NCBI GenBank assembly: GCA_025462725.1
Contig: JAOAPE010000012.1
Coordinates: forward strand, 607,942-671,941
Direction of reading: 5' to 3'
Source: Terriglobales bacterium
GTDB taxonomy: Bacteria; Acidobacteriota; Terriglobia; Terriglobales; Acidobacteriaceae
DNA: 64,000 nt
Positions 1 to 64,000 of this stretch are shown here, piece by piece (the first letter of the stretch is position 1; each line of letters begins with the position of its first letter). A model generated the notes under the pieces. The model had not been told where the DNA came from. It searched no databases and saw only the letters and a list, made by a program, of their open reading frames with translations. The translations under genes and the position numbers were made by a program.

Positions 1-101
1 TTATTCCAGTTCAGGCATTGCGTGCGCGAGCAGAGGAGAGAGTTTTAGAAGAGAAGTTCGGGGAAGAGTACGTGAACTACCGCACGACCACGTGGATGTG
101 A
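1..101 (+). CDS. C-terminal end of isoprenylcysteine/phospholipid methyltransferase-like protein (partial)
   Basis: An open frame enters from the left edge (first complete codon at base 3) and stops at TGA 99-101, giving a 32-residue tail. It contains RAEERVLEEKFGEEYVNYR, which matches the C-terminal signature of the isoprenylcysteine carboxyl methyltransferase / phospholipid methyltransferase membrane family (R-x-x-x-EE-x-x-L, then FGEEY-x-x-Y). In that family this segment belongs to the S-adenosylmethionine site. The rest lies outside the window, so the substrate cannot be named. The stop is 4 bp from the stop of the convergent beta-propeller gene. Confidence 0.6.
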   Translation, partial: IPVQALRARAEERVLEEKFGEEYVNYRTTTWM

Positions 102-105
102 CGGG

Positions 106-1263
106 CTATTTCTTTACTGCGAATGCCTTCAGCACCATAGCGTTCGGCTTATTCCCAACGGGAATCATCGTGAAGAGTGCGCGGACCGCGGTTCGGATCA
201 CCGCCACATCGCCGGAGCGAGTGTCAGCGACGAACAGAAAATTTTGATTCGGAGAAAGCGTCAGCGACTCCGGTTTGCTGCCGACGTGGATCGTAGCGAC
301 GAGTCTGCTGATGGTGATGTCGTAGATGGCAACGGTGTCTGAGCCAAAATTGCTGACGTAAAGAGTCGCATTGTCGGCGCCAACAACACCTCGGGCTGGA
401 TTCGTGCCGATCGCGTAACTTCCGCCTACCTCATTCGCTTGCGTGGCGACCTCAGAAAAAGTGTTTCCGTCGAAGTTGTTCACAAAGACTTCGCCTCCAT
501 CCGGTTTCAACGCGAGGTGAATAGGAGTCTTGCCAACGTTCAGCAGTGTCAGGAGCCGGTCATCGGTTTGCTTCAAGGTTGAATTTTTTAGCTGCACGGC
601 TGCGACCTGTGCGCCCCCACTGCACGCCACGAACGCTTTGCTGGAGTCCGTCAGGATAGTCACGTCGCCGGGTTGGTTGCAATCGCTCAGGTCGACTTTG
701 CTCCGGACTTGCATGTTTCCGGTATCAATCACGGCCAGCGCGGGCTCTCCACGAAGCGATGCGACGACCGTCTTGCCGTCTGGCGAAACCACCGCCATCC
801 CCGGAGCGATCCCAACAGGAATTGTAGAGACCACTTTTCGCGCAGATAGATCGATCACCGAAACATTGTTTGATCCGGAGTTGGCTACATATCCGCGAGT
901 GCCGTCTCCGGAAACGCTGATGAAGAAGGGCGAGCGATGCAATCCGATAGTCGCTACAACAATGTTCTTTTCCGCATCGATCACGCTGAGGTTATTCGAC
1001 TCAGTGTTAACGACGTAGATCTCGTTCTTCTTGGGATTGGCAGCAACGCCGCTTGGGTTCTTGCCAACAGGAATTGTCTTGATAAGTTGGAACGCGAGAG
1101 CGTCAATCACGCTTACGTCATTGGTGCCGCCATTCGTGACGTAGAGATATTCGCGATAGGCGTAGCGCTCGTCCAAAGGCTGATCGCAGCCGGAAAGCGA
1201 GACGAGCAATGCCGCGATTGCGCATGCGGCCATCCGCTTGAGTGCTGTTCTTAATTTGCTCAA
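106..1263 (-). CDS. YVTN-family beta-propeller lipoprotein
   Basis: 385 residues. The N-terminus has a basic start, a hydrophobic stretch and a lipobox (LSGC, Cys26), so this is probably an envelope-anchored lipoprotein. The rest is a run of about 40-residue blades of the YVTN type: Y-V-T-N near residue 42, YVVN near 84, YVAN near 125 and LYVSN near 305, each followed by a V-S-V-I-D strand. YVTN/surface-layer-like propellers are binding or scaffold proteins with no fixed enzymatic role, and no catalytic residues are visible. No partner gene is obvious, as it converges on the methyltransferase fragment and the next gene upstream is aroF. The internal Met11 is an alternative start that keeps the signal peptide. 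Confidence 0.8.
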   Translation of the reverse strand: MSKLRTALKRMAACAIAALLVSLSGCDQPLDERYAYREYLYVTNGGTNDVSVIDALAFQLIKTIPVGKNPSGVAANPKKNEIYVVNTESNNLSVIDAEKNIVVATIGLHRSPFFISVSGDGTRGYVANSGSNNVSVIDLSARKVVSTIPVGIAPGMAVVSPDGKTVVASLRGEPALAVIDTGNMQVRSKVDLSDCNQPGDVTILTDSSKAFVACSGGAQVAAVQLKNSTLKQTDDRLLTLLNVGKTPIHLALKPDGGEVFVNNFDGNTFSEVATQANEVGGSYAIGTNPARGVVGADNATLYVSNFGSDTVAIYDITISRLVATIHVGSKPESLTLSPNQNFLFVADTRSGDVAVIRTAVRALFTMIPVGNKPNAMVLKAFAVKK

Positions 1264-1307
1264 TAAATCTTTCAGGCTCTTTCGATGACTCGGGGGCGAT
1301 GATTCTG

Positions 1308-2387
1308 TTACCGCGTAGTGGCCGCAGCAGTCTCGCGTGATTCTACCGGTGCTGAGACGGTGCGCTTGAGAACGGCAGCAATCTGTCGCGCTTCCGCCAT
1401 CAGATTGTCGAACTGGTCGGGATAAATGGACTGCATTCCATCTGACAACGCCTTCTCCGGATTGTTGTGCACTTCCACGATCAGCCCATTTGCACCCACT
1501 GCAACCGCAGCACGGGCGAGCGGCGTTACCTTGTTTCGCTTTCCTGTTCCGTGGCTTGGATCAACAAGGATTGGCAAATGGCTCAACCGCTGCACTGCAG
1601 GAACAATACTCAAATCAAGCGTATTGCGTGTGTGGTCAGCGAAAGTGCGCACGCCGCGCTCGCAAAGCACAACGTTGTAATTGCCTTCGCTCATGATGTA
1701 TTCCGCAGCCATGAGGAATTCTTCAAGCGTTGCGGACATGCCTCGCTTCAATAGCACCGGCTTGCTGGCGCGTCCTGCGCGTTTGAGCAGAGAGAAGTTC
1801 TGCATATTGCGCGCGCCGATCTGAATAACGTCGGCATACTTTTCAACTTGGTCGAGCGTTTCGTTATCGATGGCTTCAGTAACAATGCGCAATCCGAACT
1901 GGTCACGGATCTCAGCCATGATCTTCAGTCCATCAACGCCGAGTCCTTGGAATGCGTATGGTGATGTCCGCGGTTTGTAGGCGCCGCCTCGAAAGAATTT
2001 TGCTCCGGTGCGCTGCACGCGCTCAGCGATGGCGAAAGCCTGTTCGCGGCTCTCAATGCCACACGGCCCGGCAATGATTGCCAATTCGCTGCCGCCGATC
2101 ACTGCGTCAGCGTCATTGTTGGGAAGTCGAGGGAATCGGATGACAGTGTCATCTTCTTTGACATCGCGGCTCACCAGTTTGTAAGGCTTGCTGACACTGA
2201 TGACTTCGCCAACCCCGGCCATCTCCTCGATGACGCCTGGGTCAATCGTCCCCTGATTGCCGGTGATGCCGATGGCAACGCGTTGCGCGCCCGGAATGGA
2301 GTGGGCCTTGTATCCGAGCGAATCGATTCTGTCGCAAACCGCTTTGACCTGTTCAGCGTTCGCGTGCGCCTGCATCACTACTAACAT
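1308..2387 (-). CDS. aroF: 3-deoxy-7-phosphoheptulonate (DAHP) synthase
   Basis: 359 residues. This enzyme condenses phosphoenolpyruvate with erythrose 4-phosphate in the first step of the shikimate pathway. The first 70 or so residues form the ferredoxin-like regulatory domain of type I-beta DAHP synthases. The barrel follows, with GPCGIES near residue 107, the substrate loop [13 protein letters not shown] near 138-150, [11 protein letters not shown] near 190 and the metal/His motif DPSHGTGKR near 277. Length and architecture match the Thermotoga-type enzyme. The extra N-terminal domain is the part that mediates aromatic amino acid feedback in characterised relatives; feedback here is inference. 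It stands alone, with no other aro gene nearby. Confidence 0.93.
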
Positions 2388-2447
2388 CTGGCAATCTCCC
2401 GAAACATCAAGTTTATAGGGTCAGTATTGATTCGGGCAAACCTTTGT

Positions 2448-2909
2448 CTAACGCTTTACTGCGATGCCTTGCACCTCAAAGCGACCGTCGAACAGCAGCT
2501 TTCCTGAGCCGATGAAGGCCCGCGCAGGGAACTCGCGCTTGAAATACGTGCGGTAAACGTTGTTGAACTTTGCAAAGTTATTCACGTCCGAGCAGAAGAC
2601 CTGCACGTAAACGAGATCGTCCATGGTCATCCCTGACTGCTTCAATGTTGCATCAATGCTGTCGAGCGCCAGCTTGGCTTCTTGTTCCACGTCCTCCGGC
2701 GGTTTACCGCTCTTCGCATCCAGACCGATGGTGCCGGCAAGATAAAGAGTGTTGCCGACCAGCACGCCGTTACTGAATGGTAGGGGAGTGGTGCTCGCTG
2801 GACGCGGAATATTGAGGTAGCGACGTTGCTCAGGCTTAGCTGCGCCCAGGGTTAGCGAAATTGACAAGCCCATGCCCAACAGGACTGTGATCAATCGGTC
2901 AATCTTCAT
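2448..2909 (-). CDS. Exported RidA/YjgF/YER057c/UK114-family protein
   Basis: 153 residues. The first ~23 form a hydrophobic signal peptide, which is unusual for this normally cytosolic family. The mature part is a complete RidA fold (FSNGVLVGNTLYLAGTIGLD near residue 45, then FPARAFIG and RFEVQGIAV at the C-terminus). RidA proteins hydrolyse reactive enamine/imine intermediates made by PLP enzymes. The Arg of PAR and the Glu of RFEVQ sit where RidA active-site residues normally lie, so activity is plausible, but an envelope substrate is unknown. The start has a good ribosome site (GAGGAGAAACGC before ATG). It is divergent from the endonuclease IV gene. Confidence 0.82.
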   Translation of the reverse strand: MKIDRLITVLLGMGLSISLTLGAAKPEQRRYLNIPRPASTTPLPFSNGVLVGNTLYLAGTIGLDAKSGKPPEDVEQEAKLALDSIDATLKQSGMTMDDLVYVQVFCSDVNNFAKFNNVYRTYFKREFPARAFIGSGKLLFDGRFEVQGIAVKR

Positions 2910-2974
2910 GCGCGTTTCTCCTCCTAATGTTGCGAGCCATTATATGCAGCATCGGAGAGCCCCCGGGGTAGCAG

Positions 2975-3961
2975 ATGTTAGAATTTCTTACATCCATGCC
3001 TCGCGCCGTCAGCACAAAATCCATCAAGAAGAAATCCTCGGGAACCGATTTGGCGGGCGACTATGACATTCTCAAGATGCCCGCGCCTGAAACTCCGCCT
3101 CAACTCACACGGCTAAGGATTGGGATCCACACTTCCACAAGCGGTGGGGTGGAGAAATCGATCGAACGCGCGTATCGACTTGGCTGCAATACGTTACAGA
3201 TCTTTTCTTCGAGTCCGCGGATGTGGCGAGCATCATCGCCCGAAGTTTGGCAATGCGCCGAAGTCAGCCGATTGCGGGAACTCTACGGCATCAAGCCGCT
3301 AGTGATCCACACCAGTTATCTGGTGAACATGTGCAGCAAGACTCCGGAGTTCCTCGACAAATCGATCGTCGCGTTCCGCGGTGAAGTGCAGCGCGGTATC
3401 GCGCTCGGCGCGCAGTATCTCGTCTTGCATCCGGGATCGTTTTCCGGCGGGACTCGCGAAGAAGGACTGCGCTGCGCCGTCGAATCGATTTCCAAAGCAG
3501 TGGACGGTATCGATCTCGAAGCCTGCGGCTTCAGGATTCTCATTGAGAACACTGCGGGAGCCGAGTATTCGCTAGGCGGAAGTTTCGAACAAGTTGCGGA
3601 ACTCCTGGCTCGGCTGCGTCCGCTGGTTCCGGTAGGCGCCTGCATTGACACATGCCACACTCACGTTTCCGGATATGACGTCGTGAGCGAAGAGGGTTTG
3701 AAGGAAACTCTGGCGCAGTTGGATAAAACGATTAAATTGAAGAACGTCTTCGTATGGCACTGCAATGACGCCAAAGCCGATCGAAGCTCCAAGCTTGACC
3801 GCCACGAGCACATCGGGCGTGGGAAGATCGGGCTCGAGCCATTCCGCCGCTTGCTCAATGATTCACGTTTCGAAAAAACCGCCTTCATCGCTGAGACTCC
3901 CATCGATGAACCGGGCGATGATTTGCGAAACGTAGAAGCGCTAAAAGCGCTCGTGCAGTAG
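2975..3961 (+). CDS. nfo: Deoxyribonuclease IV (AP endonuclease)
   Basis: Up to 328 residues. Endonuclease IV is a tri-metal TIM-barrel enzyme that cuts the phosphodiester bond 5' of abasic sites in base excision repair. Family motifs run in order: GIHTSTSGG, LQIFSSSPR, LVIHTSYL, LVLHPGS, ILIENTAG, CIDTCHTHVSGYD, WHCNDAK and the C-terminal RHEHIGRGKIG plus FIAETP. They supply the expected His, Glu and Asp metal ligands. The catalytic domain begins near residue 48. The preceding Lys/Ser-rich segment is not part of the family, so ATG at 2996 or 3077 may be the real start; none of the three has a strong ribosome site. Confidence 0.9.
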   Translation: MLEFLTSMPRAVSTKSIKKKSSGTDLAGDYDILKMPAPETPPQLTRLRIGIHTSTSGGVEKSIERAYRLGCNTLQIFSSSPRMWRASSPEVWQCAEVSRLRELYGIKPLVIHTSYLVNMCSKTPEFLDKSIVAFRGEVQRGIALGAQYLVLHPGSFSGGTREEGLRCAVESISKAVDGIDLEACGFRILIENTAGAEYSLGGSFEQVAELLARLRPLVPVGACIDTCHTHVSGYDVVSEEGLKETLAQLDKTIKLKNVFVWHCNDAKADRSSKLDRHEHIGRGKIGLEPFRRLLNDSRFEKTAFIAETPIDEPGDDLRNVEALKALVQ

Positions 3962-3988
3962 TCCAGCCGATTTCCCTAAATCCAGCAG

Positions 3989-6613
3989 ATGCGAAATAAT
4001 CACCTTTCGCGAAATTTCAAGAAAATGTCTGACACAGATTCCAAAACGACTTTAGCCGAAACTCTTGGCGACCGAAGCGCGCCGCGTGCTGACGAACGTT
4101 TCCGTCCGCAACCTATCGAAGAAAAGTGGGCGGCGCGATGGGAGAGCGATCCCAAACTCTACGCTGCTGACCCCATCACGTCGCAGCGCAAGAAATATTA
4201 CGTATTGGAGATGCTCCCATACCCTTCCGGCGCGCTCCACATGGGGCACGTGCGCAACTACGCCATCGGGGACGCGCTCGCGCGTTACATGTGGATGCGC
4301 GGTTACAACGTGCTTCATCCCATGGGATGGGACGCATTCGGCTTGCCCGCTGAAAACGCCGCGCTCAAGAACAACATGCCTCCGCGCGAATGGACATTGC
4401 AGAACATCGCTGCCATGAAGCAGCAGATGAAGCGGCTTGGGTTTTCATACGACTGGTCCACTGAGGTCACCACCTGTCTGCCGGCTTACTACCGCTGGAA
4501 TCAGTGGTTCTTCTTGAAGATGTACGAACGCGGACTGGCTTATCGCAAGAAGAGCAAGGTGAACTGGTGTCCGGAATGCGCGACGGTTCTGGCCAACGAG
4601 CAGGTTGTGGACGGCTGCTGTTGGCGGCACGAAGAAACCAAAGTCGAGCAGCGAGAATTGGAGCAGTGGTTCCTTCGCATTTCGAACTACGTTGAAGAAT
4701 TGCTTGCAGATCTCGACAAGTTAGAAGACTGGCCGGACAAAGTCCGCACCATGCAGCGAAATTGGATCGGCCGTAGCGATGGCGCGAATGTCGATTTCAA
4801 ACTCGAAAGCCCTGCTGGTCCCGCCGGCGACAAGATCACCGTATTCACAACACGCATTGACACGATCTTTGGGGCCACTTCGGTGCAGCTTGCGCCGCAA
4901 CACCCGCTCGTCGCGGATTTGGTCAAGCAGAATCCTGCGCTGGAGATTGATGTTGCGAATCTGATCGAAGAGCAACGCAAAGCGAAAGAAGCCGGAGACC
5001 TAGGCGAGATAGAAAAACGCGGCGTCAACACTGGCGCTTTCGCCGTCAATCCGTTTAACAAAGAACGCGTTCCCATCTGGATCGCCAACTACGTCCTCAT
5101 GGACTACGGCACTGGCGCGATCATGTCTGTTCCCGCGCACGACGAGCGCGATTTCGAGTTCGCGAAGAAGTACGGGTTGGAGATTCGTATTGTCGTCCTT
5201 CCGCGCCGAACTGAAGAACCGCCTGAATCCGGTGCCGCGGAAGAGAATATTCTGCCGTTCACGTCGGAAGAGAGTTTACTGATTAACTCCGGTGACTTTA
5301 ACGGACTATCCAATCACGATGCGATAGAGAAGATGACGAAGTTTGCCGAGGAGCACGGATTCGGCAAAGCCACTACGACTTATCGTTTGAAAGACTGGGG
5401 AGTCTCGCGCCAGCGTTATTGGGGCACGCCTATCCCGATGCTCTATTGTGAGAAGTGTGGCATCGTTCCTGTTCCGGAAAATGAATTACCTGTCCTTTTG
5501 CCAGAGAAGATCGAAATAACGCAGCAGGGCGGATCCCCTTTGAGCAGAGTCCCGGAGTTCGTCAATGCGAAGTGTCCGAAATGCGGTGGCAAGGCACGCC
5601 GCGAGACCGACACCATGGACACCTTCGTGGATTCCTCCTGGTATTTTTATCGCTACACGAGCGCGAAGCTCGCGACGGCCCCGTTTGATTCAGCCGCCGC
5701 GAATTATTGGTTTCCCATCGACCAGTACATCGGTGGAGTGGAACACGCAATCTTGCACCTGATCTATTCGCGCTTCTGGACAAAAGTTATGCGTGACATG
5801 GGTTTGATCAAGAACTCTGAGCCCGCGCAGCGTCTCTTCACGCAGGGCATGGTCATCAAGAACGGCGCGAAGATGTCGAAGAGTAAGGGAAACGTGGTCT
5901 CGCCCGATGACATGGTGGCCAAGTTCGGTGCTGATTCCACGCGCATGTACTCGTTGTTCGCTGCGCCTCCAGATCGCGATCTCGACTGGCAGGAACAGGG
6001 CGTCGAAGGCGTGCACCGGTTCTTGGGCCGCGTTTATCGGTTCGTTTCCAAGCACGCGCAGCCGAGCAATGCGGAGTGGACGCGCGAAGTCTCCGCGCAG
6101 CTCTCGCCGGAAGCCCGCAGCATTCAGCGCAAGTTGCACCAGACGATTGCGAAGATCACGCACGATTTCGATGGACGCTGGCATTTCAATACGTCGATTG
6201 CTGCCGTCATGGAGTTAGTGAACGAACTCTACGCAGCAGAACCGGCAATCGCCGCCGGAGCCATCCCTGTTGCGTTCCTTGCGGACGTGCAACGTCGACT
6301 GGTCTTATTGCTCGCGCCTTTCGCGCCATATCTCGCGGCGGAGTTGTGGTCAGCTTTGGGCGAGACCAGTGTGTTGCTCAGGGAGCCCTGGCCGCAATTT
6401 GATCCCGCGTTGGCGAAGGAAGAAGAAGTTGAAATTCCGGTGCAGGTCAACGGGAAATTGAAAGCTCGCATCTCCGTGCCAGCCGACAGTTCCGAGGAAT
6501 TTGTCCGCGAGAAGGCGCTTCAGGATGAGAAAGTTAAAGCCGCGATCGCAGGTAAGGAAATCGTCAAAGTGATTGTAGTGCCGAGCAAGTTGGTCAACAT
6601 TGTCGTGAAATAG
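3989..6613 (+). CDS. leuS: Leucyl-tRNA synthetase
   Basis: 874 residues, the normal length for a bacterial LeuRS. It charges tRNA-Leu with leucine. The class I signature [10 protein letters not shown] (HIGH box) is near residue 78, and KMSKSKGN is near residue 630. Between them lies the CP1 editing domain ([17 protein letters not shown], then [10 protein letters not shown]), which hydrolyses mischarged tRNA. The zinc-finger cysteines are visible ([14 protein letters not shown] and [11 protein letters not shown]). The anticodon-binding and C-terminal domains follow, ending [14 protein letters not shown] at 4025 (MSDTDSK) is an alternative start. The downstream gene converges with only 3 bp between stops. 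Confidence 0.97.
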
Positions 6614-6616
6614 GCG

Positions 6617-7222
6617 CTACTTTTGCGGCGCAGGTTTCACTCGAACCTTTACTCCCGGTGTGCGCGAGTAAACCACCAGAAAACTTTGGACAGCGCCTTT
6701 TCTCGTTGTCGCTGCTGGAATCTCCGCGCGCGAATCCAGCGACATCGGCTTGTCGGATGAATCCAGAAATTCACGACTTGCTGCGCTCACAGACATCGTG
6801 TATGCCCCTTGCTTAATACCGATCAACCGCAACTGATACTGGCCGCCAGTTGGATGACAAATCTCAACATACTGTTCGCTGGAAACTGGCTTTGCAGGAA
6901 TTCCATCAACAACGGGCTCTACCGTCTCGTGTCCTCCAACGTAGGTCGCTTGCGGTACGTCAGAATATTCGGTCTTACGTAGCGGATCGAATCCCACGCG
7001 ACGACCTTCAGGATCTGCAAGCACGATTGCCACCGGAGCCCGAACATCCTTTCCTGCTGAATAGACGGCGACCCGCAAGTAGCCTTGGGCGGTGCAGGAG
7101 GGGGCTTGTTGTTTTTCCTGAGCTTGAGCTTCGGCGCTCGATACAAAAAATAGCAGCAACAGAATGGAAATTCTGAGCATTCTTGCCATGCAAAACACTC
7201 GCGCGAGGGGACGCCTGGTCAT
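6617..7222 (-). CDS. Secreted protein of unknown function
   Basis: About 201 residues from ATG 7222, which has AAAGGAG upstream; a TTG at 7252 would overlap that ribosome site. The N-terminus is Arg-rich, followed by a leucine-rich hydrophobic core and SSAEAQA, a typical Sec signal peptide. The mature part has two cysteines (APSCTAQGYLRV and VEICHPTGGQYQL) and looks beta-rich, with a C-terminal strand SFLVVYSRTPGVKVRVKP. I do not recognise a family. It may be a small periplasmic beta-sandwich protein. It converges on leuS with no visible terminator between. Confidence 0.65.
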   Translation of the reverse strand: MTRRPLARVFCMARMLRISILLLLFFVSSAEAQAQEKQQAPSCTAQGYLRVAVYSAGKDVRAPVAIVLADPEGRRVGFDPLRKTEYSDVPQATYVGGHETVEPVVDGIPAKPVSSEQYVEICHPTGGQYQLRLIGIKQGAYTMSVSAASREFLDSSDKPMSLDSRAEIPAATTRKGAVQSFLVVYSRTPGVKVRVKPAPQK

Positions 7223-7319
7223 CCGGGGTCGTACTCCTTTTGGCCGCGACAATTATGCCTCAATGCCTCGTGCGCTCCAAGACAAATACACTCCCGCCGC
7301 ACCTTCAGCTGCTCGGTGA

Positions 7320-8309
7320 ATGTATGCTAGATGCATGTCGCGCTCCCGCGCAGTTCGTTCAGGATTTTCAGCAGTCTTTCTCCGGCCATGGGCATTTGCG
7401 GCCGAACTTGCCTGGCGTTGGACATTCGGTGCCGCAGCCTTGTTGCTTCTTGCATACGGCATATTGCTGTTTCTCAGTTCCACTCCTGTGTCTGATCGGG
7501 ACCTGATGGGCTTGGCGGGAATCATTCCCGGAAGTGCGCGCAGCGCCATCCAGCACATTGCTCGCGGGAGCGGTCCGCGGCTTCTGGCTCTTATTTTCTC
7601 AATGGCCTTTGGGCTGTCATTCTTGTGGTGGTTAGCCTCTGGTCTGGGAAGAGCGGCGGTCATACAAGAGCTGCTGCCGGAACGGAAACTCGAAGGCGCT
7701 GCCGCACTTGGCAGAGTGTTTCAGTTGCAACTTGTGCGCACCACAGTTTTTCTCATCGCGCTACTGGCTTATGTAGCTGCCTTTGCAGTGAGCCTCTCTG
7801 CTGCGCCAATGACGACTGCCAATGGGAAACCGGCATCGGCAGACTTCACAGTTTTTTGTTTGATCTTTCTTCCCATAACGATATTATTTGGCTGGCTTTG
7901 GTCTTCATTGAATTGGTGTTTGTCTGTGGCCCCGATCGTCGCTGTACGGCACGGCTCCAGCACTTTTGCATCCTTTTCAGGCGCGATCAGGCTGTCGCTT
8001 CGTAGTGGTCGCCAGTTCCTGTGGACAGGCTTCGTCTTCGGCGCGGTGCGCCTCATTCTGGTTTTTTTGTTCTTGTCTTTCGCCCTGACTACGTTCGGCA
8101 TCTTCGCCCAGTTCTCCGGATCACTGGCAATGGCCGCCGTCTTCGTTGTATTTCTGGGCTACTGCGCTCTATCGGACTTTGTTGGAATTGCGCGGTTTGC
8201 GGCTTACGTACGGATAATCGAATGGGTTGCCAATCCAGAGCCAGCAATGTCATTCGATCTGCCCGCTAAGGTTGATTTGGACTCGGGCCCCGTGCCTGAA
8301 TCCGTTTAG
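7320..8309 (+). CDS. Multi-pass membrane protein of unknown function
   Basis: 329 residues, with about six strongly hydrophobic helices (around residues 30-55, 95-115, 140-165, 180-210, 235-275 and 275-300). No conserved catalytic motif or transporter signature is recognisable. The overall look is of the uncharacterised polytopic proteins common in soil bacteria. ATG at 7335 (MSRSRAV) is an equally good start. The stop overlaps by 4 bp the stop of the convergent gene with the DHp-like domain. Confidence 0.65.
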   Translation: MYARCMSRSRAVRSGFSAVFLRPWAFAAELAWRWTFGAAALLLLAYGILLFLSSTPVSDRDLMGLAGIIPGSARSAIQHIARGSGPRLLALIFSMAFGLSFLWWLASGLGRAAVIQELLPERKLEGAAALGRVFQLQLVRTTVFLIALLAYVAAFAVSLSAAPMTTANGKPASADFTVFCLIFLPITILFGWLWSSLNWCLSVAPIVAVRHGSSTFASFSGAIRLSLRSGRQFLWTGFVFGAVRLILVFLFLSFALTTFGIFAQFSGSLAMAAVFVVFLGYCALSDFVGIARFAAYVRIIEWVANPEPAMSFDLPAKVDLDSGPVPESV

Positions 8310-8758
8310 TGGTGCAGTGGCGCATGCACGCGAGGAGCTAGATCAGCTGCAGCGGATTTGGTCACTTCTTCGCTCAGTTCTCCGGGAAGTATTTCCCGCA
8401 GGGCCCATTCGATCCTGGCTATTGCTTGCTGAATCTGTTCGACGTTTTCTTCCCGTAGCTGCGCGTGAGGTGAGAGCGCGATGACTTGCAGAGCATTGCG
8501 TACGTGGTGGTTCATCAACTCAATGACAGCCAGACGATCGCGAATGCGGTTCCTGCGCCGCTGCTCATACTTAGCGATAACGATTACAACGAAAGCCGCA
8601 GCAACGAAGTCATTGACGAACAGTAGGTCGCGTTCCAGTCCAAATCGGGTGGCGATATAATCTCCGCCGATTCCGATGATCAGGAACAGCAAGCCACCCA
8701 GCAAGGCTTTCGCTGCGATTCCGCCTAAGAAGGAAGGCGCTTTTTGTTGTAGGGGCAT
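8306..8758 (-). CDS. Small membrane protein with a histidine-kinase-like dimerisation helix and no ATPase domain
   Basis: 150 residues. Two hydrophobic helices (about 12-38 and 46-62) are followed by a cytoplasmic helical segment with MNHHVRNALQVI near residue 83. That segment resembles the H-box of HisKA_2-type sensor kinases (HH-x-VKNNLQVI), where the His is phosphorylated. A second amphipathic helix follows (EENVEQIQQAIARIEWALREIL), as in a four-helix dimerisation and phosphotransfer domain. The protein then ends, with no N, G1 or G2 ATP-binding boxes. It could be a phosphotransfer or dominant partner of a kinase encoded elsewhere; this is inference. No response regulator is adjacent. Confidence 0.6.
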   Translation of the reverse strand: MPLQQKAPSFLGGIAAKALLGGLLFLIIGIGGDYIATRFGLERDLLFVNDFVAAAFVVIVIAKYEQRRRNRIRDRLAVIELMNHHVRNALQVIALSPHAQLREENVEQIQQAIARIEWALREILPGELSEEVTKSAAADLAPRVHAPLHH

Positions 8759-8901
8759 GTCAGATTATCCCACCGGAGAAAGGTGTAAGAACGACTTTCT
8801 TGTCTTAACACTGTTGTCCTTCGTATGTTTCGCACCTGTTAATGTGCGTCACTGAGCGGTGTTCCGTTTGCTGAAACAGTGCTTTTCTGGCAAACTTATT
8901 T

Positions 8902-10509
8902 GTGCCGCTCCAAGCTCAATCCTCCTCGCTAGACTCTCAGACTCAATCAACGCAAAAGACCGCTCACCAGTCCGTCGTCGTCCTCGATTTTGGCTCGCAA
9001 TACACACAACTGATTGCCCGCCGCATTCGCGAGCAAAGAGTGTTTTCCGTTGTCTTGCCCTGTACTGCTTCCCTGACTGAGATCAAGAGCTATTCGCCGA
9101 TCGGCATCATTCTTTCAGGTGGTCCTTGCTCTGTGTATGACGCTGACGCTCCGCCAGCGGATGAGGCCATTCTTGAGCAGGGACTTCCCGTACTTGGTGT
9201 CTGCTACGGTTTGCAATTCATCGCTCATAAGTTAGGTGGCAAGGTTTCTCCAGCACCAAAGCGCGAATACGGACATGCCGATGTTGCAGTATCGGAAAAA
9301 TCGCGGTTATTCGCCGGACTCCCAACGAAGATGTCGGTCTGGATGTCACACGGAGACGAAGCGGTCGAACTGCCCCAAGGATTCAAAGTTGTTGCCAGTA
9401 CCAGCAATGCGTTAGCCGCGATGGAAAACGAGCAACGACGCATTTGGGCGGTGCAATTTCATCCGGAAGTCCACCACACCAAAGAAGGCGCAGCGCTCCT
9501 GAAAAATTTCGTGTTCGATATCTGCGGCGCGCGAGGCGACTGGACTCCGCAACAATTCATCGACGAGACCATTGCCGACATCAAGAAGAAAGTCGGTGAA
9601 AAGGGAAGAGCGATCTGTGCGCTCTCAGGCGGTGTGGATTCCGCTGTTGCCGCCGTGCTCGTTCATCGTGCGCTGGGTGACAGGCTCACCTGTATCTTCG
9701 TGAACAATGGTGTCCTGCGCAAAGACGAGTTCAACAAAGTTCAAAAGAACTTGCGTGACAAGCTTGGATTGCAACTCGACGCAGTTGACGCCAGCGAACG
9801 GTTTCTCAGCAAACTCGGCGGAGTCACTGATCCCGAAAAGAAGCGCAAGATCATCGGCGGAGAGTTCATCGCTGTCTTCGACGAAGAATCAGAAAAGATC
9901 CGCAAGCAGCAGGGCGACGTTGATTGGCTGGTGCAGGGAACGCTTTATCCTGACGTGATCGAATCGAGTTCCGTTCGTGGCCCGTCACAGACTATTAAGA
10001 CTCATCACAATGTCGGTGGACTTCCTGAGAACATGAGGCTCAAGCTGATCGAACCGCTGCGCGATTTGTTCAAGGATGAAGTCCGACGAATCGGCAAAGA
10101 TTTGGGAATGCCAGACGAGATTCTCCAACGGCAGCCATTCCCCGGCCCGGGACTCGCAGTCCGAATCCTCGGAGAAGTCACGCCAGACCGCGTTGCCATT
10201 CTTCAGGAAGCCGACGACATTGTTGTCACGGAAATAAAAGCAGCCGGGCTGTATCAGAAGATATGGCAGAGTTTTGCCGTGCTGCTTCCAGTGATGACCG
10301 TCGGAGTGATGGGCGACCAGCGCACCTACGCATATACGTGCGCTGTCCGCGCAGTGCATTCAGAGGATGGCATGACAGCGGATTGGGTTCCGCTGCCGCA
10401 TGAAGTATTGAGAAAGATTTCCAGCAGGATTGTCAGTGAAGTCCGCGGGATAAATCGCGTGGTCTATGACGTCACGTCGAAACCGCCAGGAACTATCGAG
10501 TGGGAGTAA
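8902..10509 (+). CDS. guaA: GMP synthase (glutamine-hydrolysing)
   Basis: 535 residues from a GTG start. It converts XMP to GMP using ATP and glutamine. The N-terminal class I amidotransferase domain has its nucleophile in [11 protein letters not shown] (near residue 98) and the His/Glu pair in [10 protein letters not shown]. The ATP-pyrophosphatase P-loop [12 protein letters not shown] is near residue 245. The C-terminal dimerisation domain ends in the invariant KPPGTIEWE. The ~25 residues before [20 protein letters not shown] are a non-conserved leader, so the exact start is uncertain. Its stop is 2 bp from the stop of the convergent SDR gene. Confidence 0.97.
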
Positions 10510-10511
10510 CG

Positions 10512-11306
10512 CTACTCCTGTATCCCTCGCACAATTTTCCTCACTAATGATCGCGGAGCAAACCTCTCTGAGAATGTCATCAGCTTGTTTCGTGTGCCAG
10601 TAATCACGAGGGGCTTTCCCGCCATCATGCCGCGATAACCCTCCTCCGCCACTGGCTTTGAATCCATGGCGCCCTTCAGGAATAACTTCGAGGAGTCCAT
10701 GCCAGCTCGGTCCGCAAAACCAGTCTTCGTTGCACCTGGACAAAGCGCCGTCACTGTAACGCCCGTTCCACGAAGCTCTTCGTAAAGCGCCTCAGAGAAT
10801 GACAGGACATAAGCCTTGGTGGCGTAATACACCGCCATGAATGGGCCCGGCTGGAAGGCCGCTGTCGATGCCACCTGCATTATCTTCCCGCTGCCACGTG
10901 CGATCATTTGCGGTAGATAGAGCTTGGTCAATTGCGTGAGTGCGACCATATTCAGTTGCATCATCTCGAGTTCCTCATCGAGATTCGTTTTCGCAAACGC
11001 GCCACGGACACCGTATCCCGCGTTGTTCACCAGCGCGTCGATCTGAAGGTTCGCGCGTTCGGTATAGGCAAAGACCTCGTCGGGTGCCTCCAGCTCGGCC
11101 AAGTCTTTCGCATAATTCATCACCCACGGCGCACCAAGCCTGCGTAGTTCGGGCGCATTCTCATCCATGACTTTCTTATTTCGAGAGACGAGCACTAGCG
11201 CATAGCCATCGCGCGCAAATAGTTTGGCAAGTTCAAGTCCGATACCACCGGTGGCGCCGGTGATCAATGCTGTCTTGGTGCTTTTCTTTTCTGGCGAAGT
11301 GGACAT
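10512..11306 (-). CDS. SDR-family NAD(P)-dependent oxidoreductase
   Basis: About 264 residues from ATG 11306 (an in-frame ATG at 11333 adds nine). It is a classical short-chain dehydrogenase: the cofactor motif TGATGGIG is near residue 17, NNAGYG near 90, and the catalytic Ser (QVASTAAF) plus YATKAY near 155. It resembles the DltE/YqjQ-like group of SDRs acting on acyl or ketone substrates, but the substrate cannot be deduced. The C-terminal basic tail (ERFAPRSLVRKIVRGIQE) may associate with membrane. It is a single gene with no pathway context. Confidence 0.85.
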   Translation of the reverse strand: MSTSPEKKSTKTALITGATGGIGLELAKLFARDGYALVLVSRNKKVMDENAPELRRLGAPWVMNYAKDLAELEAPDEVFAYTERANLQIDALVNNAGYGVRGAFAKTNLDEELEMMQLNMVALTQLTKLYLPQMIARGSGKIMQVASTAAFQPGPFMAVYYATKAYVLSFSEALYEELRGTGVTVTALCPGATKTGFADRAGMDSSKLFLKGAMDSKPVAEEGYRGMMAGKPLVITGTRNKLMTFSERFAPRSLVRKIVRGIQE

Positions 11307-11425
11307 AGCGGCAAAGTAAGCGGGCGCGACCATTCTTATGTAGGGATTTTTGAAGGTGAATTACTGCAATGAGGATTGTACGGACAACACTTCCAGTTTG
11401 TCATTAAGGGAAGTCCGGAAACAAT

Positions 11426-11454
11426 AATGGCCGCGTTACTTGCACGCGGCCATT
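11426..11454 (-). terminator. Hairpin terminator of the cupin gene
   Basis: AATGGCCGCG and CGCGGCCATT form a perfect 10-bp stem around a 9-nt loop, 20 bp past the cupin stop codon. On the minus strand it is followed by ATTGTTT, a short weak U-run, so termination efficiency is uncertain. Confidence 0.6.
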
Positions 11455-11474
11455 TAGGTGACGCGGGGTCGCTG

Positions 11475-12014
11475 TTATTTCGCTGTGGCGTCCTTTTTCG
11501 GCTGCACAGGATTGTCCGCAGGGTTCACGTAATTGATCATCAAAGGCCCCATTCCGTGTATCTGGATCACGGTTTCGCCGGCACTCCAGGCAAAATGTTT
11601 CATGCGCGCAGGCACGCTCGCGAAGCCTCCGGTATTGATGACGGTGGCATTAGTTTCGTCCCACTTGGCGCCCATTCCAACCTTCAATGTGCCCGAGATG
11701 ACGGTGACATTCTCTGCGGTCGGATGCCAGTGCGGAGGGATCTTGTAACCATCCGGCACCTTTAGGCGAACCGTGTAAAGCCCAGTCTTGCTGGGATCTC
11801 CTTGCAGCACTGCTAGCTGCGCGCCCAGAGGAACAAACGGCGGCGGCGCGCCCCATTGCAACTCATCGGGGTTCCAAACCATCTTTTTTGCGGGAGCAGC
11901 TTTAGACGTCTCAGATTTTTTGGCGGTGCCCTTCTTGGCAGCCGCTGTCTGTCCCAACGCAAACGAACAAAGAAGCAAACACGCGATTACGATTCGTCTG
12001 GTGAACATGTACAA
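11475..12014 (-). CDS. Secreted cupin-domain protein
   Basis: 179 residues. A signal peptide (hydrophobic core near 8-22, ALGQTAAA) is followed by a Lys/Ala-rich linker and a single cupin barrel. The cupin motif 1 histidines lie in IPPHWHPTAENVTVISG near residue 100, and motif 2 covers the segment around MKHFAWSAGETVIQIHG. The HWHPTAE spacing suggests a metal-binding cupin. Proteins of this sort in soil bacteria are annotated as cupin-domain or quercetinase-like, but no reaction can be assigned. A hairpin follows the gene. Confidence 0.8.
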   Translation of the reverse strand: MYMFTRRIVIACLLLCSFALGQTAAAKKGTAKKSETSKAAPAKKMVWNPDELQWGAPPPFVPLGAQLAVLQGDPSKTGLYTVRLKVPDGYKIPPHWHPTAENVTVISGTLKVGMGAKWDETNATVINTGGFASVPARMKHFAWSAGETVIQIHGMGPLMINYVNPADNPVQPKKDATAK

Positions 12015-12069
12015 CTCCTTTCAAAACTCCTGTAGCTAGATGCACCGTATTTACACAAGGGAACTGGTC

Positions 12070-13080
12070 CTATGCGCCCGCACTCACCCCATACTGGCTG
12101 AACCACGGAGTGGCGGCCTTCAACCGCTCATTCACGTTGTTGATGTTCTTCACGCCTTCATCGCGCAGCCACTTCTCAAATGCCGCGCCGCCCTGTTTCG
12201 CATAGATGGGAATGCCATCTTTCCAGGTGGCACGTCCGCAAAGCACGCCGGCGAAATTCACGCCTGATTCTGCCGCGAGTTCGAGCGACTCCGTGAACTC
12301 GGAATTACTAACTCCCGCCGATAAATAGATGAACGGCTTGGTCGCGACCTTGGCCGACTCGAGAAACAGTTTCTTCGCTTCGTCGCGCGTATATGCTGCG
12401 CCTTTTCCGGCGAACGACTTTGCGCCTTCCACAAATTTCATGTCGATGGGAACTTCCACCTTCATGACATCCACGCCGTAACGTTCTTCAGTAAACTCGG
12501 CCATGCTGCCGGTTACAATCTGCGGCTTCTTCTTGGCGTATTCGACCGACTTTTCATCCCCGCCCTTTTCGTCGTATCCAACAAACTCCAGGAAGTAAGG
12601 AATATCGTTTCCGCGACACTCGTCGCCGATGCGCTCCACCCATGCGTGCTTCTCGTCATTGATTTTCTTGTCGTCGAATGGCGTGTAATAGATGAGCACT
12701 TTCACGCAGTCAGCGTTCGCTTCCTTTAATCGACGCGCCGACCAATCATCCAGCAAATCCGGAATACGTCCCGGACGCGTGTTGTCGTACCCCGTCTTTT
12801 CGTAGGCGAGGAGTAGCCCGGCATTGTTTTTTCGCCGTTTCGAAGCGGGCAGTCCCCACTCCGGATCGAGCAGAATCGCGCTCGCATGTTCGGTCAGCAC
12901 TTCCGTGACGATGGACTTGAACTCTTCCATCTCCTTGTCACTCACGTCAGAACCTTTTTCTTTTGCCAATGATTTCCGCAGCGAGCCGCGTTGGTCCATT
13001 GCAGCAGCCGCGATGACTCCGCGCTTGTCAGAAACAGCTTTCATTCCAGCAAGTTTTCCAGGGGTGAGTTTCATGGTCAT
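12070..13080 (-). CDS. lacD: Tagatose 1,6-diphosphate aldolase / class I LacD-type aldolase
   Basis: 336 residues. Class I Schiff-base aldolases of this type cleave tagatose 1,6-bisphosphate (and some accept fructose 1,6-bisphosphate) into dihydroxyacetone phosphate and glyceraldehyde 3-phosphate. The N-terminus KLAGMKAVSDKRGVIAAAAMDQRGSL is characteristic, as are DPEWGLPASKRR, CVKVLIYYTPFD (with the likely Schiff-base Lys) and PFIYLSAGVSN. No lactose or galactose phosphotransferase genes are near. It may therefore serve general sugar metabolism rather than the tagatose pathway. It lies 58 bp downstream of rph on the same strand. Confidence 0.85.
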   Translation of the reverse strand: MTMKLTPGKLAGMKAVSDKRGVIAAAAMDQRGSLRKSLAKEKGSDVSDKEMEEFKSIVTEVLTEHASAILLDPEWGLPASKRRKNNAGLLLAYEKTGYDNTRPGRIPDLLDDWSARRLKEANADCVKVLIYYTPFDDKKINDEKHAWVERIGDECRGNDIPYFLEFVGYDEKGGDEKSVEYAKKKPQIVTGSMAEFTEERYGVDVMKVEVPIDMKFVEGAKSFAGKGAAYTRDEAKKLFLESAKVATKPFIYLSAGVSNSEFTESLELAAESGVNFAGVLCGRATWKDGIPIYAKQGGAAFEKWLRDEGVKNINNVNERLKAATPWFSQYGVSAGA

Positions 13081-13137
13081 ACAGAAGGAGTCCTCCAGCG
13101 CAGTTATGCAACCAAGGATTCTACAAGAAAACCCGTT

Positions 13138-13863
13138 TCAGCTTTGCTTCAGCACCTGACGTTGTATCGCGATCAACTCCTCGCATCCCTTGCGCGCAAA
13201 TTTCATCAGCTGCGCCAGTTGTTCTTCGTCAAACGGCTCCTGTTCGGCCGTCGCTTGAAGCTCAACAAATTTTCCGCTGCCAGTCATCACGAAGTTCATG
13301 TCGACTTCTGCGCGCGAGTCTTCTTCGTAGGGAAGGTCAAGCACCACTTGGCCGTCAACGATTCCCACGCTTGTAGCCACAACATAATCGCGCAACGGAG
13401 ACACTTTTAATGTTTTCGATTCCAGCAGTCGCTCGATTGCCAGCCGCAGCGCGACATAAGCTCCCGTGATGGATGCGGTCCTCGTCCCACCGTCGGCTTG
13501 GATCACGTCGCAATCGAGAGTGATAGTTCGCTCGCCGAGCTTCTTCAAATCCACTACCGCCCGAAGCGAGCGCCCGATCAGGCGTTGGATCTCATGCGTC
13601 CGGCCGCCGATGCGTCCCTTACTGGATTCACGCGCTGTTCTCGTCAGCGTGGCGCGGGGGATCATGGCGTATTCACTCGTGATCCAGCCTTTGCCGCTGT
13701 TGCGAAGGAACGGCGGTACGGTTTCATCGATGGACGCCGTGCAAATCACTCGCGTGTTGCCGATCTCGATCAATGCTGATCCTTCGGCCATGGGAATAAA
13801 GTTGGGAGTGATTTTGACGGGACGCATCTCGTCCGCCGCGCGTTTGTCTGAACGATAGATCAT
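13138..13863 (-). CDS. rph: Ribonuclease PH
   Basis: 241 residues, the usual length. RNase PH is a phosphorolytic 3'-5' exoribonuclease that trims tRNA 3' ends and takes part in RNA decay. Recognisable motifs are [10 protein letters not shown] at the start, [49 protein letters not shown] (phosphate and RNA-binding arginines) and [17 protein letters not shown] with the catalytic Asp. It lies 46 bp downstream of murI on the same strand, probably in the same transcript. Confidence 0.96.
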
Positions 13864-13909
13864 AGGATTGCAATTGTACGGGAAGGGAATTCACCCGGCG
13901 GGACGGGAG

Positions 13910-14716
13910 CTAGGTTTCCAGGTTCACATGCCTGACGTCTTCGATGATTCGTCCGAGAAATTTCTCGCCAGCCTTGCGGAACTTCTCTTCTGAATCGGTG
14001 GCGAAGAACTTCACATTCGGGTGGCCGAAATTGCCAGCCGATTTCAATCCGAGTTTTTCCGCCATATACCGGGCCGTCGCTTCCGCAGAATCGACAATCG
14101 CTACGTGTTCTGGCACCACACGGCGTAACAATGTCTTCAACAAAGGATAGTGTGTACATCCAAGCACTAGCGCATCAGCGGAAGCGAAATCTCCGTTGAA
14201 GATGTCGTCGAGATACAAGTGTGCAACTTGCTCGGTGACCGGATGGTCAGTCCATCCCTCTTCGACTAACGGCACAAATAAAGGACACGCCTTTTCCTGT
14301 GCCGCCACTCCCAATTGGCCAAGCGCATTCTTGTACGCATGGCTATTGCAAGTGCCTTCCGTGGCAATCACGACCACTTTGCCGCTCTTGCTGCTCGCAG
14401 CGGCATTGGCTGCTCCCGGCTCGATCACTCCCAGCACACTGATTGTCATTGCCCGGGTGATCGCATCGAGGGCCAAAGCTGTGGCGGTGTTACAAGCGAC
14501 AACAAGATGCTCCGCTCCTTGCTGTTCCAAATACTGCGCCGCCGATATCGCATACTTCGCGACTGTCTCCGCGGACTTCGACCCATACGGCAATCGCGCG
14601 GTGTCGCCGAAGTAGAGATAGTCAGCTTGCGGCACTTGCAGCATCAACTCACGCAAAGCCGTAAGGCCGCCCACGCCCGAATCAAAAACACCGACAACAG
14701 GTCTCTTCGCAGTCAT
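13910..14716 (-). CDS. murI: Glutamate racemase
   Basis: 268 residues. It makes D-glutamate for peptidoglycan. Signatures are VGVFDSGVGGLTALRE at the N-terminus, YFGDTARLPYGSKS, the first catalytic Cys in VVACNTATALAL (near residue 74) and the second in LVLGCTHYPLLK (near 185). Its start codon overlaps the stop of the GerMN gene by 4 bp, so the two are translationally coupled in a cell-wall operon (DUF1015, amidase, GerMN, murI, rph). Confidence 0.96.
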   Translation of the reverse strand: MTAKRPVVGVFDSGVGGLTALRELMLQVPQADYLYFGDTARLPYGSKSAETVAKYAISAAQYLEQQGAEHLVVACNTATALALDAITRAMTISVLGVIEPGAANAAASSKSGKVVVIATEGTCNSHAYKNALGQLGVAAQEKACPLFVPLVEEGWTDHPVTEQVAHLYLDDIFNGDFASADALVLGCTHYPLLKTLLRRVVPEHVAIVDSAEATARYMAEKLGLKSAGNFGHPNVKFFATDSEEKFRKAGEKFLGRIIEDVRHVNLET

Positions 14717-15309
14717 CTCACCTGTAATTCCGACACAAGTTCATGGACGGCCGGCACTTCATAGATCATCCTCAAGTCGGCGTGTCCGGCGAGTGTCTCG
14801 CGTTCTTTGCTATCCACCAGGAATTTCACTTTCGTGATCGATGGATTGCTCAATGACAAAGTTTCGATCATCGAGACCAGCGTCATTTCCTCAACCAGAA
14901 TTCCAGACCGATGTCCCTCAGCGAACGCCGCATTGACGTCAACGACACACAATCCACCTTGTGCGATGTACACGTCCTTGATATCCGCTCCGTCGCCCAA
15001 CGGATGCGGTGAAGGCTTCTTTAAATATTCCACCAGGAGCAGGCGGAGCACTTCTTTGGCACGCGCCATCGGTTCCTGTGGAAGCGCTGCACCGGACTGC
15101 TCTTTCCGCAGCACACCATCGTCATCGTAGGCGACCATCAACGATATTTGCTCTGTGGGCCCCGATACTGGTGCCGTGACTGGACGCGAATCAGAACTCG
15201 TCTGCGCGTTTAACTGCTCCCGTTGCGCGAGGCGATTCATATACACACCGCCCGCGAGCACTCCGACCAAGAGCACGAAGATCGTGATTTGCAGATGACG
15301 CGCGATCAT
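14713..15309 (-). CDS. Exported GerMN-domain protein
   Basis: 198 residues. An N-terminal signal anchor (ITIFVLLVGVLAGGVYM, about 7-24) precedes a linker and a single GerMN domain (LMVAYDDDGVLRKEQ near 56, then LCVVDVNAAFAEGH and ETLSLSNPSITKVKFLVDSKE). GerMN domains occur in spore-germination GerM and in lipoproteins that associate with amidases and cell-wall assembly. This one lies between an amidase and murI with 4-bp overlaps on both sides. A role in peptidoglycan remodelling alongside the amidase is the natural inference. Confidence 0.85.
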   Translation of the reverse strand: MIARHLQITIFVLLVGVLAGGVYMNRLAQREQLNAQTSSDSRPVTAPVSGPTEQISLMVAYDDDGVLRKEQSGAALPQEPMARAKEVLRLLLVEYLKKPSPHPLGDGADIKDVYIAQGGLCVVDVNAAFAEGHRSGILVEEMTLVSMIETLSLSNPSITKVKFLVDSKERETLAGHADLRMIYEVPAVHELVSELQVR

Positions 15310-16772
15310 CGCGGTTCCTCGATCTTTGGGCGGACATTCACGATTGCCGTCGCCATTGCTATGGCAATCGCTTGGTGGTAAGCGTTTGCCGACAGCGCAT
15401 CAGCTTTCGAGTCAATCGTCGGTGGAGCAATCTCGATGGCAATTGCCGGGGCGGCAATGCTGTTCAGCGGAGCGATAGGCGCACTGATGGTGCTGGCGGT
15501 GACTTTCTTGTCACCCATCTCTGACACAAAATTGGCAGCTAGCACTCGGCTGCGCTCAAGATATCCCGCTTGCGCTGTCTCCCATGGAAGAAACGGCCCG
15601 AGCTTGTCCTGCTGTTTTTTGTCAGGAGTGGGCAACAATGCTGTAAACACGCGCACTCCTGGCCCTGGGACTCCGGCATGGACGCTTATGTAAATCCCTG
15701 CCCTCTGCGCGTTGCTTGTAACAGCGCGCTGGTCGAGTGACATGGTTGTGTCGGAATCCCGCAACAGCACCGCAGCGACTCCGCGGTTTTGCAATTCCAC
15801 TTTCAGTTTTCTCGCCATTGCCAGTGCAATATCTTTCTCCGCGAGCTTCTCGCTGAATCGGACACCAACTTCATCTCCGCCATGTCCAGCATCGATCATC
15901 ACGAAGAATCGAACGATGTTCGTGTTTGTGCTGGCGGGCTTGCTTATATTCGGAGCAGTAGCGCTCGCCGAAACCCCGGGATTACTCGCTGGTGGGTTTC
16001 CCGGCGTAGGATTCGTCTGGGATTGCGCGCCCACGGACACAGGCGCCGGCGCTGCGGACAGCGTAATTGTCTTTCCGCCGTCACCAAAGCTTGCAAGTAG
16101 TGGCGAAGTACCGCTGATGACTAACTCTGCCGTTCCATTATGTTCAGTGAAACTTATCCCGCTGACTAGGCGGTCATTGTAGGTGATGCTCTCTGCTCCG
16201 AAAACAACCGGCTCATGCGTAAACAGCAAATGAACTTTTCCGTTTTCGGTGTTCACCGTCGGATTCACCGCGGTAGGGAAGCTCAAGACCAGGTCGGATT
16301 TCTTGAAGTCGGTCGAGAAACGGACAGCGCTGTTCTCCAGAAACAGTCGGCGGCCTTGTTCGTGCAACTCCGAGCGTAGAGCCAGATACTTCGACAGCAC
16401 CGTCGGAAGCACTCGAAGCGGGAGCAGCACGCGTCCCTGATCGATCACTACTTTTGCAGGCAGAAGGATTTCCGTTTTGCCTACAGTCACTCTTGTCTTG
16501 CCTTCGGAAAATTGGCCTTCGACAGAACCGGCTCGAATTCGAAAGTCGCCATTTGCTGTCTTGCTCTGCACCTTCGCCAGTGGTTGCAGTAACTCTACGA
16601 CGGAGACGTATTCGAAGTTGTCACGGTCTGTTACAGGTAGGGTGTAGGTGCCTTGGGAGGAATACACGGAAAGTTTTTTATCTTCGGCGGAGCGCGACGG
16701 CTGCTGCAACGAAAGTACGATCAACACCGAAAAGAACAATACCGCGATTCGGCGTCCGCTACTCCATTGCAT
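15306..16772 (-). CDS. N-acetylmuramoyl-L-alanine amidase (amidase_3) with N-terminal domain
   Basis: 488 residues. A signal peptide (about 8-28) is followed by a copper-amine-oxidase-N/AMIN-like region (residues 30-240), a Pro/Ala/Ser-rich linker and a C-terminal amidase_3 zinc domain. Zinc and catalytic residues are visible: His in DAGHGGDE (near 293), Glu in SEKLAEKDIAL, His in ISVHAG and Glu in IAIEIAPP. The enzyme cleaves the MurNAc-L-Ala bond of peptidoglycan in the envelope. Its start overlaps the end of the DUF1015 gene by 14 bp and its stop overlaps GerMN by 4 bp. Confidence 0.9.
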   Translation of the reverse strand: MQWSSGRRIAVLFFSVLIVLSLQQPSRSAEDKKLSVYSSQGTYTLPVTDRDNFEYVSVVELLQPLAKVQSKTANGDFRIRAGSVEGQFSEGKTRVTVGKTEILLPAKVVIDQGRVLLPLRVLPTVLSKYLALRSELHEQGRRLFLENSAVRFSTDFKKSDLVLSFPTAVNPTVNTENGKVHLLFTHEPVVFGAESITYNDRLVSGISFTEHNGTAELVISGTSPLLASFGDGGKTITLSAAPAPVSVGAQSQTNPTPGNPPASNPGVSASATAPNISKPASTNTNIVRFFVMIDAGHGGDEVGVRFSEKLAEKDIALAMARKLKVELQNRGVAAVLLRDSDTTMSLDQRAVTSNAQRAGIYISVHAGVPGPGVRVFTALLPTPDKKQQDKLGPFLPWETAQAGYLERSRVLAANFVSEMGDKKVTASTISAPIAPLNSIAAPAIAIEIAPPTIDSKADALSANAYHQAIAIAMATAIVNVRPKIEEPR

Positions 16773-18120
16773 AGATTGTTAGGCCGCTTAAAAGCTTGGG
16801 ATAAAAATCAGTGGACTTCTGCGGCATCACCTCGTCGGCAAAAGCCACAGTGCTCATTTGGTCTATCTGCACGGGATTCATCAGGAACGCCGCATCGGCG
16901 CCATCACGCACGCGTTGCACGGCCTCAGCGGCGGACCGAACATAATTAATGTTCGTCTGATTGCGGATCGCTTCCTCTGAGATTCCCAGAATTTTTTCCA
17001 AAATGACTTTATGCAATTGCACTACATCTAGTTTGCGTTGCGCAGGAGAAAGAGATTCGAGTTCCTTATCGATTGCTACCGGATTTGCCCGCAGCAGATA
17101 TGAGCCTTCTTGTGTGACTGCCACAAACACCGTTGCTCCCTTCGCGGATTCAGTCAGCATCTCCGAAAGGCTCTCTGCAGAAGTAGATTTTGGCAGTTTA
17201 TGGTGGAAGAACAAATCTTTTGTTTTGTGCAGAAGGTTCGTTGTCAGATCAGGAGAGTTCAATCCGAACACCACGCGATGTGTTGGCAGTATCAGCAGCC
17301 CTTCGCCTTCCATATTTACGAAGGTCATCATCAAGTTCTCATATGGCGCGTTCGCATCCAGCGCGATGCCAGCCGTTCGGCCCAGAGTCATGAGCCTGCC
17401 AATCTCGTCCGCTCGGCGTTCATTGCGATACGCCAGCGCGGTCTCATAACGATGGTGTCCATCAGCGATGATCAGCTTCTTGTCCGCCATCTTGTCGCGG
17501 ACGGCGATGATGGTCTCGTGGTTGGAGATCTTCCAGAGCCTGTGCGTGACTCCGTATTCATCTTTGATTAGGACGGTTGGTTCCACGTCTTCTGTTTCAG
17601 TCCACACCAGAGCGTCAATGTCGCCCTGAGGGTCCGAATAGAGCATGAATATCTGTCCGGAGTGAGCAGTGGTGGCGCGCAGCAAGTTTAATCGGTCGGC
17701 CTTGGGCTTCGCTAAGGTCTGCTCATGGCGGAAAACGACTTTTTCCGTGTAGTCGTATATTTTGCCCAGCGCGATAAATCCGCGACGCTCCATCTGCGCT
17801 CCCGCAGGAAGGCCGCTACCCGGTGGCACGGCGAAGAATTGTGAGTAGGCGTAGATGGAAGGTTCTTTGTCTGCTTCGAGCACTCCTTCGTCGCGCCAAG
17901 TCTTCAGGAATGAGGCCGCTCTGCTGTAAACACCATTTGTGGGCGTGTCACCGGGTTCAGCCTTACCCAACTCGATGCGCACAAGGTTATGCGGATCGGC
18001 TGCATAGTAGCGCTCCTGCATCTCCGGAGTGATTTTGTCGTAGGGTTGCGTGAGCACATCCTGCAACTGAACTTTTGCAGGGTTATAACGCAGCGCAGCG
18101 AAGGGATGTATTTGAGCCAT
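16759..18120 (-). CDS. DUF1015-family protein
   Basis: 453 residues, full length for the family. It begins with the typical PFAALRYNP, followed by QPYDKITPEM and the most conserved stretch ADGHHRYETALAYRNE (near residue 217), and has no signal peptide. The biochemical function of DUF1015 is not established. The DGHHR motif is reminiscent of a nucleotide- or phosphate-handling active site, which is a guess. It is the first gene of the amidase/GerMN/murI/rph operon. The 152-bp gap upstream, divergent from the VWA genes, must contain the operon promoter. Confidence 0.88.
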   Translation of the reverse strand: MAQIHPFAALRYNPAKVQLQDVLTQPYDKITPEMQERYYAADPHNLVRIELGKAEPGDTPTNGVYSRAASFLKTWRDEGVLEADKEPSIYAYSQFFAVPPGSGLPAGAQMERRGFIALGKIYDYTEKVVFRHEQTLAKPKADRLNLLRATTAHSGQIFMLYSDPQGDIDALVWTETEDVEPTVLIKDEYGVTHRLWKISNHETIIAVRDKMADKKLIIADGHHRYETALAYRNERRADEIGRLMTLGRTAGIALDANAPYENLMMTFVNMEGEGLLILPTHRVVFGLNSPDLTTNLLHKTKDLFFHHKLPKSTSAESLSEMLTESAKGATVFVAVTQEGSYLLRANPVAIDKELESLSPAQRKLDVVQLHKVILEKILGISEEAIRNQTNINYVRSAAEAVQRVRDGADAAFLMNPVQIDQMSTVAFADEVMPQKSTDFYPKLLSGLTIYAME

Positions 18121-18272
18121 AGAAGAATTGATTCAGGCGATGCTCCGGATTGTAACAAGTACTTGGGACAACTGGAATGGTTCCATTCTGCTGCTCCGGA
18201 AAACCTGCCTCTAAGGTATGAGCATCCAATTGCCAGCGCCATTAAGGTCTTTGTTGATCACTTGAGGACTTC

Positions 18273-19367
18273 ATGTTGTCCTTTGGAAATGTACGTGCCC
18301 TTGGCCTCTTGTGCTACCATCGCCTTAAACCTGAGGAAATCACCTTGTTTCGCGGCGCAAAACGGTTCCTGTTCCCCCGTCTGCCTTTAACACTGTGCTT
18401 TGGATTATGGCTGCTTCTTATTAGCTTTGCCGTTGCCCAAACCGCTGATGACGTTCACATTCAGCCGCGCAAAAAGCCTGATCCGCCGGGGACGCCCCAC
18501 GTCGTCGAAGACCCTTCGCTGAAGACCCACACCAAGCCCATCAAGGTCGATGTTGACCTGGTGCTGGTGAACGCTACTGTCACTGACCCCATGAACCGCT
18601 TGGTCACCGGATTGGAAAAAGAAAACTTCAGCCTGCTTGAGGCAAACGCCCTGCAGGACATCAAGTACTTCTCGAGTGAAGACGCTCCCATCTCCCTCGG
18701 TGTCGTCTTCGATCTGAGCGGCAGTATGAACAACAAGATTGAGAAGTCCCGTGACGCTATCGTGGAATTCTTCAAGACTGCCAACCCACAGGATGAATTT
18801 TTCCTGATCACTTTTGCTGACAAACCGGAACTGCTGGCAGATTTCACCCAATCGATTGAAGAGATACAAGGCAAGCTGGTATATGCCATTCCCAAAGGCA
18901 GAACATCATTGCTGGACGCCATCTACTTGGGAATCAGCAAGATGAAGCAGGCAAAGCACAACAAGAAAGCGCTGCTTATCATTTCCGATGGCGGCGACAA
19001 CCGCAGCCGCTACACCGATTCTGAGATCAAATCGCTCGTCAAAGAAGCCGACGTCCAGATTTATGCCATCGGCATCTTTGACGACATCCGCGGCACCCCG
19101 GAGGAGATTCGAGGACCATTTTTGCTGACGGAAATCACCCAAACCACCGGCGGACGCACTTTTCCGGTCAGCGATGTCAACGAATTAGGCGATGTAGCCA
19201 CGAAGATTGGTGTAGAGCTGCGCAACCAATATGTGCTCGGATACCGTCCAAAGAATACAGCTCGCGATGGCAAATGGCGCAAACTGAAGGTAAAGCTTCA
19301 TGCGCCCAAAGGCCTGCCGCCGCTCAACGTCCATGCCAAAACGGGATACTATGCACCGCAGCAGTAA
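18273..19367 (+). CDS. Secreted VWA-domain protein (first of an overlapping pair)
   Basis: 364 residues from ATG 18273 (GAGG ribosome site). TTG at 18345 is an alternative that gives a tighter signal peptide (LTLCFGLWLLLISFAVAQ). The mature part has a short strand domain (VDLVLVNATVTDPMNRLVTGL) then a von Willebrand factor A fold. Its metal-dependent adhesion site is intact: DLSGSMNNK near residue 149, a downstream Thr in KGRTSLLDAIY and Asp in LIISDGGDNRSRY. This matches the VWFA-related domain proteins abundant in Acidobacteriota, whose role is probably envelope protein-protein contact. The C-terminus ends TGYYAPQQ. The paralogue follows with a 17-bp overlap. Confidence 0.88.
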   Translation: MLSFGNVRALGLLCYHRLKPEEITLFRGAKRFLFPRLPLTLCFGLWLLLISFAVAQTADDVHIQPRKKPDPPGTPHVVEDPSLKTHTKPIKVDVDLVLVNATVTDPMNRLVTGLEKENFSLLEANALQDIKYFSSEDAPISLGVVFDLSGSMNNKIEKSRDAIVEFFKTANPQDEFFLITFADKPELLADFTQSIEEIQGKLVYAIPKGRTSLLDAIYLGISKMKQAKHNKKALLIISDGGDNRSRYTDSEIKSLVKEADVQIYAIGIFDDIRGTPEEIRGPFLLTEITQTTGGRTFPVSDVNELGDVATKIGVELRNQYVLGYRPKNTARDGKWRKLKVKLHAPKGLPPLNVHAKTGYYAPQQ

Positions 19368-20472
19368 TCGTTTCGCGCTTATTGTTCTACTCACCTTTTC
19401 TTTGAGCTTGTCCCTTTTGGGCCAGAGCGGCCAATCGTCGCAGCAATCCACGCAGTCTCAAAATCAGCAGCAACAGCAACCCGTGCAAGACTTAACGCCG
19501 CCGTCCGACGCGGAAGCGGAGAGAATGGCGGCACCGCCACCCGCGCCGAATCAGCCGACTGATTCCGCCAAGGTTCCCGTGCCTGCCGCAAAGCCTAAAT
19601 CGAAGGACGATTACACCTTCGTCAAGGATGTGGAAGAAGTAACGCTTTATGCAACGGTTGTTGACCCTAAGAACCACCTGGTGACGAATCTCGACCGGAA
19701 CGCCTTTGTAGTCTATGAAGACGGACAGCCGCAGCGCATTACCTCTTTCCGGCATGATGACGTCCCAGTATCAATGGGCATCCTGATTGATAACTCCGGT
19801 TCAATGCGCGATAAGCGCCCGGCCGTGAATCAAGCAGCGCTGAATCTCGTACGCGCCAGCAATCCGCAGGACGAACTCTTCGTCGTCAATTTCAATGACG
19901 ACGCGTTCCTCGATCAGGACTTCACTTCCAATGTCGAATTATTGCGTGAAGCCCTCGAGCGGATCGAAGCCCGCGGTGGAACTGCTGTCTACGATGCGGT
20001 GATCGCTGCCGCCAACCAGCTTGCCAAAGGCGCGAAACTTGAGAAGAAAGCCTTGCTGGTCATCACAGACGGCGAAGACAATGCCAGCCGCGACACTCTG
20101 GAACAAGCTGTGAAGCGCGTTCAGGATGACGCCGGCCCTACTGTTTACACCATTGGTATATTAGGTAACGACCGCGAGTCTAAGCGTGCGCGCCGGGCGC
20201 TTGAGCGGCTGTCAGTTGAAACCGGCGGCATCGCCTATTTCCCGAAAGACCTCGGCGAAGTCGACGCCATTTCCCGTGCCGTGGCGCATGACATCCGAAA
20301 CCAATACACCATCGGATACAAACCGACCCGCCCGCAATCGCAGGGCGGATTCCGGAACGTGCGTGTAGAAGCCCGCGGAGCTGATGGACGTAGCCGCCTA
20401 CAGGTGCGTACGCGTAGTGGATACTTCGCCGGGCAGAAGCGCGCTTCCAATGACGCTCCTGTGAAGCCTTAA
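19351..20472 (+). CDS. Secreted VWA-domain protein (second of the pair)
   Basis: 373 residues from ATG 19351, which lies inside the end of the first VWA gene. Only this start places the signal peptide (FALIVLLTFSLSLSLLGQS) at the N-terminus. A Gln/Ser- and Pro/Ala-rich linker (residues 25-80) precedes the same domain order as its neighbour. The MIDAS residues are DNSGSMRDK, GGTAVYDAV and ITDGEDNASR, and the end is RTRSGYF. The two are tandem duplicates that have diverged in the linker. The overlap suggests coupled translation and joint function, perhaps as a heteromeric envelope scaffold. Confidence 0.87.
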   Translation: MHRSSNRFALIVLLTFSLSLSLLGQSGQSSQQSTQSQNQQQQQPVQDLTPPSDAEAERMAAPPPAPNQPTDSAKVPVPAAKPKSKDDYTFVKDVEEVTLYATVVDPKNHLVTNLDRNAFVVYEDGQPQRITSFRHDDVPVSMGILIDNSGSMRDKRPAVNQAALNLVRASNPQDELFVVNFNDDAFLDQDFTSNVELLREALERIEARGGTAVYDAVIAAANQLAKGAKLEKKALLVITDGEDNASRDTLEQAVKRVQDDAGPTVYTIGILGNDRESKRARRALERLSVETGGIAYFPKDLGEVDAISRAVAHDIRNQYTIGYKPTRPQSQGGFRNVRVEARGADGRSRLQVRTRSGYFAGQKRASNDAPVKP

Positions 20473-20555
20473 TTTCATCGCGACTCCTATGAATCTTCCC
20501 TTGTAATCTTTTTCTGCACTGCTTTGGCCCTGTTGGTATCTAATAGCAGACCAAG

Positions 20556-21512
20556 ATGGCAAGAAACTTCAATGACCTAACCGAGCGCGAGATCCTCGCG
20601 CTTGCGATCTCGCTAGAAGAAGAACACGGACGCATCTACGCTGATTTCGCCGAAGGACTGCGTGAGACCTATCCCGCATCCGCGAAGATTTTCGAAGAGA
20701 TGCAGGCGGAAGAATCCGATCACCGTTCCAGCCTCATTGAGACTTATCGCGCTCGCTTTGGCGAGCACATCCCCCTTATTCGAAGACAAGACGTGAAGGG
20801 ATTCATCCAGATCCGTCCCACATGGCTCGTCCGTCCGCTTGGCATCAACGTGGTCCGCAAACAAGCTGAGGAGATGGAACTGGAAACGCGCAGGTTCTAC
20901 GAGAAGGCGCTGAAGCGCGTGACGGATGCGTCCGTTCGCAAACTGCTCGGTGATCTCGAAGAAGCCGAGCGCAAGCACACCGTTATTGCGGAATCGCTCG
21001 AAGAGAGACTCACGCCCGGCACGCGCGCGCAAGAACAGCAGGCTGAGCGCAGATTGTTTCTGTTGCAGGTTGTGCAGCCTGGACTCGCGGGTCTAATGGA
21101 TGGCTCCGTCTCCACCCTCGCTCCGCTTTTCGCAGCCGCGTTCGCCACTCGCAACCCGCACGACGCCTTCGTGGTCGGCCTCGCGGCTTCCGTCGGCGCC
21201 GGTATCTCAATGGGATTCGCAGAAGCGCTATCCGACGACGGTTCGCTCACCGGCCGCGGACACCCGTGGATCAGGGGACTCGCATCCGGACTGATGACAA
21301 CCGCCGGCGGCATCGGACACACACTGCCGTTTCTGCTTTCAAATTTCAATGTCGCCATGAGTGCAGCCGTTGGGGTCGTCGCGGTGGAGTTGGGAATCAT
21401 CAGCTACATCCGATTCCGCTACATGGACACGCCATTCCTCTCCGCCGCATTTCAAGTGGTCGTCGGAGGGGTGTTGGTGTTCATCGCGGGAATTTTAATT
21501 GGGAGTTCATAA
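20556..21512 (+). CDS. mbfA: Membrane-bound ferritin-like protein (MbfA-type, ferritin plus VIT1 fusion)
   Basis: 318 residues. The N-terminal half is a ferritin-like four-helix domain with two E-x-x-H di-iron motifs: EEEHGRIYADF near residue 22 with EESDHRS near 52, and EEMELETRRFYEKAL near 108 with EEAERKHTVIAESLEE. The C-terminal half (from about 165) is a VIT1/CCC1-like region with several membrane helices (GLMDGSVSTLAPLFAAAF onward). In Bradyrhizobium and Agrobacterium, MbfA exports iron under iron excess and protects against peroxide. Iron efflux from the cytoplasm is therefore the probable role. No Irr or Fur box was recognised upstream. Confidence 0.88.
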   Translation: MARNFNDLTEREILALAISLEEEHGRIYADFAEGLRETYPASAKIFEEMQAEESDHRSSLIETYRARFGEHIPLIRRQDVKGFIQIRPTWLVRPLGINVVRKQAEEMELETRRFYEKALKRVTDASVRKLLGDLEEAERKHTVIAESLEERLTPGTRAQEQQAERRLFLLQVVQPGLAGLMDGSVSTLAPLFAAAFATRNPHDAFVVGLAASVGAGISMGFAEALSDDGSLTGRGHPWIRGLASGLMTTAGGIGHTLPFLLSNFNVAMSAAVGVVAVELGIISYIRFRYMDTPFLSAAFQVVVGGVLVFIAGILIGSS

Positions 21513-21554
21513 CCCGTTTGACCAGACTGCGCGCGTCTTTTAACCTGTAACTAC

Positions 21555-22514
21555 ATGGCCATGTCCACATCCGCCCTGAAAACTTCAAATCTTCGCGTTG
21601 CCGAGGACATCACGGAACTCGTTGGCGAGACCCCGATGCTGCACCTGCGCCGCATAACTCCTGCGGGCGCAGCCGACATCTACGCGAAGCTCGAGTACCT
21701 CAATCCCGGTGGAAGTGTGAAGGATCGCGCAGCCATCGGCATCATCAAGAAAGCCGAAGAGCAGGGACTTCTTCGCAAAGGCTCTACGATCCTCGAAGCC
21801 ACGGCAGGGAACACCGGCGTCGGACTCGCGCTCATCGGCGTAAGCCGCGGATACCGCGTCATCTTCTGTGTGCCTGAAGGATTTTCCGAAGAGAAGGCCA
21901 AAATCATGCGGGCGCTCGGCGCGGAAGTTTTCCGCACTCCTGAAGCTGATGGCATGCTAGGTGCCATAAAAAAAGTCAAAGAACTCGCCGCAAATATTCC
22001 AGATTCCTTCACCGCCCTCCAGTTTGAAAACCAAGCCAATCCTGAATTCCACTACCAGACCACTGCCCGCGAAATTTACGAGCAGATGGAAGGCAAGGTT
22101 GATGCGGTCGTGGTCGGCGTTGGCACCGGCGGAACCTTTTCGGGGATTGCTCGTTACATGAAGGAAAAAAATTCCAGTGTGTTGACCGTCGCGGTTGAGA
22201 CGCAAGGCTCAATCCTGCAAGGCGGAGCCCCTGGCAAACACAAAGTGGAAGGCATCGGCGTGAGTTTCATTCCGAAGACGTTCGACGCCCGTATCGCCGA
22301 CGAGATCATCATGGTCAACGATCCGGAAGCCTTTGCAACTGTCGCGGAGCTTGCCCGCACCGAAGGTGTTCTCGCCGGTTCCAGCGGCGGAGCAAATGCC
22401 TACGCAGCATTGCAGATCGCCAAACGACTCGGCCCCGGCAAGCGCGTCATCACCATCATCCCTGACTCCGCCGAACGATACATGTCGAAAAACATTTTCG
22501 AAGGCGGGATATAA
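21555..22514 (+). CDS. Cysteine synthase / cystathionine beta-synthase-like PLP enzyme
   Basis: 319 residues. This is a fold type II PLP enzyme: the PLP lysine is in NPGGSVKDRAA near residue 53, EATAGNTGVG near 83 and the phosphate-binding GTGGTFSGIARY near 188. It lacks the C-terminal regulatory CBS domains. The family covers O-acetylserine sulfhydrylase (cysteine synthesis) and cystathionine beta-synthase. The adjacent downstream Cys/Met-metabolism enzyme suggests homocysteine plus serine to cystathionine (reverse transsulfuration) as one option, with cysteine synthase as the other. The second Met at 21561 is an alternative start. Confidence 0.88.
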   Translation: MAMSTSALKTSNLRVAEDITELVGETPMLHLRRITPAGAADIYAKLEYLNPGGSVKDRAAIGIIKKAEEQGLLRKGSTILEATAGNTGVGLALIGVSRGYRVIFCVPEGFSEEKAKIMRALGAEVFRTPEADGMLGAIKKVKELAANIPDSFTALQFENQANPEFHYQTTAREIYEQMEGKVDAVVVGVGTGGTFSGIARYMKEKNSSVLTVAVETQGSILQGGAPGKHKVEGIGVSFIPKTFDARIADEIIMVNDPEAFATVAELARTEGVLAGSSGGANAYAALQIAKRLGPGKRVITIIPDSAERYMSKNIFEGGI

Positions 22515-22518
22515 AATC

Positions 22519-22658
22519 TTTCACCATAGAGGCACAGAGACACGGGGAAGAGCAGAACTTCTTTTGAATCCTTCGCAGCCGTTCCGACTCTGAATAGCCC
22601 AAACAAAAATCTTTATAGACTTCGCTTCCTCTGTGCCTCCGTGTCTCTGTGGTGAAAA
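22519..22658. repeat. Palindromic intergenic repeat of the CACAGAGGCACAGAGACACGG type
   Basis: The left arm (22519-22550) and right arm (22625-22658) are near-perfect reverse complements over about 32 nt. The cores are GGCACAGAGACACGG on one side and CTCTGTGCCTCCGTGTCTC on the other. They enclose about 75 bp with no reading frame. The arms match the CACAGAGACACGGAG-like palindromes scattered through many environmental bacterial genomes, which behave like non-autonomous mobile repeats. It fills almost the whole gap between the CBS-like gene and the cystathionine gene and could form a very large hairpin in a joint transcript. Confidence 0.75.
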
Positions 22659-22682
22659 CGCTTTTCGACATTCAAAGGACTT

Positions 22683-23837
22683 ATGACTGACAACATCAAA
22701 GGATTCTCCACCCGCGCCATTCACGTTGGACAAGAGCCTGATCCCGAAACCGGCGCAGTCGGCGTTCCCATTCATCCCACCTCGACCTACGCTCAGCAAG
22801 AGATCGGCAAGCATAAGGGATACGAATACGCTCGCGTCTCCAATCCCACGCGCACCCGCCTCGAACAAAACCTTGCGTCCCTCGAAGGCGGAACTTCCGC
22901 GCATGTCTTCGCCAGCGGGATGGCGGCCGTCACTGCGCTTTGCAGTTTCATGAAGTCAGGCGACCACCTCATTTGCGGCAGCAATGTTTATGGCGGAGTC
23001 CCTCGCCTTTTCAATCAGGTGATGGCGCATTATGGTCTGGAATTTACTTACGTCAACACTTCCGATCCCAAGAACGTTGAGAAGGCGCTGAAGAAGAACA
23101 CGAAATACGTTTGGATTGAAACGCCCACTAATCCGCTGATGCAGCTCACTGACATCGCCGCTGTTGCGAAGATCACGCACGCAGGCGGAGCAGAGCTGGT
23201 TGTGGACAACACCTTCATGTCGCCTTATTTCCAGCAACCAATAAAACTTGGCGCTGACATGGTCATGCACTCCACCACCAAATTCCTGAATGGACACAGC
23301 GACGGACTTGGCGGGGTGATGGTTTGCACCAAGCCCGAGCAAGGTGAAAAGTTTGCGTTCATCCAGAAAGCCGCCGGAGCCATTATGTCGCCGTTCGAGT
23401 GCTGGCTGGTGCTGCGTGGAGTGAAGACGCTCGCCGTCCGCATGGAAGCCCACGACAAGAGCGGTCGCATCGTCGCCGACTTCCTCAAAAACAACAAGAA
23501 GGTGAAGACAGTTCTTTATCCGGGATTGCCAGAGCATCCGCAGTACGAACTTGCGAAAAAGCAGATGACGGGATTCGGCGCGATGATCACGTTTGATCTC
23601 GGCTCACAGGACAACGCCAACAAGATGTTGCGCAAAGTCCGCGTCTGCACCTTGGGCGAATCACTCGGCGGTGTCGAAACTCTGATCTCACACCCCACCA
23701 CGATGACTCACGCCGCTTTAGGCGTGCAGGGAAGAGCTGATATTGGATTGCTCGATGGCATGGTTCGTATTTCAGTCGGCGTTGAAGATGTGGAAGACAT
23801 CATCGCCGATCTCGATCAGGCGCTCGCAGCGGTTTAG
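22683..23837 (+). CDS. Cystathionine gamma-synthase/gamma-lyase family PLP enzyme
   Basis: 384 residues, standard for the Cys/Met metabolism PLP family. Conserved features are the N-terminal GFSTRAIHVGQEPDPETGAV, YEYARVSNPTR (PLP phosphate-binding Tyr and Arg from the partner subunit), FASGMAA, VDNTFMSPYFQQP and the PLP lysine in MHSTTKFLNGHSD near residue 202. The C-terminal SLGGVETLISHPTTMTHA and RISVGVED are also present. Sequence alone does not separate synthase (methionine synthesis) from lyase (cysteine synthesis). Pairing with a CBS-like gene favours transsulfuration between cysteine and homocysteine. Confidence 0.9.
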   Translation: MTDNIKGFSTRAIHVGQEPDPETGAVGVPIHPTSTYAQQEIGKHKGYEYARVSNPTRTRLEQNLASLEGGTSAHVFASGMAAVTALCSFMKSGDHLICGSNVYGGVPRLFNQVMAHYGLEFTYVNTSDPKNVEKALKKNTKYVWIETPTNPLMQLTDIAAVAKITHAGGAELVVDNTFMSPYFQQPIKLGADMVMHSTTKFLNGHSDGLGGVMVCTKPEQGEKFAFIQKAAGAIMSPFECWLVLRGVKTLAVRMEAHDKSGRIVADFLKNNKKVKTVLYPGLPEHPQYELAKKQMTGFGAMITFDLGSQDNANKMLRKVRVCTLGESLGGVETLISHPTTMTHAALGVQGRADIGLLDGMVRISVGVEDVEDIIADLDQALAAV

Positions 23838-23851
23838 TGCTCTTTTGAAAA

Positions 23852-23879
23852 GAACGGGCGCGATTTCTCGCGCCCGTTC
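23852..23879. terminator. Bidirectional hairpin terminator
   Basis: GAACGGGCGCGA and TCGCGCCCGTTC form a perfect 12-bp stem with a TTTC loop, between the convergent cystathionine enzyme and cutA genes. The T-run (CTTTTC) follows it on the minus strand, so it fits cutA best and may also stop the plus-strand transcript. Confidence 0.8.
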
Positions 23880-24197
23880 CTACTCTACCTCTGCCTTGAT
23901 CCAATCCAAGCATTCCGTGCTGCCGTCGCTGATCTTCATCGCAATACATTCAGGCAGATCATAAGAATGAAGGTTCTTAATAGCATCGCGGACTCGCTCG
24001 AATGCGTCTGCAGTCGTCTTGATGATTAACAGGAATTCCTCTGAGCTCTCCACTTTTCCCTGGAACCGGTAAACGGATTCAACACCCGGCACAATGTTCA
24101 CGCATGCAGCGAGTTTGATCTGCACCAGCGTGTTCGCAATCTTTTTTGCTTCTTCGTGTGATCCGGTGGTCGTGAGGACAACCCTGTAATCGTTCAT
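23880..24197 (-). CDS. cutA: Divalent-cation tolerance protein CutA
   Basis: 105 residues from ATG 24197 (an in-frame ATG at 24224 adds a non-conserved leader). CutA is a small trimeric ferredoxin-like protein. It is linked to copper tolerance in E. coli, though its biochemical role remains unsettled. Family motifs are VVLTTTGSHEEAKKIANTLV, LAACVNIVPGVESVYRFQGKVE and the C-terminal SYDLPECIAMKISDGS. No other metal-resistance gene is adjacent, although mbfA is about 3 kb away. Confidence 0.93.
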   Translation of the reverse strand: MNDYRVVLTTTGSHEEAKKIANTLVQIKLAACVNIVPGVESVYRFQGKVESSEEFLLIIKTTADAFERVRDAIKNLHSYDLPECIAMKISDGSTECLDWIKAEVE

Positions 24198-24268
24198 GCG
24201 AAAAAACTTATCACGAATGTGCAAAGTGCATCTAACAAAACGCTCTACATACGTGTTAACTTTTTATC

Positions 24269-25669
24269 GTGGACGCACAAATAAAGTTCGGCACCTCCGG
24301 ATGGCGTGCCATCGTCGCCGATGAATTCACTCTCCACAACGTTCGACGCGCCGTTACCGGCATCGCTCGCTACGTCGCTTCCAAGAATCCAAACGGAAGA
24401 GTGATCGTCGGACGCGATCCCCGTTACATGGGCGAAACGCTCGTGAATCTCGCAGCCGAAGTCCTCATCCGACACGGCATTACTCCGCTGGTCATCGAGG
24501 ATGCTGCACCCACTCCCGCAATTTCCTACGAGATCACGCGACTCGCCGCTGACGGAGCGATTAACTTCACCGCCTCGCACAATCCTCCCGAATACAACGG
24601 GATCAAATTCAATTCCTCAGACGGAGCGCCCGCCCTTCCGGAAGTAACCAAAGCCATCGAAGCGGAAATCATCAGAGCCGATTCCGAACCAGCCAGCCCT
24701 TCCAGCAGCAACGTCAAGTCTGAGATCATCGATGTGAAGCCGCCGTATCTTGCCAAGCTGCGCGATGCTGTCAATCTCAGCGTTATCGCCAAGTCCGGAT
24801 TGAAGGTCGTCTTCGATCCGCTATGGGGCGCAGGTCGCGGATACTCTGACGCGCTGCTTCGTGACGCCGGTGTCCCGGTCACCGCGGTCCACGATGTTCG
24901 TGATGTTCTCTTCGGCGGACACGCGCCCGAAGCGGAAGACCACCTGCTCGATGAGGCTCGCCAGCAGATGCGGAGCACCGGCGCCCGCATAGCGATTGCC
25001 ACCGACGGGGACGCCGATCGCTTCGGCATCGTTGACGCAGACGGCACATTTCTCCAACCCAACTATGTCATTGCGCTTCTGTTCGATTACCTCGTGGAGA
25101 CGCGAGGCTGGCGGAATGGCGTTGCGAAATCTGTTGCCACAACGAACATGATCAATGCCCTTGCCGACTTCCACAATATTGAATTGCACGAAACGCCGGT
25201 AGGATTCAAATACATCGGAGAACTGATCAAGGCAGACAAGATCGCCATCGGTGGGGAAGAGAGCGCGGGATTATCCATACGCCATCACGTCCCTGAAAAG
25301 GACGGCATCATCGCCGGCCTCCTCTGTTGCGAGATGGTCGCGCGTCGCGGCAAGTCGCTTGGCGAACAATTACGCGACTTATTTGGCAAAGTTGGTTCCT
25401 TTTATCCACTTCGGCAAAACTTCCGCTTGACGCCAGAGGTCAAAGAGAAGTTCACTACTAAGTTGGCTTCTGAGCCGCGGGATTTTTCCGGGCGCAAGGT
25501 GCAGAACATCGTGCGCACAGACGGGCTGAAGTTGATTTTCGACGACGGCTCATGGGTGCTCTATCGTTTGTCCGGCACTGAACCTGTTGTCCGGGTCTAT
25601 ACGGAATCACGTTCTATGGAAGACAGCAGTCACTTAAGTACCACTGCCAAGAATTGGATCTTTCAGTAA
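24269..25669 (+). CDS. Phosphoglucomutase/phosphomannomutase family protein
   Basis: 466 residues from a GTG start. It interconverts hexose 1- and 6-phosphates through a phosphoserine. All four signature loops are present: FGTSGWRAIVADEF at the N-terminus, the phosphoserine loop NFTASHNPPEYNGIKF near residue 96, the magnesium loop TDGDADRFGIVD near 245 and the sugar loop GGEESAGLSIRHH near 328. The C-terminal phosphate-binding RLSGTEPVVRVYTES is also present. The substrate (glucose, mannose or glucosamine phosphate) cannot be assigned. The FtsB-like gene follows after 16 bp on the same strand. Confidence 0.92.
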   Translation: MDAQIKFGTSGWRAIVADEFTLHNVRRAVTGIARYVASKNPNGRVIVGRDPRYMGETLVNLAAEVLIRHGITPLVIEDAAPTPAISYEITRLAADGAINFTASHNPPEYNGIKFNSSDGAPALPEVTKAIEAEIIRADSEPASPSSSNVKSEIIDVKPPYLAKLRDAVNLSVIAKSGLKVVFDPLWGAGRGYSDALLRDAGVPVTAVHDVRDVLFGGHAPEAEDHLLDEARQQMRSTGARIAIATDGDADRFGIVDADGTFLQPNYVIALLFDYLVETRGWRNGVAKSVATTNMINALADFHNIELHETPVGFKYIGELIKADKIAIGGEESAGLSIRHHVPEKDGIIAGLLCCEMVARRGKSLGEQLRDLFGKVGSFYPLRQNFRLTPEVKEKFTTKLASEPRDFSGRKVQNIVRTDGLKLIFDDGSWVLYRLSGTEPVVRVYTESRSMEDSSHLSTTAKNWIFQ

Positions 25670-25685
25670 CACGAGGCTTTGGATT

Positions 25686-26039
25686 TTGAATTTCGCAACA
25701 CCGATTTCTGACTGGCTCTACCGCTCGCGGCGTCGCATCGCAACCGCCGGTGTGGCCGTCCTTGTTGGCGTGCTTGGATTCCACGTTATCTTCGGCGCAA
25801 ATGGCATGGTCATTTATCAGCAGAAGCGCACTGAATACAAAGCCTTGAACACCGAACTCAACTCGCTTCAGCAAGAGAACGAACGTCTGAACCAGAAAAT
25901 AAAGGCGCTCCGCACCGACCCTAAGACGATTGAGAAAGAAGCCCGCGAGCAGCTTCGATATGCGCGCCCTGGCGAGGTCGTCTATTCTCTCCCAGCCGAA
26001 AAGCCCGCCCCAACCAATTCCACAGCTCAGAAAAAGTAA
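25686..26039 (+). CDS. FtsB/DivIC-family septum formation initiator
   Basis: 117 residues from a TTG start; no internal ATG would keep the membrane helix. It is a small bitopic membrane protein with a short cytoplasmic segment, one transmembrane helix (about 19-42) and then a coiled coil (YKALNTELNSLQQENERLNQKIKALR). A family motif follows, near DPKTIEKEAREQLRYARPGEVVY. FtsB/DivIC link early and late divisome proteins (FtsL, FtsQ/DivIB). The Pro-rich tail is variable. The short gap to the phosphohexomutase suggests cotranscription. Confidence 0.88.
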   Translation: MNFATPISDWLYRSRRRIATAGVAVLVGVLGFHVIFGANGMVIYQQKRTEYKALNTELNSLQQENERLNQKIKALRTDPKTIEKEAREQLRYARPGEVVYSLPAEKPAPTNSTAQKK

Positions 26040-26117
26040 TACCTACTCCGAACAAGTCATATAATGCTCGCAAGCTGAAACCCAGGCTGATTTCTTAGCC
26101 TGCAAGGAGACATACTT

Positions 26118-26534
26118 ATGAAGAGATTCATGTTCTCAATCTTGGCTTTCTGCCTGATGATCAGCGCAGCCGCATTCGCCGGCTCTGACAAGACCGCGAC
26201 CAAAGAGACGTCGGTTACGGGATGGGTCACGGACCCGATGTGCGGGGCCAAGGGTGAGCACATGGACGATGCCGAGTGTGCTAAGCGCTGCTCCGCAAGA
26301 GATGGCAAACTCGTTCTCGTCACAGACGGCGACAACAAGGTTTGGGCAGTTGTGAACTCAGAAGCGCTAAAGGGACATGAGGGCCATCATGTGAAAGTCT
26401 CCGGCCATCCAGATGAAGATAAGGGAACCATTCAGGTTGTGACTGTAGCCCTGTTGGACAATCAAAAGCCCGTTGCGAAGGAGAGCATGAAGAAGCACGA
26501 GGCTGATAAGAAAAAGGTCGAGAAGAAGTCCTAG
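26118..26534 (+). CDS. Small secreted protein, possibly DUF5818-like
   Basis: 138 residues. A clear signal peptide (FMFSILAFCLMISAAAFAGS) is followed by one small domain with GWVTDPMCGAKGEHMDDAECAKRC. That motif has three cysteines and a His in a pattern that could bind a metal or form disulfides. Then come VLVTDGDNKVWAVVN and HHVKVSGH, an OB-like strand pattern, and a Lys-rich tail. It resembles short secreted proteins annotated as DUF5818 in Acidobacteriota; I am not certain of the family. There is a strong ribosome site (AAGGAGA) and a hairpin terminator downstream. Confidence 0.7.
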   Translation: MKRFMFSILAFCLMISAAAFAGSDKTATKETSVTGWVTDPMCGAKGEHMDDAECAKRCSARDGKLVLVTDGDNKVWAVVNSEALKGHEGHHVKVSGHPDEDKGTIQVVTVALLDNQKPVAKESMKKHEADKKKVEKKS

Positions 26535-26552
26535 CTTTTTCGATTGGAACTC

Positions 26553-26577
26553 AAAGGGCGGCTCTGGCCGCCCTTTT
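26553..26577. terminator. Bidirectional rho-independent terminator
   Basis: AAAGGGCGGC, TCTG loop, GCCGCCCTTT: a perfect 10-bp stem ending in TTTT. It sits 19 bp after the small secreted gene and immediately after the stop codon of thiG on the other strand, so it can serve both convergent genes. Confidence 0.88.
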
Positions 26578-27357
26578 CTATTTCAGTACGCCTTCCAGCG
26601 GAGAGCTCGCTGTCGCGTATAACTTCTTCTGCATGCGCCCGGCAATGTAAGCAGAGCGTCCCGCGATCACAGCGTGCTTCATCGCTTCAGCCATCAGGAT
26701 GGGATCCTGCGCTCCGGCAATTGCCGTATTCATCAGCACGCCATCGGCCCCCAACTCCATCGCGATCGTCGCATCTGACGCCGTGCCCACGCCCGCATCA
26801 ACGATCAAGGGAACGCTGGTGATCATCTCCCGTAATATGCGGATGTTAGCGACATTTTGTATTCCCATCCCGCTGCCGATCGGAGCGCCTAGCGGCATGA
26901 TTGCTGCTGCGCCTGCATCCACTAGCCGTTTTGCAACAACGATGTCATCAGATGTATAAGGCAGCACCGTGAAACCTTCTTTCACCAGTACGCGAGTCGC
27001 CTCGATCGTCGCTTGCACATCGGGATACAAAGTTTTCTCATCGCCAATCACTTCGATCTTGACCCAATCAGAGAGCCCCACCTCGCGGCCCAGCCGTGCT
27101 GCGCGAATAGCATCTTCAGCCGTGTAGCAACCGGCCGTATTTGGCAACAGAAAATACTTTTTGGGATTGATGTAGTCGAGCAGCGATTCCTTTGAGCGGT
27201 CGAGGTTCACGCGCCGCACGGCGACGGTCACCATCTCCGCGCCACTTGCTTCGATAGCAACGGCGGTCTCTTCGCCGGACTTGTACTTGCCCGTGCCCAC
27301 TATCAAGCGCGAGCGGAACTGCTTGCCCGCGATTGAGAAAGTTTCCATTTCCTTCAT
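26578..27357 (-). CDS. thiG: Thiazole synthase ThiG
   Basis: 259 residues from ATG 27357 (ATG 27348 also possible). ThiG is a TIM-barrel enzyme that forms the thiazole phosphate of thiamine from deoxyxylulose phosphate, dehydroglycine and ThiS thiocarboxylate. Motifs are [42 protein letters not shown], the Schiff-base region [45 protein letters not shown] and [30 protein letters not shown]. No thiS, thiF, thiH or thiO is in the window. No TPP riboswitch core was seen upstream. Confidence 0.96.
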
Positions 27358-27461
27358 ATGTTTATTGTAATCCGAATGGCGCCGGGGTGAGCGCGGCGTG
27401 AGCGCTGGTAACGCGCGAGCACAGCGCGAGGGCAGCACCAAAGGTGCGGAGGTCTTATGTC

Positions 27462-27495
27462 AAAAAAAACGGGCGCATGGTAATCCACACGCCCG
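27462..27495 (-). terminator. Rho-independent terminator of the SYLF gene
   Basis: On the minus strand an 11-bp stem (27485-27495 with 27470-27480, two wobble pairs) and a 4-nt ATTA loop are followed by eight T residues (27462-27469). It lies 21 bp past the SYLF stop codon and is one of the strongest intrinsic terminators in the window. Confidence 0.9.
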
Positions 27496-27516
27496 CTGTA
27501 AAACCACGATTCTCTA

Positions 27517-28236
27517 CTATTTGCGGCTTGGTGCCTTCTGCAGTGAACTCTTGTCCGATTCGTTGCGGCGTGCCACTTTGTCGAGCGTAGAAACCAGCAA
27601 GCTTGCCTGAGTCGCGGGGCCGGGGCCTGGTTTTTGGATCGTTGTCTTGGCGTCGATCTTCTGACCATAGATTGCCTTGTTGGCATCTTCGTCAACATGC
27701 AAGGAGGCGCCGTTGAGTGAAACGCCGGCAAACAATCCACGTGCGCGAGAGTAGCTCAATACCTCAGCACGCAATGCAGCATCGGTCGAAGCTTCCAGAG
27801 TGCGGCCTTTTGGACCAGCCGCTGCTGATGCATCTGCGCCCAGCTTTACTTCATTACTGAGGAGCGAATCAGCGCTGCGCGGATTCATCATCAACAGGAT
27901 GAAATCAGTCTCCGTGCCACCCAGCTGAAGCCCCCAGCTGCCGCCCTGCAGAGCCATCATCACTGGCTGGCTCCACGGGCCCGTGTAGTGGGCTCCGGAG
28001 CGGCAAGTCATAACGCCCCGGCCATAGCTTCCGCCAAAACCAATTGCCACCTTCTTCACGGACGGCAGAACTACAACGCACTCCGCCTTTTTCAACAGGT
28101 CCTGCGGAATGTTATCCGGCATGGCCAGAATGTCCTGTAGGACTTTGCCTGCCTGTTCCAAACGGTCTTTCGGGTCCTCGGCAAAAGCCGGGACTGCCAG
28201 CAAAATAGCTGTCAACAGAACTAGAAATCTACGCAC
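27517..28236 (-). CDS. Secreted SYLF (lipid-binding) domain protein
   Basis: 239 residues from GTG 28236, chosen because GGAGGAAG precedes it and the signal peptide (FLVLLTAILLAVPAFAED) then starts at once; upstream in-frame starts add a charged leader. The SYLF/Ysc84-like domain binds phosphoinositides or membranes in eukaryotic relatives. Hallmarks are AECVVVLPSVKKVAIGFGGSYGRGVMTCR, the glycine-rich GGSWGLQLGGTETDFILLMM, the ADASAAAGPKGR segment and SYSRARGLFAGVSLNGA. It ends in a Lys/Ser tail. Its bacterial function is unknown. Confidence 0.9.
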   Translation of the reverse strand: MRRFLVLLTAILLAVPAFAEDPKDRLEQAGKVLQDILAMPDNIPQDLLKKAECVVVLPSVKKVAIGFGGSYGRGVMTCRSGAHYTGPWSQPVMMALQGGSWGLQLGGTETDFILLMMNPRSADSLLSNEVKLGADASAAAGPKGRTLEASTDAALRAEVLSYSRARGLFAGVSLNGASLHVDEDANKAIYGQKIDAKTTIQKPGPGPATQASLLVSTLDKVARRNESDKSSLQKAPSRK

Positions 28237-28355
28237 ATCTTCCTCCACCCGTTCGACGGGAAACGCTCTCCATTGAGAGATGCGACTTCCTGCTCGCAAG
28301 GATGGATGGTTGCTGATACTAATTTGTTATTCAGGAACGCTGGATCGAGAGTGTC

Positions 28356-30152
28356 TTAATGTGCTCGGGCAGGCTCAGAGTTGCTGGCCGGAGTCTCCGC
28401 ATAGAGCGCATCAATAAGGCTGGCGTACTTCTTCTCCACAACCCTGCGCTTCAGTTTCAGGCTCGGGGTGATCTCCCCAGACTCGATCGTGAACTCATCC
28501 GGAACAAGAATCACCCGCTTCAAAGTTTCGAAATGAGCCAGTCGGCTGTTGAGGTCGGAAATGATTTCCTCATAAAGCTGCCGCACTTTGGGCTGGCTGA
28601 TGAGCTCTGCGCGAGACGAGAAACTCACCAGGTTGCCATGCGCCCAATCTTCAAGCAGAGGGAAGTTCGGCGCAATGATCACCGCGGCGTATTTGCGCTT
28701 GTCTCCAATCACCGCGGCCTGCGCAACGAGCACATTAGTCTTGAGTGCATTTTCAATCGGCTGCGGAGCGATCAGCTTTCCACCCGAAGTCTTTAGCAGG
28801 TCCTTCTTGCGGTCAGTAATGCTCAGGAATCCGTCCGGATCGATCATTCCGATGTCGCCCGTTTTGAACCAGCCATCTTCGAAGGAATTGCGAGTCTCGT
28901 CCGGCATCTTCCAGTATCCCGTTGTTACGGACGGTCCCCGCACCAGCAGCTCGCCATCATTAGCAATCTTGCATTCCACATTCGGTAACGGTCTCCCCAC
29001 ACTGCCCAATCGCAAGTGCTCGGCGGTGTTGATTGATATCACTGGCGAAGTCTCCGTCAGCCCATAACCCTCAAATATCCGGATTCCCACATCCGCAAAC
29101 CACTCCGCCAATTCTCGCCCCAGCGGCGCCCCGCCGGAGATGCAACATTCTGCTCGCCCGCCGAGACCTGCGCGGATCTTGCTGAATAAAATCGCATCCG
29201 CCAGCTTCCAGCCAAGTGGTGAGCCCGGTATTTTGCCTGCCAGTGTTTCTTCGCGATGCGAGCGCCCAACACGCAGTGCCCAATTGAAAATCATTTTCTT
29301 CACGCCGCTCGCAGCACGCCGCTCGGCTTCTTTGCGGACCTTCTCGTAAACGCGCGGCACGCTCACAAAATTCGTTGGACGCACTTCCCGCAGCATCCCT
29401 GAAAGATCGTCAAACGACGAACAGTACGAAATGCCCAGGCCACTTGCCAGCATGATGTAATCCACATGCCGCGCTGTGATGTGCGACAGCGGCAGAAACG
29501 ATATGTATCCTTGCGCCCTCGACCACTTGAACGTGTTCGTAGACGCCATGATGTTTGAGGTGATGTTCCCATGCGACAGCATCACTCCCTTCGGAGTGCC
29601 CGTCGTTCCCGATGTATAGATGATTGTCGCGAGATCATCCGCGCCAACGGATTTCCCGATTTCATCAAGTTCCGCATCACGGGCGAAAGTGTGTTTCTCA
29701 CCCATGAAGGCACTCATCGGGATCACGCCATCAACCGACGCCACCTCGTCCATCACTACAATCTTCTCGACGAATGTTTTGCTTTGAATGGATTGCACTT
29801 TTCGCGCTTGCATTTCCGTGGAAACGAACGCCACTCTCGCGCCTGAATCGTGCAAGATGAATTGTGTTTGTTCAGCGGTCAGTGTGGGATAGATCGGCAC
29901 ATCTACCGCGCCAAGTATCTGCGTCGCGAAATCTGCGATGGCCCACTCCGGCCGGTTCTCAGCAATGATGGCAACACGCTCGCCCTTCGCGATTCCCCAC
30001 GATTGCAGGTACCGCGCGGTGCGGCATACCCGCGTGTAAACCTCTTTTGCGGAGATCTTTTGCCACACGCCATCCTTGCGAAACGACATCGCAGCATCAA
30101 GATTGTGTTCCAGCACTGCATCGAGGACGTCCACCAGTGTTACCAGATTCAC
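28356..30152 (-). CDS. Long-chain fatty-acid--CoA ligase (AMP-forming)
   Basis: 598 residues from a GTG start that overlaps the TGA of the TetR gene (GTGA). It activates a fatty acid to acyl-AMP, then acyl-CoA. The adenylation motifs are IYTSGTTGTPKGVMLSHGN near residue 180, GYGLTETSPVISIN near 360, GWFKTGDIGMIDPDGFLSITDRKKDLLKTSGGK near 430-460 and a C-terminal Lys in LKLKRRVV. The form resembles the FadD15/Faa1-like long-chain group. Pairing with an upstream TetR regulator is the usual arrangement of fatty-acid-responsive loci. Confidence 0.92.
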   Translation of the reverse strand: MNLVTLVDVLDAVLEHNLDAAMSFRKDGVWQKISAKEVYTRVCRTARYLQSWGIAKGERVAIIAENRPEWAIADFATQILGAVDVPIYPTLTAEQTQFILHDSGARVAFVSTEMQARKVQSIQSKTFVEKIVVMDEVASVDGVIPMSAFMGEKHTFARDAELDEIGKSVGADDLATIIYTSGTTGTPKGVMLSHGNITSNIMASTNTFKWSRAQGYISFLPLSHITARHVDYIMLASGLGISYCSSFDDLSGMLREVRPTNFVSVPRVYEKVRKEAERRAASGVKKMIFNWALRVGRSHREETLAGKIPGSPLGWKLADAILFSKIRAGLGGRAECCISGGAPLGRELAEWFADVGIRIFEGYGLTETSPVISINTAEHLRLGSVGRPLPNVECKIANDGELLVRGPSVTTGYWKMPDETRNSFEDGWFKTGDIGMIDPDGFLSITDRKKDLLKTSGGKLIAPQPIENALKTNVLVAQAAVIGDKRKYAAVIIAPNFPLLEDWAHGNLVSFSSRAELISQPKVRQLYEEIISDLNSRLAHFETLKRVILVPDEFTIESGEITPSLKLKRRVVEKKYASLIDALYAETPASNSEPARAH

Positions 30153-30823
30153 TTACGGGTCTCCATTCCCGTGAGGATCACGTCCACGATCGCGTCCGCC
30201 GCATCGCCCAATTTGTAATCACGTTCGCTTAGGAGCCAGGAAGTCACCATTGCATCCAGCGCGCCGAAGAAACAGTTCGCGGCAATCTTGTCGGAAACTT
30301 CTCGACGGAACTGTCCCGCCATCTGACCATCGCGCACGATCGAGCGTACCAGGTCGAAGTACGCTATCAATCTGTGATGGGAAAACTGCGCGAGGAACTT
30401 CGCACTCTGCCGGAATTCCGTCTGGAATACCATCGCCAATCCGCGATTCGCTCCCAGGCTCTCCAAATGCAGCGCCGCCAGTCGACGCAACCTTTGACGC
30501 GGGTCTGCGATTTCCGCTAACTGAGTCTGCGCCGCATCCATGAAGAGCGTGAATGCGAAGTCGATTGCCGCCATCAATATCTGTTCTTTGTTTTTGAAAT
30601 ATAGATAGATTGTTCCGTCGGCGACTTCCGCCTTCTTCGCGATATCGGAGATGCGAGAATTGAAGTACCCATTCTCAGCGAAGACTTCGATGGCGGCTTG
30701 CAGAATGCGATGGTGCTTCTCCGGGCTACGCCCTGACGATGCGTCGAACTTGCCGTTTTGCTCTTCAACCCGCTGCATTTGCACTGCCGCTGGTCTTCGT
30801 CGGGCTTTTGCGCTGGTGCTCAA
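30149..30823 (-). CDS. TetR/AcrR-family regulator, probably of fatty-acid metabolism
   Basis: 224 residues from a TTG start with AAGGACAAA upstream; Met at 30778 is an alternative. The N-terminal helix-turn-helix is typical (ILQAAIEVFAENGYFNSRISDIAKKAEVADGTIYLYFKNKEQIL, residues about 40-85). The C-terminal ligand domain resembles the FadR-like TetR group, with ANCFFGALDAMVTSWLLSERDY near the end. It overlaps the acyl-CoA ligase start by 4 bp, so it probably represses its own operon and responds to acyl-CoA. It is divergent from the peroxiredoxin gene, with 159 bp between. Confidence 0.88.
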   Translation of the reverse strand: MSTSAKARRRPAAVQMQRVEEQNGKFDASSGRSPEKHHRILQAAIEVFAENGYFNSRISDIAKKAEVADGTIYLYFKNKEQILMAAIDFAFTLFMDAAQTQLAEIADPRQRLRRLAALHLESLGANRGLAMVFQTEFRQSAKFLAQFSHHRLIAYFDLVRSIVRDGQMAGQFRREVSDKIAANCFFGALDAMVTSWLLSERDYKLGDAADAIVDVILTGMETRK

Positions 30824-30982
30824 TTTGTCCTTGTAATGAATGGCGATTCAGTCCGCCGCACTAATGTAAATCCAGCTTCGCTCAAGCGCAATCGAAATCC
30901 CCATCGAACGCGTCCGCGAACATCATTGACCATGCTTAGACACTGGCGTAATCTGGCTTTGCGCCACTCCAGAGGTGATTTG

Positions 30983-31552
30983 ATGCGCAGAACAGTTTTT
31001 CCCGTGCTGCTGGCTATGGCATTAACGGGTTCGGCTTTTTCACAAGCCGCGCCAGCCAAGCCCGCCGCCCAGAAACAGGAAGCCCCTCCCGAACCGCGAA
31101 TCAAGGTCGGCGACATGGCCCCTGATTTCACTCTCAGAGATCAGAATCGCAAGGAAGTGAAGCTGAGCGATTTCCGCGGCAAGAACAATGTCGTGGTCGC
31201 ATTCTTCGTCTTTGCATTCACCGGTGGTTGAACCGCTGAAATGAAGGCTTACCAGGAGAAGTTGAAAGACCTGGAAGCCGCCGACACCCAGGTTCTGGGT
31301 GTGAGCATGGACAGCACCTTCTCCAACGACGCATTCGCCAAACAGATCGGCGTGACTTTCCCAATCCTCAGCGATTGGGGTGGCGACGTGACCAAGAACT
31401 ACGGAATCTACAACCCCAACTACAAAGCCGCTCGCCGAGTCACTTACCTCATAGATAAGTCAGGAAAAGTTGTCGAGATGCAAATCGATAAAGATGCGGT
31501 CGATCCAAGCGCTATTGTCACTACTTGCAAGCGACAAAAGTTGAAGGAATAG
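30983..31552 (+). CDS. Exported peroxiredoxin (AhpC/TSA) with selenocysteine encoded by in-frame TGA
   Basis: 189 residues if TGA 31229-31231 is read as selenocysteine (position 83). The start is ATG 30983 with AGAGGTGA five bases upstream, followed by a signal peptide (FPVLLAMALTGSAFS). The peroxiredoxin fold follows: KVGDMAPDFTLRDQNRKEVKLSDF, then VVAFFVFAFTGG, the TGA and TAEMKAYQEKL. In AhpC/TSA proteins this is exactly the peroxidatic position (F-T-x-x-C-T-x-E). After the TGA the same frame continues with family features (QVLGVSMDS, GVTFPILSDWGGDVTKNYGIYN, RRVTYLIDKSGKV) to TAG. A Cys near residue 182 could be the resolving thiol. A pseudogene or base error is the alternative, but the intact frame and the hairpin just downstream favour selenocysteine. 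The selenocysteine-insertion genes are not in the window. Confidence 0.85.
31246..31279 (+). promoter_or_regulatory. Candidate bacterial SECIS hairpin
   Basis: GGCTT pairs with AAGCC (31246-31250 with 31275-31279), and CCAGG pairs with CCTGG (31252-31256 with 31270-31274). One A is bulged, giving ten base pairs around a 13-nt apical loop that begins AG. The stem starts 14 nt after the TGA, and the loop G at 31258 is 27 nt from it. Bacterial SECIS elements lie in the coding region just after UGA, with a G among the first two loop bases about 16-37 nt away. The element fits that rule. Confidence 0.65.
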
Positions 31553-31564
31553 CTTCTTAGTAGC

Positions 31565-31606
31565 GCCGGCATCTTGCCGGCTGTCGCGAGGGCGTCTCGC
31601 CCTCGC
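31565..31606. repeat. Double-hairpin intergenic repeat
   Basis: GCCGGC-ATCTT-GCCGGC (31565-31581) is followed by GCGAGGGCG-TCT-CGCCCTCGC (31586-31606): two perfect adjacent stem-loops in the gap between the peroxiredoxin stop and the ureidopropionase gene. The sequence resembles the GCCGGCATCTTGCCGGC family of dispersed repeats seen in Acidobacteriota and other soil bacteria. It may also act as a transcription barrier. Confidence 0.7.
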
Positions 31607-31711
31607 AACTGTCTTATTCGGCCGTCGCTCTGCATGAGAGGCGGCTTTTCATTTTCACCTGCAACACTTTTGCTATATAGTCTGCGAGTTTCCATTCTGG
31701 AGGGATTCACC

Positions 31712-32605
31712 ATGCCTCGTATCGTCCGCTGCGGTCTCATTCAGGCGAGCAACGAACTCGGACCGCAACATCCGCTGGCCGCCATCAAGAAGGCGATGAT
31801 TGACAAGCACCTGAAGCTCATCGAGCAGGCCGCGAAGAAGAAGGTCCAAGTCCTGTGCCTCCAGGAACTTTTCTATGGTCCTTATTTCTGCGCCGAGCAG
31901 GACAAGAAATGGTACGAACTCACTGAGAGCATCCCAGACGGCCCCACCACCAAGCTCATGCAGAAGATTGCCGCCAGGAACAATATGGCTATGGTCGTCT
32001 CCATGTACGAAAAGGAAATGACCGGCCTCTACTACAACACCGCCGCTGTCATTGATGCCGACGGAAAATATCTCGGGAAATATCGCAAGCACCACATCCC
32101 GCAAGTCGCGCCCGGATTTTGGGAAAAGTTCTATTTCACCCCCGGCGATCTCGGATATCCCGTATTCCAAACCAAGTTCGCCAAAGTCGGCGTGTACATT
32201 TGTTATGACCGCCACTTCCCGGAAGGCGCGCGCATCCTCGGACTCAACGGCGCAGAGATCGTCTTCAATCCATCTGCCACTGTCGCAGGACTCTCAGAGT
32301 ATCTGTGGGAACTCGAACAGCCCGCGCACGCTGTCGCTAATGGGTACTTCGTCGGTGCCATCAATCGCGTCGGCACAGAAAAACCCTGGAACATCGGTGA
32401 ATTCTATGGCAAGAGTTATTTCTGTACGCCGCGCGGCAAGATCGTCGCGCAAGCCAGCCGCAACATGGATGAACTCGTCGTCGCCGATCTCGATCTCGAC
32501 ATGATCGCGGAAGTCCGCAACACCTGGCAGTTTTTCCGTGACCGCCGTCCAGACAGCTACAAGCCGCTGACAAAACAAGCAGGGAAGGCCGCCGGCGCCG
32601 AATAA
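31712..32605 (+). CDS. Carbon-nitrogen hydrolase, probable beta-ureidopropionase / N-carbamoyl-beta-alanine amidase
   Basis: 297 residues from ATG 31712, which has GGAGGGA upstream; any frame further upstream runs through the repeat. Nitrilase-superfamily catalytic triad: Glu in VLCLQELFYGPYF near residue 46, Lys in YRKHHIPQ near 121 and Cys in GVYICYDRHFPEGAR near 157. CYDRHFPE with FYFTPGD is typical of N-carbamoylputrescine and N-carbamoyl-beta-alanine amidohydrolases. The neighbours (aminotransferase, NCS1 permease, dihydropyrimidine dehydrogenase, dihydropyrimidinase) point to hydrolysis of N-carbamoyl-beta-alanine to beta-alanine, CO2 and ammonia in pyrimidine breakdown. Confidence 0.88.
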   Translation: MPRIVRCGLIQASNELGPQHPLAAIKKAMIDKHLKLIEQAAKKKVQVLCLQELFYGPYFCAEQDKKWYELTESIPDGPTTKLMQKIAARNNMAMVVSMYEKEMTGLYYNTAAVIDADGKYLGKYRKHHIPQVAPGFWEKFYFTPGDLGYPVFQTKFAKVGVYICYDRHFPEGARILGLNGAEIVFNPSATVAGLSEYLWELEQPAHAVANGYFVGAINRVGTEKPWNIGEFYGKSYFCTPRGKIVAQASRNMDELVVADLDLDMIAEVRNTWQFFRDRRPDSYKPLTKQAGKAAGAE

Positions 32606-32633
32606 CTTTCGTTCATATCAGGAGCAACACCCA

Positions 32634-33944
32634 ATGACCAAAGAAGAGATCATCCGCAAACATAAGCAATACTTGTTCCCGTCCATCACCAACTATTTCG
32701 CTGACCCGCTCGTCACCGACCACGCCTCCATGCAGCATCTGTGGGACCTAGACGGCAACAAGTATCTCGACTTCTTCGGCGGCATCGTCACCATCTCCGT
32801 CGGACACGCGAACCCGCGCGTAACCTCAAAAATCAAAGCGCAAGTGGACAAGCTGCAACACGCGTCCACGCTCTTCCCCAACGAAGCCGTCGTCGCGCTC
32901 GCGGAGAAGCTCGCGCAGATTACTCCCGGTGAGATCACGCAGAGTTTTCTCAGCAACAGCGGCACCGAAGCCAACGAGACTGCCGTCCAGCTCGCGCGCA
33001 TCCACACCGGTAACTACGAAGTCGTCGCCCTCCGCCACGGATACAGCGGACGCTCCGCCCTCGCACAAGGCCTCACCGGACAAAACTCCTGGCGCAAATC
33101 GCTGCCATTCGCGCACGGCGTTGTCCACGCGATGAATCCTTATTGCTATCGCTGCCCGCTGGGCAAAACGTATCCCAGTTGCGAAGTCGCATGCGCCAAA
33201 GATGTTGAAGCAGTCATCCAGACCAGCACCTGCGGACGCATCGCCGCATTCCTTGCCGAACCCATTCAAGGCCTCGGCGGATTCATCACGCCGCCCAAGG
33301 AATATTTCAAGATCGTATTCAAAGTCATCAAGGAATACGGCGGCCTTTACATTGACGACGAAGTGCAAACCGGTTGGGGACGCACCGGCAAAAAATGGTT
33401 TGGCATCGAGCAATGGGAGGTCACTCCTGACATCATCACTGCTGCCAAAGGCATGGGCAACGGAGTTCCCATCGGCGTGACCATGACTCGCCCTGAGATT
33501 GCCGCCAGCTTCAAAGGACTGCAGATCTCAACCTTCGGCGGAAATCCTGTGACCTCTGTCGCCGCCAAGGCCACCATCGATCTCATCGAAGAAGACAAGC
33601 TCATGGACAACGCTGACGTCGTTGGCCGCCACTTCCGCAACCGGCTCGAAGAACTCAGGGACAAGCACAATGTCATCGGCGAAGTCCGCGGCATGGGCCT
33701 CATGCAAGGCATGGAACTCGTGCGCGACCGCAACACCAAAGAGCCCGCGCCTGTCGAAACGAATCAGGTGATGGAAGAGTGCCGCAAACGCGGACTGCTC
33801 ATCGGCAAAGGCGGACTCTACGGAAACGTCATCCGCATGTCTCCGCCACTCAACATCGCCAAGTCAGATGTGGACGAGGCGTTCACCATCCTCGACCACG
33901 CGTTCGAAACGGTCTCAGCAACAGCAACCGCGGCGGCGAGATAG
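32634..33944 (+). CDS. Class III PLP aminotransferase (probable beta-alanine transaminase)
   Basis: 436 residues. It resembles the AGXT2-like class III aminotransferases. Features are the N-terminal SITNYFADPLVTDHASMQHLWDLDG, FLSNSGTEANETAV (PLP phosphate binding), LYIDDEVQTGWGRTGKKWFGIE with the PLP-ring Asp, and the Schiff-base Lys in IITAAKGMGNGVPIG. It lies 28 bp after the ureidopropionase, with GGAGCAAC upstream. Context indicates that it converts beta-alanine to malonate semialdehyde using pyruvate, glyoxylate or 2-oxoglutarate. Family members vary in donor and acceptor, so this is inference. Confidence 0.88.
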   Translation: MTKEEIIRKHKQYLFPSITNYFADPLVTDHASMQHLWDLDGNKYLDFFGGIVTISVGHANPRVTSKIKAQVDKLQHASTLFPNEAVVALAEKLAQITPGEITQSFLSNSGTEANETAVQLARIHTGNYEVVALRHGYSGRSALAQGLTGQNSWRKSLPFAHGVVHAMNPYCYRCPLGKTYPSCEVACAKDVEAVIQTSTCGRIAAFLAEPIQGLGGFITPPKEYFKIVFKVIKEYGGLYIDDEVQTGWGRTGKKWFGIEQWEVTPDIITAAKGMGNGVPIGVTMTRPEIAASFKGLQISTFGGNPVTSVAAKATIDLIEEDKLMDNADVVGRHFRNRLEELRDKHNVIGEVRGMGLMQGMELVRDRNTKEPAPVETNQVMEECRKRGLLIGKGGLYGNVIRMSPPLNIAKSDVDEAFTILDHAFETVSATATAAAR

Positions 33945-33946
33945 GC

Positions 33947-34240
33947 ATGAATTCGACAGGCAAGCTGATCCTCTGCATTATTGTCGGGCTCTCTGTTAAT
34001 GGTCTGGCGCTCTGGATGCTAACGACACGCGAGGATCCAGAACACTCTATTTTGCTGCTCCTGGTGCTTTTGGTCTTTGCTGCTCCTCCTATTGGAGCTT
34101 TTTGGATGATGTACATGTCAATCCGTTTTCAGAAGAATCCATTTCCCATGATTCTCTTGGCAATGTTCATTCCATATTCCTTCGTGTGGTATTACATCGA
34201 GCACGTTCGGGGGAAAAGACTTCAACGGGCTGCGATCTAG
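33947..34240 (+). CDS. Small membrane protein of unknown function
   Basis: 97 residues from ATG 33947, 2 bp after the aminotransferase stop. It has three predicted membrane helices (LILCIIVGLSVNGLALWML, SILLLLVLLVFAAPPIGAFWMMY and PMILLAMFIPYSFVWYYI) and a basic C-terminus (HVRGKRLQRAAI). No family is recognised. The tight spacing suggests cotranslation with the pyrimidine genes, but no role is evident. Confidence 0.6.
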   Translation: MNSTGKLILCIIVGLSVNGLALWMLTTREDPEHSILLLLVLLVFAAPPIGAFWMMYMSIRFQKNPFPMILLAMFIPYSFVWYYIEHVRGKRLQRAAI

Positions 34241-34246
34241 AAGCGA

Positions 34247-34411
34247 GTCCCAAAGGGACGGAATTATTTAGCCCAGCGCTTAAGTGCTGGGAGAAGTGCG
34301 CACAAGGAATCGAGTCCGAAGGGACGCCACAGAGTGTTTGCACGCTTGGGTGGCGCAGGGCTTCAGCCCTGCATTAAGCACAACAAGGGATTCGGGCTTT
34401 AGCCCCTGAGG
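34247..34411. repeat. Cluster of short palindromic repeats
   Basis: Four hairpins lie in this gap: GTCCC-AAA-GGGAC (34247-34259), CCCAGCGCTT/AAGTGCTGGG (34272-34291, fully paired with one wobble), CAGGGCT-TC-AGCCCTG (34356-34371) and GGGCT-TT-AGCCC (34394-34405). A second imperfect copy of the first unit (GAGTCCGAAGGGACG) begins near 34312, so the region looks like a tandem, decayed REP-type repeat. Its right edge, CCTGAGG, supplies the ribosome site of the NCS1 permease gene. Confidence 0.65.
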
Positions 34412-34416
34412 TAATC

Positions 34417-35835
34417 ATGTCCGTAGCAACCGCCGCCACCACCGACATCACCACCTCTCCTCTCTACAACCATGACCTTGCGCCGGCCACCCCCGCGCAG
34501 CGCACATGGACAACCTACAACTTCGCCGCGCTGTGGGTCTCGATGTCCGTCAACATCCTCACCTACATGCTCGCCGCCAGCCTGATCCAGGGCGGCATGG
34601 ACTGGAAGCAAGCCGTCCTCACCGTCTTTCTGGGCAACACGATCGTTCTCGCGCCCATGCTGCTCAACTCCTATCCTGGCGCGCGATACGGAGTCCCATT
34701 TCCCGTGCTCGCCCGCGCATCCTTCGGAGTGCTCGGAGCGAACGTCGCGGCCGTCCTTCGCGCACTGGTCGCTTGCGGATGGTTTGGCATTCAAACCTGG
34801 ATCGGCGGCGAAGCGATCAACACCTTGCTCGCCACGCTATGGCCTTCGTGGAGCACCGTTCCGCAAAATGTTGGTATCTGTTTTATGGCCTTTTGGGTCA
34901 TCAACTTACTGGTAATACTTAAAGGGATAGAGTACATCCGCTTTCTCCAGGGAATCAGCGCGCCTATCCTGCTCGGCGTCGGCGTCTTGCTCCTCGGATG
35001 GGCTTACAAAAACGCTGGCGGATTCGGCCCCATGCTCGCCGCGCCCTCGAAATTCGCCAACACTTCTGACTTCCTGAAATTCCTGATTCCGGCGTTGAAC
35101 GGAACCGTCGGATTCTGGTCCACCGTCTCGCTCAACATCCCTGACTTCACGCGGTTCGCCAAAGACGAACGCGGACAAGCCATTGGACAAGCCATCGCCC
35201 TTCCCATCACCATGACGCTTTATTCGTTCATTGGCGTCGCGGTCACATCGGCCACGGTCGTCATCTACGGCAGCGCCATCTGGGATCCGGTGCAGTTACT
35301 CGCGCGCTTCCACTCGCCCGCAGCCGTCGTCATCTCACTGCTCGCCATCCTGTTGGCTACGCTCAACGTGAACATCGGCGCGAATGTCGTCTCCCCGGCC
35401 AATGATTTTTCCAATCTCTGGCCGCGCGGTATCACATTCAAGACCGGCGGAATCATCACTTGCTTCATGGGCATCGCCATGATGCCCTGGAAGATGCTCG
35501 CCGACCACCGCACCTTCATCTTCGGATGGCTCGGCGGATACGCCGCCGTCCTCGGCCCTGTTGCCGGCATCATGATCTGCGACTTTTACGTCGTCCGCCA
35601 CCGCCGCCTCGTGGTCAATGACCTCTACCTGCGCGACGGCGAATACGAATACTCCCGCGGATTCAACTGGCGCGCTCTCGGCGCACTCTGCTTCGGCACG
35701 GCAGTGGCGCTGATCGGATTAGTCGTCCCGCAACTGCGGTTCCTGTACGACTACTCCTGGTTCGTCGGATTCATCGTTGCGTTCTCAACGTACATGATGG
35801 TGATGAAAAGTAGCGTATCTTCTTCACGCTTTTAA
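34417..35835 (+). CDS. NCS1-family nucleobase:cation symporter
   Basis: 472 residues, with about 12 membrane helices. The family covers uracil, cytosine, allantoin and hydantoin importers. Characteristic stretches are QRTWTTYNFAALWVSMSVNILTYMLAASL at the N-terminus, GARYGVPFPVLARASFG, GWFGIQTWIGGEAI, the cation-site helix around FWSTVSLNIPDFTRFAKD and NVNIGANVVSPANDFSNLWP. In this cluster the cargo is most likely uracil, thymine, a dihydropyrimidine or a hydantoin. The ribosome site GAGG (34408-34411) lies at the edge of the upstream repeat. Confidence 0.9.
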   Translation: MSVATAATTDITTSPLYNHDLAPATPAQRTWTTYNFAALWVSMSVNILTYMLAASLIQGGMDWKQAVLTVFLGNTIVLAPMLLNSYPGARYGVPFPVLARASFGVLGANVAAVLRALVACGWFGIQTWIGGEAINTLLATLWPSWSTVPQNVGICFMAFWVINLLVILKGIEYIRFLQGISAPILLGVGVLLLGWAYKNAGGFGPMLAAPSKFANTSDFLKFLIPALNGTVGFWSTVSLNIPDFTRFAKDERGQAIGQAIALPITMTLYSFIGVAVTSATVVIYGSAIWDPVQLLARFHSPAAVVISLLAILLATLNVNIGANVVSPANDFSNLWPRGITFKTGGIITCFMGIAMMPWKMLADHRTFIFGWLGGYAAVLGPVAGIMICDFYVVRHRRLVVNDLYLRDGEYEYSRGFNWRALGALCFGTAVALIGLVVPQLRFLYDYSWFVGFIVAFSTYMMVMKSSVSSSRF

Positions 35836-36002
35836 CGGACATCACCGTTTCCTGCGCCGGGCATCAAACGCCAGTAAGTTTTGGGCCAGCGTCGACAAAC
35901 GGTGTGAACCGCTTCCGCCATCAGACACTCCGACCGTAGAACACTCGCATCTTCCCTCGCGTTGACCTGCAAACCGGAGATTTCCGCTAGCGAGGAGCTT
36001 GC

Positions 36003-36527
36003 ATGAAAAGACCGATAGAATTTGAGAGTGCGAGGAGAGTTACGCCGTCACCCCAAAGAACCCAGATCACTCTGAACGTGAATGGCTCGGAGAAGCGGCT
36101 GAACGTCGCTCCGTGGACTACTCTGCTCGATCTCCTCCGAGAGCATCTCGATCTCACAGGCACAAAAAAAGGCTGCGATCACGGACAATGTGGCGCCTGC
36201 ACAGTGCTCGTGGATGGCAAGCGAATCAACTCCTGCATGACGCTGGCCATAATGAAAGACGGCTCTAACGTGACGACCATCGAAGGTCTCGCGCACAACG
36301 GAACGCTTCATCCACTCCAGCAGGCATTCATTGACTGCGATGCATTCCAGTGTGGCTACTGCACACCAGGGCAGATCTGTTCTGCCTTGGGCTTGATTCG
36401 CGAAGGCCATGCAGAGACTCCGGATGAGATCCGCGAACTGATGAGCGGTAACATCTGCCGCTGTGGCGCTTATCCGAACATTCTCGCGGCGATCCAGCAG
36501 ACCATAAAGACGACGAAAGGAGTGTGA
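36003..36527 (+). CDS. paoA: [2Fe-2S] subunit of a PaoABC/YagTSR-type molybdenum aldehyde oxidase
   Basis: 174 residues. It has a plant-type [2Fe-2S] cluster (CDHGQCGACTVLVDG near residue 58, with Cys in SCMTL) and a C-terminal helical [2Fe-2S] domain (QCGYCTPGQICSA near 116 and NICRCGAYPNI near 150). It transfers electrons from the molybdenum subunit to FAD. E. coli PaoA is exported by the Tat path, but here no twin-arginine signal precedes the domain, so the complex is probably cytoplasmic. Good ribosome site (GAGGAGCTTGC). The FAD and molybdenum subunits follow directly. Confidence 0.9.
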   Translation: MKRPIEFESARRVTPSPQRTQITLNVNGSEKRLNVAPWTTLLDLLREHLDLTGTKKGCDHGQCGACTVLVDGKRINSCMTLAIMKDGSNVTTIEGLAHNGTLHPLQQAFIDCDAFQCGYCTPGQICSALGLIREGHAETPDEIRELMSGNICRCGAYPNILAAIQQTIKTTKGV

Positions 36528-36531
36528 CATC

Positions 36532-37527
36532 GTGAACAGCTTTTCCTACGTACGAGTGAGGGATGTCTCGTCTGCAGTGAATGAAGCCGCCATGGACACC
36601 GCAGCGAAGTTCATTGCGGGCGGCACAAATCTCATCGACCTGATGAAGGAAGATGTTGCTCGCCCAGATCGTCTCGTGGACATCAACCGCATTCCGTTGA
36701 ACCGCATCGAGCAAACCAGTGATGGCGGATTGCGCCTTGGCGCATTGGTGACCAACTCTGACACGGCGTACAACGAGCAGGTCGAGAAACGATATCCACT
36801 GCTTTCGCGGGCTATCCTCTCCGGCGCTTCAGCACAGCTTCGCAATATGGCTACAAATGGTGGAAATCTCATGCAGCGAACCCGTTGCTACTACTTCTAT
36901 GACACAGCTACTCCGTGCAACAAGCGCGAGCCAGGCACTGGCTGCTCTGCAATAGATGGGTTCAATCGCATGCACGCAGTCCTTGGCACAAGTGAGCAAT
37001 GCATCGCCGTTTTTCCCTCTGACATGTGCGTCGCTCTCGCGGCGCTTGAGGCCATCGTTCGCGTCACGGGCAAGAACGGTGACCGGAATATACCATTCGC
37101 GGACTTCCACCGCCTTCCCGGCGACACTCCGCAAATTGACACTAATCTCCAGCCGGACGAGATCATCACTTCCATCGATTTGCCACCCAAAGGTTTCGCG
37201 GATCACCACGCATATCTGAAAGTTCGCGATCGGCATTCGTACGCCTTTGCGCTCGTTTCCGTCGCCGCTGCCCTTGAGATGGATGGCAACAAGATTAAGG
37301 AAGCACGGCTCGCCCTTGGCGGAGTCGCGCACAAGCCGTGGCGCAACAGGGAAGCTGAAGCGTTGCTGAAGGGCAGGACTGTCACCCCGGATAATTTTCA
37401 GGCCGTTGCTGAAGTCATCATGCACGACGCGAAAGGCTTCGGTGACAATACCTTCAAGATCGACTTGGCGAAGCGCGCGATTGTACGCGCTCTGAAACAT
37501 GCTGCACAGATGGAGGCCAGGTCATGA
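36532..37527 (+). CDS. paoB: FAD subunit of PaoABC-type aldehyde oxidase
   Basis: 331 residues from a GTG start 4 bp after the small subunit, with GGAGTG upstream. FAD_binding_5 fold: KFIAGGTNLIDLMKEDVARP near residue 27 and SAQLRNMATNGGNLMQRTRC near 107. It then has the extra cysteine segment (TRCYYFYDTATPCNKREPGTGC) that in PaoB holds a [4Fe-4S] cluster not found in ordinary xanthine dehydrogenases. That assigns it to the YagS/PaoB group. The CO dehydrogenase C-terminal domain follows. Its stop overlaps the next start (ATGA). Confidence 0.9.
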   Translation: MNSFSYVRVRDVSSAVNEAAMDTAAKFIAGGTNLIDLMKEDVARPDRLVDINRIPLNRIEQTSDGGLRLGALVTNSDTAYNEQVEKRYPLLSRAILSGASAQLRNMATNGGNLMQRTRCYYFYDTATPCNKREPGTGCSAIDGFNRMHAVLGTSEQCIAVFPSDMCVALAALEAIVRVTGKNGDRNIPFADFHRLPGDTPQIDTNLQPDEIITSIDLPPKGFADHHAYLKVRDRHSYAFALVSVAAALEMDGNKIKEARLALGGVAHKPWRNREAEALLKGRTVTPDNFQAVAEVIMHDAKGFGDNTFKIDLAKRAIVRALKHAAQMEARS

Positions 37528-39794
37528 GCACCAAATACATCGGTCAACCGATCAGCCGCGTTGACGGACGCGCCAAGGTAACCGGCCAAGCGAAATACGC
37601 CGGCGAGTACAACGTTCCGAACCTTGCTTACGGCGTAATAGTTTCCAGCGCCATTGCTAAAGGGCGAATCACCAACATTGATTCCACAAAAGCCCTCAGC
37701 CTGAACGGCGTGTTGCAGGTGTTCACTCACAAAAACGCCCCGCGAACAGCAGAGCGCGACGAGAATTACTGGGATGAAGTAGCACCCCCCGGATCGCCAT
37801 TCCGTCCTCTCCAAAACGACAAAGTCATGTTCAGCGGTCAACCTGTCGCGCTGGTCGTCGCCGAAAGTTTTGAACTGGCCATGTATGCCGCGTCGCTCGT
37901 TCAAGTGGAATACAAAATTGAACAGCATGTGACCGATTTGGATCAGGTGCGGAACGAAGCCTACGTACCCAGACCCAGGGAAGGGATTGACCCACCGGCG
38001 AAACCGCGGGGCAATCCCGAGAGCGCTCTTGCCGGTGCGCCCGTAAAAATAGAAGTGGAATACTCAGCGCCGGTGGAACATCACAATCCGATGGAACCCT
38101 ATGCGACCACCGTCCTTTGGGAAGGTGACAGCAAGTTGATTGTCTATGACAAGACGCAAGGCTCGGTAAACAACCACGACTACGTCTGCAACGTGTCTGG
38201 CTTATCCAGCGACCAGGTGCGCCTTCTCTCGCCCTATGTCGGGGGCGCATTCGGTTCTGGTCTCCGACCGCAGTATCAGTTGGTTCTCGCGGTGATGGCA
38301 GCGCTCGGGCTGAAACGCTCAGTGCGCGTCACGCTGAGACGCCAACAGATGTTCACCTTGGGTCATCGCCCCCGGACGATCCAGAATGTCGCGCTCGGTG
38401 CTGCGACGGACGGCAAACTGCAAGCCTTGATTCATCAGGCCATCGCGGAGACATCGCAGTATGAGGATTACAGTGAACCCGTCGTGAATTGGTCAGGAGA
38501 ACTGTATCAGTGTGACAACGTAAAGCTCGGTCACAAAGTGGTGCACCTGGATTTTTGCACGCCGTGTGACATGCGTGCCCCGGGCGCGGTTTGGGGATTG
38601 TACGCGATTGAATCCGCAATGGACGAGTTGGCTTACAAACTCCGCATGGATCCTCTGGAATTGCGCTTGAAGAATTACACAGAGCGGGATCTCAACAACA
38701 ACAAACCCTTCTCAAGCAAGGAACTCCGCGAATGCTACCGCCAAGGGGCGGAACGATTCGGCTGGTCAAAGCGCAATCCTGAACCGCGTTCCATGCGCGA
38801 CGATGGGAGCCTCATCGGTTGGGGATTCGCCACCGGTGCATGGGATGCCATGCATTTCCCGGCGAGCGCGAAAGCTGTATTGTCCGCGGACGGCAAACTG
38901 ATGGTCGGCAGCGCGACCGCAGACATCGGCACTGGAACCTACACGATCATGACGCAGATTGCCGCTGAGACGCTCGGCCTGCCTATTGAGGACGTAACCT
39001 TCAAGCTTGGCGATTCCACTCTTCCCAAGGCGCCCGTCGAAGGCGGTTCGTTCACCGCGGCCAGCGTCGGCACGGCAGTGAAACAAGTCTGCGACAAGGT
39101 ACGCGGGAAGTTGTTCCGGGTTGCACAGACTCTGCCCAAGTCGCCATTCGCTAACGCTAAATTGGAAGACATCACGTTTGCTGATGGACACATGATGCTG
39201 ACCAGCGATCCAGGGCGGTCCGTTTCCATTCAGGAAGCGATGCGGCACGGAGGGTTGAGCAGCATCGAAGAAAGCGCAGACGCGGCTCCCGATGAAGCGA
39301 AGCGATCCCAATACACCCTGCATACGCATTCCGCCATATTCGCTGAAGTGAAAGTTGACGAAGACCTCGGCACCATTGACGTCGCGCGCGTTGTCAGCGC
39401 GATCGCCGGTGGGCGCATCCTCAATCCAAAGACGGCACGAAGTCAGATCATGGGGGGCATTGTGTGGGGCATCGGCATGGCGCTGGAAGAAGAGAGCGTG
39501 GTTGACCACAAGTTTGGACGCTTCATGAATCACAACCTTGCCGAGTACCACGTGCCCGTCAATGCAGACGTGCATGATATCGATGTGATCTTTGTCGAAG
39601 AGCACGATTCCATCGTCAATCCGCTCGGCGTAAAAGGGCTGGGCGAGATCGGGATCGTTGGTGTAGCCGCAGCGATCGGCAATGCCATTTTCCACGCCAC
39701 TGGTGTGCGGGTGCGCGACTTGCCAATTACGCTCGACAAAGTGCTGGCGGGAGTTGCAGTCCCGAAAAGAGAGATACTCGCGCCAGCGGCGTGA
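37524..39794 (+). CDS. paoC: Molybdopterin subunit of PaoABC-type aldehyde oxidase
   Basis: 756 residues. It has the two molybdopterin-binding domains of the xanthine dehydrogenase family, of the YagR/PaoC size. Visible features are an N-terminal GQPISRVDGRAKVTGQAKYAGEYN, SPYVGGAFGSG near residue 240, the Mo-site loop around CDMRAPGAVWGLYAIESAMDELA, EGGSFTAASVGTAV near 508 and the catalytic Glu in VKGLGEIGIVGVAAAIGNA near 705. The cofactor in this group is molybdopterin cytosine dinucleotide. The substrate is probably an aldehyde; malonate semialdehyde or an aromatic aldehyde is a guess from context. No dedicated MCD-insertion chaperone is adjacent. Confidence 0.9.
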   Translation: MSTKYIGQPISRVDGRAKVTGQAKYAGEYNVPNLAYGVIVSSAIAKGRITNIDSTKALSLNGVLQVFTHKNAPRTAERDENYWDEVAPPGSPFRPLQNDKVMFSGQPVALVVAESFELAMYAASLVQVEYKIEQHVTDLDQVRNEAYVPRPREGIDPPAKPRGNPESALAGAPVKIEVEYSAPVEHHNPMEPYATTVLWEGDSKLIVYDKTQGSVNNHDYVCNVSGLSSDQVRLLSPYVGGAFGSGLRPQYQLVLAVMAALGLKRSVRVTLRRQQMFTLGHRPRTIQNVALGAATDGKLQALIHQAIAETSQYEDYSEPVVNWSGELYQCDNVKLGHKVVHLDFCTPCDMRAPGAVWGLYAIESAMDELAYKLRMDPLELRLKNYTERDLNNNKPFSSKELRECYRQGAERFGWSKRNPEPRSMRDDGSLIGWGFATGAWDAMHFPASAKAVLSADGKLMVGSATADIGTGTYTIMTQIAAETLGLPIEDVTFKLGDSTLPKAPVEGGSFTAASVGTAVKQVCDKVRGKLFRVAQTLPKSPFANAKLEDITFADGHMMLTSDPGRSVSIQEAMRHGGLSSIEESADAAPDEAKRSQYTLHTHSAIFAEVKVDEDLGTIDVARVVSAIAGGRILNPKTARSQIMGGIVWGIGMALEEESVVDHKFGRFMNHNLAEYHVPVNADVHDIDVIFVEEHDSIVNPLGVKGLGEIGIVGVAAAIGNAIFHATGVRVRDLPITLDKVLAGVAVPKREILAPAA

Positions 39795-39798
39795 TGGG

Positions 39799-39813
39799 GG
39801 GTACCCCTCCCCC
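39799..39813. repeat. Left copy of a 15-bp inverted repeat flanking the AAA-ATPase gene
   Basis: GGGTACCCCTCCCCC at 39799-39813 is the exact reverse complement of 41736-41750. A TTTGC run follows it on the inner side, with a 3-nt offset in the other copy. Together the copies bracket 1.9 kb containing one gene. Confidence 0.75.
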
Positions 39814-40136
39814 TTTGCAAAATATCGAGAATCAGCGGGTTAGCGAAATCTGCTTTGCAAAATATTGATTGCAATGCACTTTCGCGCAAAATCCTCTGCC
39901 GTAAGAACTTAGCTCTGTTTACTACTTCATACCTCCACCCCTCCCCCAGGGGAATATGCCGATATAGCGGAATCAACAGTTTGCGGACGGGTATATGCCG
40001 CAAGCTGCTGAAAACAAGACGAAGTTGATATGAAATATGCGTCATTGCTGGTGATTCGTGCATTTTGGGTCGAAAACAAAGGAGCTAGCGGCAGGATATC
40101 TCCCTCGATATGGCCACTAGTGATTGTCAAAGAACA

Positions 40137-40151
40137 TTAACTAAAAGTTAA
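40137..40151. promoter_or_regulatory. Short dyad, possible operator or promoter region
   Basis: TTAACT-AAA-AGTTAA is a perfect 6-bp inverted repeat with a 3-nt spacer, in the AT-richest stretch upstream of the AAA-ATPase gene. AT-rich hexamers resembling -10 boxes (TAGAAT, TATATC) follow within 30 bp. A protein-binding site is possible, but nothing identifies the factor. Confidence 0.3.
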
Positions 40152-40326
40152 GTTAAACTAGAATACTATATCTTACACTTAGAGGCATGTCAAGGAAAAT
40201 TCAGGCATGGCTCAAGCGCCAGAGGCGCGGAAGGGAATAGCCCACCCCATGAGCGGTCATGTCCGGGCTGGATGCATAGAGGATTTTTTTGTTGATATTC
40301 GCACCACGCTTCTATAGCTTTTTGTT

Positions 40327-41565
40327 ATGCGTTCAGACAGGTTCAATCCGTTTCGGCCGGGCAGCATCGTTACACCTTGGATGTTTGTTGGAAGGGTTGA
40401 AGAAATCATCAGTATTAACCGTGCGCTGTACCAGACCAAGAATGGCAACCCTGCGCATTTCCTAATTCATGGTGAACGAGGGATTGGGAAATCCTCGCTC
40501 ATGGTCTACGTGGATGCAATTGGCAGTCAGTTTACCGATGGCGATGCCCTGGCCAGATACAACTTTCTTTCGCTCAATATCGAGCTCGAGCCTGATAACA
40601 CCTACGCTGACGTTATTTACAAGATTGGGAATGAACTCGCCCGGCAAGTAAGCGCGAAAAGGCCAGCAGCCTCGACGGCTAAAGCGGCTTGGGACTTCCT
40701 CAAGCAGTGGGAAGTCATGGGTGTAAAGTTTAACGGTTCTGAGCGGCAAGTAAAGCCGGGCGACTTGCTTGATGAATTGGCCTTCGCAGTAGAAAAAAGT
40801 CTTTCAGCACTCGGCTCTACCGTAGATGGCATTCTGATTTTGTTGGATGAGGCCGACAAACCGGGAGCGAAGGCCAACTTGGGCCAATTCGTAAAAATTT
40901 TTACTGAGAGGCTCGCCAAACGCGGTTGTCACAATGTGTGTATTGGACTCGCCGGTGTGTCAGGGGTGATAAGAGAATTGAAGAAAAGCCATGAATCCTC
41001 AACTCGAATCTTTGACATCTTTACTTTGCAGCCATTGCTGCCAGAAGAAAGAATCAGCGTCATTGACAGAGGATTAAGAGTGGCTGAAGAAAAGAACGGG
41101 ATCAAGACCGATATCAAGAAGGAAGCCGCAGAAAGAATAGCGGAGCTTTCGGAGGGCTATCCCAACTTCATCCAGCAGTTTGCGTATTGTGCATTCAATG
41201 AAGATCAGGATGATTGTATCGATCTGGACGATGTACTGAAGGGTGCCAATAATCCGCAAGGCGGAGCAATAGAGCAACTAGGTCTCAAATATTTTGAGGA
41301 ACTCTACTTTGATCAAATTGGCTCAGATGAGTACAGAAGAGTTCTTCGAGCGATGTCTGAAAGTCTAGACGGATTTGTCACAAAGGCTCACTTGAAAAAG
41401 GAAACGGCTCTAAAAGATACCACCCTGAATAATGCGCTGAGAGCATTATCGAAGCGACGCATTATTCTTCCAAAGCCGGGAACTAAGGGGGTTTACCGTT
41501 TACCAACAAAGTCGTTCGCAGTGTGGATTAAAGCAGTTACTGCGCAGGCCGGTGCTGCGCCCTAG
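40327..41565 (+). CDS. Orc1/Cdc6-like AAA+ ATPase with C-terminal winged-helix region
   Basis: 412 residues. An N-terminal P-loop ATPase module opens with NPFRPGSIVTPWMFVGRVEEI, an ATPase entry common in archaeal/bacterial STAND-like proteins. Walker A is HGERGIGKSSL near residue 50 and Walker B is ILILLDEADK near 170. Sensor-like and lid helices follow (LLPEERISVIDRGLRVAEE, LSEGYPNFIQQFAY). The C-terminus (residues about 330-405) looks like a winged helix (TKAHLKKETALKDTTLNNALRALSKRRIILPKPGTKGVYRLPT). Such proteins can be DNA-binding switches or parts of defence or mobile elements. It is AT-richer than its neighbours, stands alone among metabolic genes and is flanked by inverted repeats, suggesting acquisition. 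The function is unknown. Confidence 0.75.
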   Translation: MRSDRFNPFRPGSIVTPWMFVGRVEEIISINRALYQTKNGNPAHFLIHGERGIGKSSLMVYVDAIGSQFTDGDALARYNFLSLNIELEPDNTYADVIYKIGNELARQVSAKRPAASTAKAAWDFLKQWEVMGVKFNGSERQVKPGDLLDELAFAVEKSLSALGSTVDGILILLDEADKPGAKANLGQFVKIFTERLAKRGCHNVCIGLAGVSGVIRELKKSHESSTRIFDIFTLQPLLPEERISVIDRGLRVAEEKNGIKTDIKKEAAERIAELSEGYPNFIQQFAYCAFNEDQDDCIDLDDVLKGANNPQGGAIEQLGLKYFEELYFDQIGSDEYRRVLRAMSESLDGFVTKAHLKKETALKDTTLNNALRALSKRRIILPKPGTKGVYRLPTKSFAVWIKAVTAQAGAAP

Positions 41566-41603
41566 CTCCGCAAGGGCGGGTATGAAACGACTCCTAAAAC
41601 CCC

Positions 41604-41634
41604 GACACCCAACCCCCTTCAGGGGTTGGGTGTC
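41604..41634. terminator. Strong hairpin between convergent AAA-ATPase and preA genes
   Basis: GACACCCAACCCC and GGGGTTGGGTGTC form a perfect 13-bp stem with a CTTCA loop. On the minus strand it is followed by GGGGTTTTAGG, so only a short T-run is present. It lies 38 bp after the ATPase stop and 126 bp after the preA stop, and probably ends one or both transcripts. Confidence 0.75.
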
Positions 41635-41735
41635 AATTCCTTACTTCCGTAGGCGCGGGTTCCCCCGCGCGAAACAGCCATAAACGAACAATTCCGGTCC
41701 CTGTAACAAAGCTGCTGTCATTCGACGCAAAAGGA

Positions 41736-41750
41736 GGGGGAGGGGTACCC
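41736..41750. repeat. Right copy of the 15-bp inverted repeat
   Basis: GGGGGAGGGGTACCC is the exact reverse complement of 39799-39813. It lies just past the preA stop codon, preceded by GCAAAAGGA, which mirrors the TTTGC flank of the left copy. Confidence 0.75.
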
Positions 41751-41760
41751 TTCCTGAAGA

Positions 41761-43089
41761 TTACGCTTTTGCCGCCTTCGCTAGCAGGTCTTCCATGCTG
41801 CATTGAGGGCTCTTGCCGCGGGCTTCCTGAAGCTGTCGCCAGTTCATTGAGCCTCGGCCGGTGTCGATCTCCTGCATGGTGATGCACTGGGGCACAGGAC
41901 AGACTAGCGCGCAGAGATTGCAGCCCACGCACTCTTCCTCGATCACATGAGGAACGTGTTTTGCGGGAGCGCCGTGGCGGAGATCACCCACCGGACGCGG
42001 CGCGGCGGTGATGCACTGATGTGCGCCGTCTTCGCAGGCGATGTAACAGAGATTGCATCCGATGCATTTTTCGGAATCGATCTTGGCGACAACTTTGTAG
42101 TTGAGGTTGAGATTGCCCCAGTCCTCAACTTTGCCAACGGATTTGCCGACCAGTTCCATTGCGGACGACATGCCTTTCGACGCAAGATATGCGTCGAGTC
42201 CGGAGATCATGTCTTCGACGATGCGGAATCCGTAGTGCATTGCCGCCGTGCAGATCTGGACAGACGTAGAACCGAGCAGCATGAACTCGACAGCATCCTT
42301 CCAGTTTCCAATGCCGCCGATTCCGGATATCGGAATACGGACATTGGGATTGTTCGCCACGGACGCGACCATGTTGAGCGCGATGGGCTTCACTGCCGGA
42401 CCGCAGTAGCCGCCGTGGCTGGAGTATCCGCCAACGTTGGGGCGGGGAACCATGGTGTCAAGGTCAACGCCCACAAGGCTGTTGATGGTGTTGATGAGTG
42501 AGACGGCATCTGCTCCGCCTTGTTTGGCGGCAGCTGCCATGAAAGAGATGTCAGTCACGTTGGGCGTGAGCTTCACGATGACTGGAACGGTGGCCACCTC
42601 TTTCACCCAGGTGGTGATCATGGTGGCGTATTCGGGAACTTGTCCGACGGCGGCGCCCATGCCGCGCTCGGACATTCCGTGTGGGCATCCGAAGTTGAGT
42701 TCGAGAAGGTCAGCGCCGGAATCGTTGGCGCGGCGCACGATCTCATGCCAGGCCGCTTGCTTTGATTCCACCATGAGCGAAGCGACGACGACGTGTTTAG
42801 GATATTTCTTTTTTACTTCTGTGATCTCAAGGAAGTTGGTCTCAATAGGACGATCGCTGATGAGCTCGATGTTGTTGAGGCCGATCATGCGTTCGGATTT
42901 GTAGTCGATGGAACCGTATCGTGAAGAGACGTTGATGATGGGCTCGCCGATAGTCTTCCAGACAACGCCGCCCCATCCCGCGTCAAAGGCGCGCATGGCC
43001 TGGTAAGCGGTGTTGGCTGGCGGGCCAGAGCCCAGCCAGAAAGGATTCGGAGAACGGACTCCGCAAAAATCGACGCTGATATCAGGCAT
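41761..43089 (-). CDS. preA: NAD-dependent dihydropyrimidine dehydrogenase subunit PreA
   Basis: 442 residues from ATG 43089, with GAGGAGAA upstream. The N-terminal FMN barrel resembles dihydroorotate dehydrogenase (SVDFCGVRSPNPFWLGSGPP, LELNFGCPHGMSERGMGAAVG with the active-site region, VIVKLTPNVTDI, PISGIGGIGNWKDAVEFMLLG). A C-terminal ferredoxin domain carries two [4Fe-4S] sites (CIGCNLCYIAC near 340 and CVGCNLCALVCP near 390). With PreT it reduces uracil and thymine to 5,6-dihydropyrimidines, the first step of reductive pyrimidine catabolism; the E. coli homologue is PreTA. It overlaps the end of preT by 8 bp. Confidence 0.94.
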   Translation of the reverse strand: MPDISVDFCGVRSPNPFWLGSGPPANTAYQAMRAFDAGWGGVVWKTIGEPIINVSSRYGSIDYKSERMIGLNNIELISDRPIETNFLEITEVKKKYPKHVVVASLMVESKQAAWHEIVRRANDSGADLLELNFGCPHGMSERGMGAAVGQVPEYATMITTWVKEVATVPVIVKLTPNVTDISFMAAAAKQGGADAVSLINTINSLVGVDLDTMVPRPNVGGYSSHGGYCGPAVKPIALNMVASVANNPNVRIPISGIGGIGNWKDAVEFMLLGSTSVQICTAAMHYGFRIVEDMISGLDAYLASKGMSSAMELVGKSVGKVEDWGNLNLNYKVVAKIDSEKCIGCNLCYIACEDGAHQCITAAPRPVGDLRHGAPAKHVPHVIEEECVGCNLCALVCPVPQCITMQEIDTGRGSMNWRQLQEARGKSPQCSMEDLLAKAAKA

Positions 43090-44440
43090 GGGTTCTCCTC
43101 GCAGTTGCAGACAGCACTTGGTGAATACCCGCAGCAGCGGTTTTGCCGTGGGCAACGGCGTCCACCACTTCGCCGCCGCCGTTCACGCAATCTCCGCCGG
43201 CAAAGTATTTCGGATTCGCAGTCTGCATGGTGGCGGGCTGCACTTGCACGCATCCTTTTTCGAGCTTCAGGCCAGAGATGGATTGCAGAAAATCTGTCTT
43301 GCGTTTCTGGCCGAGGGCTTTGATGACCATGTCAACATCGAGCCTGAATTCGCTGCCGGAGATGTTTTTTGGACTTCGTCTGCCGGAAGCGTCTGGAGGA
43401 CCGAGCATTGTCTTCACGCATTCGAGCGATTCAACTTTGTCTCGCCCGAGAATGCGCGTGGGAACGCTCTGCCAAACGAAGGTGATGGAATCTTTCTTCG
43501 CCAGTTCGATCTCGTACTCGAACGCGGATGCTTCAGCTTCTCCGCGGCGATAGATCATGTAGATCTCTTCGGCGCCGAGTCGGCGCGCTGCCGTGACAAC
43601 ATCTATCGCGGTGTTTCCGCCACCGATGACGGCGATGCGATTGCCGACAGATACTTTGTCGAAGGGTTGTTCTTTGGTGTTGCGGATGAATGTGAGGGCA
43701 TCGCAACAGCCTTCAAGTTCTTCGCCGGGAATTTGCAGGTCGTCAGTTCCGCCGAGGCCGATGCCGATGAAGATGGCATCGTATTCGCGTTCGAGTTCGG
43801 CGAGCTTCGCGCTGGTAACCTCAACGTTGCTGCGAATCTCAACGCCGAGACGGCGCACTAGCCCGAACTCGCGGACAGCATCTTCCGCGCGAAGTTTGTA
43901 AGCGGCAATGCCGTACGTGTCGAGTCCGCCGGGATCAGGGTTGGCGTCGAAGATAGTGGTTGCGTATCCGTGGCGACGAAGTTCGGTGGCGCAGGAGAGG
44001 CTTGCGGGACCTCCGCCAATGAGCGCGACTTTGCGTCCGTTGTTCGCGGGCGGGGTGAACAGTTGCAGCGTGTCCATCACGTGATCAACGGCATAGCGTT
44101 GCAACTTGCCAATGTCGATAGGACGCTTGTGCTCCATGTTGAGCACGCATGCGCCTTCGCAGAGCACGGAAGTAGGGCAGACGCGAGCGCAACTGTGTCC
44201 CAGGATGTTGGCGTTCAGAATGGTCTTCGCGGCGCCGGTGACGTTTCCGGTGCCGATCTGCCGGATGAATTGCGGGACATCGATTCCCGTAGGACAAGCC
44301 TTGATGCAGGGCGCGTCATAACAGAAGAGGCATCGCGAACCTTCTTCAAGGGCCTGCGAACGCGTGAGCGGCGGATTGATGTCAGAAAAGTTCTGCTCGT
44401 ACTGCTCCGGCGTCAAGCGCGGAGCGTGTTGCTTCAGCAT
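43082..44440 (-). CDS. preT: NAD-dependent dihydropyrimidine dehydrogenase subunit PreT
   Basis: 452 residues from ATG 44440; the frame is open for another 180 codons upstream, but that part has no family similarity and would cross the dihydropyrimidinase promoter. It is a GltD-like flavoprotein. Iron-sulfur cysteines are in CLFCYDAPCIKACPTGIDVPQFIRQI and CARVCPTSVLCEGAC, the FAD site is VALIGGGPASLSCATEL near residue 136, the NAD site is IAVIGGGNTAIDVVTAARRLGAEEI near 285 and the C-terminal FAD segment is FAGGDCVNGGGEVVDAVAHGKTAA. It passes electrons from NAD(P)H to PreA. Confidence 0.93.
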   Translation of the reverse strand: MLKQHAPRLTPEQYEQNFSDINPPLTRSQALEEGSRCLFCYDAPCIKACPTGIDVPQFIRQIGTGNVTGAAKTILNANILGHSCARVCPTSVLCEGACVLNMEHKRPIDIGKLQRYAVDHVMDTLQLFTPPANNGRKVALIGGGPASLSCATELRRHGYATTIFDANPDPGGLDTYGIAAYKLRAEDAVREFGLVRRLGVEIRSNVEVTSAKLAELEREYDAIFIGIGLGGTDDLQIPGEELEGCCDALTFIRNTKEQPFDKVSVGNRIAVIGGGNTAIDVVTAARRLGAEEIYMIYRRGEAEASAFEYEIELAKKDSITFVWQSVPTRILGRDKVESLECVKTMLGPPDASGRRSPKNISGSEFRLDVDMVIKALGQKRKTDFLQSISGLKLEKGCVQVQPATMQTANPKYFAGGDCVNGGGEVVDAVAHGKTAAAGIHQVLSATARRTHA

Positions 44441-44466
44441 GGGCCACCTATGGCTGAAAAAGAGAA

Positions 44467-44492
44467 CACCCCTGCAAAATGGAACAGGGGTG
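44467..44492. promoter_or_regulatory. Hairpin in the divergent preTA / dihydropyrimidinase control region
   Basis: CACCCCTG and CAGGGGTG form an 8-bp perfect dyad around a 10-nt loop in the 132 bp between the divergent start codons of preT and the dihydropyrimidinase gene. A single palindrome here could be an operator serving both promoters, or a leader hairpin. It has no T-run on either side. Confidence 0.4.
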
Positions 44493-44572
44493 GAAGGCGG
44501 GAGTCTAGCATAAAAATCCTGCGCGATACAGAACGAATATGCGATGATTTCCCTCCACCACTCGAGGGCTAA

Positions 44573-45967
44573 ATGAATTTTGACACGTTGATCGTGAACG
44601 GCACCGTTGCAACTGCGACAGACACTTACGTTGCGGATGTCGCAATCTCTGGCGGAAAGATCGTAGCCATTGGCACTGACCTGCCGCGCGGAAACACAAA
44701 ACAGATCCTCGATGCCAAGGGCAAGTACGTGATGCCCGGCGGGATCGATGTCCACACGCATTTGGATATGCCCTTCGGCGGAACGCGCAGTGCCGATGAT
44801 TTTGAAACCGGAACACGTGCTGCAGCATTTGGCGGGACGACAACGCTGATCGATTTCGCGATCCAGTACAAAGGACAAACGCTGCGAACGGCCTTCGATG
44901 ACTGGATGCAAAAGGCGCAAGGCCGAGCGATCACAGACTACGCATTCCATTGCATCATCACTGATCTGCCGGACGCGCAATTAGAAGAAATGCCCGCACT
45001 GGTCCGCGACGGAGTTTCCAGCTTCAAGCTGTTCATGGCTTATCCCGGCGTGTTCATGCTGGACGATGGCAGCATCTTCAAGGCGATGCGCCAGGCCGCG
45101 AAACACGGCGCGATGATCTGCATGCACGCGGAAAACGGCGGCGCGATTGACGTTCTCGTGCAGCAAGCGCTCGCGGAAGGGAAGACCGCGCCTAAGTATC
45201 ACGCATTGACGCGCCCGACAACGGCGGAAGCGGAGGCGACATCGCGCGCGATCGCACTGGCGGAGATGGCTGGATCTCCCGTGTACATCGTCCACTTGAG
45301 TTCGAACGATGCGCTGGAAAAAGTTCGTGAAGCGCGCGACCGCGGATTGCCGGTCTATGCGGAGACGTGTCCGCAGTATTTGTATCTGTCGATTGAAGAT
45401 ATGGAAGGGCCGGGATTCGAGGGCGCGAAGTACGTGTTCACTCCTCCGCTACGCGAGAAGTGGCATCAGGAGAAATTGTGGACCGGCCTGAAGCATGATC
45501 ATCTGCAGGTTGTTTCCACGGATCACTGTCCGTTCTGCTTCAAAGAACAAAAGGAATTAGGTAGGAACGATTTCACGAAAATCCCGAACGGCGGGCCCGG
45601 AGTGGAACATCGCTACAGTCTGATTTTCTCCGGCGGTGTGGCTGCGGGAAGATTCAGCGTGAATCGATTTGTCGAGCTGGTTGCGACGACGCCAGCGAAA
45701 ATATTCGGACTGTATCCGCGAAAGGGAACTGTTGCGGTGGGCAGCGATGCGGACCTCGTCATCTTCGATCCCAAGCGCGAACACACTATCAGCGCTGCGA
45801 CACACCACATGCGCGTGGATTATTCCATGTTCGAAGGGCTGAAAGTCACAGGCACGCCGGAAGTTGTCCTCTCACGCGGACGCGTGCTGGTGAAAGACGG
45901 CAAGTTTGATGGCAAGCCCGGATCGGGCGAGTTCATTAAGCGGAGTACGTTTAATACTGTCGTTTAG
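44573..45967 (+). CDS. hydA: Dihydropyrimidinase (D-hydantoinase)
   Basis: 464 residues. It is an amidohydrolase with a two-zinc site: MPGGIDVHTHLDMPFGG near residue 56, the carboxylated metal-bridging lysine in VSSFKLFMAYPG near 147, His in CMHAENGG and VHLSS, and Asp in STDHCPFCFKEQKELGRNDFTKIPNGGPGVEHR near 311. It opens dihydrouracil to N-carbamoyl-beta-alanine, the second step after PreTA. It is divergent from preT, and its stop overlaps that of the convergent mmsA by 4 bp. Confidence 0.94.
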   Translation: MNFDTLIVNGTVATATDTYVADVAISGGKIVAIGTDLPRGNTKQILDAKGKYVMPGGIDVHTHLDMPFGGTRSADDFETGTRAAAFGGTTTLIDFAIQYKGQTLRTAFDDWMQKAQGRAITDYAFHCIITDLPDAQLEEMPALVRDGVSSFKLFMAYPGVFMLDDGSIFKAMRQAAKHGAMICMHAENGGAIDVLVQQALAEGKTAPKYHALTRPTTAEAEATSRAIALAEMAGSPVYIVHLSSNDALEKVREARDRGLPVYAETCPQYLYLSIEDMEGPGFEGAKYVFTPPLREKWHQEKLWTGLKHDHLQVVSTDHCPFCFKEQKELGRNDFTKIPNGGPGVEHRYSLIFSGGVAAGRFSVNRFVELVATTPAKIFGLYPRKGTVAVGSDADLVIFDPKREHTISAATHHMRVDYSMFEGLKVTGTPEVVLSRGRVLVKDGKFDGKPGSGEFIKRSTFNTVV

Positions 45968-47439
45968 TCCACCCAACGCGAAGTGACGACCTTCGACTCG
46001 GTGTAGAAGCGTACGCCATCTTTCCCGAGCGCGTGCAAGTCGCCGTAGAACGAACCTTTCCATCCTGAGAAGGGGAAGATAGCGACGGGAGCGGGAACTC
46101 CGATGTTGATGCCCACCATCCCCGTTTGCGCGGCGTTGGTGAATTCACGCGCAGTGGTGCCGGAACGCGTGTAGATAGAAGATGCGTTGCCGTGCTCGGA
46201 TGCGTTGACGATGTCGATCGCTTCCTGCAAGTTCTTGGCGCGAATGACGGAAAGCACGGGGCCGAATATCTCTTCTTTGGCGATGCGCATTGTCGGCTTC
46301 ACGTGGTCGAAGATGGTTGGTCCGATGAAGTTGCCTTCGGACTTGTTGACGCTATCGCCGCGACCGTCGCGGGCGATCTTCGCGCCTTCTTTTTCGCCGG
46401 CGTCGATCATGCCAAGAATGCGCTCCTTTGCTTCGGGAGAAATCACCGGGCCCATGATGACTCCACGCTGGTCTCCAGCGCCGACCTTCATCGAGTTGGC
46501 GACTTTGGTGAGTTCGGCGACGAGAGGATCACCAGCCTCGCCTACCGCGACAACAACGCTGGTTGCGACACAGCGCTCACCAGCGCAGCCGAACGACGAA
46601 GCCATGATGGATTCGACGGTGGATTTCATGTCGCTATCAGGCATGACGACGGAATGGTTCTTGGCTCCGCCGAGCGCCTGCACGCGCTTGCCGTTCGCGG
46701 ATGCAGTCTCATAGATGTATTTGGCGACTGGAGTTGAACCGACGAAAGACACTGCGCGAACGCGAGGATCATTCAGGAGTTGGTTTACCACGTCCTTCGC
46801 GCCGTGGACGACGTTGATGACTCCGGCGGGCAGTCCCGCTTGGTACAGAAGTTCAATGATGCGCACGGAGCAACGCGGGACTTTTTCCGAGGGCTTCAGG
46901 ACAAATGTATTGCCGCAGGCGATTGCGACCGGGAACATCCACAAAGGAACCATGAAAGGGAAATTGAACGGAGTAATTCCCACGCAGACGCCCAACGGCT
47001 TACGGATGACATTCGTGTCAACGCCGTTGCTGATCTGCTCAAGGCCTTCGCCCATCATTAGAGTGGGCGCACCGCAGGCAAACTCGACGCATTCCAGACC
47101 GCGCTGAAACGAGCCTTTGGCTTCGTCAAGAGTCTTGCCGTTTTCCTCGGTGACGAGCGCGATCAATTCTTCGGAGTTCTTTTCGAGCAGGTCGCGAAAA
47201 TGAAAGAGTATGCGGCTGCGTTGCAGCACGGGAGTCTTGCTCCAGGCAGGGAATGCCGCTTGAGCGGAAGCAATGGCAGCGTCCACTTCTTCGCGCGTAC
47301 ATTCAGGAACCAGAGCGACAGTCTCGCCGGTCGCAGGATTGAGTTGAGGGACAAGCTTGCCCTTGGAAATCTCCTGCTGTCCGTTGATGTACATCTTGCA
47401 ATGATTGATGGCGACGGCGATCTGGGTGCTGTTATGCAT
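45964..47439 (-). CDS. mmsA: CoA-acylating methylmalonate/malonate-semialdehyde dehydrogenase
   Basis: 491 residues from ATG 47439 with AAGGAGC upstream; upstream in-frame codons cross a repeat. It is an aldehyde dehydrogenase of the MmsA/IolA group: ITPFNFPFMVPLWMFPVAIACGNTFVLKPSE near residue 150, LGGAKNHSVVMPD with the Glu of ordinary ALDHs absent, the catalytic Cys in GCAGERCVATSVVV near 285 and the C-terminal GINIGVPAPVAIFPFSGWKGSFYGDLHA. MmsA uses CoA rather than water to release the acyl group. In this cluster it would convert malonate semialdehyde from beta-alanine into acetyl-CoA and CO2. Confidence 0.94.
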   Translation of the reverse strand: MHNSTQIAVAINHCKMYINGQQEISKGKLVPQLNPATGETVALVPECTREEVDAAIASAQAAFPAWSKTPVLQRSRILFHFRDLLEKNSEELIALVTEENGKTLDEAKGSFQRGLECVEFACGAPTLMMGEGLEQISNGVDTNVIRKPLGVCVGITPFNFPFMVPLWMFPVAIACGNTFVLKPSEKVPRCSVRIIELLYQAGLPAGVINVVHGAKDVVNQLLNDPRVRAVSFVGSTPVAKYIYETASANGKRVQALGGAKNHSVVMPDSDMKSTVESIMASSFGCAGERCVATSVVVAVGEAGDPLVAELTKVANSMKVGAGDQRGVIMGPVISPEAKERILGMIDAGEKEGAKIARDGRGDSVNKSEGNFIGPTIFDHVKPTMRIAKEEIFGPVLSVIRAKNLQEAIDIVNASEHGNASSIYTRSGTTAREFTNAAQTGMVGINIGVPAPVAIFPFSGWKGSFYGDLHALGKDGVRFYTESKVVTSRWVD

Positions 47440-47541
47440 GATTGCTCCTTGAAGACAACAGGGGAGCAGAATTTTACCTTTTCTGGGCAGGCATTGTAAG
47501 CACATTGTTCGGGAGGGCACCGCAGCAAACTGCTTGCCCTC

Positions 47542-47580
47542 GCGACTGGCGACGCGCTGCACGAATGGCGCGCCAGTCGC
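47542..47580. repeat. Palindromic repeat between mmsA and the DUF4097 gene
   Basis: GCGACTGGCG (47542-47551) and CGCCAGTCGC (47571-47580) form a perfect 10-bp stem, with further GC-rich pairing possible inside the 19-nt loop (ACGCGC with GGCGCG). It lies upstream of mmsA and downstream of the DUF4097 terminator. It has the character of the other dispersed palindromes in this window. Confidence 0.55.
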
Positions 47581-47585
47581 TTACC

Positions 47586-47611
47586 AAAAAAGGCCGCCCG
47601 TAGGCGGCCTT
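47586..47611 (-). terminator. Rho-independent terminator of the sigma/DUF4097 operon
   Basis: On the minus strand AAGGCCGCC and GGCGGCCTT form a 9-bp stem with a 4-nt loop, followed by six T residues (47586-47591). It lies 17 bp after the last DUF4097 stop, so it ends the sigma, anti-sigma, DUF4097, DUF4097 transcript. Confidence 0.9.
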
Positions 47612-47627
47612 CTGGAGCGAGGGTGAC

Positions 47628-48485
47628 CTACTCCTTGGTTCTCGGAGCGCCGGCTTTGCGGATGTAGATGCTGCCGTTGAAGTTCTTAAACTGGATCTCT
47701 TGTCCGCCGCCGTTGATGGTGCCGCGTACGCCCTTGTCGAGCTTTACACGATACCTGCCGCCTTGGCCGCGTGAATCCTCAACCGTCTGCTGGGGCGGCT
47801 TTGTTTGTATCTGTACGTCGAAGTCGCTATAAACCTCTCCTCGATCCGACGAGAGATTGACGTTGGCTTTCAGGTCTGCTGGGAAAGTGACGTCAATGTC
47901 GCCATTCAGCGAGCTGAAGGCCATCGGCTTCTGGTTAATCCGAGTAAAAATGACTTTCACATCGCCATTAAGGGCATGAGCAATAGCATTTCCGGAGACA
48001 TTTGTTAGGGTAACCTCACCGTTCACGTCGTTGACATCCAGTTCGCCATCGACGCCGGTAACAGAAATGTTTCCGTCATTCACAGTGCGAAGGTTCAAAG
48101 ACGTATGCACGGGCACGGAGATAGTCAGGTCGATGGCGCGCATGTGAGAGTCGGCGCTGATCGAGACCTGGTTGTTTTCTTCCTCGACAGCAAGGCCAGT
48201 GCTATTGATCTGAATCCGCTTCATGCCGGTCTTTGAGTCGGATTCGCCACCGCGCGCTTTGGCTTCGACGATCACTTCTTTGCCGTCATAGGCCTTAACA
48301 GTAATGCTGCCATTTAGCAGGCTAGCTTTTACGACTGCTGGTCGCGAAGGGTCAGTCAGCGGAACTGGTACGCGGTCTCCAGCTGCTTCGGCGTGGGCCA
48401 GAGCGGCTGCGAGAATCAACATCACTGCTGCGACGGATAGAACTGAGAACTTGAAACCAGCGAGTTGTTTTTTGTTTTTAGACAT
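47628..48485 (-). CDS. Secreted DUF4097 beta-repeat protein (second of the pair)
   Basis: 285 residues from ATG 48485. A signal peptide (VLSVAAVMLILAAALAHAEA) is followed by a right-handed-repeat domain of the DUF4097/adhesin type. Its strands repeat the pattern L-N-G-x-I/V-x-V-x-x-x-x-G (ASLLNGSITVKAYDG, TVNDGNISVTGVDG, DVNGEVTLTNVSG, SSLNGDIDVTFPA, KNFNGSIYIRKAG). These domains probably form a beta-helix in the envelope; their ligand is unknown. The start lies 8 bp inside the end of its paralogue, implying coupled translation. Confidence 0.86.
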   Translation of the reverse strand: MSKNKKQLAGFKFSVLSVAAVMLILAAALAHAEAAGDRVPVPLTDPSRPAVVKASLLNGSITVKAYDGKEVIVEAKARGGESDSKTGMKRIQINSTGLAVEEENNQVSISADSHMRAIDLTISVPVHTSLNLRTVNDGNISVTGVDGELDVNDVNGEVTLTNVSGNAIAHALNGDVKVIFTRINQKPMAFSSLNGDIDVTFPADLKANVNLSSDRGEVYSDFDVQIQTKPPQQTVEDSRGQGGRYRVKLDKGVRGTINGGGQEIQFKNFNGSIYIRKAGAPRTKE

Positions 48486-49398
48486 GACGTTCGAGGACAC
48501 GAATCTCTCCATTAAAGTTTTCAACCTTGATCTCTGGACCACCTGAACCTACGCGGCCTCCGGTGTACCGGTCACTGCGGAAGATGAACTTGCCGTCGCG
48601 GCGTTCTTCAGTCGCCGGACGATTGGGCAAAGCTGTAAGGGGGAAGTCGCTATGAATGCCGCCGTTAAAGGTCTTAAAGCGGAAGTCGGCGGAGAGGTTC
48701 TGCACGAAGTACAGTTCTACGTTGCCGTTGAGAGATGCATACTCAGAATCCGCCCGAGGGTTCTCGCGAAAACTGACTTTCACGCCGCCATTCACGGTGC
48801 GAACCTTTCCTGAACCCGCGACGTTGTTCATCTCGATACCGCCGTTAACGTTGTTGACGTAATACTCGCCTGAGACGTTCTGCACCTTGATGTGCCCGTT
48901 GTTCACTGTGGCGAGCTTCAGGTCAGTATTGCTGGGCACTTGAATCTGGAAGTCCATTTCCACCATGGAGCCCGGATCGTGGTTATTGTTATTGCCGCCC
49001 CAGTCGCCGCGTCCGTTGTTGCAGTTGCAGCGGAAAGGGCCATTTACATAGAGTTTGACCGAGTTGTCCTGCTGCGTGATGTCGAGCGTGACTTCTTTGC
49101 GCGCGGTCTCCAGCTTTGCCGCGGTTTCCGCGTGAAGCGTCTTGGTCACCACCACTTGAACTTCGTTCGAAGTTCCAGCAACGACTTCGATCGACCCGAA
49201 AACGTTGTCGATCTCAATAGCTTTCTGGCCGGAGCCATTTAGCGGGAACGATTTGCGGATCACTTCTGAGTCTTTCACGTTCATCTCCGAGCCCCAGCGA
49301 TCATGGGCTCCGGCGGCAGAGGCCTTCGTGACCAGCGGTGAGGTGGACGCAGTTGCTACTGTGACGATGACGCAGATAAGAAATCTATTTAGGCGCAT
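48478..49398 (-). CDS. Secreted DUF4097 beta-repeat protein (first of the pair)
   Basis: 306 residues. A signal peptide (FLICVIVTVATASTSPLVTKASA) is followed by the same repeat grammar as its neighbour (DNVFGSIEVVAG, TVNNGHIKVQNVSG, NVNGGIEMNNVAG, TVNGGVKVSF, ASLNGNVELYF, TFNGGIHSDF, ENFNGEIRVLE). A loop near residues 124-140 has two cysteines and Asn/Gly-rich sequence (FRCNCNNGRGDWGGNNNN). It lies 4 bp after the anti-sigma gene, so the pair is probably the output of the ECF sigma module. Confidence 0.86.
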   Translation of the reverse strand: MRLNRFLICVIVTVATASTSPLVTKASAAGAHDRWGSEMNVKDSEVIRKSFPLNGSGQKAIEIDNVFGSIEVVAGTSNEVQVVVTKTLHAETAAKLETARKEVTLDITQQDNSVKLYVNGPFRCNCNNGRGDWGGNNNNHDPGSMVEMDFQIQVPSNTDLKLATVNNGHIKVQNVSGEYYVNNVNGGIEMNNVAGSGKVRTVNGGVKVSFRENPRADSEYASLNGNVELYFVQNLSADFRFKTFNGGIHSDFPLTALPNRPATEERRDGKFIFRSDRYTGGRVGSGGPEIKVENFNGEIRVLERHV

Positions 49399-49402
49399 AA
49401 AA

Positions 49403-50212
49403 CTATCCTCGGCTTAGTTTGTTGATGCCCCACTCCGCGCGCTGGCGGACGGTGGGATTGAGGTTTGGACTCTTCTGGAATTTCTTGATCTGCTCCACCG
49501 CGTCAGATTCATGGAGTTCCACCAAAGTGTCGATGAGTGCGATCTGCACCATCGGAGACTGTTGAGCTTGCAATGCATCGACCAGGCCTTTGCGCACCTG
49601 CGGGTCGGTGTTGTATTTCCGAAGCGCATCGAGGGCAGCAAGCTTGACATCAACGCTGCTATCGAACCGCAAGGTGTGGAGGAGGGCGGAGAGGATCTCC
49701 GGGTCGGCACGATTAACTTGCAGACTCCAGTTAACTCCTTGCAGGCGCTCGCTGGCGGATTGTTGTTGCAGCAACGACAGCACCACAAGCTGCCTCATGC
49801 TCGAGACTTCCTGATGCAGCGCTGCTAGTTCTTGTGTATTGGCTGCGGGCTTATCCAGATATCGTCCTACGAAGACGCCAATAACCATAAACAGCATGGC
49901 GAATGCGACTTGCGCGGCTGGAGCGCGGAACAGATCGGCGAATCCCCAACTCGGAATCTTGTTGCGAGCGCTTTTCAGTTTCTCGTGCTCCCATCGGCCT
50001 TCTTGAAATGCGTTCAGCATGGCTTCAAAGCGGGCGCGCAGAGCAGGACGTGCGTGCTCTTCCGGCAAAGTCGACAGCTTGCCCCAAAGGGCGATCATCT
50101 CGCGGCAGTCGGCACATTCCGCGCCGTGCAACTTCGCAGCGGTGAGTTGCTCGCCACTGAGGCTGTCCTGCAGGAAATCCGGTAGTAGGTTTTCGAATTC
50201 TTTACAGTTCAT
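49403..50212 (-). CDS. Membrane anti-sigma factor with zinc finger and C-terminal HEAT-like repeats
   Basis: 269 residues. The N-terminal zf-HC2 anti-sigma zinc finger is complete (Cys3, HGAECADC near 29-36). One membrane helix follows (VAFAMLFMVIGVFVGRYL, about 100-118). The outer or C-terminal part (150-265) has alpha-helical HEAT-type repeats (VDVKLAALDALRKYNTDPQVRKGLVDALQ, SPMVQIALIDTLVELHESDAVEQIKKF). It overlaps the sigma gene by 4 bp, the standard arrangement for an anti-sigma that holds its ECF sigma at the membrane. HEAT repeats as the sensor domain are unusual and may bind a protein signal. Confidence 0.85.
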   Translation of the reverse strand: MNCKEFENLLPDFLQDSLSGEQLTAAKLHGAECADCREMIALWGKLSTLPEEHARPALRARFEAMLNAFQEGRWEHEKLKSARNKIPSWGFADLFRAPAAQVAFAMLFMVIGVFVGRYLDKPAANTQELAALHQEVSSMRQLVVLSLLQQQSASERLQGVNWSLQVNRADPEILSALLHTLRFDSSVDVKLAALDALRKYNTDPQVRKGLVDALQAQQSPMVQIALIDTLVELHESDAVEQIKKFQKSPNLNPTVRQRAEWGINKLSRG

Positions 50213-50838
50213 GATTGACTCCGAAGAGAGCGCGTCGATGCTCCCTGGCTTTCTAATTCCTGAAATGCTGTGCGTAGTTCTTTCAATGCGCGGAATACTC
50301 GAACTTTGACGGCTCCGACTTCACAGCCGAGTAGTTGTGCGATCTCCTCGTACTTGAGTTCTTGAAAGCGGCTCAAGACCAGGATCTCGCGCTTTTCTTC
50401 CGGCAGTTGCATGAGCGCTTTGTGTAACAGCGCGGTCTCCTGTTCCTGCTGCACGCGGTCGGGCTGTTGCGGGCCGGTGATATCAAATTCGAGTGGCACT
50501 TGAACTTTTTCCTTTCGCAGCGAATCCAACCTCGCGTTGCGGGCGATCTGGTACATCCAGGTTCGGAACGAAGTGCCCGGCCGATACGTCTGCCGGTATT
50601 TCAAAATCCGATAGAAGACGTCCTGCACCAGGTCTTCACTTACCGTTCGGTCACCAGTGAGCCGACAATAAAAGTTGAAGAGCGGATCCTGATACCGATC
50701 GAACAGCACGCCCAAGGATTCGCCCACGCCATTGCGAACGTGAAACATCAGATCCTCGTCTGGTAGCGAATTCGTCATTGGGTCGCGATCTGCTTTTTCG
50801 TGTTCTGCAGGCTTTGGTTGATGTTCGTCACGTTTCAT
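50209..50838 (-). CDS. ECF RNA polymerase sigma factor
   Basis: 209 residues. Region 2 (LFDRYQDPLFNFYCRLTGDRTVSEDLVQDVFYRILKYRQTYRPGTSFRTWMYQIARNARLDSLRK, about 45-108) and region 4 (ALMQLPEEKREILVLSRFQELKYEEIAQLLGCEVGAVKVRVFRALKELR, about 140-190) are both complete; region 3 is absent, as in all ECF sigmas. Short charged extensions lie at both ends. The downstream overlapping anti-sigma and the two DUF4097 genes form its likely autoregulated operon. Confidence 0.93.
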   Translation of the reverse strand: MKRDEHQPKPAEHEKADRDPMTNSLPDEDLMFHVRNGVGESLGVLFDRYQDPLFNFYCRLTGDRTVSEDLVQDVFYRILKYRQTYRPGTSFRTWMYQIARNARLDSLRKEKVQVPLEFDITGPQQPDRVQQEQETALLHKALMQLPEEKREILVLSRFQELKYEEIAQLLGCEVGAVKVRVFRALKELRTAFQELESQGASTRSLRSQS

Positions 50839-50900
50839 AGGTGATAACCGGGCTTTGTGGGAAAGGTTACAGCAGAGAGGCAGAAATTGAGGGAACGAGG

Positions 50901-52169
50901 CTAATTCTTCGCTGAGGGCGCGCGATTTGCGGCAGCCCTTGCCAGACTGGCTTTTCTTGCCTGACGTGGGGAGAAGACCTCCACACGATTGCGGCCGAGG
51001 TGCTTGGCGTTGTAAAGGGCCTTGTCGGCCGCGGCAATGACCTCGTACACATCTTGATAGCTGTTCGCCGGTTCAGAGACGCCGATGCTCACAGTCACTG
51101 ATGTCTCGACACGTGAGGGATGACGTCCGCGAGCCCCGGTGGTACGACGCTCTTCACGCTCTCGAGTACTTCGGGAAGGGCCGCGAGCTACGAATACATC
51201 TTCTTCGATGGAGCGCCGCATTTCCTCGGCATAGTATTTGCAATCTTCGAGGGTACTTTCAGGGAAGAGCAGCGCAAATTCTTCGCCCCCGCAGCGGTAT
51301 GCCGACCCGCCCCCGCCGACTTTTGATAACAGCGCGGCGACCTTCCGAAGGACTTGGTCTCCTGTCTCGTGTCCGAAGGTGTCATTGAATTTCTTGAAGT
51401 GATCCACGTCAACGATCGCGATTCCATAGACAGCGCCCAGACCGGCCAGCGCTTCATTGAATGCTCGACGGCCGGGAAGTCCGGTGAGTTCGTCGTGATA
51501 CGCGATCCAGTGCGAGCGTTCGATGACGGCAATGGCGACCGCAAGACCCGAGACTGCTATGTAAGCTTCAGGAATACCGCGGTCGCGCAGAGTCATTGAA
51601 AGAGGTACGAGCGCCCAAGCCAAACCCGCACCGACGGCGTCAGGAGAGTAAATGAAGCGGCACAGCAACAGGGTGAGGCTTAATGCGAAGATCAGTTCCA
51701 GCGGACCAATGCTGGCGAAGGACAAATCGAGATGTTTGCCGGCGATGGTGGAGAACATCGCAGTCTCCCAGCGAGACAAAGCGGTGAAGCTTGTCCATTG
51801 CACGGCCATGAATCCCAGCCACCACGTGACTGCTTGCCAATCAAAGAAGACGTCTTCGACAAGCAGCAGCAGAGCGAAGTTGCAGGCGACTAGTGCAGCT
51901 GCGCATCTGTTCACCGCGACATCCGCCAAAGCAAATTGGATGAACGCCAGATAACAGGCCAGCGATGCCGCTGCCATGAATCCGCGGAGCGAGTGTAAGC
52001 GAGGCGCGAGCAGGATGCATCCGGCAAGGATTGCCATGCACAGCAATTTGGCGCTTTGGTGAAATTCAGCAGGTATCGGCGCGAACGCCAGCGCCACCGT
52101 TCCAATGATTACAAGCAGCCCATTGGGAAAAATGAGCTGTCGAAACGCCGATTGTGAACGATTGCGCAC
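50901..52169 (-). CDS. Membrane-bound diguanylate cyclase (GGDEF)
   Basis: 422 residues from a GTG start. About seven membrane helices occupy residues 10-220 and form a sensor of unrecognised type. A GGDEF domain follows (about 235-400), with DELTGLPGRRAFNEAL, DVDHFKKFNDTFGHETGDQVLRKVA and the active-site variant YRCGGEEFALLFPE. GGEEF is catalytically competent in characterised enzymes, so c-di-GMP synthesis is expected. The residues five before GGEEF do not form the RxxD inhibitory site, so product feedback at the classical site is probably missing. A long charged loop separates the last strands. It is flanked by sigma and ABC operons but not overlapped. Confidence 0.9.
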   Translation of the reverse strand: MRNRSQSAFRQLIFPNGLLVIIGTVALAFAPIPAEFHQSAKLLCMAILAGCILLAPRLHSLRGFMAAASLACYLAFIQFALADVAVNRCAAALVACNFALLLLVEDVFFDWQAVTWWLGFMAVQWTSFTALSRWETAMFSTIAGKHLDLSFASIGPLELIFALSLTLLLCRFIYSPDAVGAGLAWALVPLSMTLRDRGIPEAYIAVSGLAVAIAVIERSHWIAYHDELTGLPGRRAFNEALAGLGAVYGIAIVDVDHFKKFNDTFGHETGDQVLRKVAALLSKVGGGGSAYRCGGEEFALLFPESTLEDCKYYAEEMRRSIEEDVFVARGPSRSTREREERRTTGARGRHPSRVETSVTVSIGVSEPANSYQDVYEVIAAADKALYNAKHLGRNRVEVFSPRQARKASLARAAANRAPSAKN

Positions 52170-52230
52170 CTACCCGCAGCATATCGCGGCGAATCAAAGA
52201 AGCGTGAGTGACAGGGTGGGTACCCGCGCA

Positions 52231-53100
52231 CTATTCCTTGCTGTAACTGATTTCCATAAAACGCGCGGTGTAAGCGGCCACAGTCAAGACGAAGATCACT
52301 AACAGGAGTAATCCTGTAACCGCGACTGCCGGCACAACAGGCTCGGCGACAACAGTGAACAAAGCCATAAGCCCCTGTGGCGGGACTTCTACCGGGAAAA
52401 GATTCTTAAGATAAAAGGTGATGCTCAGTTTCTGAAGGAACGACGGCAATACGCCGCTGATCATCTCCCATCCAAAAATAAATGCGCCGGGAATGATGGG
52501 GTTCTTGAACACCAGGCTGAAAGCGAGGAACAATGCGCCATAACCCATACATGCAAGGGTCGTGATTAAAAGATAGCTGACCAATTGGCTGAGTCCGGGA
52601 CCTTCAAAGACGAAGCGCTCTCCGCGCGCCCCGAAGTGCCCATACATGAACATGAATGAGAGCACCACTCCCAATCCAAACAGAAGAGACGCAGTGATCA
52701 CGCCGGCAACATACTTGCCGACGATGAGCAACTCTCTCCTGAGCGGGGCTAAAAAGTAATAGTGGAGACTCTTTTGTACGATCTCCCCGCGAATGAGCCA
52801 GGTGAAAGTGCCTAGGCAGCCGAAGAAAATGCCAAGGCGCAAATAAAAGAGTTGCACGATGCCGGCCAAGATCTGCGTATCTTGCTCGATGCTGCAGCGA
52901 CGACCGCCGCGGCTTTCAAGAGCATGAATCCCGATTATGACAACCGGAGCAAACGCGAGGAAATACATTCCCAATCCCCGCCGAGTCAAGAAATTTCGCG
53001 AAAGCTCGATTTTTACGATATTGATCAATTGGCGTATGCGCCGTTGCCAATCTACTGCAGGAGTTGTCCCGACGAATTCCGTCGTAGGCGAGGCGCTCAT
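52231..53100 (-). CDS. ABC-2-type transporter permease
   Basis: 289 residues. A cytoplasmic N-terminal helix ([26 protein letters not shown]) leads into about six membrane helices, the ABC-2 permease layout, with a segment [34 protein letters not shown] typical of ABC-2 exporters. It pairs with the ATPase gene that overlaps its start by 4 bp. It is the last gene of the sigma/FecR/ABC operon. The cargo is unknown. Confidence 0.85.
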
Positions 53101-54050
53101 ATAGAGTCTCCATCGGTTCCGATCAGGTATTGGTAGACGGAGTTCACGTCGTCGTCCGCCGGGGCGACGGCCTCGAGTTCCACATCGCCGGAGCGCACGA
53201 TCTGGTTCAGCAAGAGATAAAAATTGTCGACATCGCGAGTGCGAACCAAGAGTCCTTTTCCGTCATTGTGCAGCTTTGCTTCCACCGCATGATCCAAGGC
53301 GAAGATGCGCGACGCGACAATCGAAGGATTGCTACACCGCACCATAATCTGCATCGGATGCTCGGTAACGTCGCTACGAACACTGTGGATCGCTCCTTCC
53401 GCCACGACATAGCCGCTGCTGAGCAGAATCACTTGGTCGGATATGCGGTTGACCTCATGCAGAATGTGGCTGGAGATAATGACGTGCAGCCCTTCTTTGC
53501 CGATGGATTCGAACAAGGCCATTGTTTCCGCGCGGGCCATCGGATCAAGACCGTTGAGGGGTTCATCGAGGATCAGCACAGTCGGATGATGCGCGATTGC
53601 TTGCGCCAGACGGATACGCTGGCGCATCCCCTTGCTGTAAGCAGCAACTTTGCGATGCGCGGCTTCTACAAGGTTGACGCGTTCGATCGCCTCCATTGCG
53701 AGTTGGTACGCTTTCGCGTCATCCATTCCATGGAGTCGTAATGCGGTGTTCACCAATCCAAATCCTGTAATGCCCTTGGGGAAGGAATCGAACTGTGAGC
53801 AGTATCCCACCATTGAGAAAAAAGCTTCCGGATCGTCCGGCGTGATTCCGCAGACGCTCAATTTTCCTTCCGTAGGACGAATGAGCCCCGTGACCAAATT
53901 CATGAGCGTGGTCTTGCCGGAACCATTGGGCCCGACGAGGCTAGTCACTCCCGGAGGAATGTTAAGGTTGACCCGGTTCACTCCCAATACTTCTCCGTAG
54001 AACTTGGAGACGTTATCGAAAACAATTTCGCGATTAGGATTGGAGGTCAT
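53097..54050 (-). CDS. ABC transporter ATP-binding protein (second pair)
   Basis: 317 residues from ATG 54050, which overlaps the preceding permease stop (ATGA); the open frame further upstream lies inside the permease gene and is ignored. Walker [14 protein letters not shown] is near residue 40, the Q-loop region [12 protein letters not shown] near 84, signature [15 protein letters not shown] near 140 and Walker [14 protein letters not shown] near 161. A C-terminal domain of about 90 residues follows, as in CcmA-type ABC-2 export ATPases. It powers the adjacent permease. Confidence 0.92.
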
Positions 54051-54931
54051 CGCACTACCTCGCGGGCTTTCAACTTGCGGTTGAGCATCAGCAGGCAAAA
54101 TGACGTGAAGCTTAGCAGTATCGCCCAAGCAGCCCAAGATGGTAGATCGCCAGCGCCACCGCGGAACCTGGAATTCATTGGTACTTGAAAGAGATCGAGC
54201 CACACCAACTGAATGGCCGCGGGAAGATTAAAGATCTTGCCCCACTTGGTGCGGAGGATCTCATTCACCGCTTCGCCGAATCCGGCGAGAGCGAAGAACA
54301 CACCGAGCATGAGAGCGGTTGCTGAAAGCTTCCACTTGATCCATGCGGAGAAGGCCAAGGCCATCAAAGAGAGCAGGGCGATCCAGATGAACGAGCCCAA
54401 TATCAATGAGCCGGCGATCCAGTACGATTTCGAAAACCATGTCCAATCGGCCAAGTCTGCCTGAACGGCGAACAATAGCAGTCCGGGTATCCAAGTGACT
54501 AAGGAGAGCAACGCGCCCAAAACGGTAAATTTGCCGAGAACATATTCAGTGCGAGAAAAAGGCCGCGCGAGATAAAGCGGTAAAGCATCATTCGACAGAT
54601 CGGCGGAGATGAGTCCCGGGCCTACCCAGGCCGCGAGTATGAAACACAGCAGTCCCTGAAAACGGAGGAACTTTTCGAAGAAGCCATTATCGATTTTTAA
54701 AAAGACTTCGGTTCCCTTCATCTGGAGCATGGCCTGTGCCAGGGGATTGTGACTGAAATAAATCGCGGCCAAGAACAACAGCGTAGGAATATTGCAGGCG
54801 ACGAAGAATGCCAACAGAAAGCGCGAGTCGAACAGCGAACTGTAGGCGTAGCGCGGCAGAATGAGGAATCGCGTCTTCTCAGACGTGTAGCGACCGGCGT
54901 AAGGACGATAGACCCGCTTGTTAACTGACAT
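54047..54931 (-). CDS. ABC-2-type transporter permease (first pair)
   Basis: 294 residues with about six membrane helices. It has a cytoplasmic N-terminus ([23 protein letters not shown]) and the motif [32 protein letters not shown], a hallmark of ABC-2 permeases in which a loop contacts the ATPase. It overlaps the upstream ATPase gene by 11 bp and the downstream ATPase by 4 bp. Two unequal ATPase/permease pairs in one operon suggest either one heteromeric exporter or two related ones. Confidence 0.85.
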
Positions 54932-55877
54932 TGCTTTGCGCTTTCATTTTCTCCGGTTGGAATTTCCCATCCATTGCACGGAGGAAGATGTCTTCAAGTG
55001 AATCTTTGCGGTAGTTGATCTTGCGAATCTGAACCGAGAACTGTGCCGCGGTGTTATAGAGCTGGCGCATCTCCACGCTGGGCGGCAGTACTAATTTGGC
55101 GCGTCCGTTGCTGAACCAAGCGCACTCGCAGCCAAGCTGTTCTATGGCGCTAGAAAATTCTTCCTTCGCGCCCACCGTTTCCATCTCAATGAACTTTCGG
55201 TTGGATCGTCGCTCTTCATCAAGATTGCAATAGGCGGCGATCTTGCCGTCGCGGAGTATCAGCGCTTCTTCACAACACTCTTCGACGTCGCGCAATAGAT
55301 GCGACGAGAGGATCAGATACATTCCCGGGGTATCGCGGATCTCACGGATGAGATTGATCATGCGTTGACGGGCTGGGGGATCGAGACCGTTAGTGGGCTC
55401 GTCCAAAAACAGAAGCTGTGGGCCGTGGACGATCGCTTGTGCCAGCTTTGCCATCTGTTTCATGCCCAAAGAATAGGTGCCAAGCTTTCGGTAGCGCGCT
55501 TCGCCCAGGCCGACATAGAAGAACGCTTCATGCGTGCGCTCCATCGCCTCGTTTGCCGGCAAGCCGGAAATTTCCGCCATGTAGCGGACGAAGCCAACGC
55601 CAGTCATGTCAGAGATAAAGGAATCGCTTTCCGGCATGTACCCGATTACGCGGCGGAGTTCCTTTGCATGCGTGCGAATGTCTTTGCCGAAAATGCGGGC
55701 AGTGCCGCTGAGAGGTGGGTGAAACCCAAGCAAGGTATTGATCAGAGTGGATTTGCCGGAGCCGTTTGGCCCCAGCAACCCGATCGCGCGTCCTTTTAAG
55801 GAGGCTTTCAGGTTGCTGAGGATCAGTCTTTTCCCCAACTGGACACTCAGGTCTTCTAACTCGATCACTGATTGCAT
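54921..55877 (-). CDS. ABC transporter ATP-binding protein (first pair)
   Basis: 318 residues. Walker [17 protein letters not shown] is near residue 36, [15 protein letters not shown] near 80, signature [15 protein letters not shown] near 134 and Walker [20 protein letters not shown] near 154. The C-terminal extension (225-305) is of the ABC-2 export type. The gene begins 8 bp after the FecR-like gene, tying transport to the sigma/FecR signalling pair. Confidence 0.92.
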
Positions 55878-55885
55878 GCTCCGTG

Positions 55886-58516
55886 TTACGGATTAGTACC
55901 ACGCTGAGTTCCAAAAGACTTGGGTAAAAGTTGTGACAGAGCGAAGTTATTTACGTCGAAACCAAACAGCCTGCTCGTGGTGGCGATCTCGATGCGGTCA
56001 GTGTCGCCGTACACGCACAAGAGGCTAGGCCGCGCGTTGGAGACGATGGTCTGCAGCGATTGCGCCTGGCTTCCGGTCAACTGATCGCCTATCGCACCGG
56101 CTACGCTGGCAAGGTTCTGATACATGATCCCTGATGCGTTCGTGTGCTGGTCCTTGGGGAGCAGTGCCGCGAATCCGTTGGAGCGGGAAAGTGAAACGCC
56201 ACTCTCGCGGACCTTGAGAGCCTTCAAGAGCAGTGCATGCGAAGGCGCCGCAACCAGGTAACCGGAAGCGAAGGTGTAATGAAGCTCCATCGGATTCACC
56301 GGGTTGGCGGACTTGAGCATATAGAAGCTGCGAGAGTCCTCGTCGGTCTGTTGCAGCGTCACTCCAGGTTGATTGTGCAAAGCAGCTTTGTCGTTGATGT
56401 CCTGCACAATGAGCTGGAGCGTCGATTGCAACTTGGTCTGGTTGTTCACTTCGACAATGAACTTCCATGCGGGAGTCGGCAGCACTGGGCCATCCAACGC
56501 CACGGCAAAGTCTCCGCCCAGCGTTGCGGCGAGTTCGTCGCGGAGATCAAACTTCATCTCCGATTGGAACTTTGCCCGTTCACCGTCCACATTTCCGCCG
56601 CCACCTTGAATCATGGCGTAGATGTCATCCACCATCGCGGCAGGCGACTTCATCGTTGCGGCGGCAGCGACGACTGCGTCAGGTGAGACGAAGTCGAGCG
56701 ATCCGATCCCCGATGGTGCAGCCAGCCAAGATGCGATTCCGGTGCGCTGTCCGCTGAAAGTCATGGCTGCGCGATTATCTACTTGGCCGTCCTGCTCACG
56801 CCGCTTAACAACGAGATGTCTGGCTTGCGCGAATCCGGACTTCTGGAATGCAGAGCTCGTGTTTGGTTGCGTTCCGGCGCGGCGGGCGCGCAGGGAGTCG
56901 AACACGATCATCTTCTCTAGGTCAGCGGCGAACAAGAGTCCCGCGCCTTCCTGATAGGAGGCGGAAATTGCTTGTCCGAAGGATGAAGCGGCGAAGCCGG
57001 TGTTGCCTTCAGCTCTGCGATTCAGGAAGTTCTGCAATGCTTGGCCGTCGCTGGATGCCACCAGCAAATCTGAGCCTGCCATGATGATGATGTTCCCCGG
57101 TGCGACTCCGGCGGCTGACCCGGTCTCATCGATGACGGTAATCTTCTGTTTCTGCTCAGCTGTGATTGCGGAGCCGGCAAGTTCAGCTTGTAGGAAATCT
57201 TTGACTCCGGGGCGAGTGACTTGTGACGCAACTATCATGGCCGGCCCTTTGCCGTTGCCGGCAGGGACGAGCATGACAACTACTTCATCGCCTAGATATT
57301 TGCTGAGCGTGTGGATACGCTGAATCATCTCCTGGAACTTGGCTTCTTCTTTTCCAAGTCCGTTGGATTGCCACCACTGACGCAGCACATCGCTATCGCG
57401 AAGCTGGTCTTGGAACAAGCGGTTGGCTTCGGCGAGCGCTTCTCCGTAGTTCGGGATGCTGGCATAGATCAGCGTCTGTTCAGGAGCGACTGGCAGGATT
57501 GCGCTGTTGTAGCGGAGTCCCGGCGTAGTCACGCCTTCCAATTTCTTCTGCAGCTTGGAAAATTCAGCGAGCAGAGCGAGATGCTGTTCGCGGTTCTCGC
57601 TCCACGCAATCTCATTCTCGATCGGCACTTCGCCCATGGCGGCGTTGGTGGCCACCTGATCGCCAGAGTGGAGAACGCTCTCGGTTCCGTTGTCATCAAC
57701 GTGGACTTCGCCCTCGATGACGGAGACGCGCGAGCCCATCATGCCGCTGTCAACAGAGAAAACGGTTCCGACCACCGAGACCTTGCAGGCGTTGGTGGCG
57801 ACATAGAGGTGTCCGTTGTGTTGCTTTGCAGCCTGCACGATGATGTTTCCGCGGCCGAGATGAATTGTGGTTGCACGGCGTCGCGCGGTCACCGAGAATT
57901 CTGCGCGCTCATTTACCTCAACTACGGAGCCGTCAAACAATTTCACAACTGCATGTGAGCCATAGCCAGTGCGGATGACATCGCCTTCGTTCAATTCGCG
58001 TCCTGGCAAGAGCGGCTGTTCGGAATTGGAGGCAATGAGATACACAGGGCCAGTCACTGCTTGCACAGTCGCGCGATTTCCCGGGAGTGGGGCATAGAAG
58101 TAATTCGCCACCAGTACCGAGACTCCCAGGGTGAAGAACAACATCGCGGCAACTGCCATGCGGCGGACATCCCAGAAGTTACCGCCAACAACGTCAGTGG
58201 TCTGCGGTGCCCACTTGGCAGGAATCCGTGAAAGTTCCATATGCTGGATCTTTCTGCAGGCGATACAGTCGCGCAGGTGGTCTTCAACGATCATCTCGCG
58301 CTCGACGGAGAGTTCCGGCGTGCCCAGCATAGGCAAGAGCGCCTGAATGTCAGCACATCCCTCGATCTTCGTCGAAACATTATTCGGGGCCTGCCCGCTG
58401 AGCTTGCTCCAAACGCGGTCAGAGGCGGCACGCATTTCGGCTTCAGGAGCCTCATCGCGGCGCACTGCCTGAATAGCGTCTTCAAGCGTCTTCGGATTGT
58501 TCTTGTCGTTGGTCAT
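55886..58516 (-). CDS. Large membrane zinc-finger/FecR protein, probable anti-sigma factor
   Basis: 876 residues. An N-terminal anti-sigma-type zinc motif (Cys54, then [11 protein letters not shown] near 82-92) is followed by one membrane helix ([23 protein letters not shown], about 118-140). Next comes a FecR domain ([70 protein letters not shown]; about 160-290). A long C-terminal region of 550 residues has repeated features ([53 protein letters not shown]) resembling DUF3352-type proteins. The gene overlaps the sigma gene by 4 bp, so it is likely the membrane-spanning regulator of that sigma. The combined architecture is uncommon. Confidence 0.82.
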
Positions 58517-59046
58517 CTGCGTTCTCCCATCTGGGAATTGAAGTCCTTTTGCAATTGCTTGCGAATACGAAAGAGTGTGATCGCCACAACACCTTGAGAG
58601 GTCTTCATCATCCGCGCGATCTCGCGGTTGTCATAGTCCTCAAGGTAGCGAAGAGCAAACATCTCCGCGTGCCGTGGATTCAACTTTGCCAAAGCGCTTC
58701 TCAGCCAGGTGCGCAGGCCGAGGTCGTCATGCTTAGCGCCGGATGTGACCATGTCAGCTTCTGCCAATGGTTCCAGCCGGGCGGCTTGGCGCATGCGCAA
58801 AAGATCTAACGAGGAATTCACCGCGGCGCGGTAGAGATAGCTCTTGAGGTTATCCACCTCAACGAGATCATCTTCGCGTCGGGCGAGACGGAGGAACACA
58901 GTCTGAAGGACATCTTCCGCATCTGCGGCGCTGCCGGTGACGCGGTAGGCTGCCCGGTAAACCGTTGTCCGATGCGCCCGGAAAGCGGATTCCAGATCGT
59001 CTTCGTTCTTTGTCCGGTTAGGTACTTCTGCCAAGGCGCTCAACAA
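58513..59046 (-). CDS. ECF RNA polymerase sigma factor (second module)
   Basis: 177 residues from a TTG start with AAGGTGA upstream. Region 2 is LESAFRAHRTTVYRAAYRVTGSAADAEDVLQTVFLRLARRED (about 19-60) with NLKSYLYRAAVNSSLDLLR, and region 4 is ALAKLNPRHAEMFALRYLEDYDNREIARMMKTSQGVVAITLFRIRKQLQKD (about 118-168). It is the first gene of a six-gene operon in which successive genes overlap or lie within 8 bp: sigma, FecR-like, ATPase, permease, ATPase, permease. It probably drives its own operon in response to an envelope cue. Confidence 0.93.
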   Translation of the reverse strand: MLSALAEVPNRTKNEDDLESAFRAHRTTVYRAAYRVTGSAADAEDVLQTVFLRLARREDDLVEVDNLKSYLYRAAVNSSLDLLRMRQAARLEPLAEADMVTSGAKHDDLGLRTWLRSALAKLNPRHAEMFALRYLEDYDNREIARMMKTSQGVVAITLFRIRKQLQKDFNSQMGERR

Positions 59047-59150
59047 AGTTCACCTTTCGTTCTTCTCTTGCATACAGATAACGTGTGGGAGAGCAGGATT
59101 ATTAACAACTATGCAGGAAAATACGATGGCAGGGAAGAAAAGGTTCGGAA

Positions 59151-59549
59151 TTACCGCAAAGAATAGAGATAAGTGGCTATATCTTTGCTGTCTTTCTCTG
59201 AGACACCCATGTCCGGCATGGCGGTTCGGGGCTCGACATCATGCGGTTTTTCGATCCAATGGATAAGACTTGTAGGGTTGTTGGGGACTTCGCCGGCGAT
59301 GAAGGAGCGGTTCGCGAACTTGTCCAACGAAGGTCCAACCGTGGCATTTGCGCCGGGAACGCCGGGGATTGTGTGACAGGCTTTGCAGCCGTATCGCTGG
59401 ATGGCTTCACGCCCCGCGTGAGGGTCTCCACCCACGATTTCCACTGCAGTGCGAAAGTTTTTTGCCTCTGTATATTGAGCGCACCCGGCGGCGAAGAGCA
59501 GCATGAAGCTCGCGAGCATGGCCGAAACTATGGCAATCCTATACTTCAC
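59151..59549 (-). CDS. Cytochrome c-type lipoprotein
   Basis: 132 residues from GTG 59549 with AGGAGCAAAA upstream; it overlaps the end of ctaG by 11 bp. The signal peptide ends in a lipobox (LLFAAGC), so it is probably a membrane-anchored lipoprotein. A single haem c site, YGCKACHTIPG, is near residue 52, and the distal Met ligand is in TAMPDMGVS near 110. Proximity to the caa3 oxidase genes suggests that it passes electrons to the oxidase. Confidence 0.9.
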   Translation of the reverse strand: MKYRIAIVSAMLASFMLLFAAGCAQYTEAKNFRTAVEIVGGDPHAGREAIQRYGCKACHTIPGVPGANATVGPSLDKFANRSFIAGEVPNNPTSLIHWIEKPHDVEPRTAMPDMGVSEKDSKDIATYLYSLR

Positions 59550-60495
59550 TTTTGCTCCTTTCCGCACTGTTCGACAGTGTTGCCAGTTCGGTGAACCGGA
59601 GGCGACGATCAGATTCACTTAGCCATGCTGCGAACAATCCGAGACCAACGGCGATGAAAACAAGCCCGCCGGGAACCCACATAATGAGTCCGCCGAGTTG
59701 CTGGTCTTCAAGCGGAGTCAATCCCCACGCCGCGGTGCGCCCAGCATAGATCGGATACCAGACTTCGCGACCAAAGGTCAGCAGAGCGCCGAGGATGCTG
59801 GTATGAATGGCGGTCGTGAAAACGTAGACGACGGAAATCCCGTAGCTCATTCGACCAAAGCGGCCATGAATGAGCGTCCACCAGAAAAGTAGCGCTGTTC
59901 CGAGGAAGCTCGTGTGTTGGATTGCGTGTGCTAACTCGCTTTGCAATGTCGCTTGATAAAGGACAGGAAGATGCCATCCCCAAACAGCTACGCCGTGGAT
60001 GATCCAAACGGCGAGTGGGCCTGTAATGGCAATCCAACTCCGGCGAATGGCGGGACGTTTGAAGAATTCGCCGATGCTTTCTCGCCAAGCGAACGGTAAG
60101 GCCCAAAGAAATGGCACCATCGGTTGCGACATCACCAACAAGGGAGCGGCGATGAGCATCAAGACTTCGTGCTGTCCCATGTGCGCGGAAAACAATACTG
60201 AGCCGAGCTTGTGCAAAGGTGAGACGAGCGCGAAGACCAGTGCCAACCATCCGGCCGCAAAAGATGCAATCTGCCAGGATTTGATATTCCGTTCCGAGCG
60301 CGCGCGCATGCGCATAACCCCTAGCGCATACAGAACCAGTGACACTATTAACATGAAGATGATCAGGGGATCCCAAGTCCATGCTCGAAGCAGATCATCT
60401 CGATGCAAGATTTCGCTTTCTCCTCCGGTGTGCGCGAAAACAGGAGTGCAAGATGAGAGGACCATTAATAGCGGGATTGGCACCAGTCTCTTCAT
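59539..60495 (-). CDS. ctaG: Cytochrome c oxidase assembly protein, CtaG/caa3_CtaG family
   Basis: 318 residues. A signal peptide-like N-terminus (LVPIPLLMVLSSCTPVFAH) is followed by about seven membrane helices. Family signatures are DDLLRAWTWDPLIIFMLIVSLVLYALG, HMGQHEVLMLIAAPLLVMSQPM near residue 110, WGWHLPVLYQATLQSELAHAIQHTSFLGTALLFWW and YPIYAGRTAAWGLTPLEDQQLGGLIMWVPGG. Members insert copper during assembly of caa3-type oxidases. It lies in the oxidase operon, 3 bp after the small membrane protein. Confidence 0.93.
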   Translation of the reverse strand: MKRLVPIPLLMVLSSCTPVFAHTGGESEILHRDDLLRAWTWDPLIIFMLIVSLVLYALGVMRMRARSERNIKSWQIASFAAGWLALVFALVSPLHKLGSVLFSAHMGQHEVLMLIAAPLLVMSQPMVPFLWALPFAWRESIGEFFKRPAIRRSWIAITGPLAVWIIHGVAVWGWHLPVLYQATLQSELAHAIQHTSFLGTALLFWWTLIHGRFGRMSYGISVVYVFTTAIHTSILGALLTFGREVWYPIYAGRTAAWGLTPLEDQQLGGLIMWVPGGLVFIAVGLGLFAAWLSESDRRLRFTELATLSNSAERSKSEV

Positions 60496-60498
60496 GGT

Positions 60499-60876
60499 TC
60501 AATCACAAGGACTCAGCAAGAATCTCGGGATGGCTTGCGCAATGACCAATATTGAGAAACCGACGCAGAGGACGAGTCCTGAAATCGCCATGAAGCGGCT
60601 ACGATCAAGAACTCCTCCCGCCTCTTGATCAGCCTGCTCAGGAAGTTTGGCGAACACGGTCCATGCCTGCGTCGCCCCCACTGCGATCAGACACAACGCG
60701 AACAATCCCATCAGGTGCAGAATAATGACGTGTCCGGTGGAGCAGGAATGTTGCGTCATCGCGTAACTCACGACTTCGTCCAGCGCAAATGCTACCGGGC
60801 CGGCGAGAATGCCCGCCCAAAGTGCACAATCGCGACGTGCAGAATTCTGCAGTAGAGGGTTTGAACGCTCGGCCAT
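60499..60876 (-). CDS. Small membrane protein in the oxidase operon
   Basis: 125 residues, with three predicted helices (LWAGILAGPVAFALDEVVSYA, VIILHLMGLFALCLIAVGATQAW and FMAISGLVLCVGFSILVIAQAIPRFLL). Its start overlaps the subunit III stop by one base (TAATG), and it sits where many caa3 operons encode subunit IV (CtaF). The sequence does not look like a classical subunit IV. It may be an accessory or assembly subunit. Confidence 0.65.
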   Translation of the reverse strand: MAERSNPLLQNSARRDCALWAGILAGPVAFALDEVVSYAMTQHSCSTGHVIILHLMGLFALCLIAVGATQAWTVFAKLPEQADQEAGGVLDRSRFMAISGLVLCVGFSILVIAQAIPRFLLSPCD

Positions 60877-61505
60877 TACAAAATCCTCGGCACAATATAG
60901 ATGACGAAGTAGATCGGAATCCAGGTCAGCAGGACGAAGTACCAGTACTCGCCATTCTCGGAGATATCCATAAAGCGCCTGCCCTCGACGGGATCGCGGA
61001 ATGAAAGAGCGGTCAGAACGAAAGTGTCAAAGGCATCTGTGACGAGATGAACAGTGTGCAACCCAAGCAGCATCCATATGGCGGAGCCGTAGGCGTTGCT
61101 ATCCCAACCGCAATTCAAAGAAGGGAACTCGAATACGCGGAGAGCCATGTTGATCAGCGCAACGGCGCTCATGATTAGGAGACCAATGCGAGATTTCGCA
61201 ACATCGCCTTTTTCCGCGGCCTTCTTCGTCCACTGATTGGGAAAGGCACTCAGCAGAAAGACGATCAAGTTCAGCGTGCCAAACGTGAGTGCCGGATTAG
61301 AAACTCCCGGAGGCCAATCTGTAGTGCGTGTTCGCAAGAAAAAGTACGTTGCGATCAAGATGGCAAACATTGTGCCTTCTATCGCCATCATGCCGACTGT
61401 ACCCAGCCAAATCAGGCTGCGATGCCCGAAGACGACGTCTGGAAGTACTGAGACATCCAGGGCAATGCGATCGCGCGGATGGCTCGTGTTTGACCCGGTG
61501 CCCAT
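60876..61505 (-). CDS. coxC: Cytochrome c oxidase subunit III
   Basis: 209 residues from ATG 61505, which shares one base with the subunit I stop. It has about five membrane helices and the family features LIWLGTVGMMAIEGTMFAILIATYFFLRTRTTDWPP, the helix GTLNLIVFLLSAFPNQWTKKAAEKG, WMLLGLHTVHLVTDAFDTF with the lipid-binding His, and NGEYWYFVLLTWIPIYFVIYIVPRI. In the family, HG/E residues in subunit III help proton uptake. Five helices rather than seven is normal for bacterial caa3 and related oxidases. Confidence 0.92.
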   Translation of the reverse strand: MGTGSNTSHPRDRIALDVSVLPDVVFGHRSLIWLGTVGMMAIEGTMFAILIATYFFLRTRTTDWPPGVSNPALTFGTLNLIVFLLSAFPNQWTKKAAEKGDVAKSRIGLLIMSAVALINMALRVFEFPSLNCGWDSNAYGSAIWMLLGLHTVHLVTDAFDTFVLTALSFRDPVEGRRFMDISENGEYWYFVLLTWIPIYFVIYIVPRIL

Positions 61506-63475
61506 CAGGCTTCCTCCTCTGCCCACTTCTCCGTGGCTTTGCGCCGACGTGATTCCTCTTTGCCGGGCCAAAACCATCCGGTCATTGTTATAGCAACCGG
61601 TATGGCTCCTATCGGGACGGCCCAAGGAGTGAAGATGGAACCGATGAAGAGCGCCGTCGTCGCAAGCGCAGCAAGAAACGGCCAAATGGATGCATCTGGA
61701 AATTCAGTTCGATGATCGGGTGCTGCATCGAGATAATTCGTGACTAATACTTCGCGAACGTCAGTACGCAGCCCTGTGACTATGGCTTGATTAGGCGCAG
61801 CATCCCATAGCGCTTCACGCCCGTTTACTGTTGGGATATGAAGAAAGTTGTAGCTCGGAGGCGGAGAACTCGTGCCCCATTCCAATGTGCCCGCGCCCCA
61901 GGGATTGTCGCCAGCGATGGCCCCACGCCGCATGCTCCAGAAGACGTTCGCGAGGAAAATCAAAACGGAGACTGTCATCAACACGGCGCCGAGAGATGCG
62001 ATTACGTTCATTGCAGTCCATCCCATTTCGGGAGGATATGCGTACACGCGGCGCGGCATACCGCGCAGACCGAGGATGTGCATCGGAAAAAATGTCATGT
62101 TGAAGCCGAAGAAGAAGAGCCAGAAGTTCCACTTTCCGGCAGCCTCGCTGAGCATCCGTCCCGTGATTTTTGGAAACCAGAAGTAGAGTGCCGCAAAGAG
62201 AGGAAAGACCGCTCCACCGATCAACACATAATGAAAGTGGGCGACGACAAAAAAGGTGTCGTGAACCTGCAAATCCAAGGGAACCGAAGCCAGCATTATG
62301 CCTGTAAGCCCGCCCATAATAAGGATGAAGAAAAAACCGAGCACCCAATACATCGGTGTCATCAATACCGGTCGCCTGCCCCACATGGTTGCGATCCAGC
62401 AATAGATCTGTGTGGCCGTAGGTATTGCGATCATCAAGCTGGCCGCTGTGAAAAAGCTTTCCCCAAGCTGTGGAAGTCCGGTGGCGAACATGTGATGCAC
62501 CCACAATCCGAATCCCACGAATGCTGTGGTCACCAGCGAGAGAACAAGCGCTAAATAACCGAAGACGTGTCGCCGAGAGAATGCAGCGATAACGCTGGAG
62601 ACTACTCCCAGGCCGGGGATGAAGATGATGTAGACCTCGGGGTGTCCGAAGAACCAGAAGAGATGTTGGTAAAGCAGCGCGTCTCCGCCTTCAGCAGGAT
62701 TAAAGAACTGTGTGCTCACGAGGCGGTCCATGATCAGCATGGTGCTGCTGAGCATGATGGAAGGCATGGCGAAGATGACCATGAAAGCCGTTACCAAACT
62801 CGCCCACACGAACAGTGGAATGCGGTTGAGCGACATCCCCGGCGCGCGCATCTTGAAAACGGTCACAATGATCTCGACAGCGACAGCCAATGCCGAAACT
62901 TCTGTGAACGTGATCATCTGCGCCCAGAAGTCCACGCGTTTGCCGGGTGAGAAGTCCGGACCGGAGAGCGGCACGTAGCTGAACCATCCCGTGTCTGGCC
63001 CAATGTTCAGGAAGAATGCGACAAACAACATAATGCCGCCGCACAGATAAAGGTAGTAGCTGTAAGCATTGAGTCGCGGGAACGCGATATTGCGCGAGCC
63101 CACCATCAGGGGCACGAGATACACCGACAATGCTTCGAACATCATGGGCACGGCGAAAAGAAACATCATGGTGCTGCCGTGCATGGTGAATATCTGGTTG
63201 TACTTGTCCGGCCCGAGAAAGTTGTTTTCCGGGCGCGCAAGTTGGATTCGCATCAGTGCAGCTAAACTGCCGCCCAAGAGGAAGAAGATGAAAGCGGTGA
63301 CGATGTACCGCTTGCCAATGGAACGATGATTTACTTGTTTGAACCATCCGATGAAGCCGGAAGGATCGGACCAGGTTTTATCCAGACGCTGATGCAGTGT
63401 CGCATCGTCGTCCGTGGCGTGCTCGACTTCCACATGCGTCAAGCGCTCTTCGCTGATGTTTGGATCTGGAGTCAC
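61505..63475 (-). CDS. ctaD: Cytochrome c oxidase subunit I
   Basis: 656 residues from a GTG start that overlaps the subunit II stop (GTGA). This is the haem-copper core. Six His ligands sit in FTMHGSTMMFLFAVPM, the helix VI motif HLFWFFGHPEVYIIFIPG (CuB His and crosslinked Tyr region), WVHHMFATGLP and FVVAHFHYVLIGGAVFPLFAALYFWFPK. The D- and K-channel residues are those of an A-type oxidase. A long hydrophilic C-terminal tail ends KATEKWAEEEA. Confidence 0.96.
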   Translation of the reverse strand: MTPDPNISEERLTHVEVEHATDDDATLHQRLDKTWSDPSGFIGWFKQVNHRSIGKRYIVTAFIFFLLGGSLAALMRIQLARPENNFLGPDKYNQIFTMHGSTMMFLFAVPMMFEALSVYLVPLMVGSRNIAFPRLNAYSYYLYLCGGIMLFVAFFLNIGPDTGWFSYVPLSGPDFSPGKRVDFWAQMITFTEVSALAVAVEIIVTVFKMRAPGMSLNRIPLFVWASLVTAFMVIFAMPSIMLSSTMLIMDRLVSTQFFNPAEGGDALLYQHLFWFFGHPEVYIIFIPGLGVVSSVIAAFSRRHVFGYLALVLSLVTTAFVGFGLWVHHMFATGLPQLGESFFTAASLMIAIPTATQIYCWIATMWGRRPVLMTPMYWVLGFFFILIMGGLTGIMLASVPLDLQVHDTFFVVAHFHYVLIGGAVFPLFAALYFWFPKITGRMLSEAAGKWNFWLFFFGFNMTFFPMHILGLRGMPRRVYAYPPEMGWTAMNVIASLGAVLMTVSVLIFLANVFWSMRRGAIAGDNPWGAGTLEWGTSSPPPSYNFLHIPTVNGREALWDAAPNQAIVTGLRTDVREVLVTNYLDAAPDHRTEFPDASIWPFLAALATTALFIGSIFTPWAVPIGAIPVAITMTGWFWPGKEESRRRKATEKWAEEEA

Positions 63476-64000
63476 TTAAGTGTCTCCAAATATGTGAGCA
63501 GCGACTGCAGATCATCTGAATTCATCTGGTTCGGCGGCATGCGGTTTCCCGGCTTGATGCTTTGCGAGTTGATGATCCATCCGCCCAAGTTTCCGGGATT
63601 GTTAGGCAGCGTTCCCGCGGCGATTGTTTGCCGGCTGGCAAGGTGAGTCAGGTCCGGGCCGACATTCGAACCTGCAATCGTCCCCCGCACCGTATGGCAC
63701 ATCACGCAAGTATGCGAAAGAAAGAATTGTTGTCCCTTTTGCGCCGCCGCATCTTGGGGATCCTTCGCAGAAGTCCGCTGTTGTTGCAGCCAGGCATTGA
63801 ACTTTTCCGGCGTTTCAGCCACAAGGAAGAAGGCCATATGCGCATGCTGATGTCCGCAGAACTCCGCACACTGGCCTCGGTATGTGCCTTCCTTGTCCGC
63901 TTGAAACCACAACGCTGTCTGATATCCGGGAATGAGATCACGCTTGCCGTGGATGTTGGGCGCCCAGAAACTATGGATCACATCTCGTGAAGTGCTGTTC
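63472..64000 (-). CDS. coxB: Cytochrome c oxidase subunit II with fused cytochrome c (partial, 5' end cut)
   Basis: The coding strand runs off the right edge, and about 176 residues of the C-terminal part are seen. The CuA centre ligands lie in VIHSFWAPNI (His) and YRGQCAEFCGHQHAHMAF (two Cys, His, Met). A cytochrome c domain is fused at the C-terminus, with haem motif CVMCHTVRG and a Met ligand in GNRMPPNQM. That architecture defines caa3-type oxidases, in which the fused haem c receives electrons directly. The missing N-terminus would hold the two membrane helices. Confidence 0.95.
   Translation of the reverse strand, partial: NSTSRDVIHSFWAPNIHGKRDLIPGYQTALWFQADKEGTYRGQCAEFCGHQHAHMAFFLVAETPEKFNAWLQQQRTSAKDPQDAAAQKGQQFFLSHTCVMCHTVRGTIAGSNVGPDLTHLASRQTIAAGTLPNNPGNLGGWIINSQSIKPGNRMPPNQMNSDDLQSLLTYLETLK

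Follow-up and report, generated by a model that had tools for sequence, protein, structure and literature searches.

We analyzed a 64,000-nucleotide stretch of a Terriglobales genome (here called the window) and found a peroxiredoxin gene in which an in-frame TGA occupies the position of the catalytic cysteine. Judged from its sequence, the gene product is quite probably an exported peroxiredoxin in which the TGA is decoded as selenocysteine (Sec). The features of the gene, in window coordinates, are as follows.

30983 to 31552, plus strand: gene for a Sec-containing, putatively exported peroxiredoxin of 189 amino acids, with Sec83 and the stop codon TAG (sequence, Pfam, alignment, and model)
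30983 to 31042, plus strand: putative signal peptide MRRTVFPVLLAMALTGSAFS, cleavage site placed by eye (sequence, family rule, and low model pLDDT)
31229 to 31231, plus strand: TGA read as Sec, at the peroxidatic site close to where helix 81-92 begins (translation, alignment, orthologs, and model)
31246 to 31279, plus strand: predicted SECIS hairpin of type A, with a 10-bp stem that has a single bulged base in its 5' strand and a 13-nt loop (fold and clade tests)
31526 to 31528, plus strand: codon of Cys182, the sole Cys of the protein and putative resolving Cys, at Sec +99 in the C-terminal helix 176-188 (sequence, alignment, and model)

The reading frame runs from the ATG at 30983 through the TGA to the TAG at 31550-31552 without any other stop. 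Translated with TGA as U, it gives 189 amino acids with Sec as residue 83, in the context F-A-F-T-G-G-U-T-A-E-M. Both the sequence and this translation confirm the frame proposed in the initial annotation, which had also placed the TGA at the catalytic-Cys position of AhpC/TSA enzymes with peroxiredoxin sequence on both sides. The latter claim is borne out by Pfam and by the coding signal flanking the TGA. The 189-amino-acid protein matched AhpC-TSA (PF00578) with an E value of 1e-36 (126 bits against a gathering score of 26) and Redoxin with an E value of 3.8e-25. We scanned codon usage around the in-frame TGA codons of the window that have open sequence on both sides, scoring each by its weaker side. 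The TGA at 31229-31231 had the top score (15.7; runner-up, 9.0), and the scan of the 64,000 nt yielded no other recoded TGA codon scoring near 15.7. TGA serves as the terminator of 7 of the 38 nonoverlapping open reading frames (ORFs) of at least 250 amino acids in the window, so the genetic code has not been reassigned as a whole. That ordinary annotation would split the gene is evident from the mechanical ORF list, which holds it as two separate ORFs (30758-31231 and 31241-31552). The same list contains a 103-amino-acid ORF on the minus strand (30820-31131) that overlaps the start of the gene, a mechanical call without support.

The genome (4.33 Mb in 91 contigs, listed as 100% complete) contains the full set of genes for Sec insertion sought after the initial annotation: SelA (536 bits against a cutoff of 268), SelB (400 against 242), SelD (364 against 125), and tRNA-Sec (65.6 against 47). 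The Rfam tRNA-Sec model alone is unspecific, exceeding its cutoff in 5 of 14 control genomes; ARAGORN confirmed the tRNA-Sec gene, with the anticodon TCA. A second locus in the genome, barely above the cutoff of the model, is a tRNA-Ser. Close to its start, SelD (L025, 1501-2436) has a single in-frame TGA (context, KAAGUASKL) and is likely a selenoprotein itself. The active site also contains an in-frame TGA in three more thioredoxin-fold genes of the same genome (L003, L005, and L008); the motifs across this set are WTPVU (signal-like start not seen), DTPGU (PrxQ-like), and GTWUPNC.

The TGA is conserved in orthologs. The best 34 matches, from 61 genomes (the window's own included) and down to an E value of 8.3e-29, each have one TGA and zero other stops. 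All 30 of those that we inspected carry the TGA in [FL]AFTxGU, followed by a Cys 98 to 106 residues on. An alignment of 27 orthologs has 26 invariant columns, including T80, G82, the active residue 83, R152, and C182. Together with the complete machinery, this conservation supports the earlier proposal that the organism decodes UGA as Sec. When named genomes were scanned with 26 ortholog queries, 45 of the best 80 of 501 loci were Acidobacteriota by title (e.g., Candidatus Sulfotelmatobacter, Terriglobia, Blastocatellia, and Pyrinomonadaceae), and the remainder were mostly other peroxiredoxin types. At the level of the phylum, we surveyed 297 Acidobacteriota genomes that were at least 85% complete, scoring up to 11 candidates per genome. 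The 48 best matches (E values up to 9.5e-42), found in 47 genomes, have one TGA each; the cut was set at the gap before the following match (L173), a Cys protein of another type. SelB was present in all 47 ortholog-bearing genomes, compared with 192 of the 297 overall (hypergeometric probability, 1.2e-10, uncorrected for kinship). Viral contigs gave two weak matches only (28% identity), and the three plasmid records matched were ordinary peroxiredoxin or redoxin matches; mobility is therefore not indicated at that sensitivity.

We pooled the family into 99 nonidentical members, defined by a Cys at +97 to +108. Identical 420-nt stretches were dropped (e.g., L001, L034, L111, L119, and L131), as were L121 (a cut contig without the C terminus), L129, and further nonfamily peroxiredoxins. 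In the residue 83 column, the alignment check proposed at the outset, 95 members have TGA and 4 have Cys (TGT or TGC), which is the conserved in-frame TGA with Cys interchange that characterizes selenoproteins. The four Cys forms (L130, L134, L135, and L136) all keep the same C-terminal Cys. Their existence would suit the view that the TGA is a true stop, left in an ordinary Cys peroxiredoxin by a nonsense mutation or a sequencing error. We consider this view extremely improbable. A sequencing error is excluded because so many nonidentical members share TGA at that very column. Neither the best 34 matches nor the 48 of the phylum survey have any stop beyond the one TGA, coding signal is present on both sides of it, and the genome has the whole Sec machinery.

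In a maximum-likelihood tree of 115 rows (98 from the family and 17 others), 97 of the family rows formed one group with modest support (82/86). The four Cys forms took four separate positions among the Sec members, some of the joins being weakly supported. L169 (Anaeromyxobacter), counted as one of the 99 and carrying its Cys at +99, fell outside the family on a long branch (1.62). L050, cut at its 5' end, was excluded from the tree, and both L050 and L169 were excluded from the clade tests described below. Seven of 16 borderline loci (L172, L179, L180, L181, L183, L184, and L185) combine a TGA with a Cys 97 to 100 residues on, and the remaining nine are of other types.

The initial annotation had also predicted that the enzyme is exported. 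The N-terminal sequences of most family members support this claim by a simple charge-and-hydrophobicity rule, under which a signal-like N terminus is present in 67 of 74 members, the window's gene included. Among the seven failures, five have a hydrophobic stretch with no net charge before it, L071 has a wrong start (a script assigned the start codons, with errors in places), and L143 is seemingly without the stretch. Under the same rule, 6 of 36 other loci passed: 4 duplicated or truncated family members and 2 loci from a different exported peroxiredoxin type. A second copy, L181, lacks such a hydrophobic stretch from its chosen start. Residues 1 to 20 of the window's protein were modeled with a pLDDT of 54 to 57, as is expected of a signal peptide. 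Separately, we noticed a second peroxiredoxin type with Sec in F[PA]KAFTG[GP]UTAEC and a Cys four residues on, some members of which have signal-like starts. It is found in Planctomycetota (L162 and L166, the latter with UTKEC) and Acidobacteriota (L186 and L187) and has a Cys form (L151).

An AlphaFold2 model built with 43 family rows reached a mean pLDDT of 90.8; a single-sequence prediction (pLDDT, 38.7) was set aside. The model has a peroxiredoxin fold, with residue 83 near the start of helix 81-92. Its nearest folds (Foldseek and VIA-align) were AhpE, BcpB, Bcp1, Bcp4, and PrxQ, with Z scores of 23.4 to 25.1 and rmsd values of 1.4 to 1.9 over 148 to 152 residues and 34 to 35% identity to AhpE. 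Typical 2-Cys peroxiredoxins ranked next (Z, 22 to 23). From the PxxxTxxC/U motif, the protein has Thr80 and Sec83, that is, TxxU, with Val76 standing for the Pro. Across the 99 members, this position holds Val in 65, Ile in 18, Pro in 12, and other residues in 4; the Cys forms have Pro (L130, L134, and L135) or Val (L136). The accessible text of a 2026 review (PMC13188914) describes the proline of PxxxTxxU as highly conserved in Sec peroxiredoxins. Peroxidase efficiency is therefore uncertain with Val in its place.

The replacement of this proline in 87 of the 99 members might mean that the protein is not a peroxidase and serves as an envelope thiol-disulfide oxidoreductase, chaperone, or peroxide sensor selenoprotein. 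ResA- and TlpA-type models do match it, far below their cutoffs (64.5 against 170 bits and 24.5 against 230 bits, respectively). We find this explanation unlikely, since the protein contains neither CxxC nor UxxC, the position at Sec -3 is Thr (95 members) or Ser (4 members) throughout the family, and Arg152 is invariant in the 27 aligned rows. Furthermore, the nearest solved structures, AhpE, BcpB, and Bcp1, are peroxiredoxins.

The C-terminal Cys is the probable resolving residue. It is the domain's only other Cys in 98 of the 99 members, a set selected for having that Cys; the count in the pooled family is accordingly not independent, unlike that in the 30 inspected orthologs, all of which retain it although they were picked regardless of it. 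We infer a catalytic route along these lines. SelB and Sec-tRNA(UCA) would decode the UGA at 31229-31231 as Sec, directed by the hairpin, and the N-terminal signal peptide would then take the chain out to the envelope. There, the Sec83 selenolate would reduce peroxide, the selenenic acid would be trapped by Cys182 of the C-terminal helix as a selenenylsulfide, and this would be reduced by some periplasmic thiol donor. For the step that joins Sec83 to Cys182, taken by itself, we lean moderately toward its occurring. Alternatively, the enzyme may be a 1-Cys-type Sec peroxiredoxin in which a small thiol or partner protein reduces Sec83 directly, with the C-terminal Cys playing a structural part or forming a dimer contact, an option that differs from the preferred one in the Sec-Cys bond only. 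In its favor, the title of the closest structure, AhpE, calls it a 1-Cys peroxiredoxin. We regard this option as possible and clearly the less favored of the two, given the retention of the Cys both in the independently picked orthologs and in the four Cys forms, and its status as the only other Cys of the domain in nearly all members of a set selected for having it. As for the donor that the Sec-Cys route would require, we saw no recurrent gene for a redox partner or reductant in 44 loci plus the window (unequal flanks; ORFs of at least 100 amino acids). The upstream genes that recurred, named by eye, are acyl-CoA ligase-like (9 of 45), thiazole synthase-like (7 of 45), and TetR regulator-like (4 of 45), a pattern that we take to reflect synteny among closely related genomes.

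Next to the TGA, the RNA is predicted to form a hairpin whose stem starts 14 nt and whose loop starts 25 nt after the UGA; the loop begins with A-G. For the segment 31229-31290, the predicted folding energy is -14.8 kcal/mol (z = -2.2; at least equaled by 6 of 200 shuffles). Two segments that clip the 3' arm of the hairpin gave z values of -2.0 (31210-31275) and -0.94 (31226-31275). We then compared 48-nt segments of the 95 Sec members with a synonymous-codon null, in which the protein is kept and the codons are sampled from the gene itself. Mean z was -1.29 and -1.25 at 0 and 9 nt after the TGA, respectively, and -0.34 to +0.06 in seven other segments; structure above the null is found only directly downstream of the TGA. 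In the four Cys forms, the same test gave z values of -0.64, -0.49, -1.29, and +1.81. A predicted loop of 3 to 14 nt beginning 14 to 40 nt after the UGA is present in 91 of the 95 members, and in 80 of them one of the first two loop bases is a G. Such loops were equally common at three control offsets (88, 94, and 94), but an early G was seen in only 27, 46, and 51.

Pooling all Sec members gave a consensus fold with no structure, and the sequences were therefore split by their own folds and then by tree clade. The split by folds is circular and is used as description only; the tests were done on the tree-clade split, with 36 rows in the window's clade (support, 100/100) and 57 members in the other clades. 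Two hairpin forms emerged, both chosen on the sequences used to test them. Type A pairs a 5' arm at 18 to 25 nt with a 3' arm at 39 to 46 nt after the UGA, and in the window's clade it is 92.7% complete compared with 79.4% under the synonymous null (standard deviation [sd], 1.8; maximum of 200 draws, 84.7). The window's own hairpin has the type A upper stem, with a bulged base and the lower stem shifted. Type B is a compact hairpin with a 3-nt loop 23 nt after the UGA and is 83.2% complete in the 57 other members compared with 56.5% under the null (sd, 1.5; maximum, 60.8). The two forms use the same 5' arm with different 3' arms. Neither type rises above the null in the opposite clade. By individual folds, the 36 rows of the window's clade comprise 30 type A, 1 type B, and 5 other, and the 57 remaining members comprise 48 type B, 2 type A, and 7 other. 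Covariation in type B amounts to 43 cells with two-sided changes in seven of nine pairs, compared with 2 to 18 cells when the partners are slid by 1 to 3 bases. In type A it is weak (6 cells in two of eight pairs, compared with 0 to 9 when slid), so the support for this type comes from the codon test and from the completeness of its pairing. The four Cys forms fit neither pairing well (type A, 0.25 to 0.38; type B, 0.11 to 0.56). The protein residues beneath the hairpin arms also differ between the forms (YQADIAKF and FQQNLxKLE).

The accessible part of PMC13188914 gives a bSECIS model with a 3- to 9-nt loop, located 16 to 37 nt after the UGA, and a G within the first two loop nucleotides. The window's hairpin agrees with this model in loop position (25 nt), in the early G (A-G), and in energy (-14.8 kcal/mol, for a minimum free energy limit of -7.5), whereas its 13-nt loop is larger than the 3 to 9 nt of the model. 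Outside the window's clade, the loop is mostly 3 nt.

The window's protein is of a known kind, the bacterial Sec peroxiredoxin with TxxU (NCBIfam NF040737, PrxU), with which it shares the AhpC/TSA family and a peroxidatic Sec. It scores 81.6 bits against the curated cutoff of 270 of that model and differs in its probable export, the missing motif proline, the single C-terminal Cys at +99, and the SECIS loop of its clade. Among its closest folds (AhpE, BcpB, Bcp1/Bcp4, and PrxQ), AhpE (Rv2238c) has Cys and the motif proline (FFPLAFTGIC), whereas the window's protein has Sec, Val, and the C-terminal Cys. That Cys, the hairpin after the TGA, and the absent proline are points beyond those raised in the initial annotation. 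The available text of PMC1794560 counts three selenoprotein families (four selenoproteins) for Acidobacteria and lists three Sec peroxiredoxins for Anaeromyxobacter. Within the portions consulted of PMC1794560, PMC9312934, PMC13188914, PMC1088965, and PMC12013277, a scope outside which most subscription literature lies, we found no description of an exported Acidobacteriota peroxiredoxin group or of its C-terminal Cys.

Read jointly, the data may describe one selenoprotein family with two SECIS architectures that share the 5' arm and have different 3' arms. Type B would be the form in most members, replaced by type A at the base of the window's clade with the arm residues changing alongside, and the family would consist of exported Sec-Cys peroxiredoxins, with Sec in nearly all members, that have mostly given up the motif proline. 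We judge the case for this combined reading to be evenly balanced. If the enzyme is exported, selenium is spent on peroxide defense outside the cytoplasm, and a UGA-recoded chain must cross the membrane. The family occurs in 47 of the 297 sampled Acidobacteriota genomes, and its gene is split by mechanical ORF calling. The absent proline offers a test of how far the PxxxTxxC/U motif is needed, and the pair of hairpin types, together with the four Cys variants, allows natural comparisons of the hairpin needs of SelB and of the advantage of Sec over Cys.
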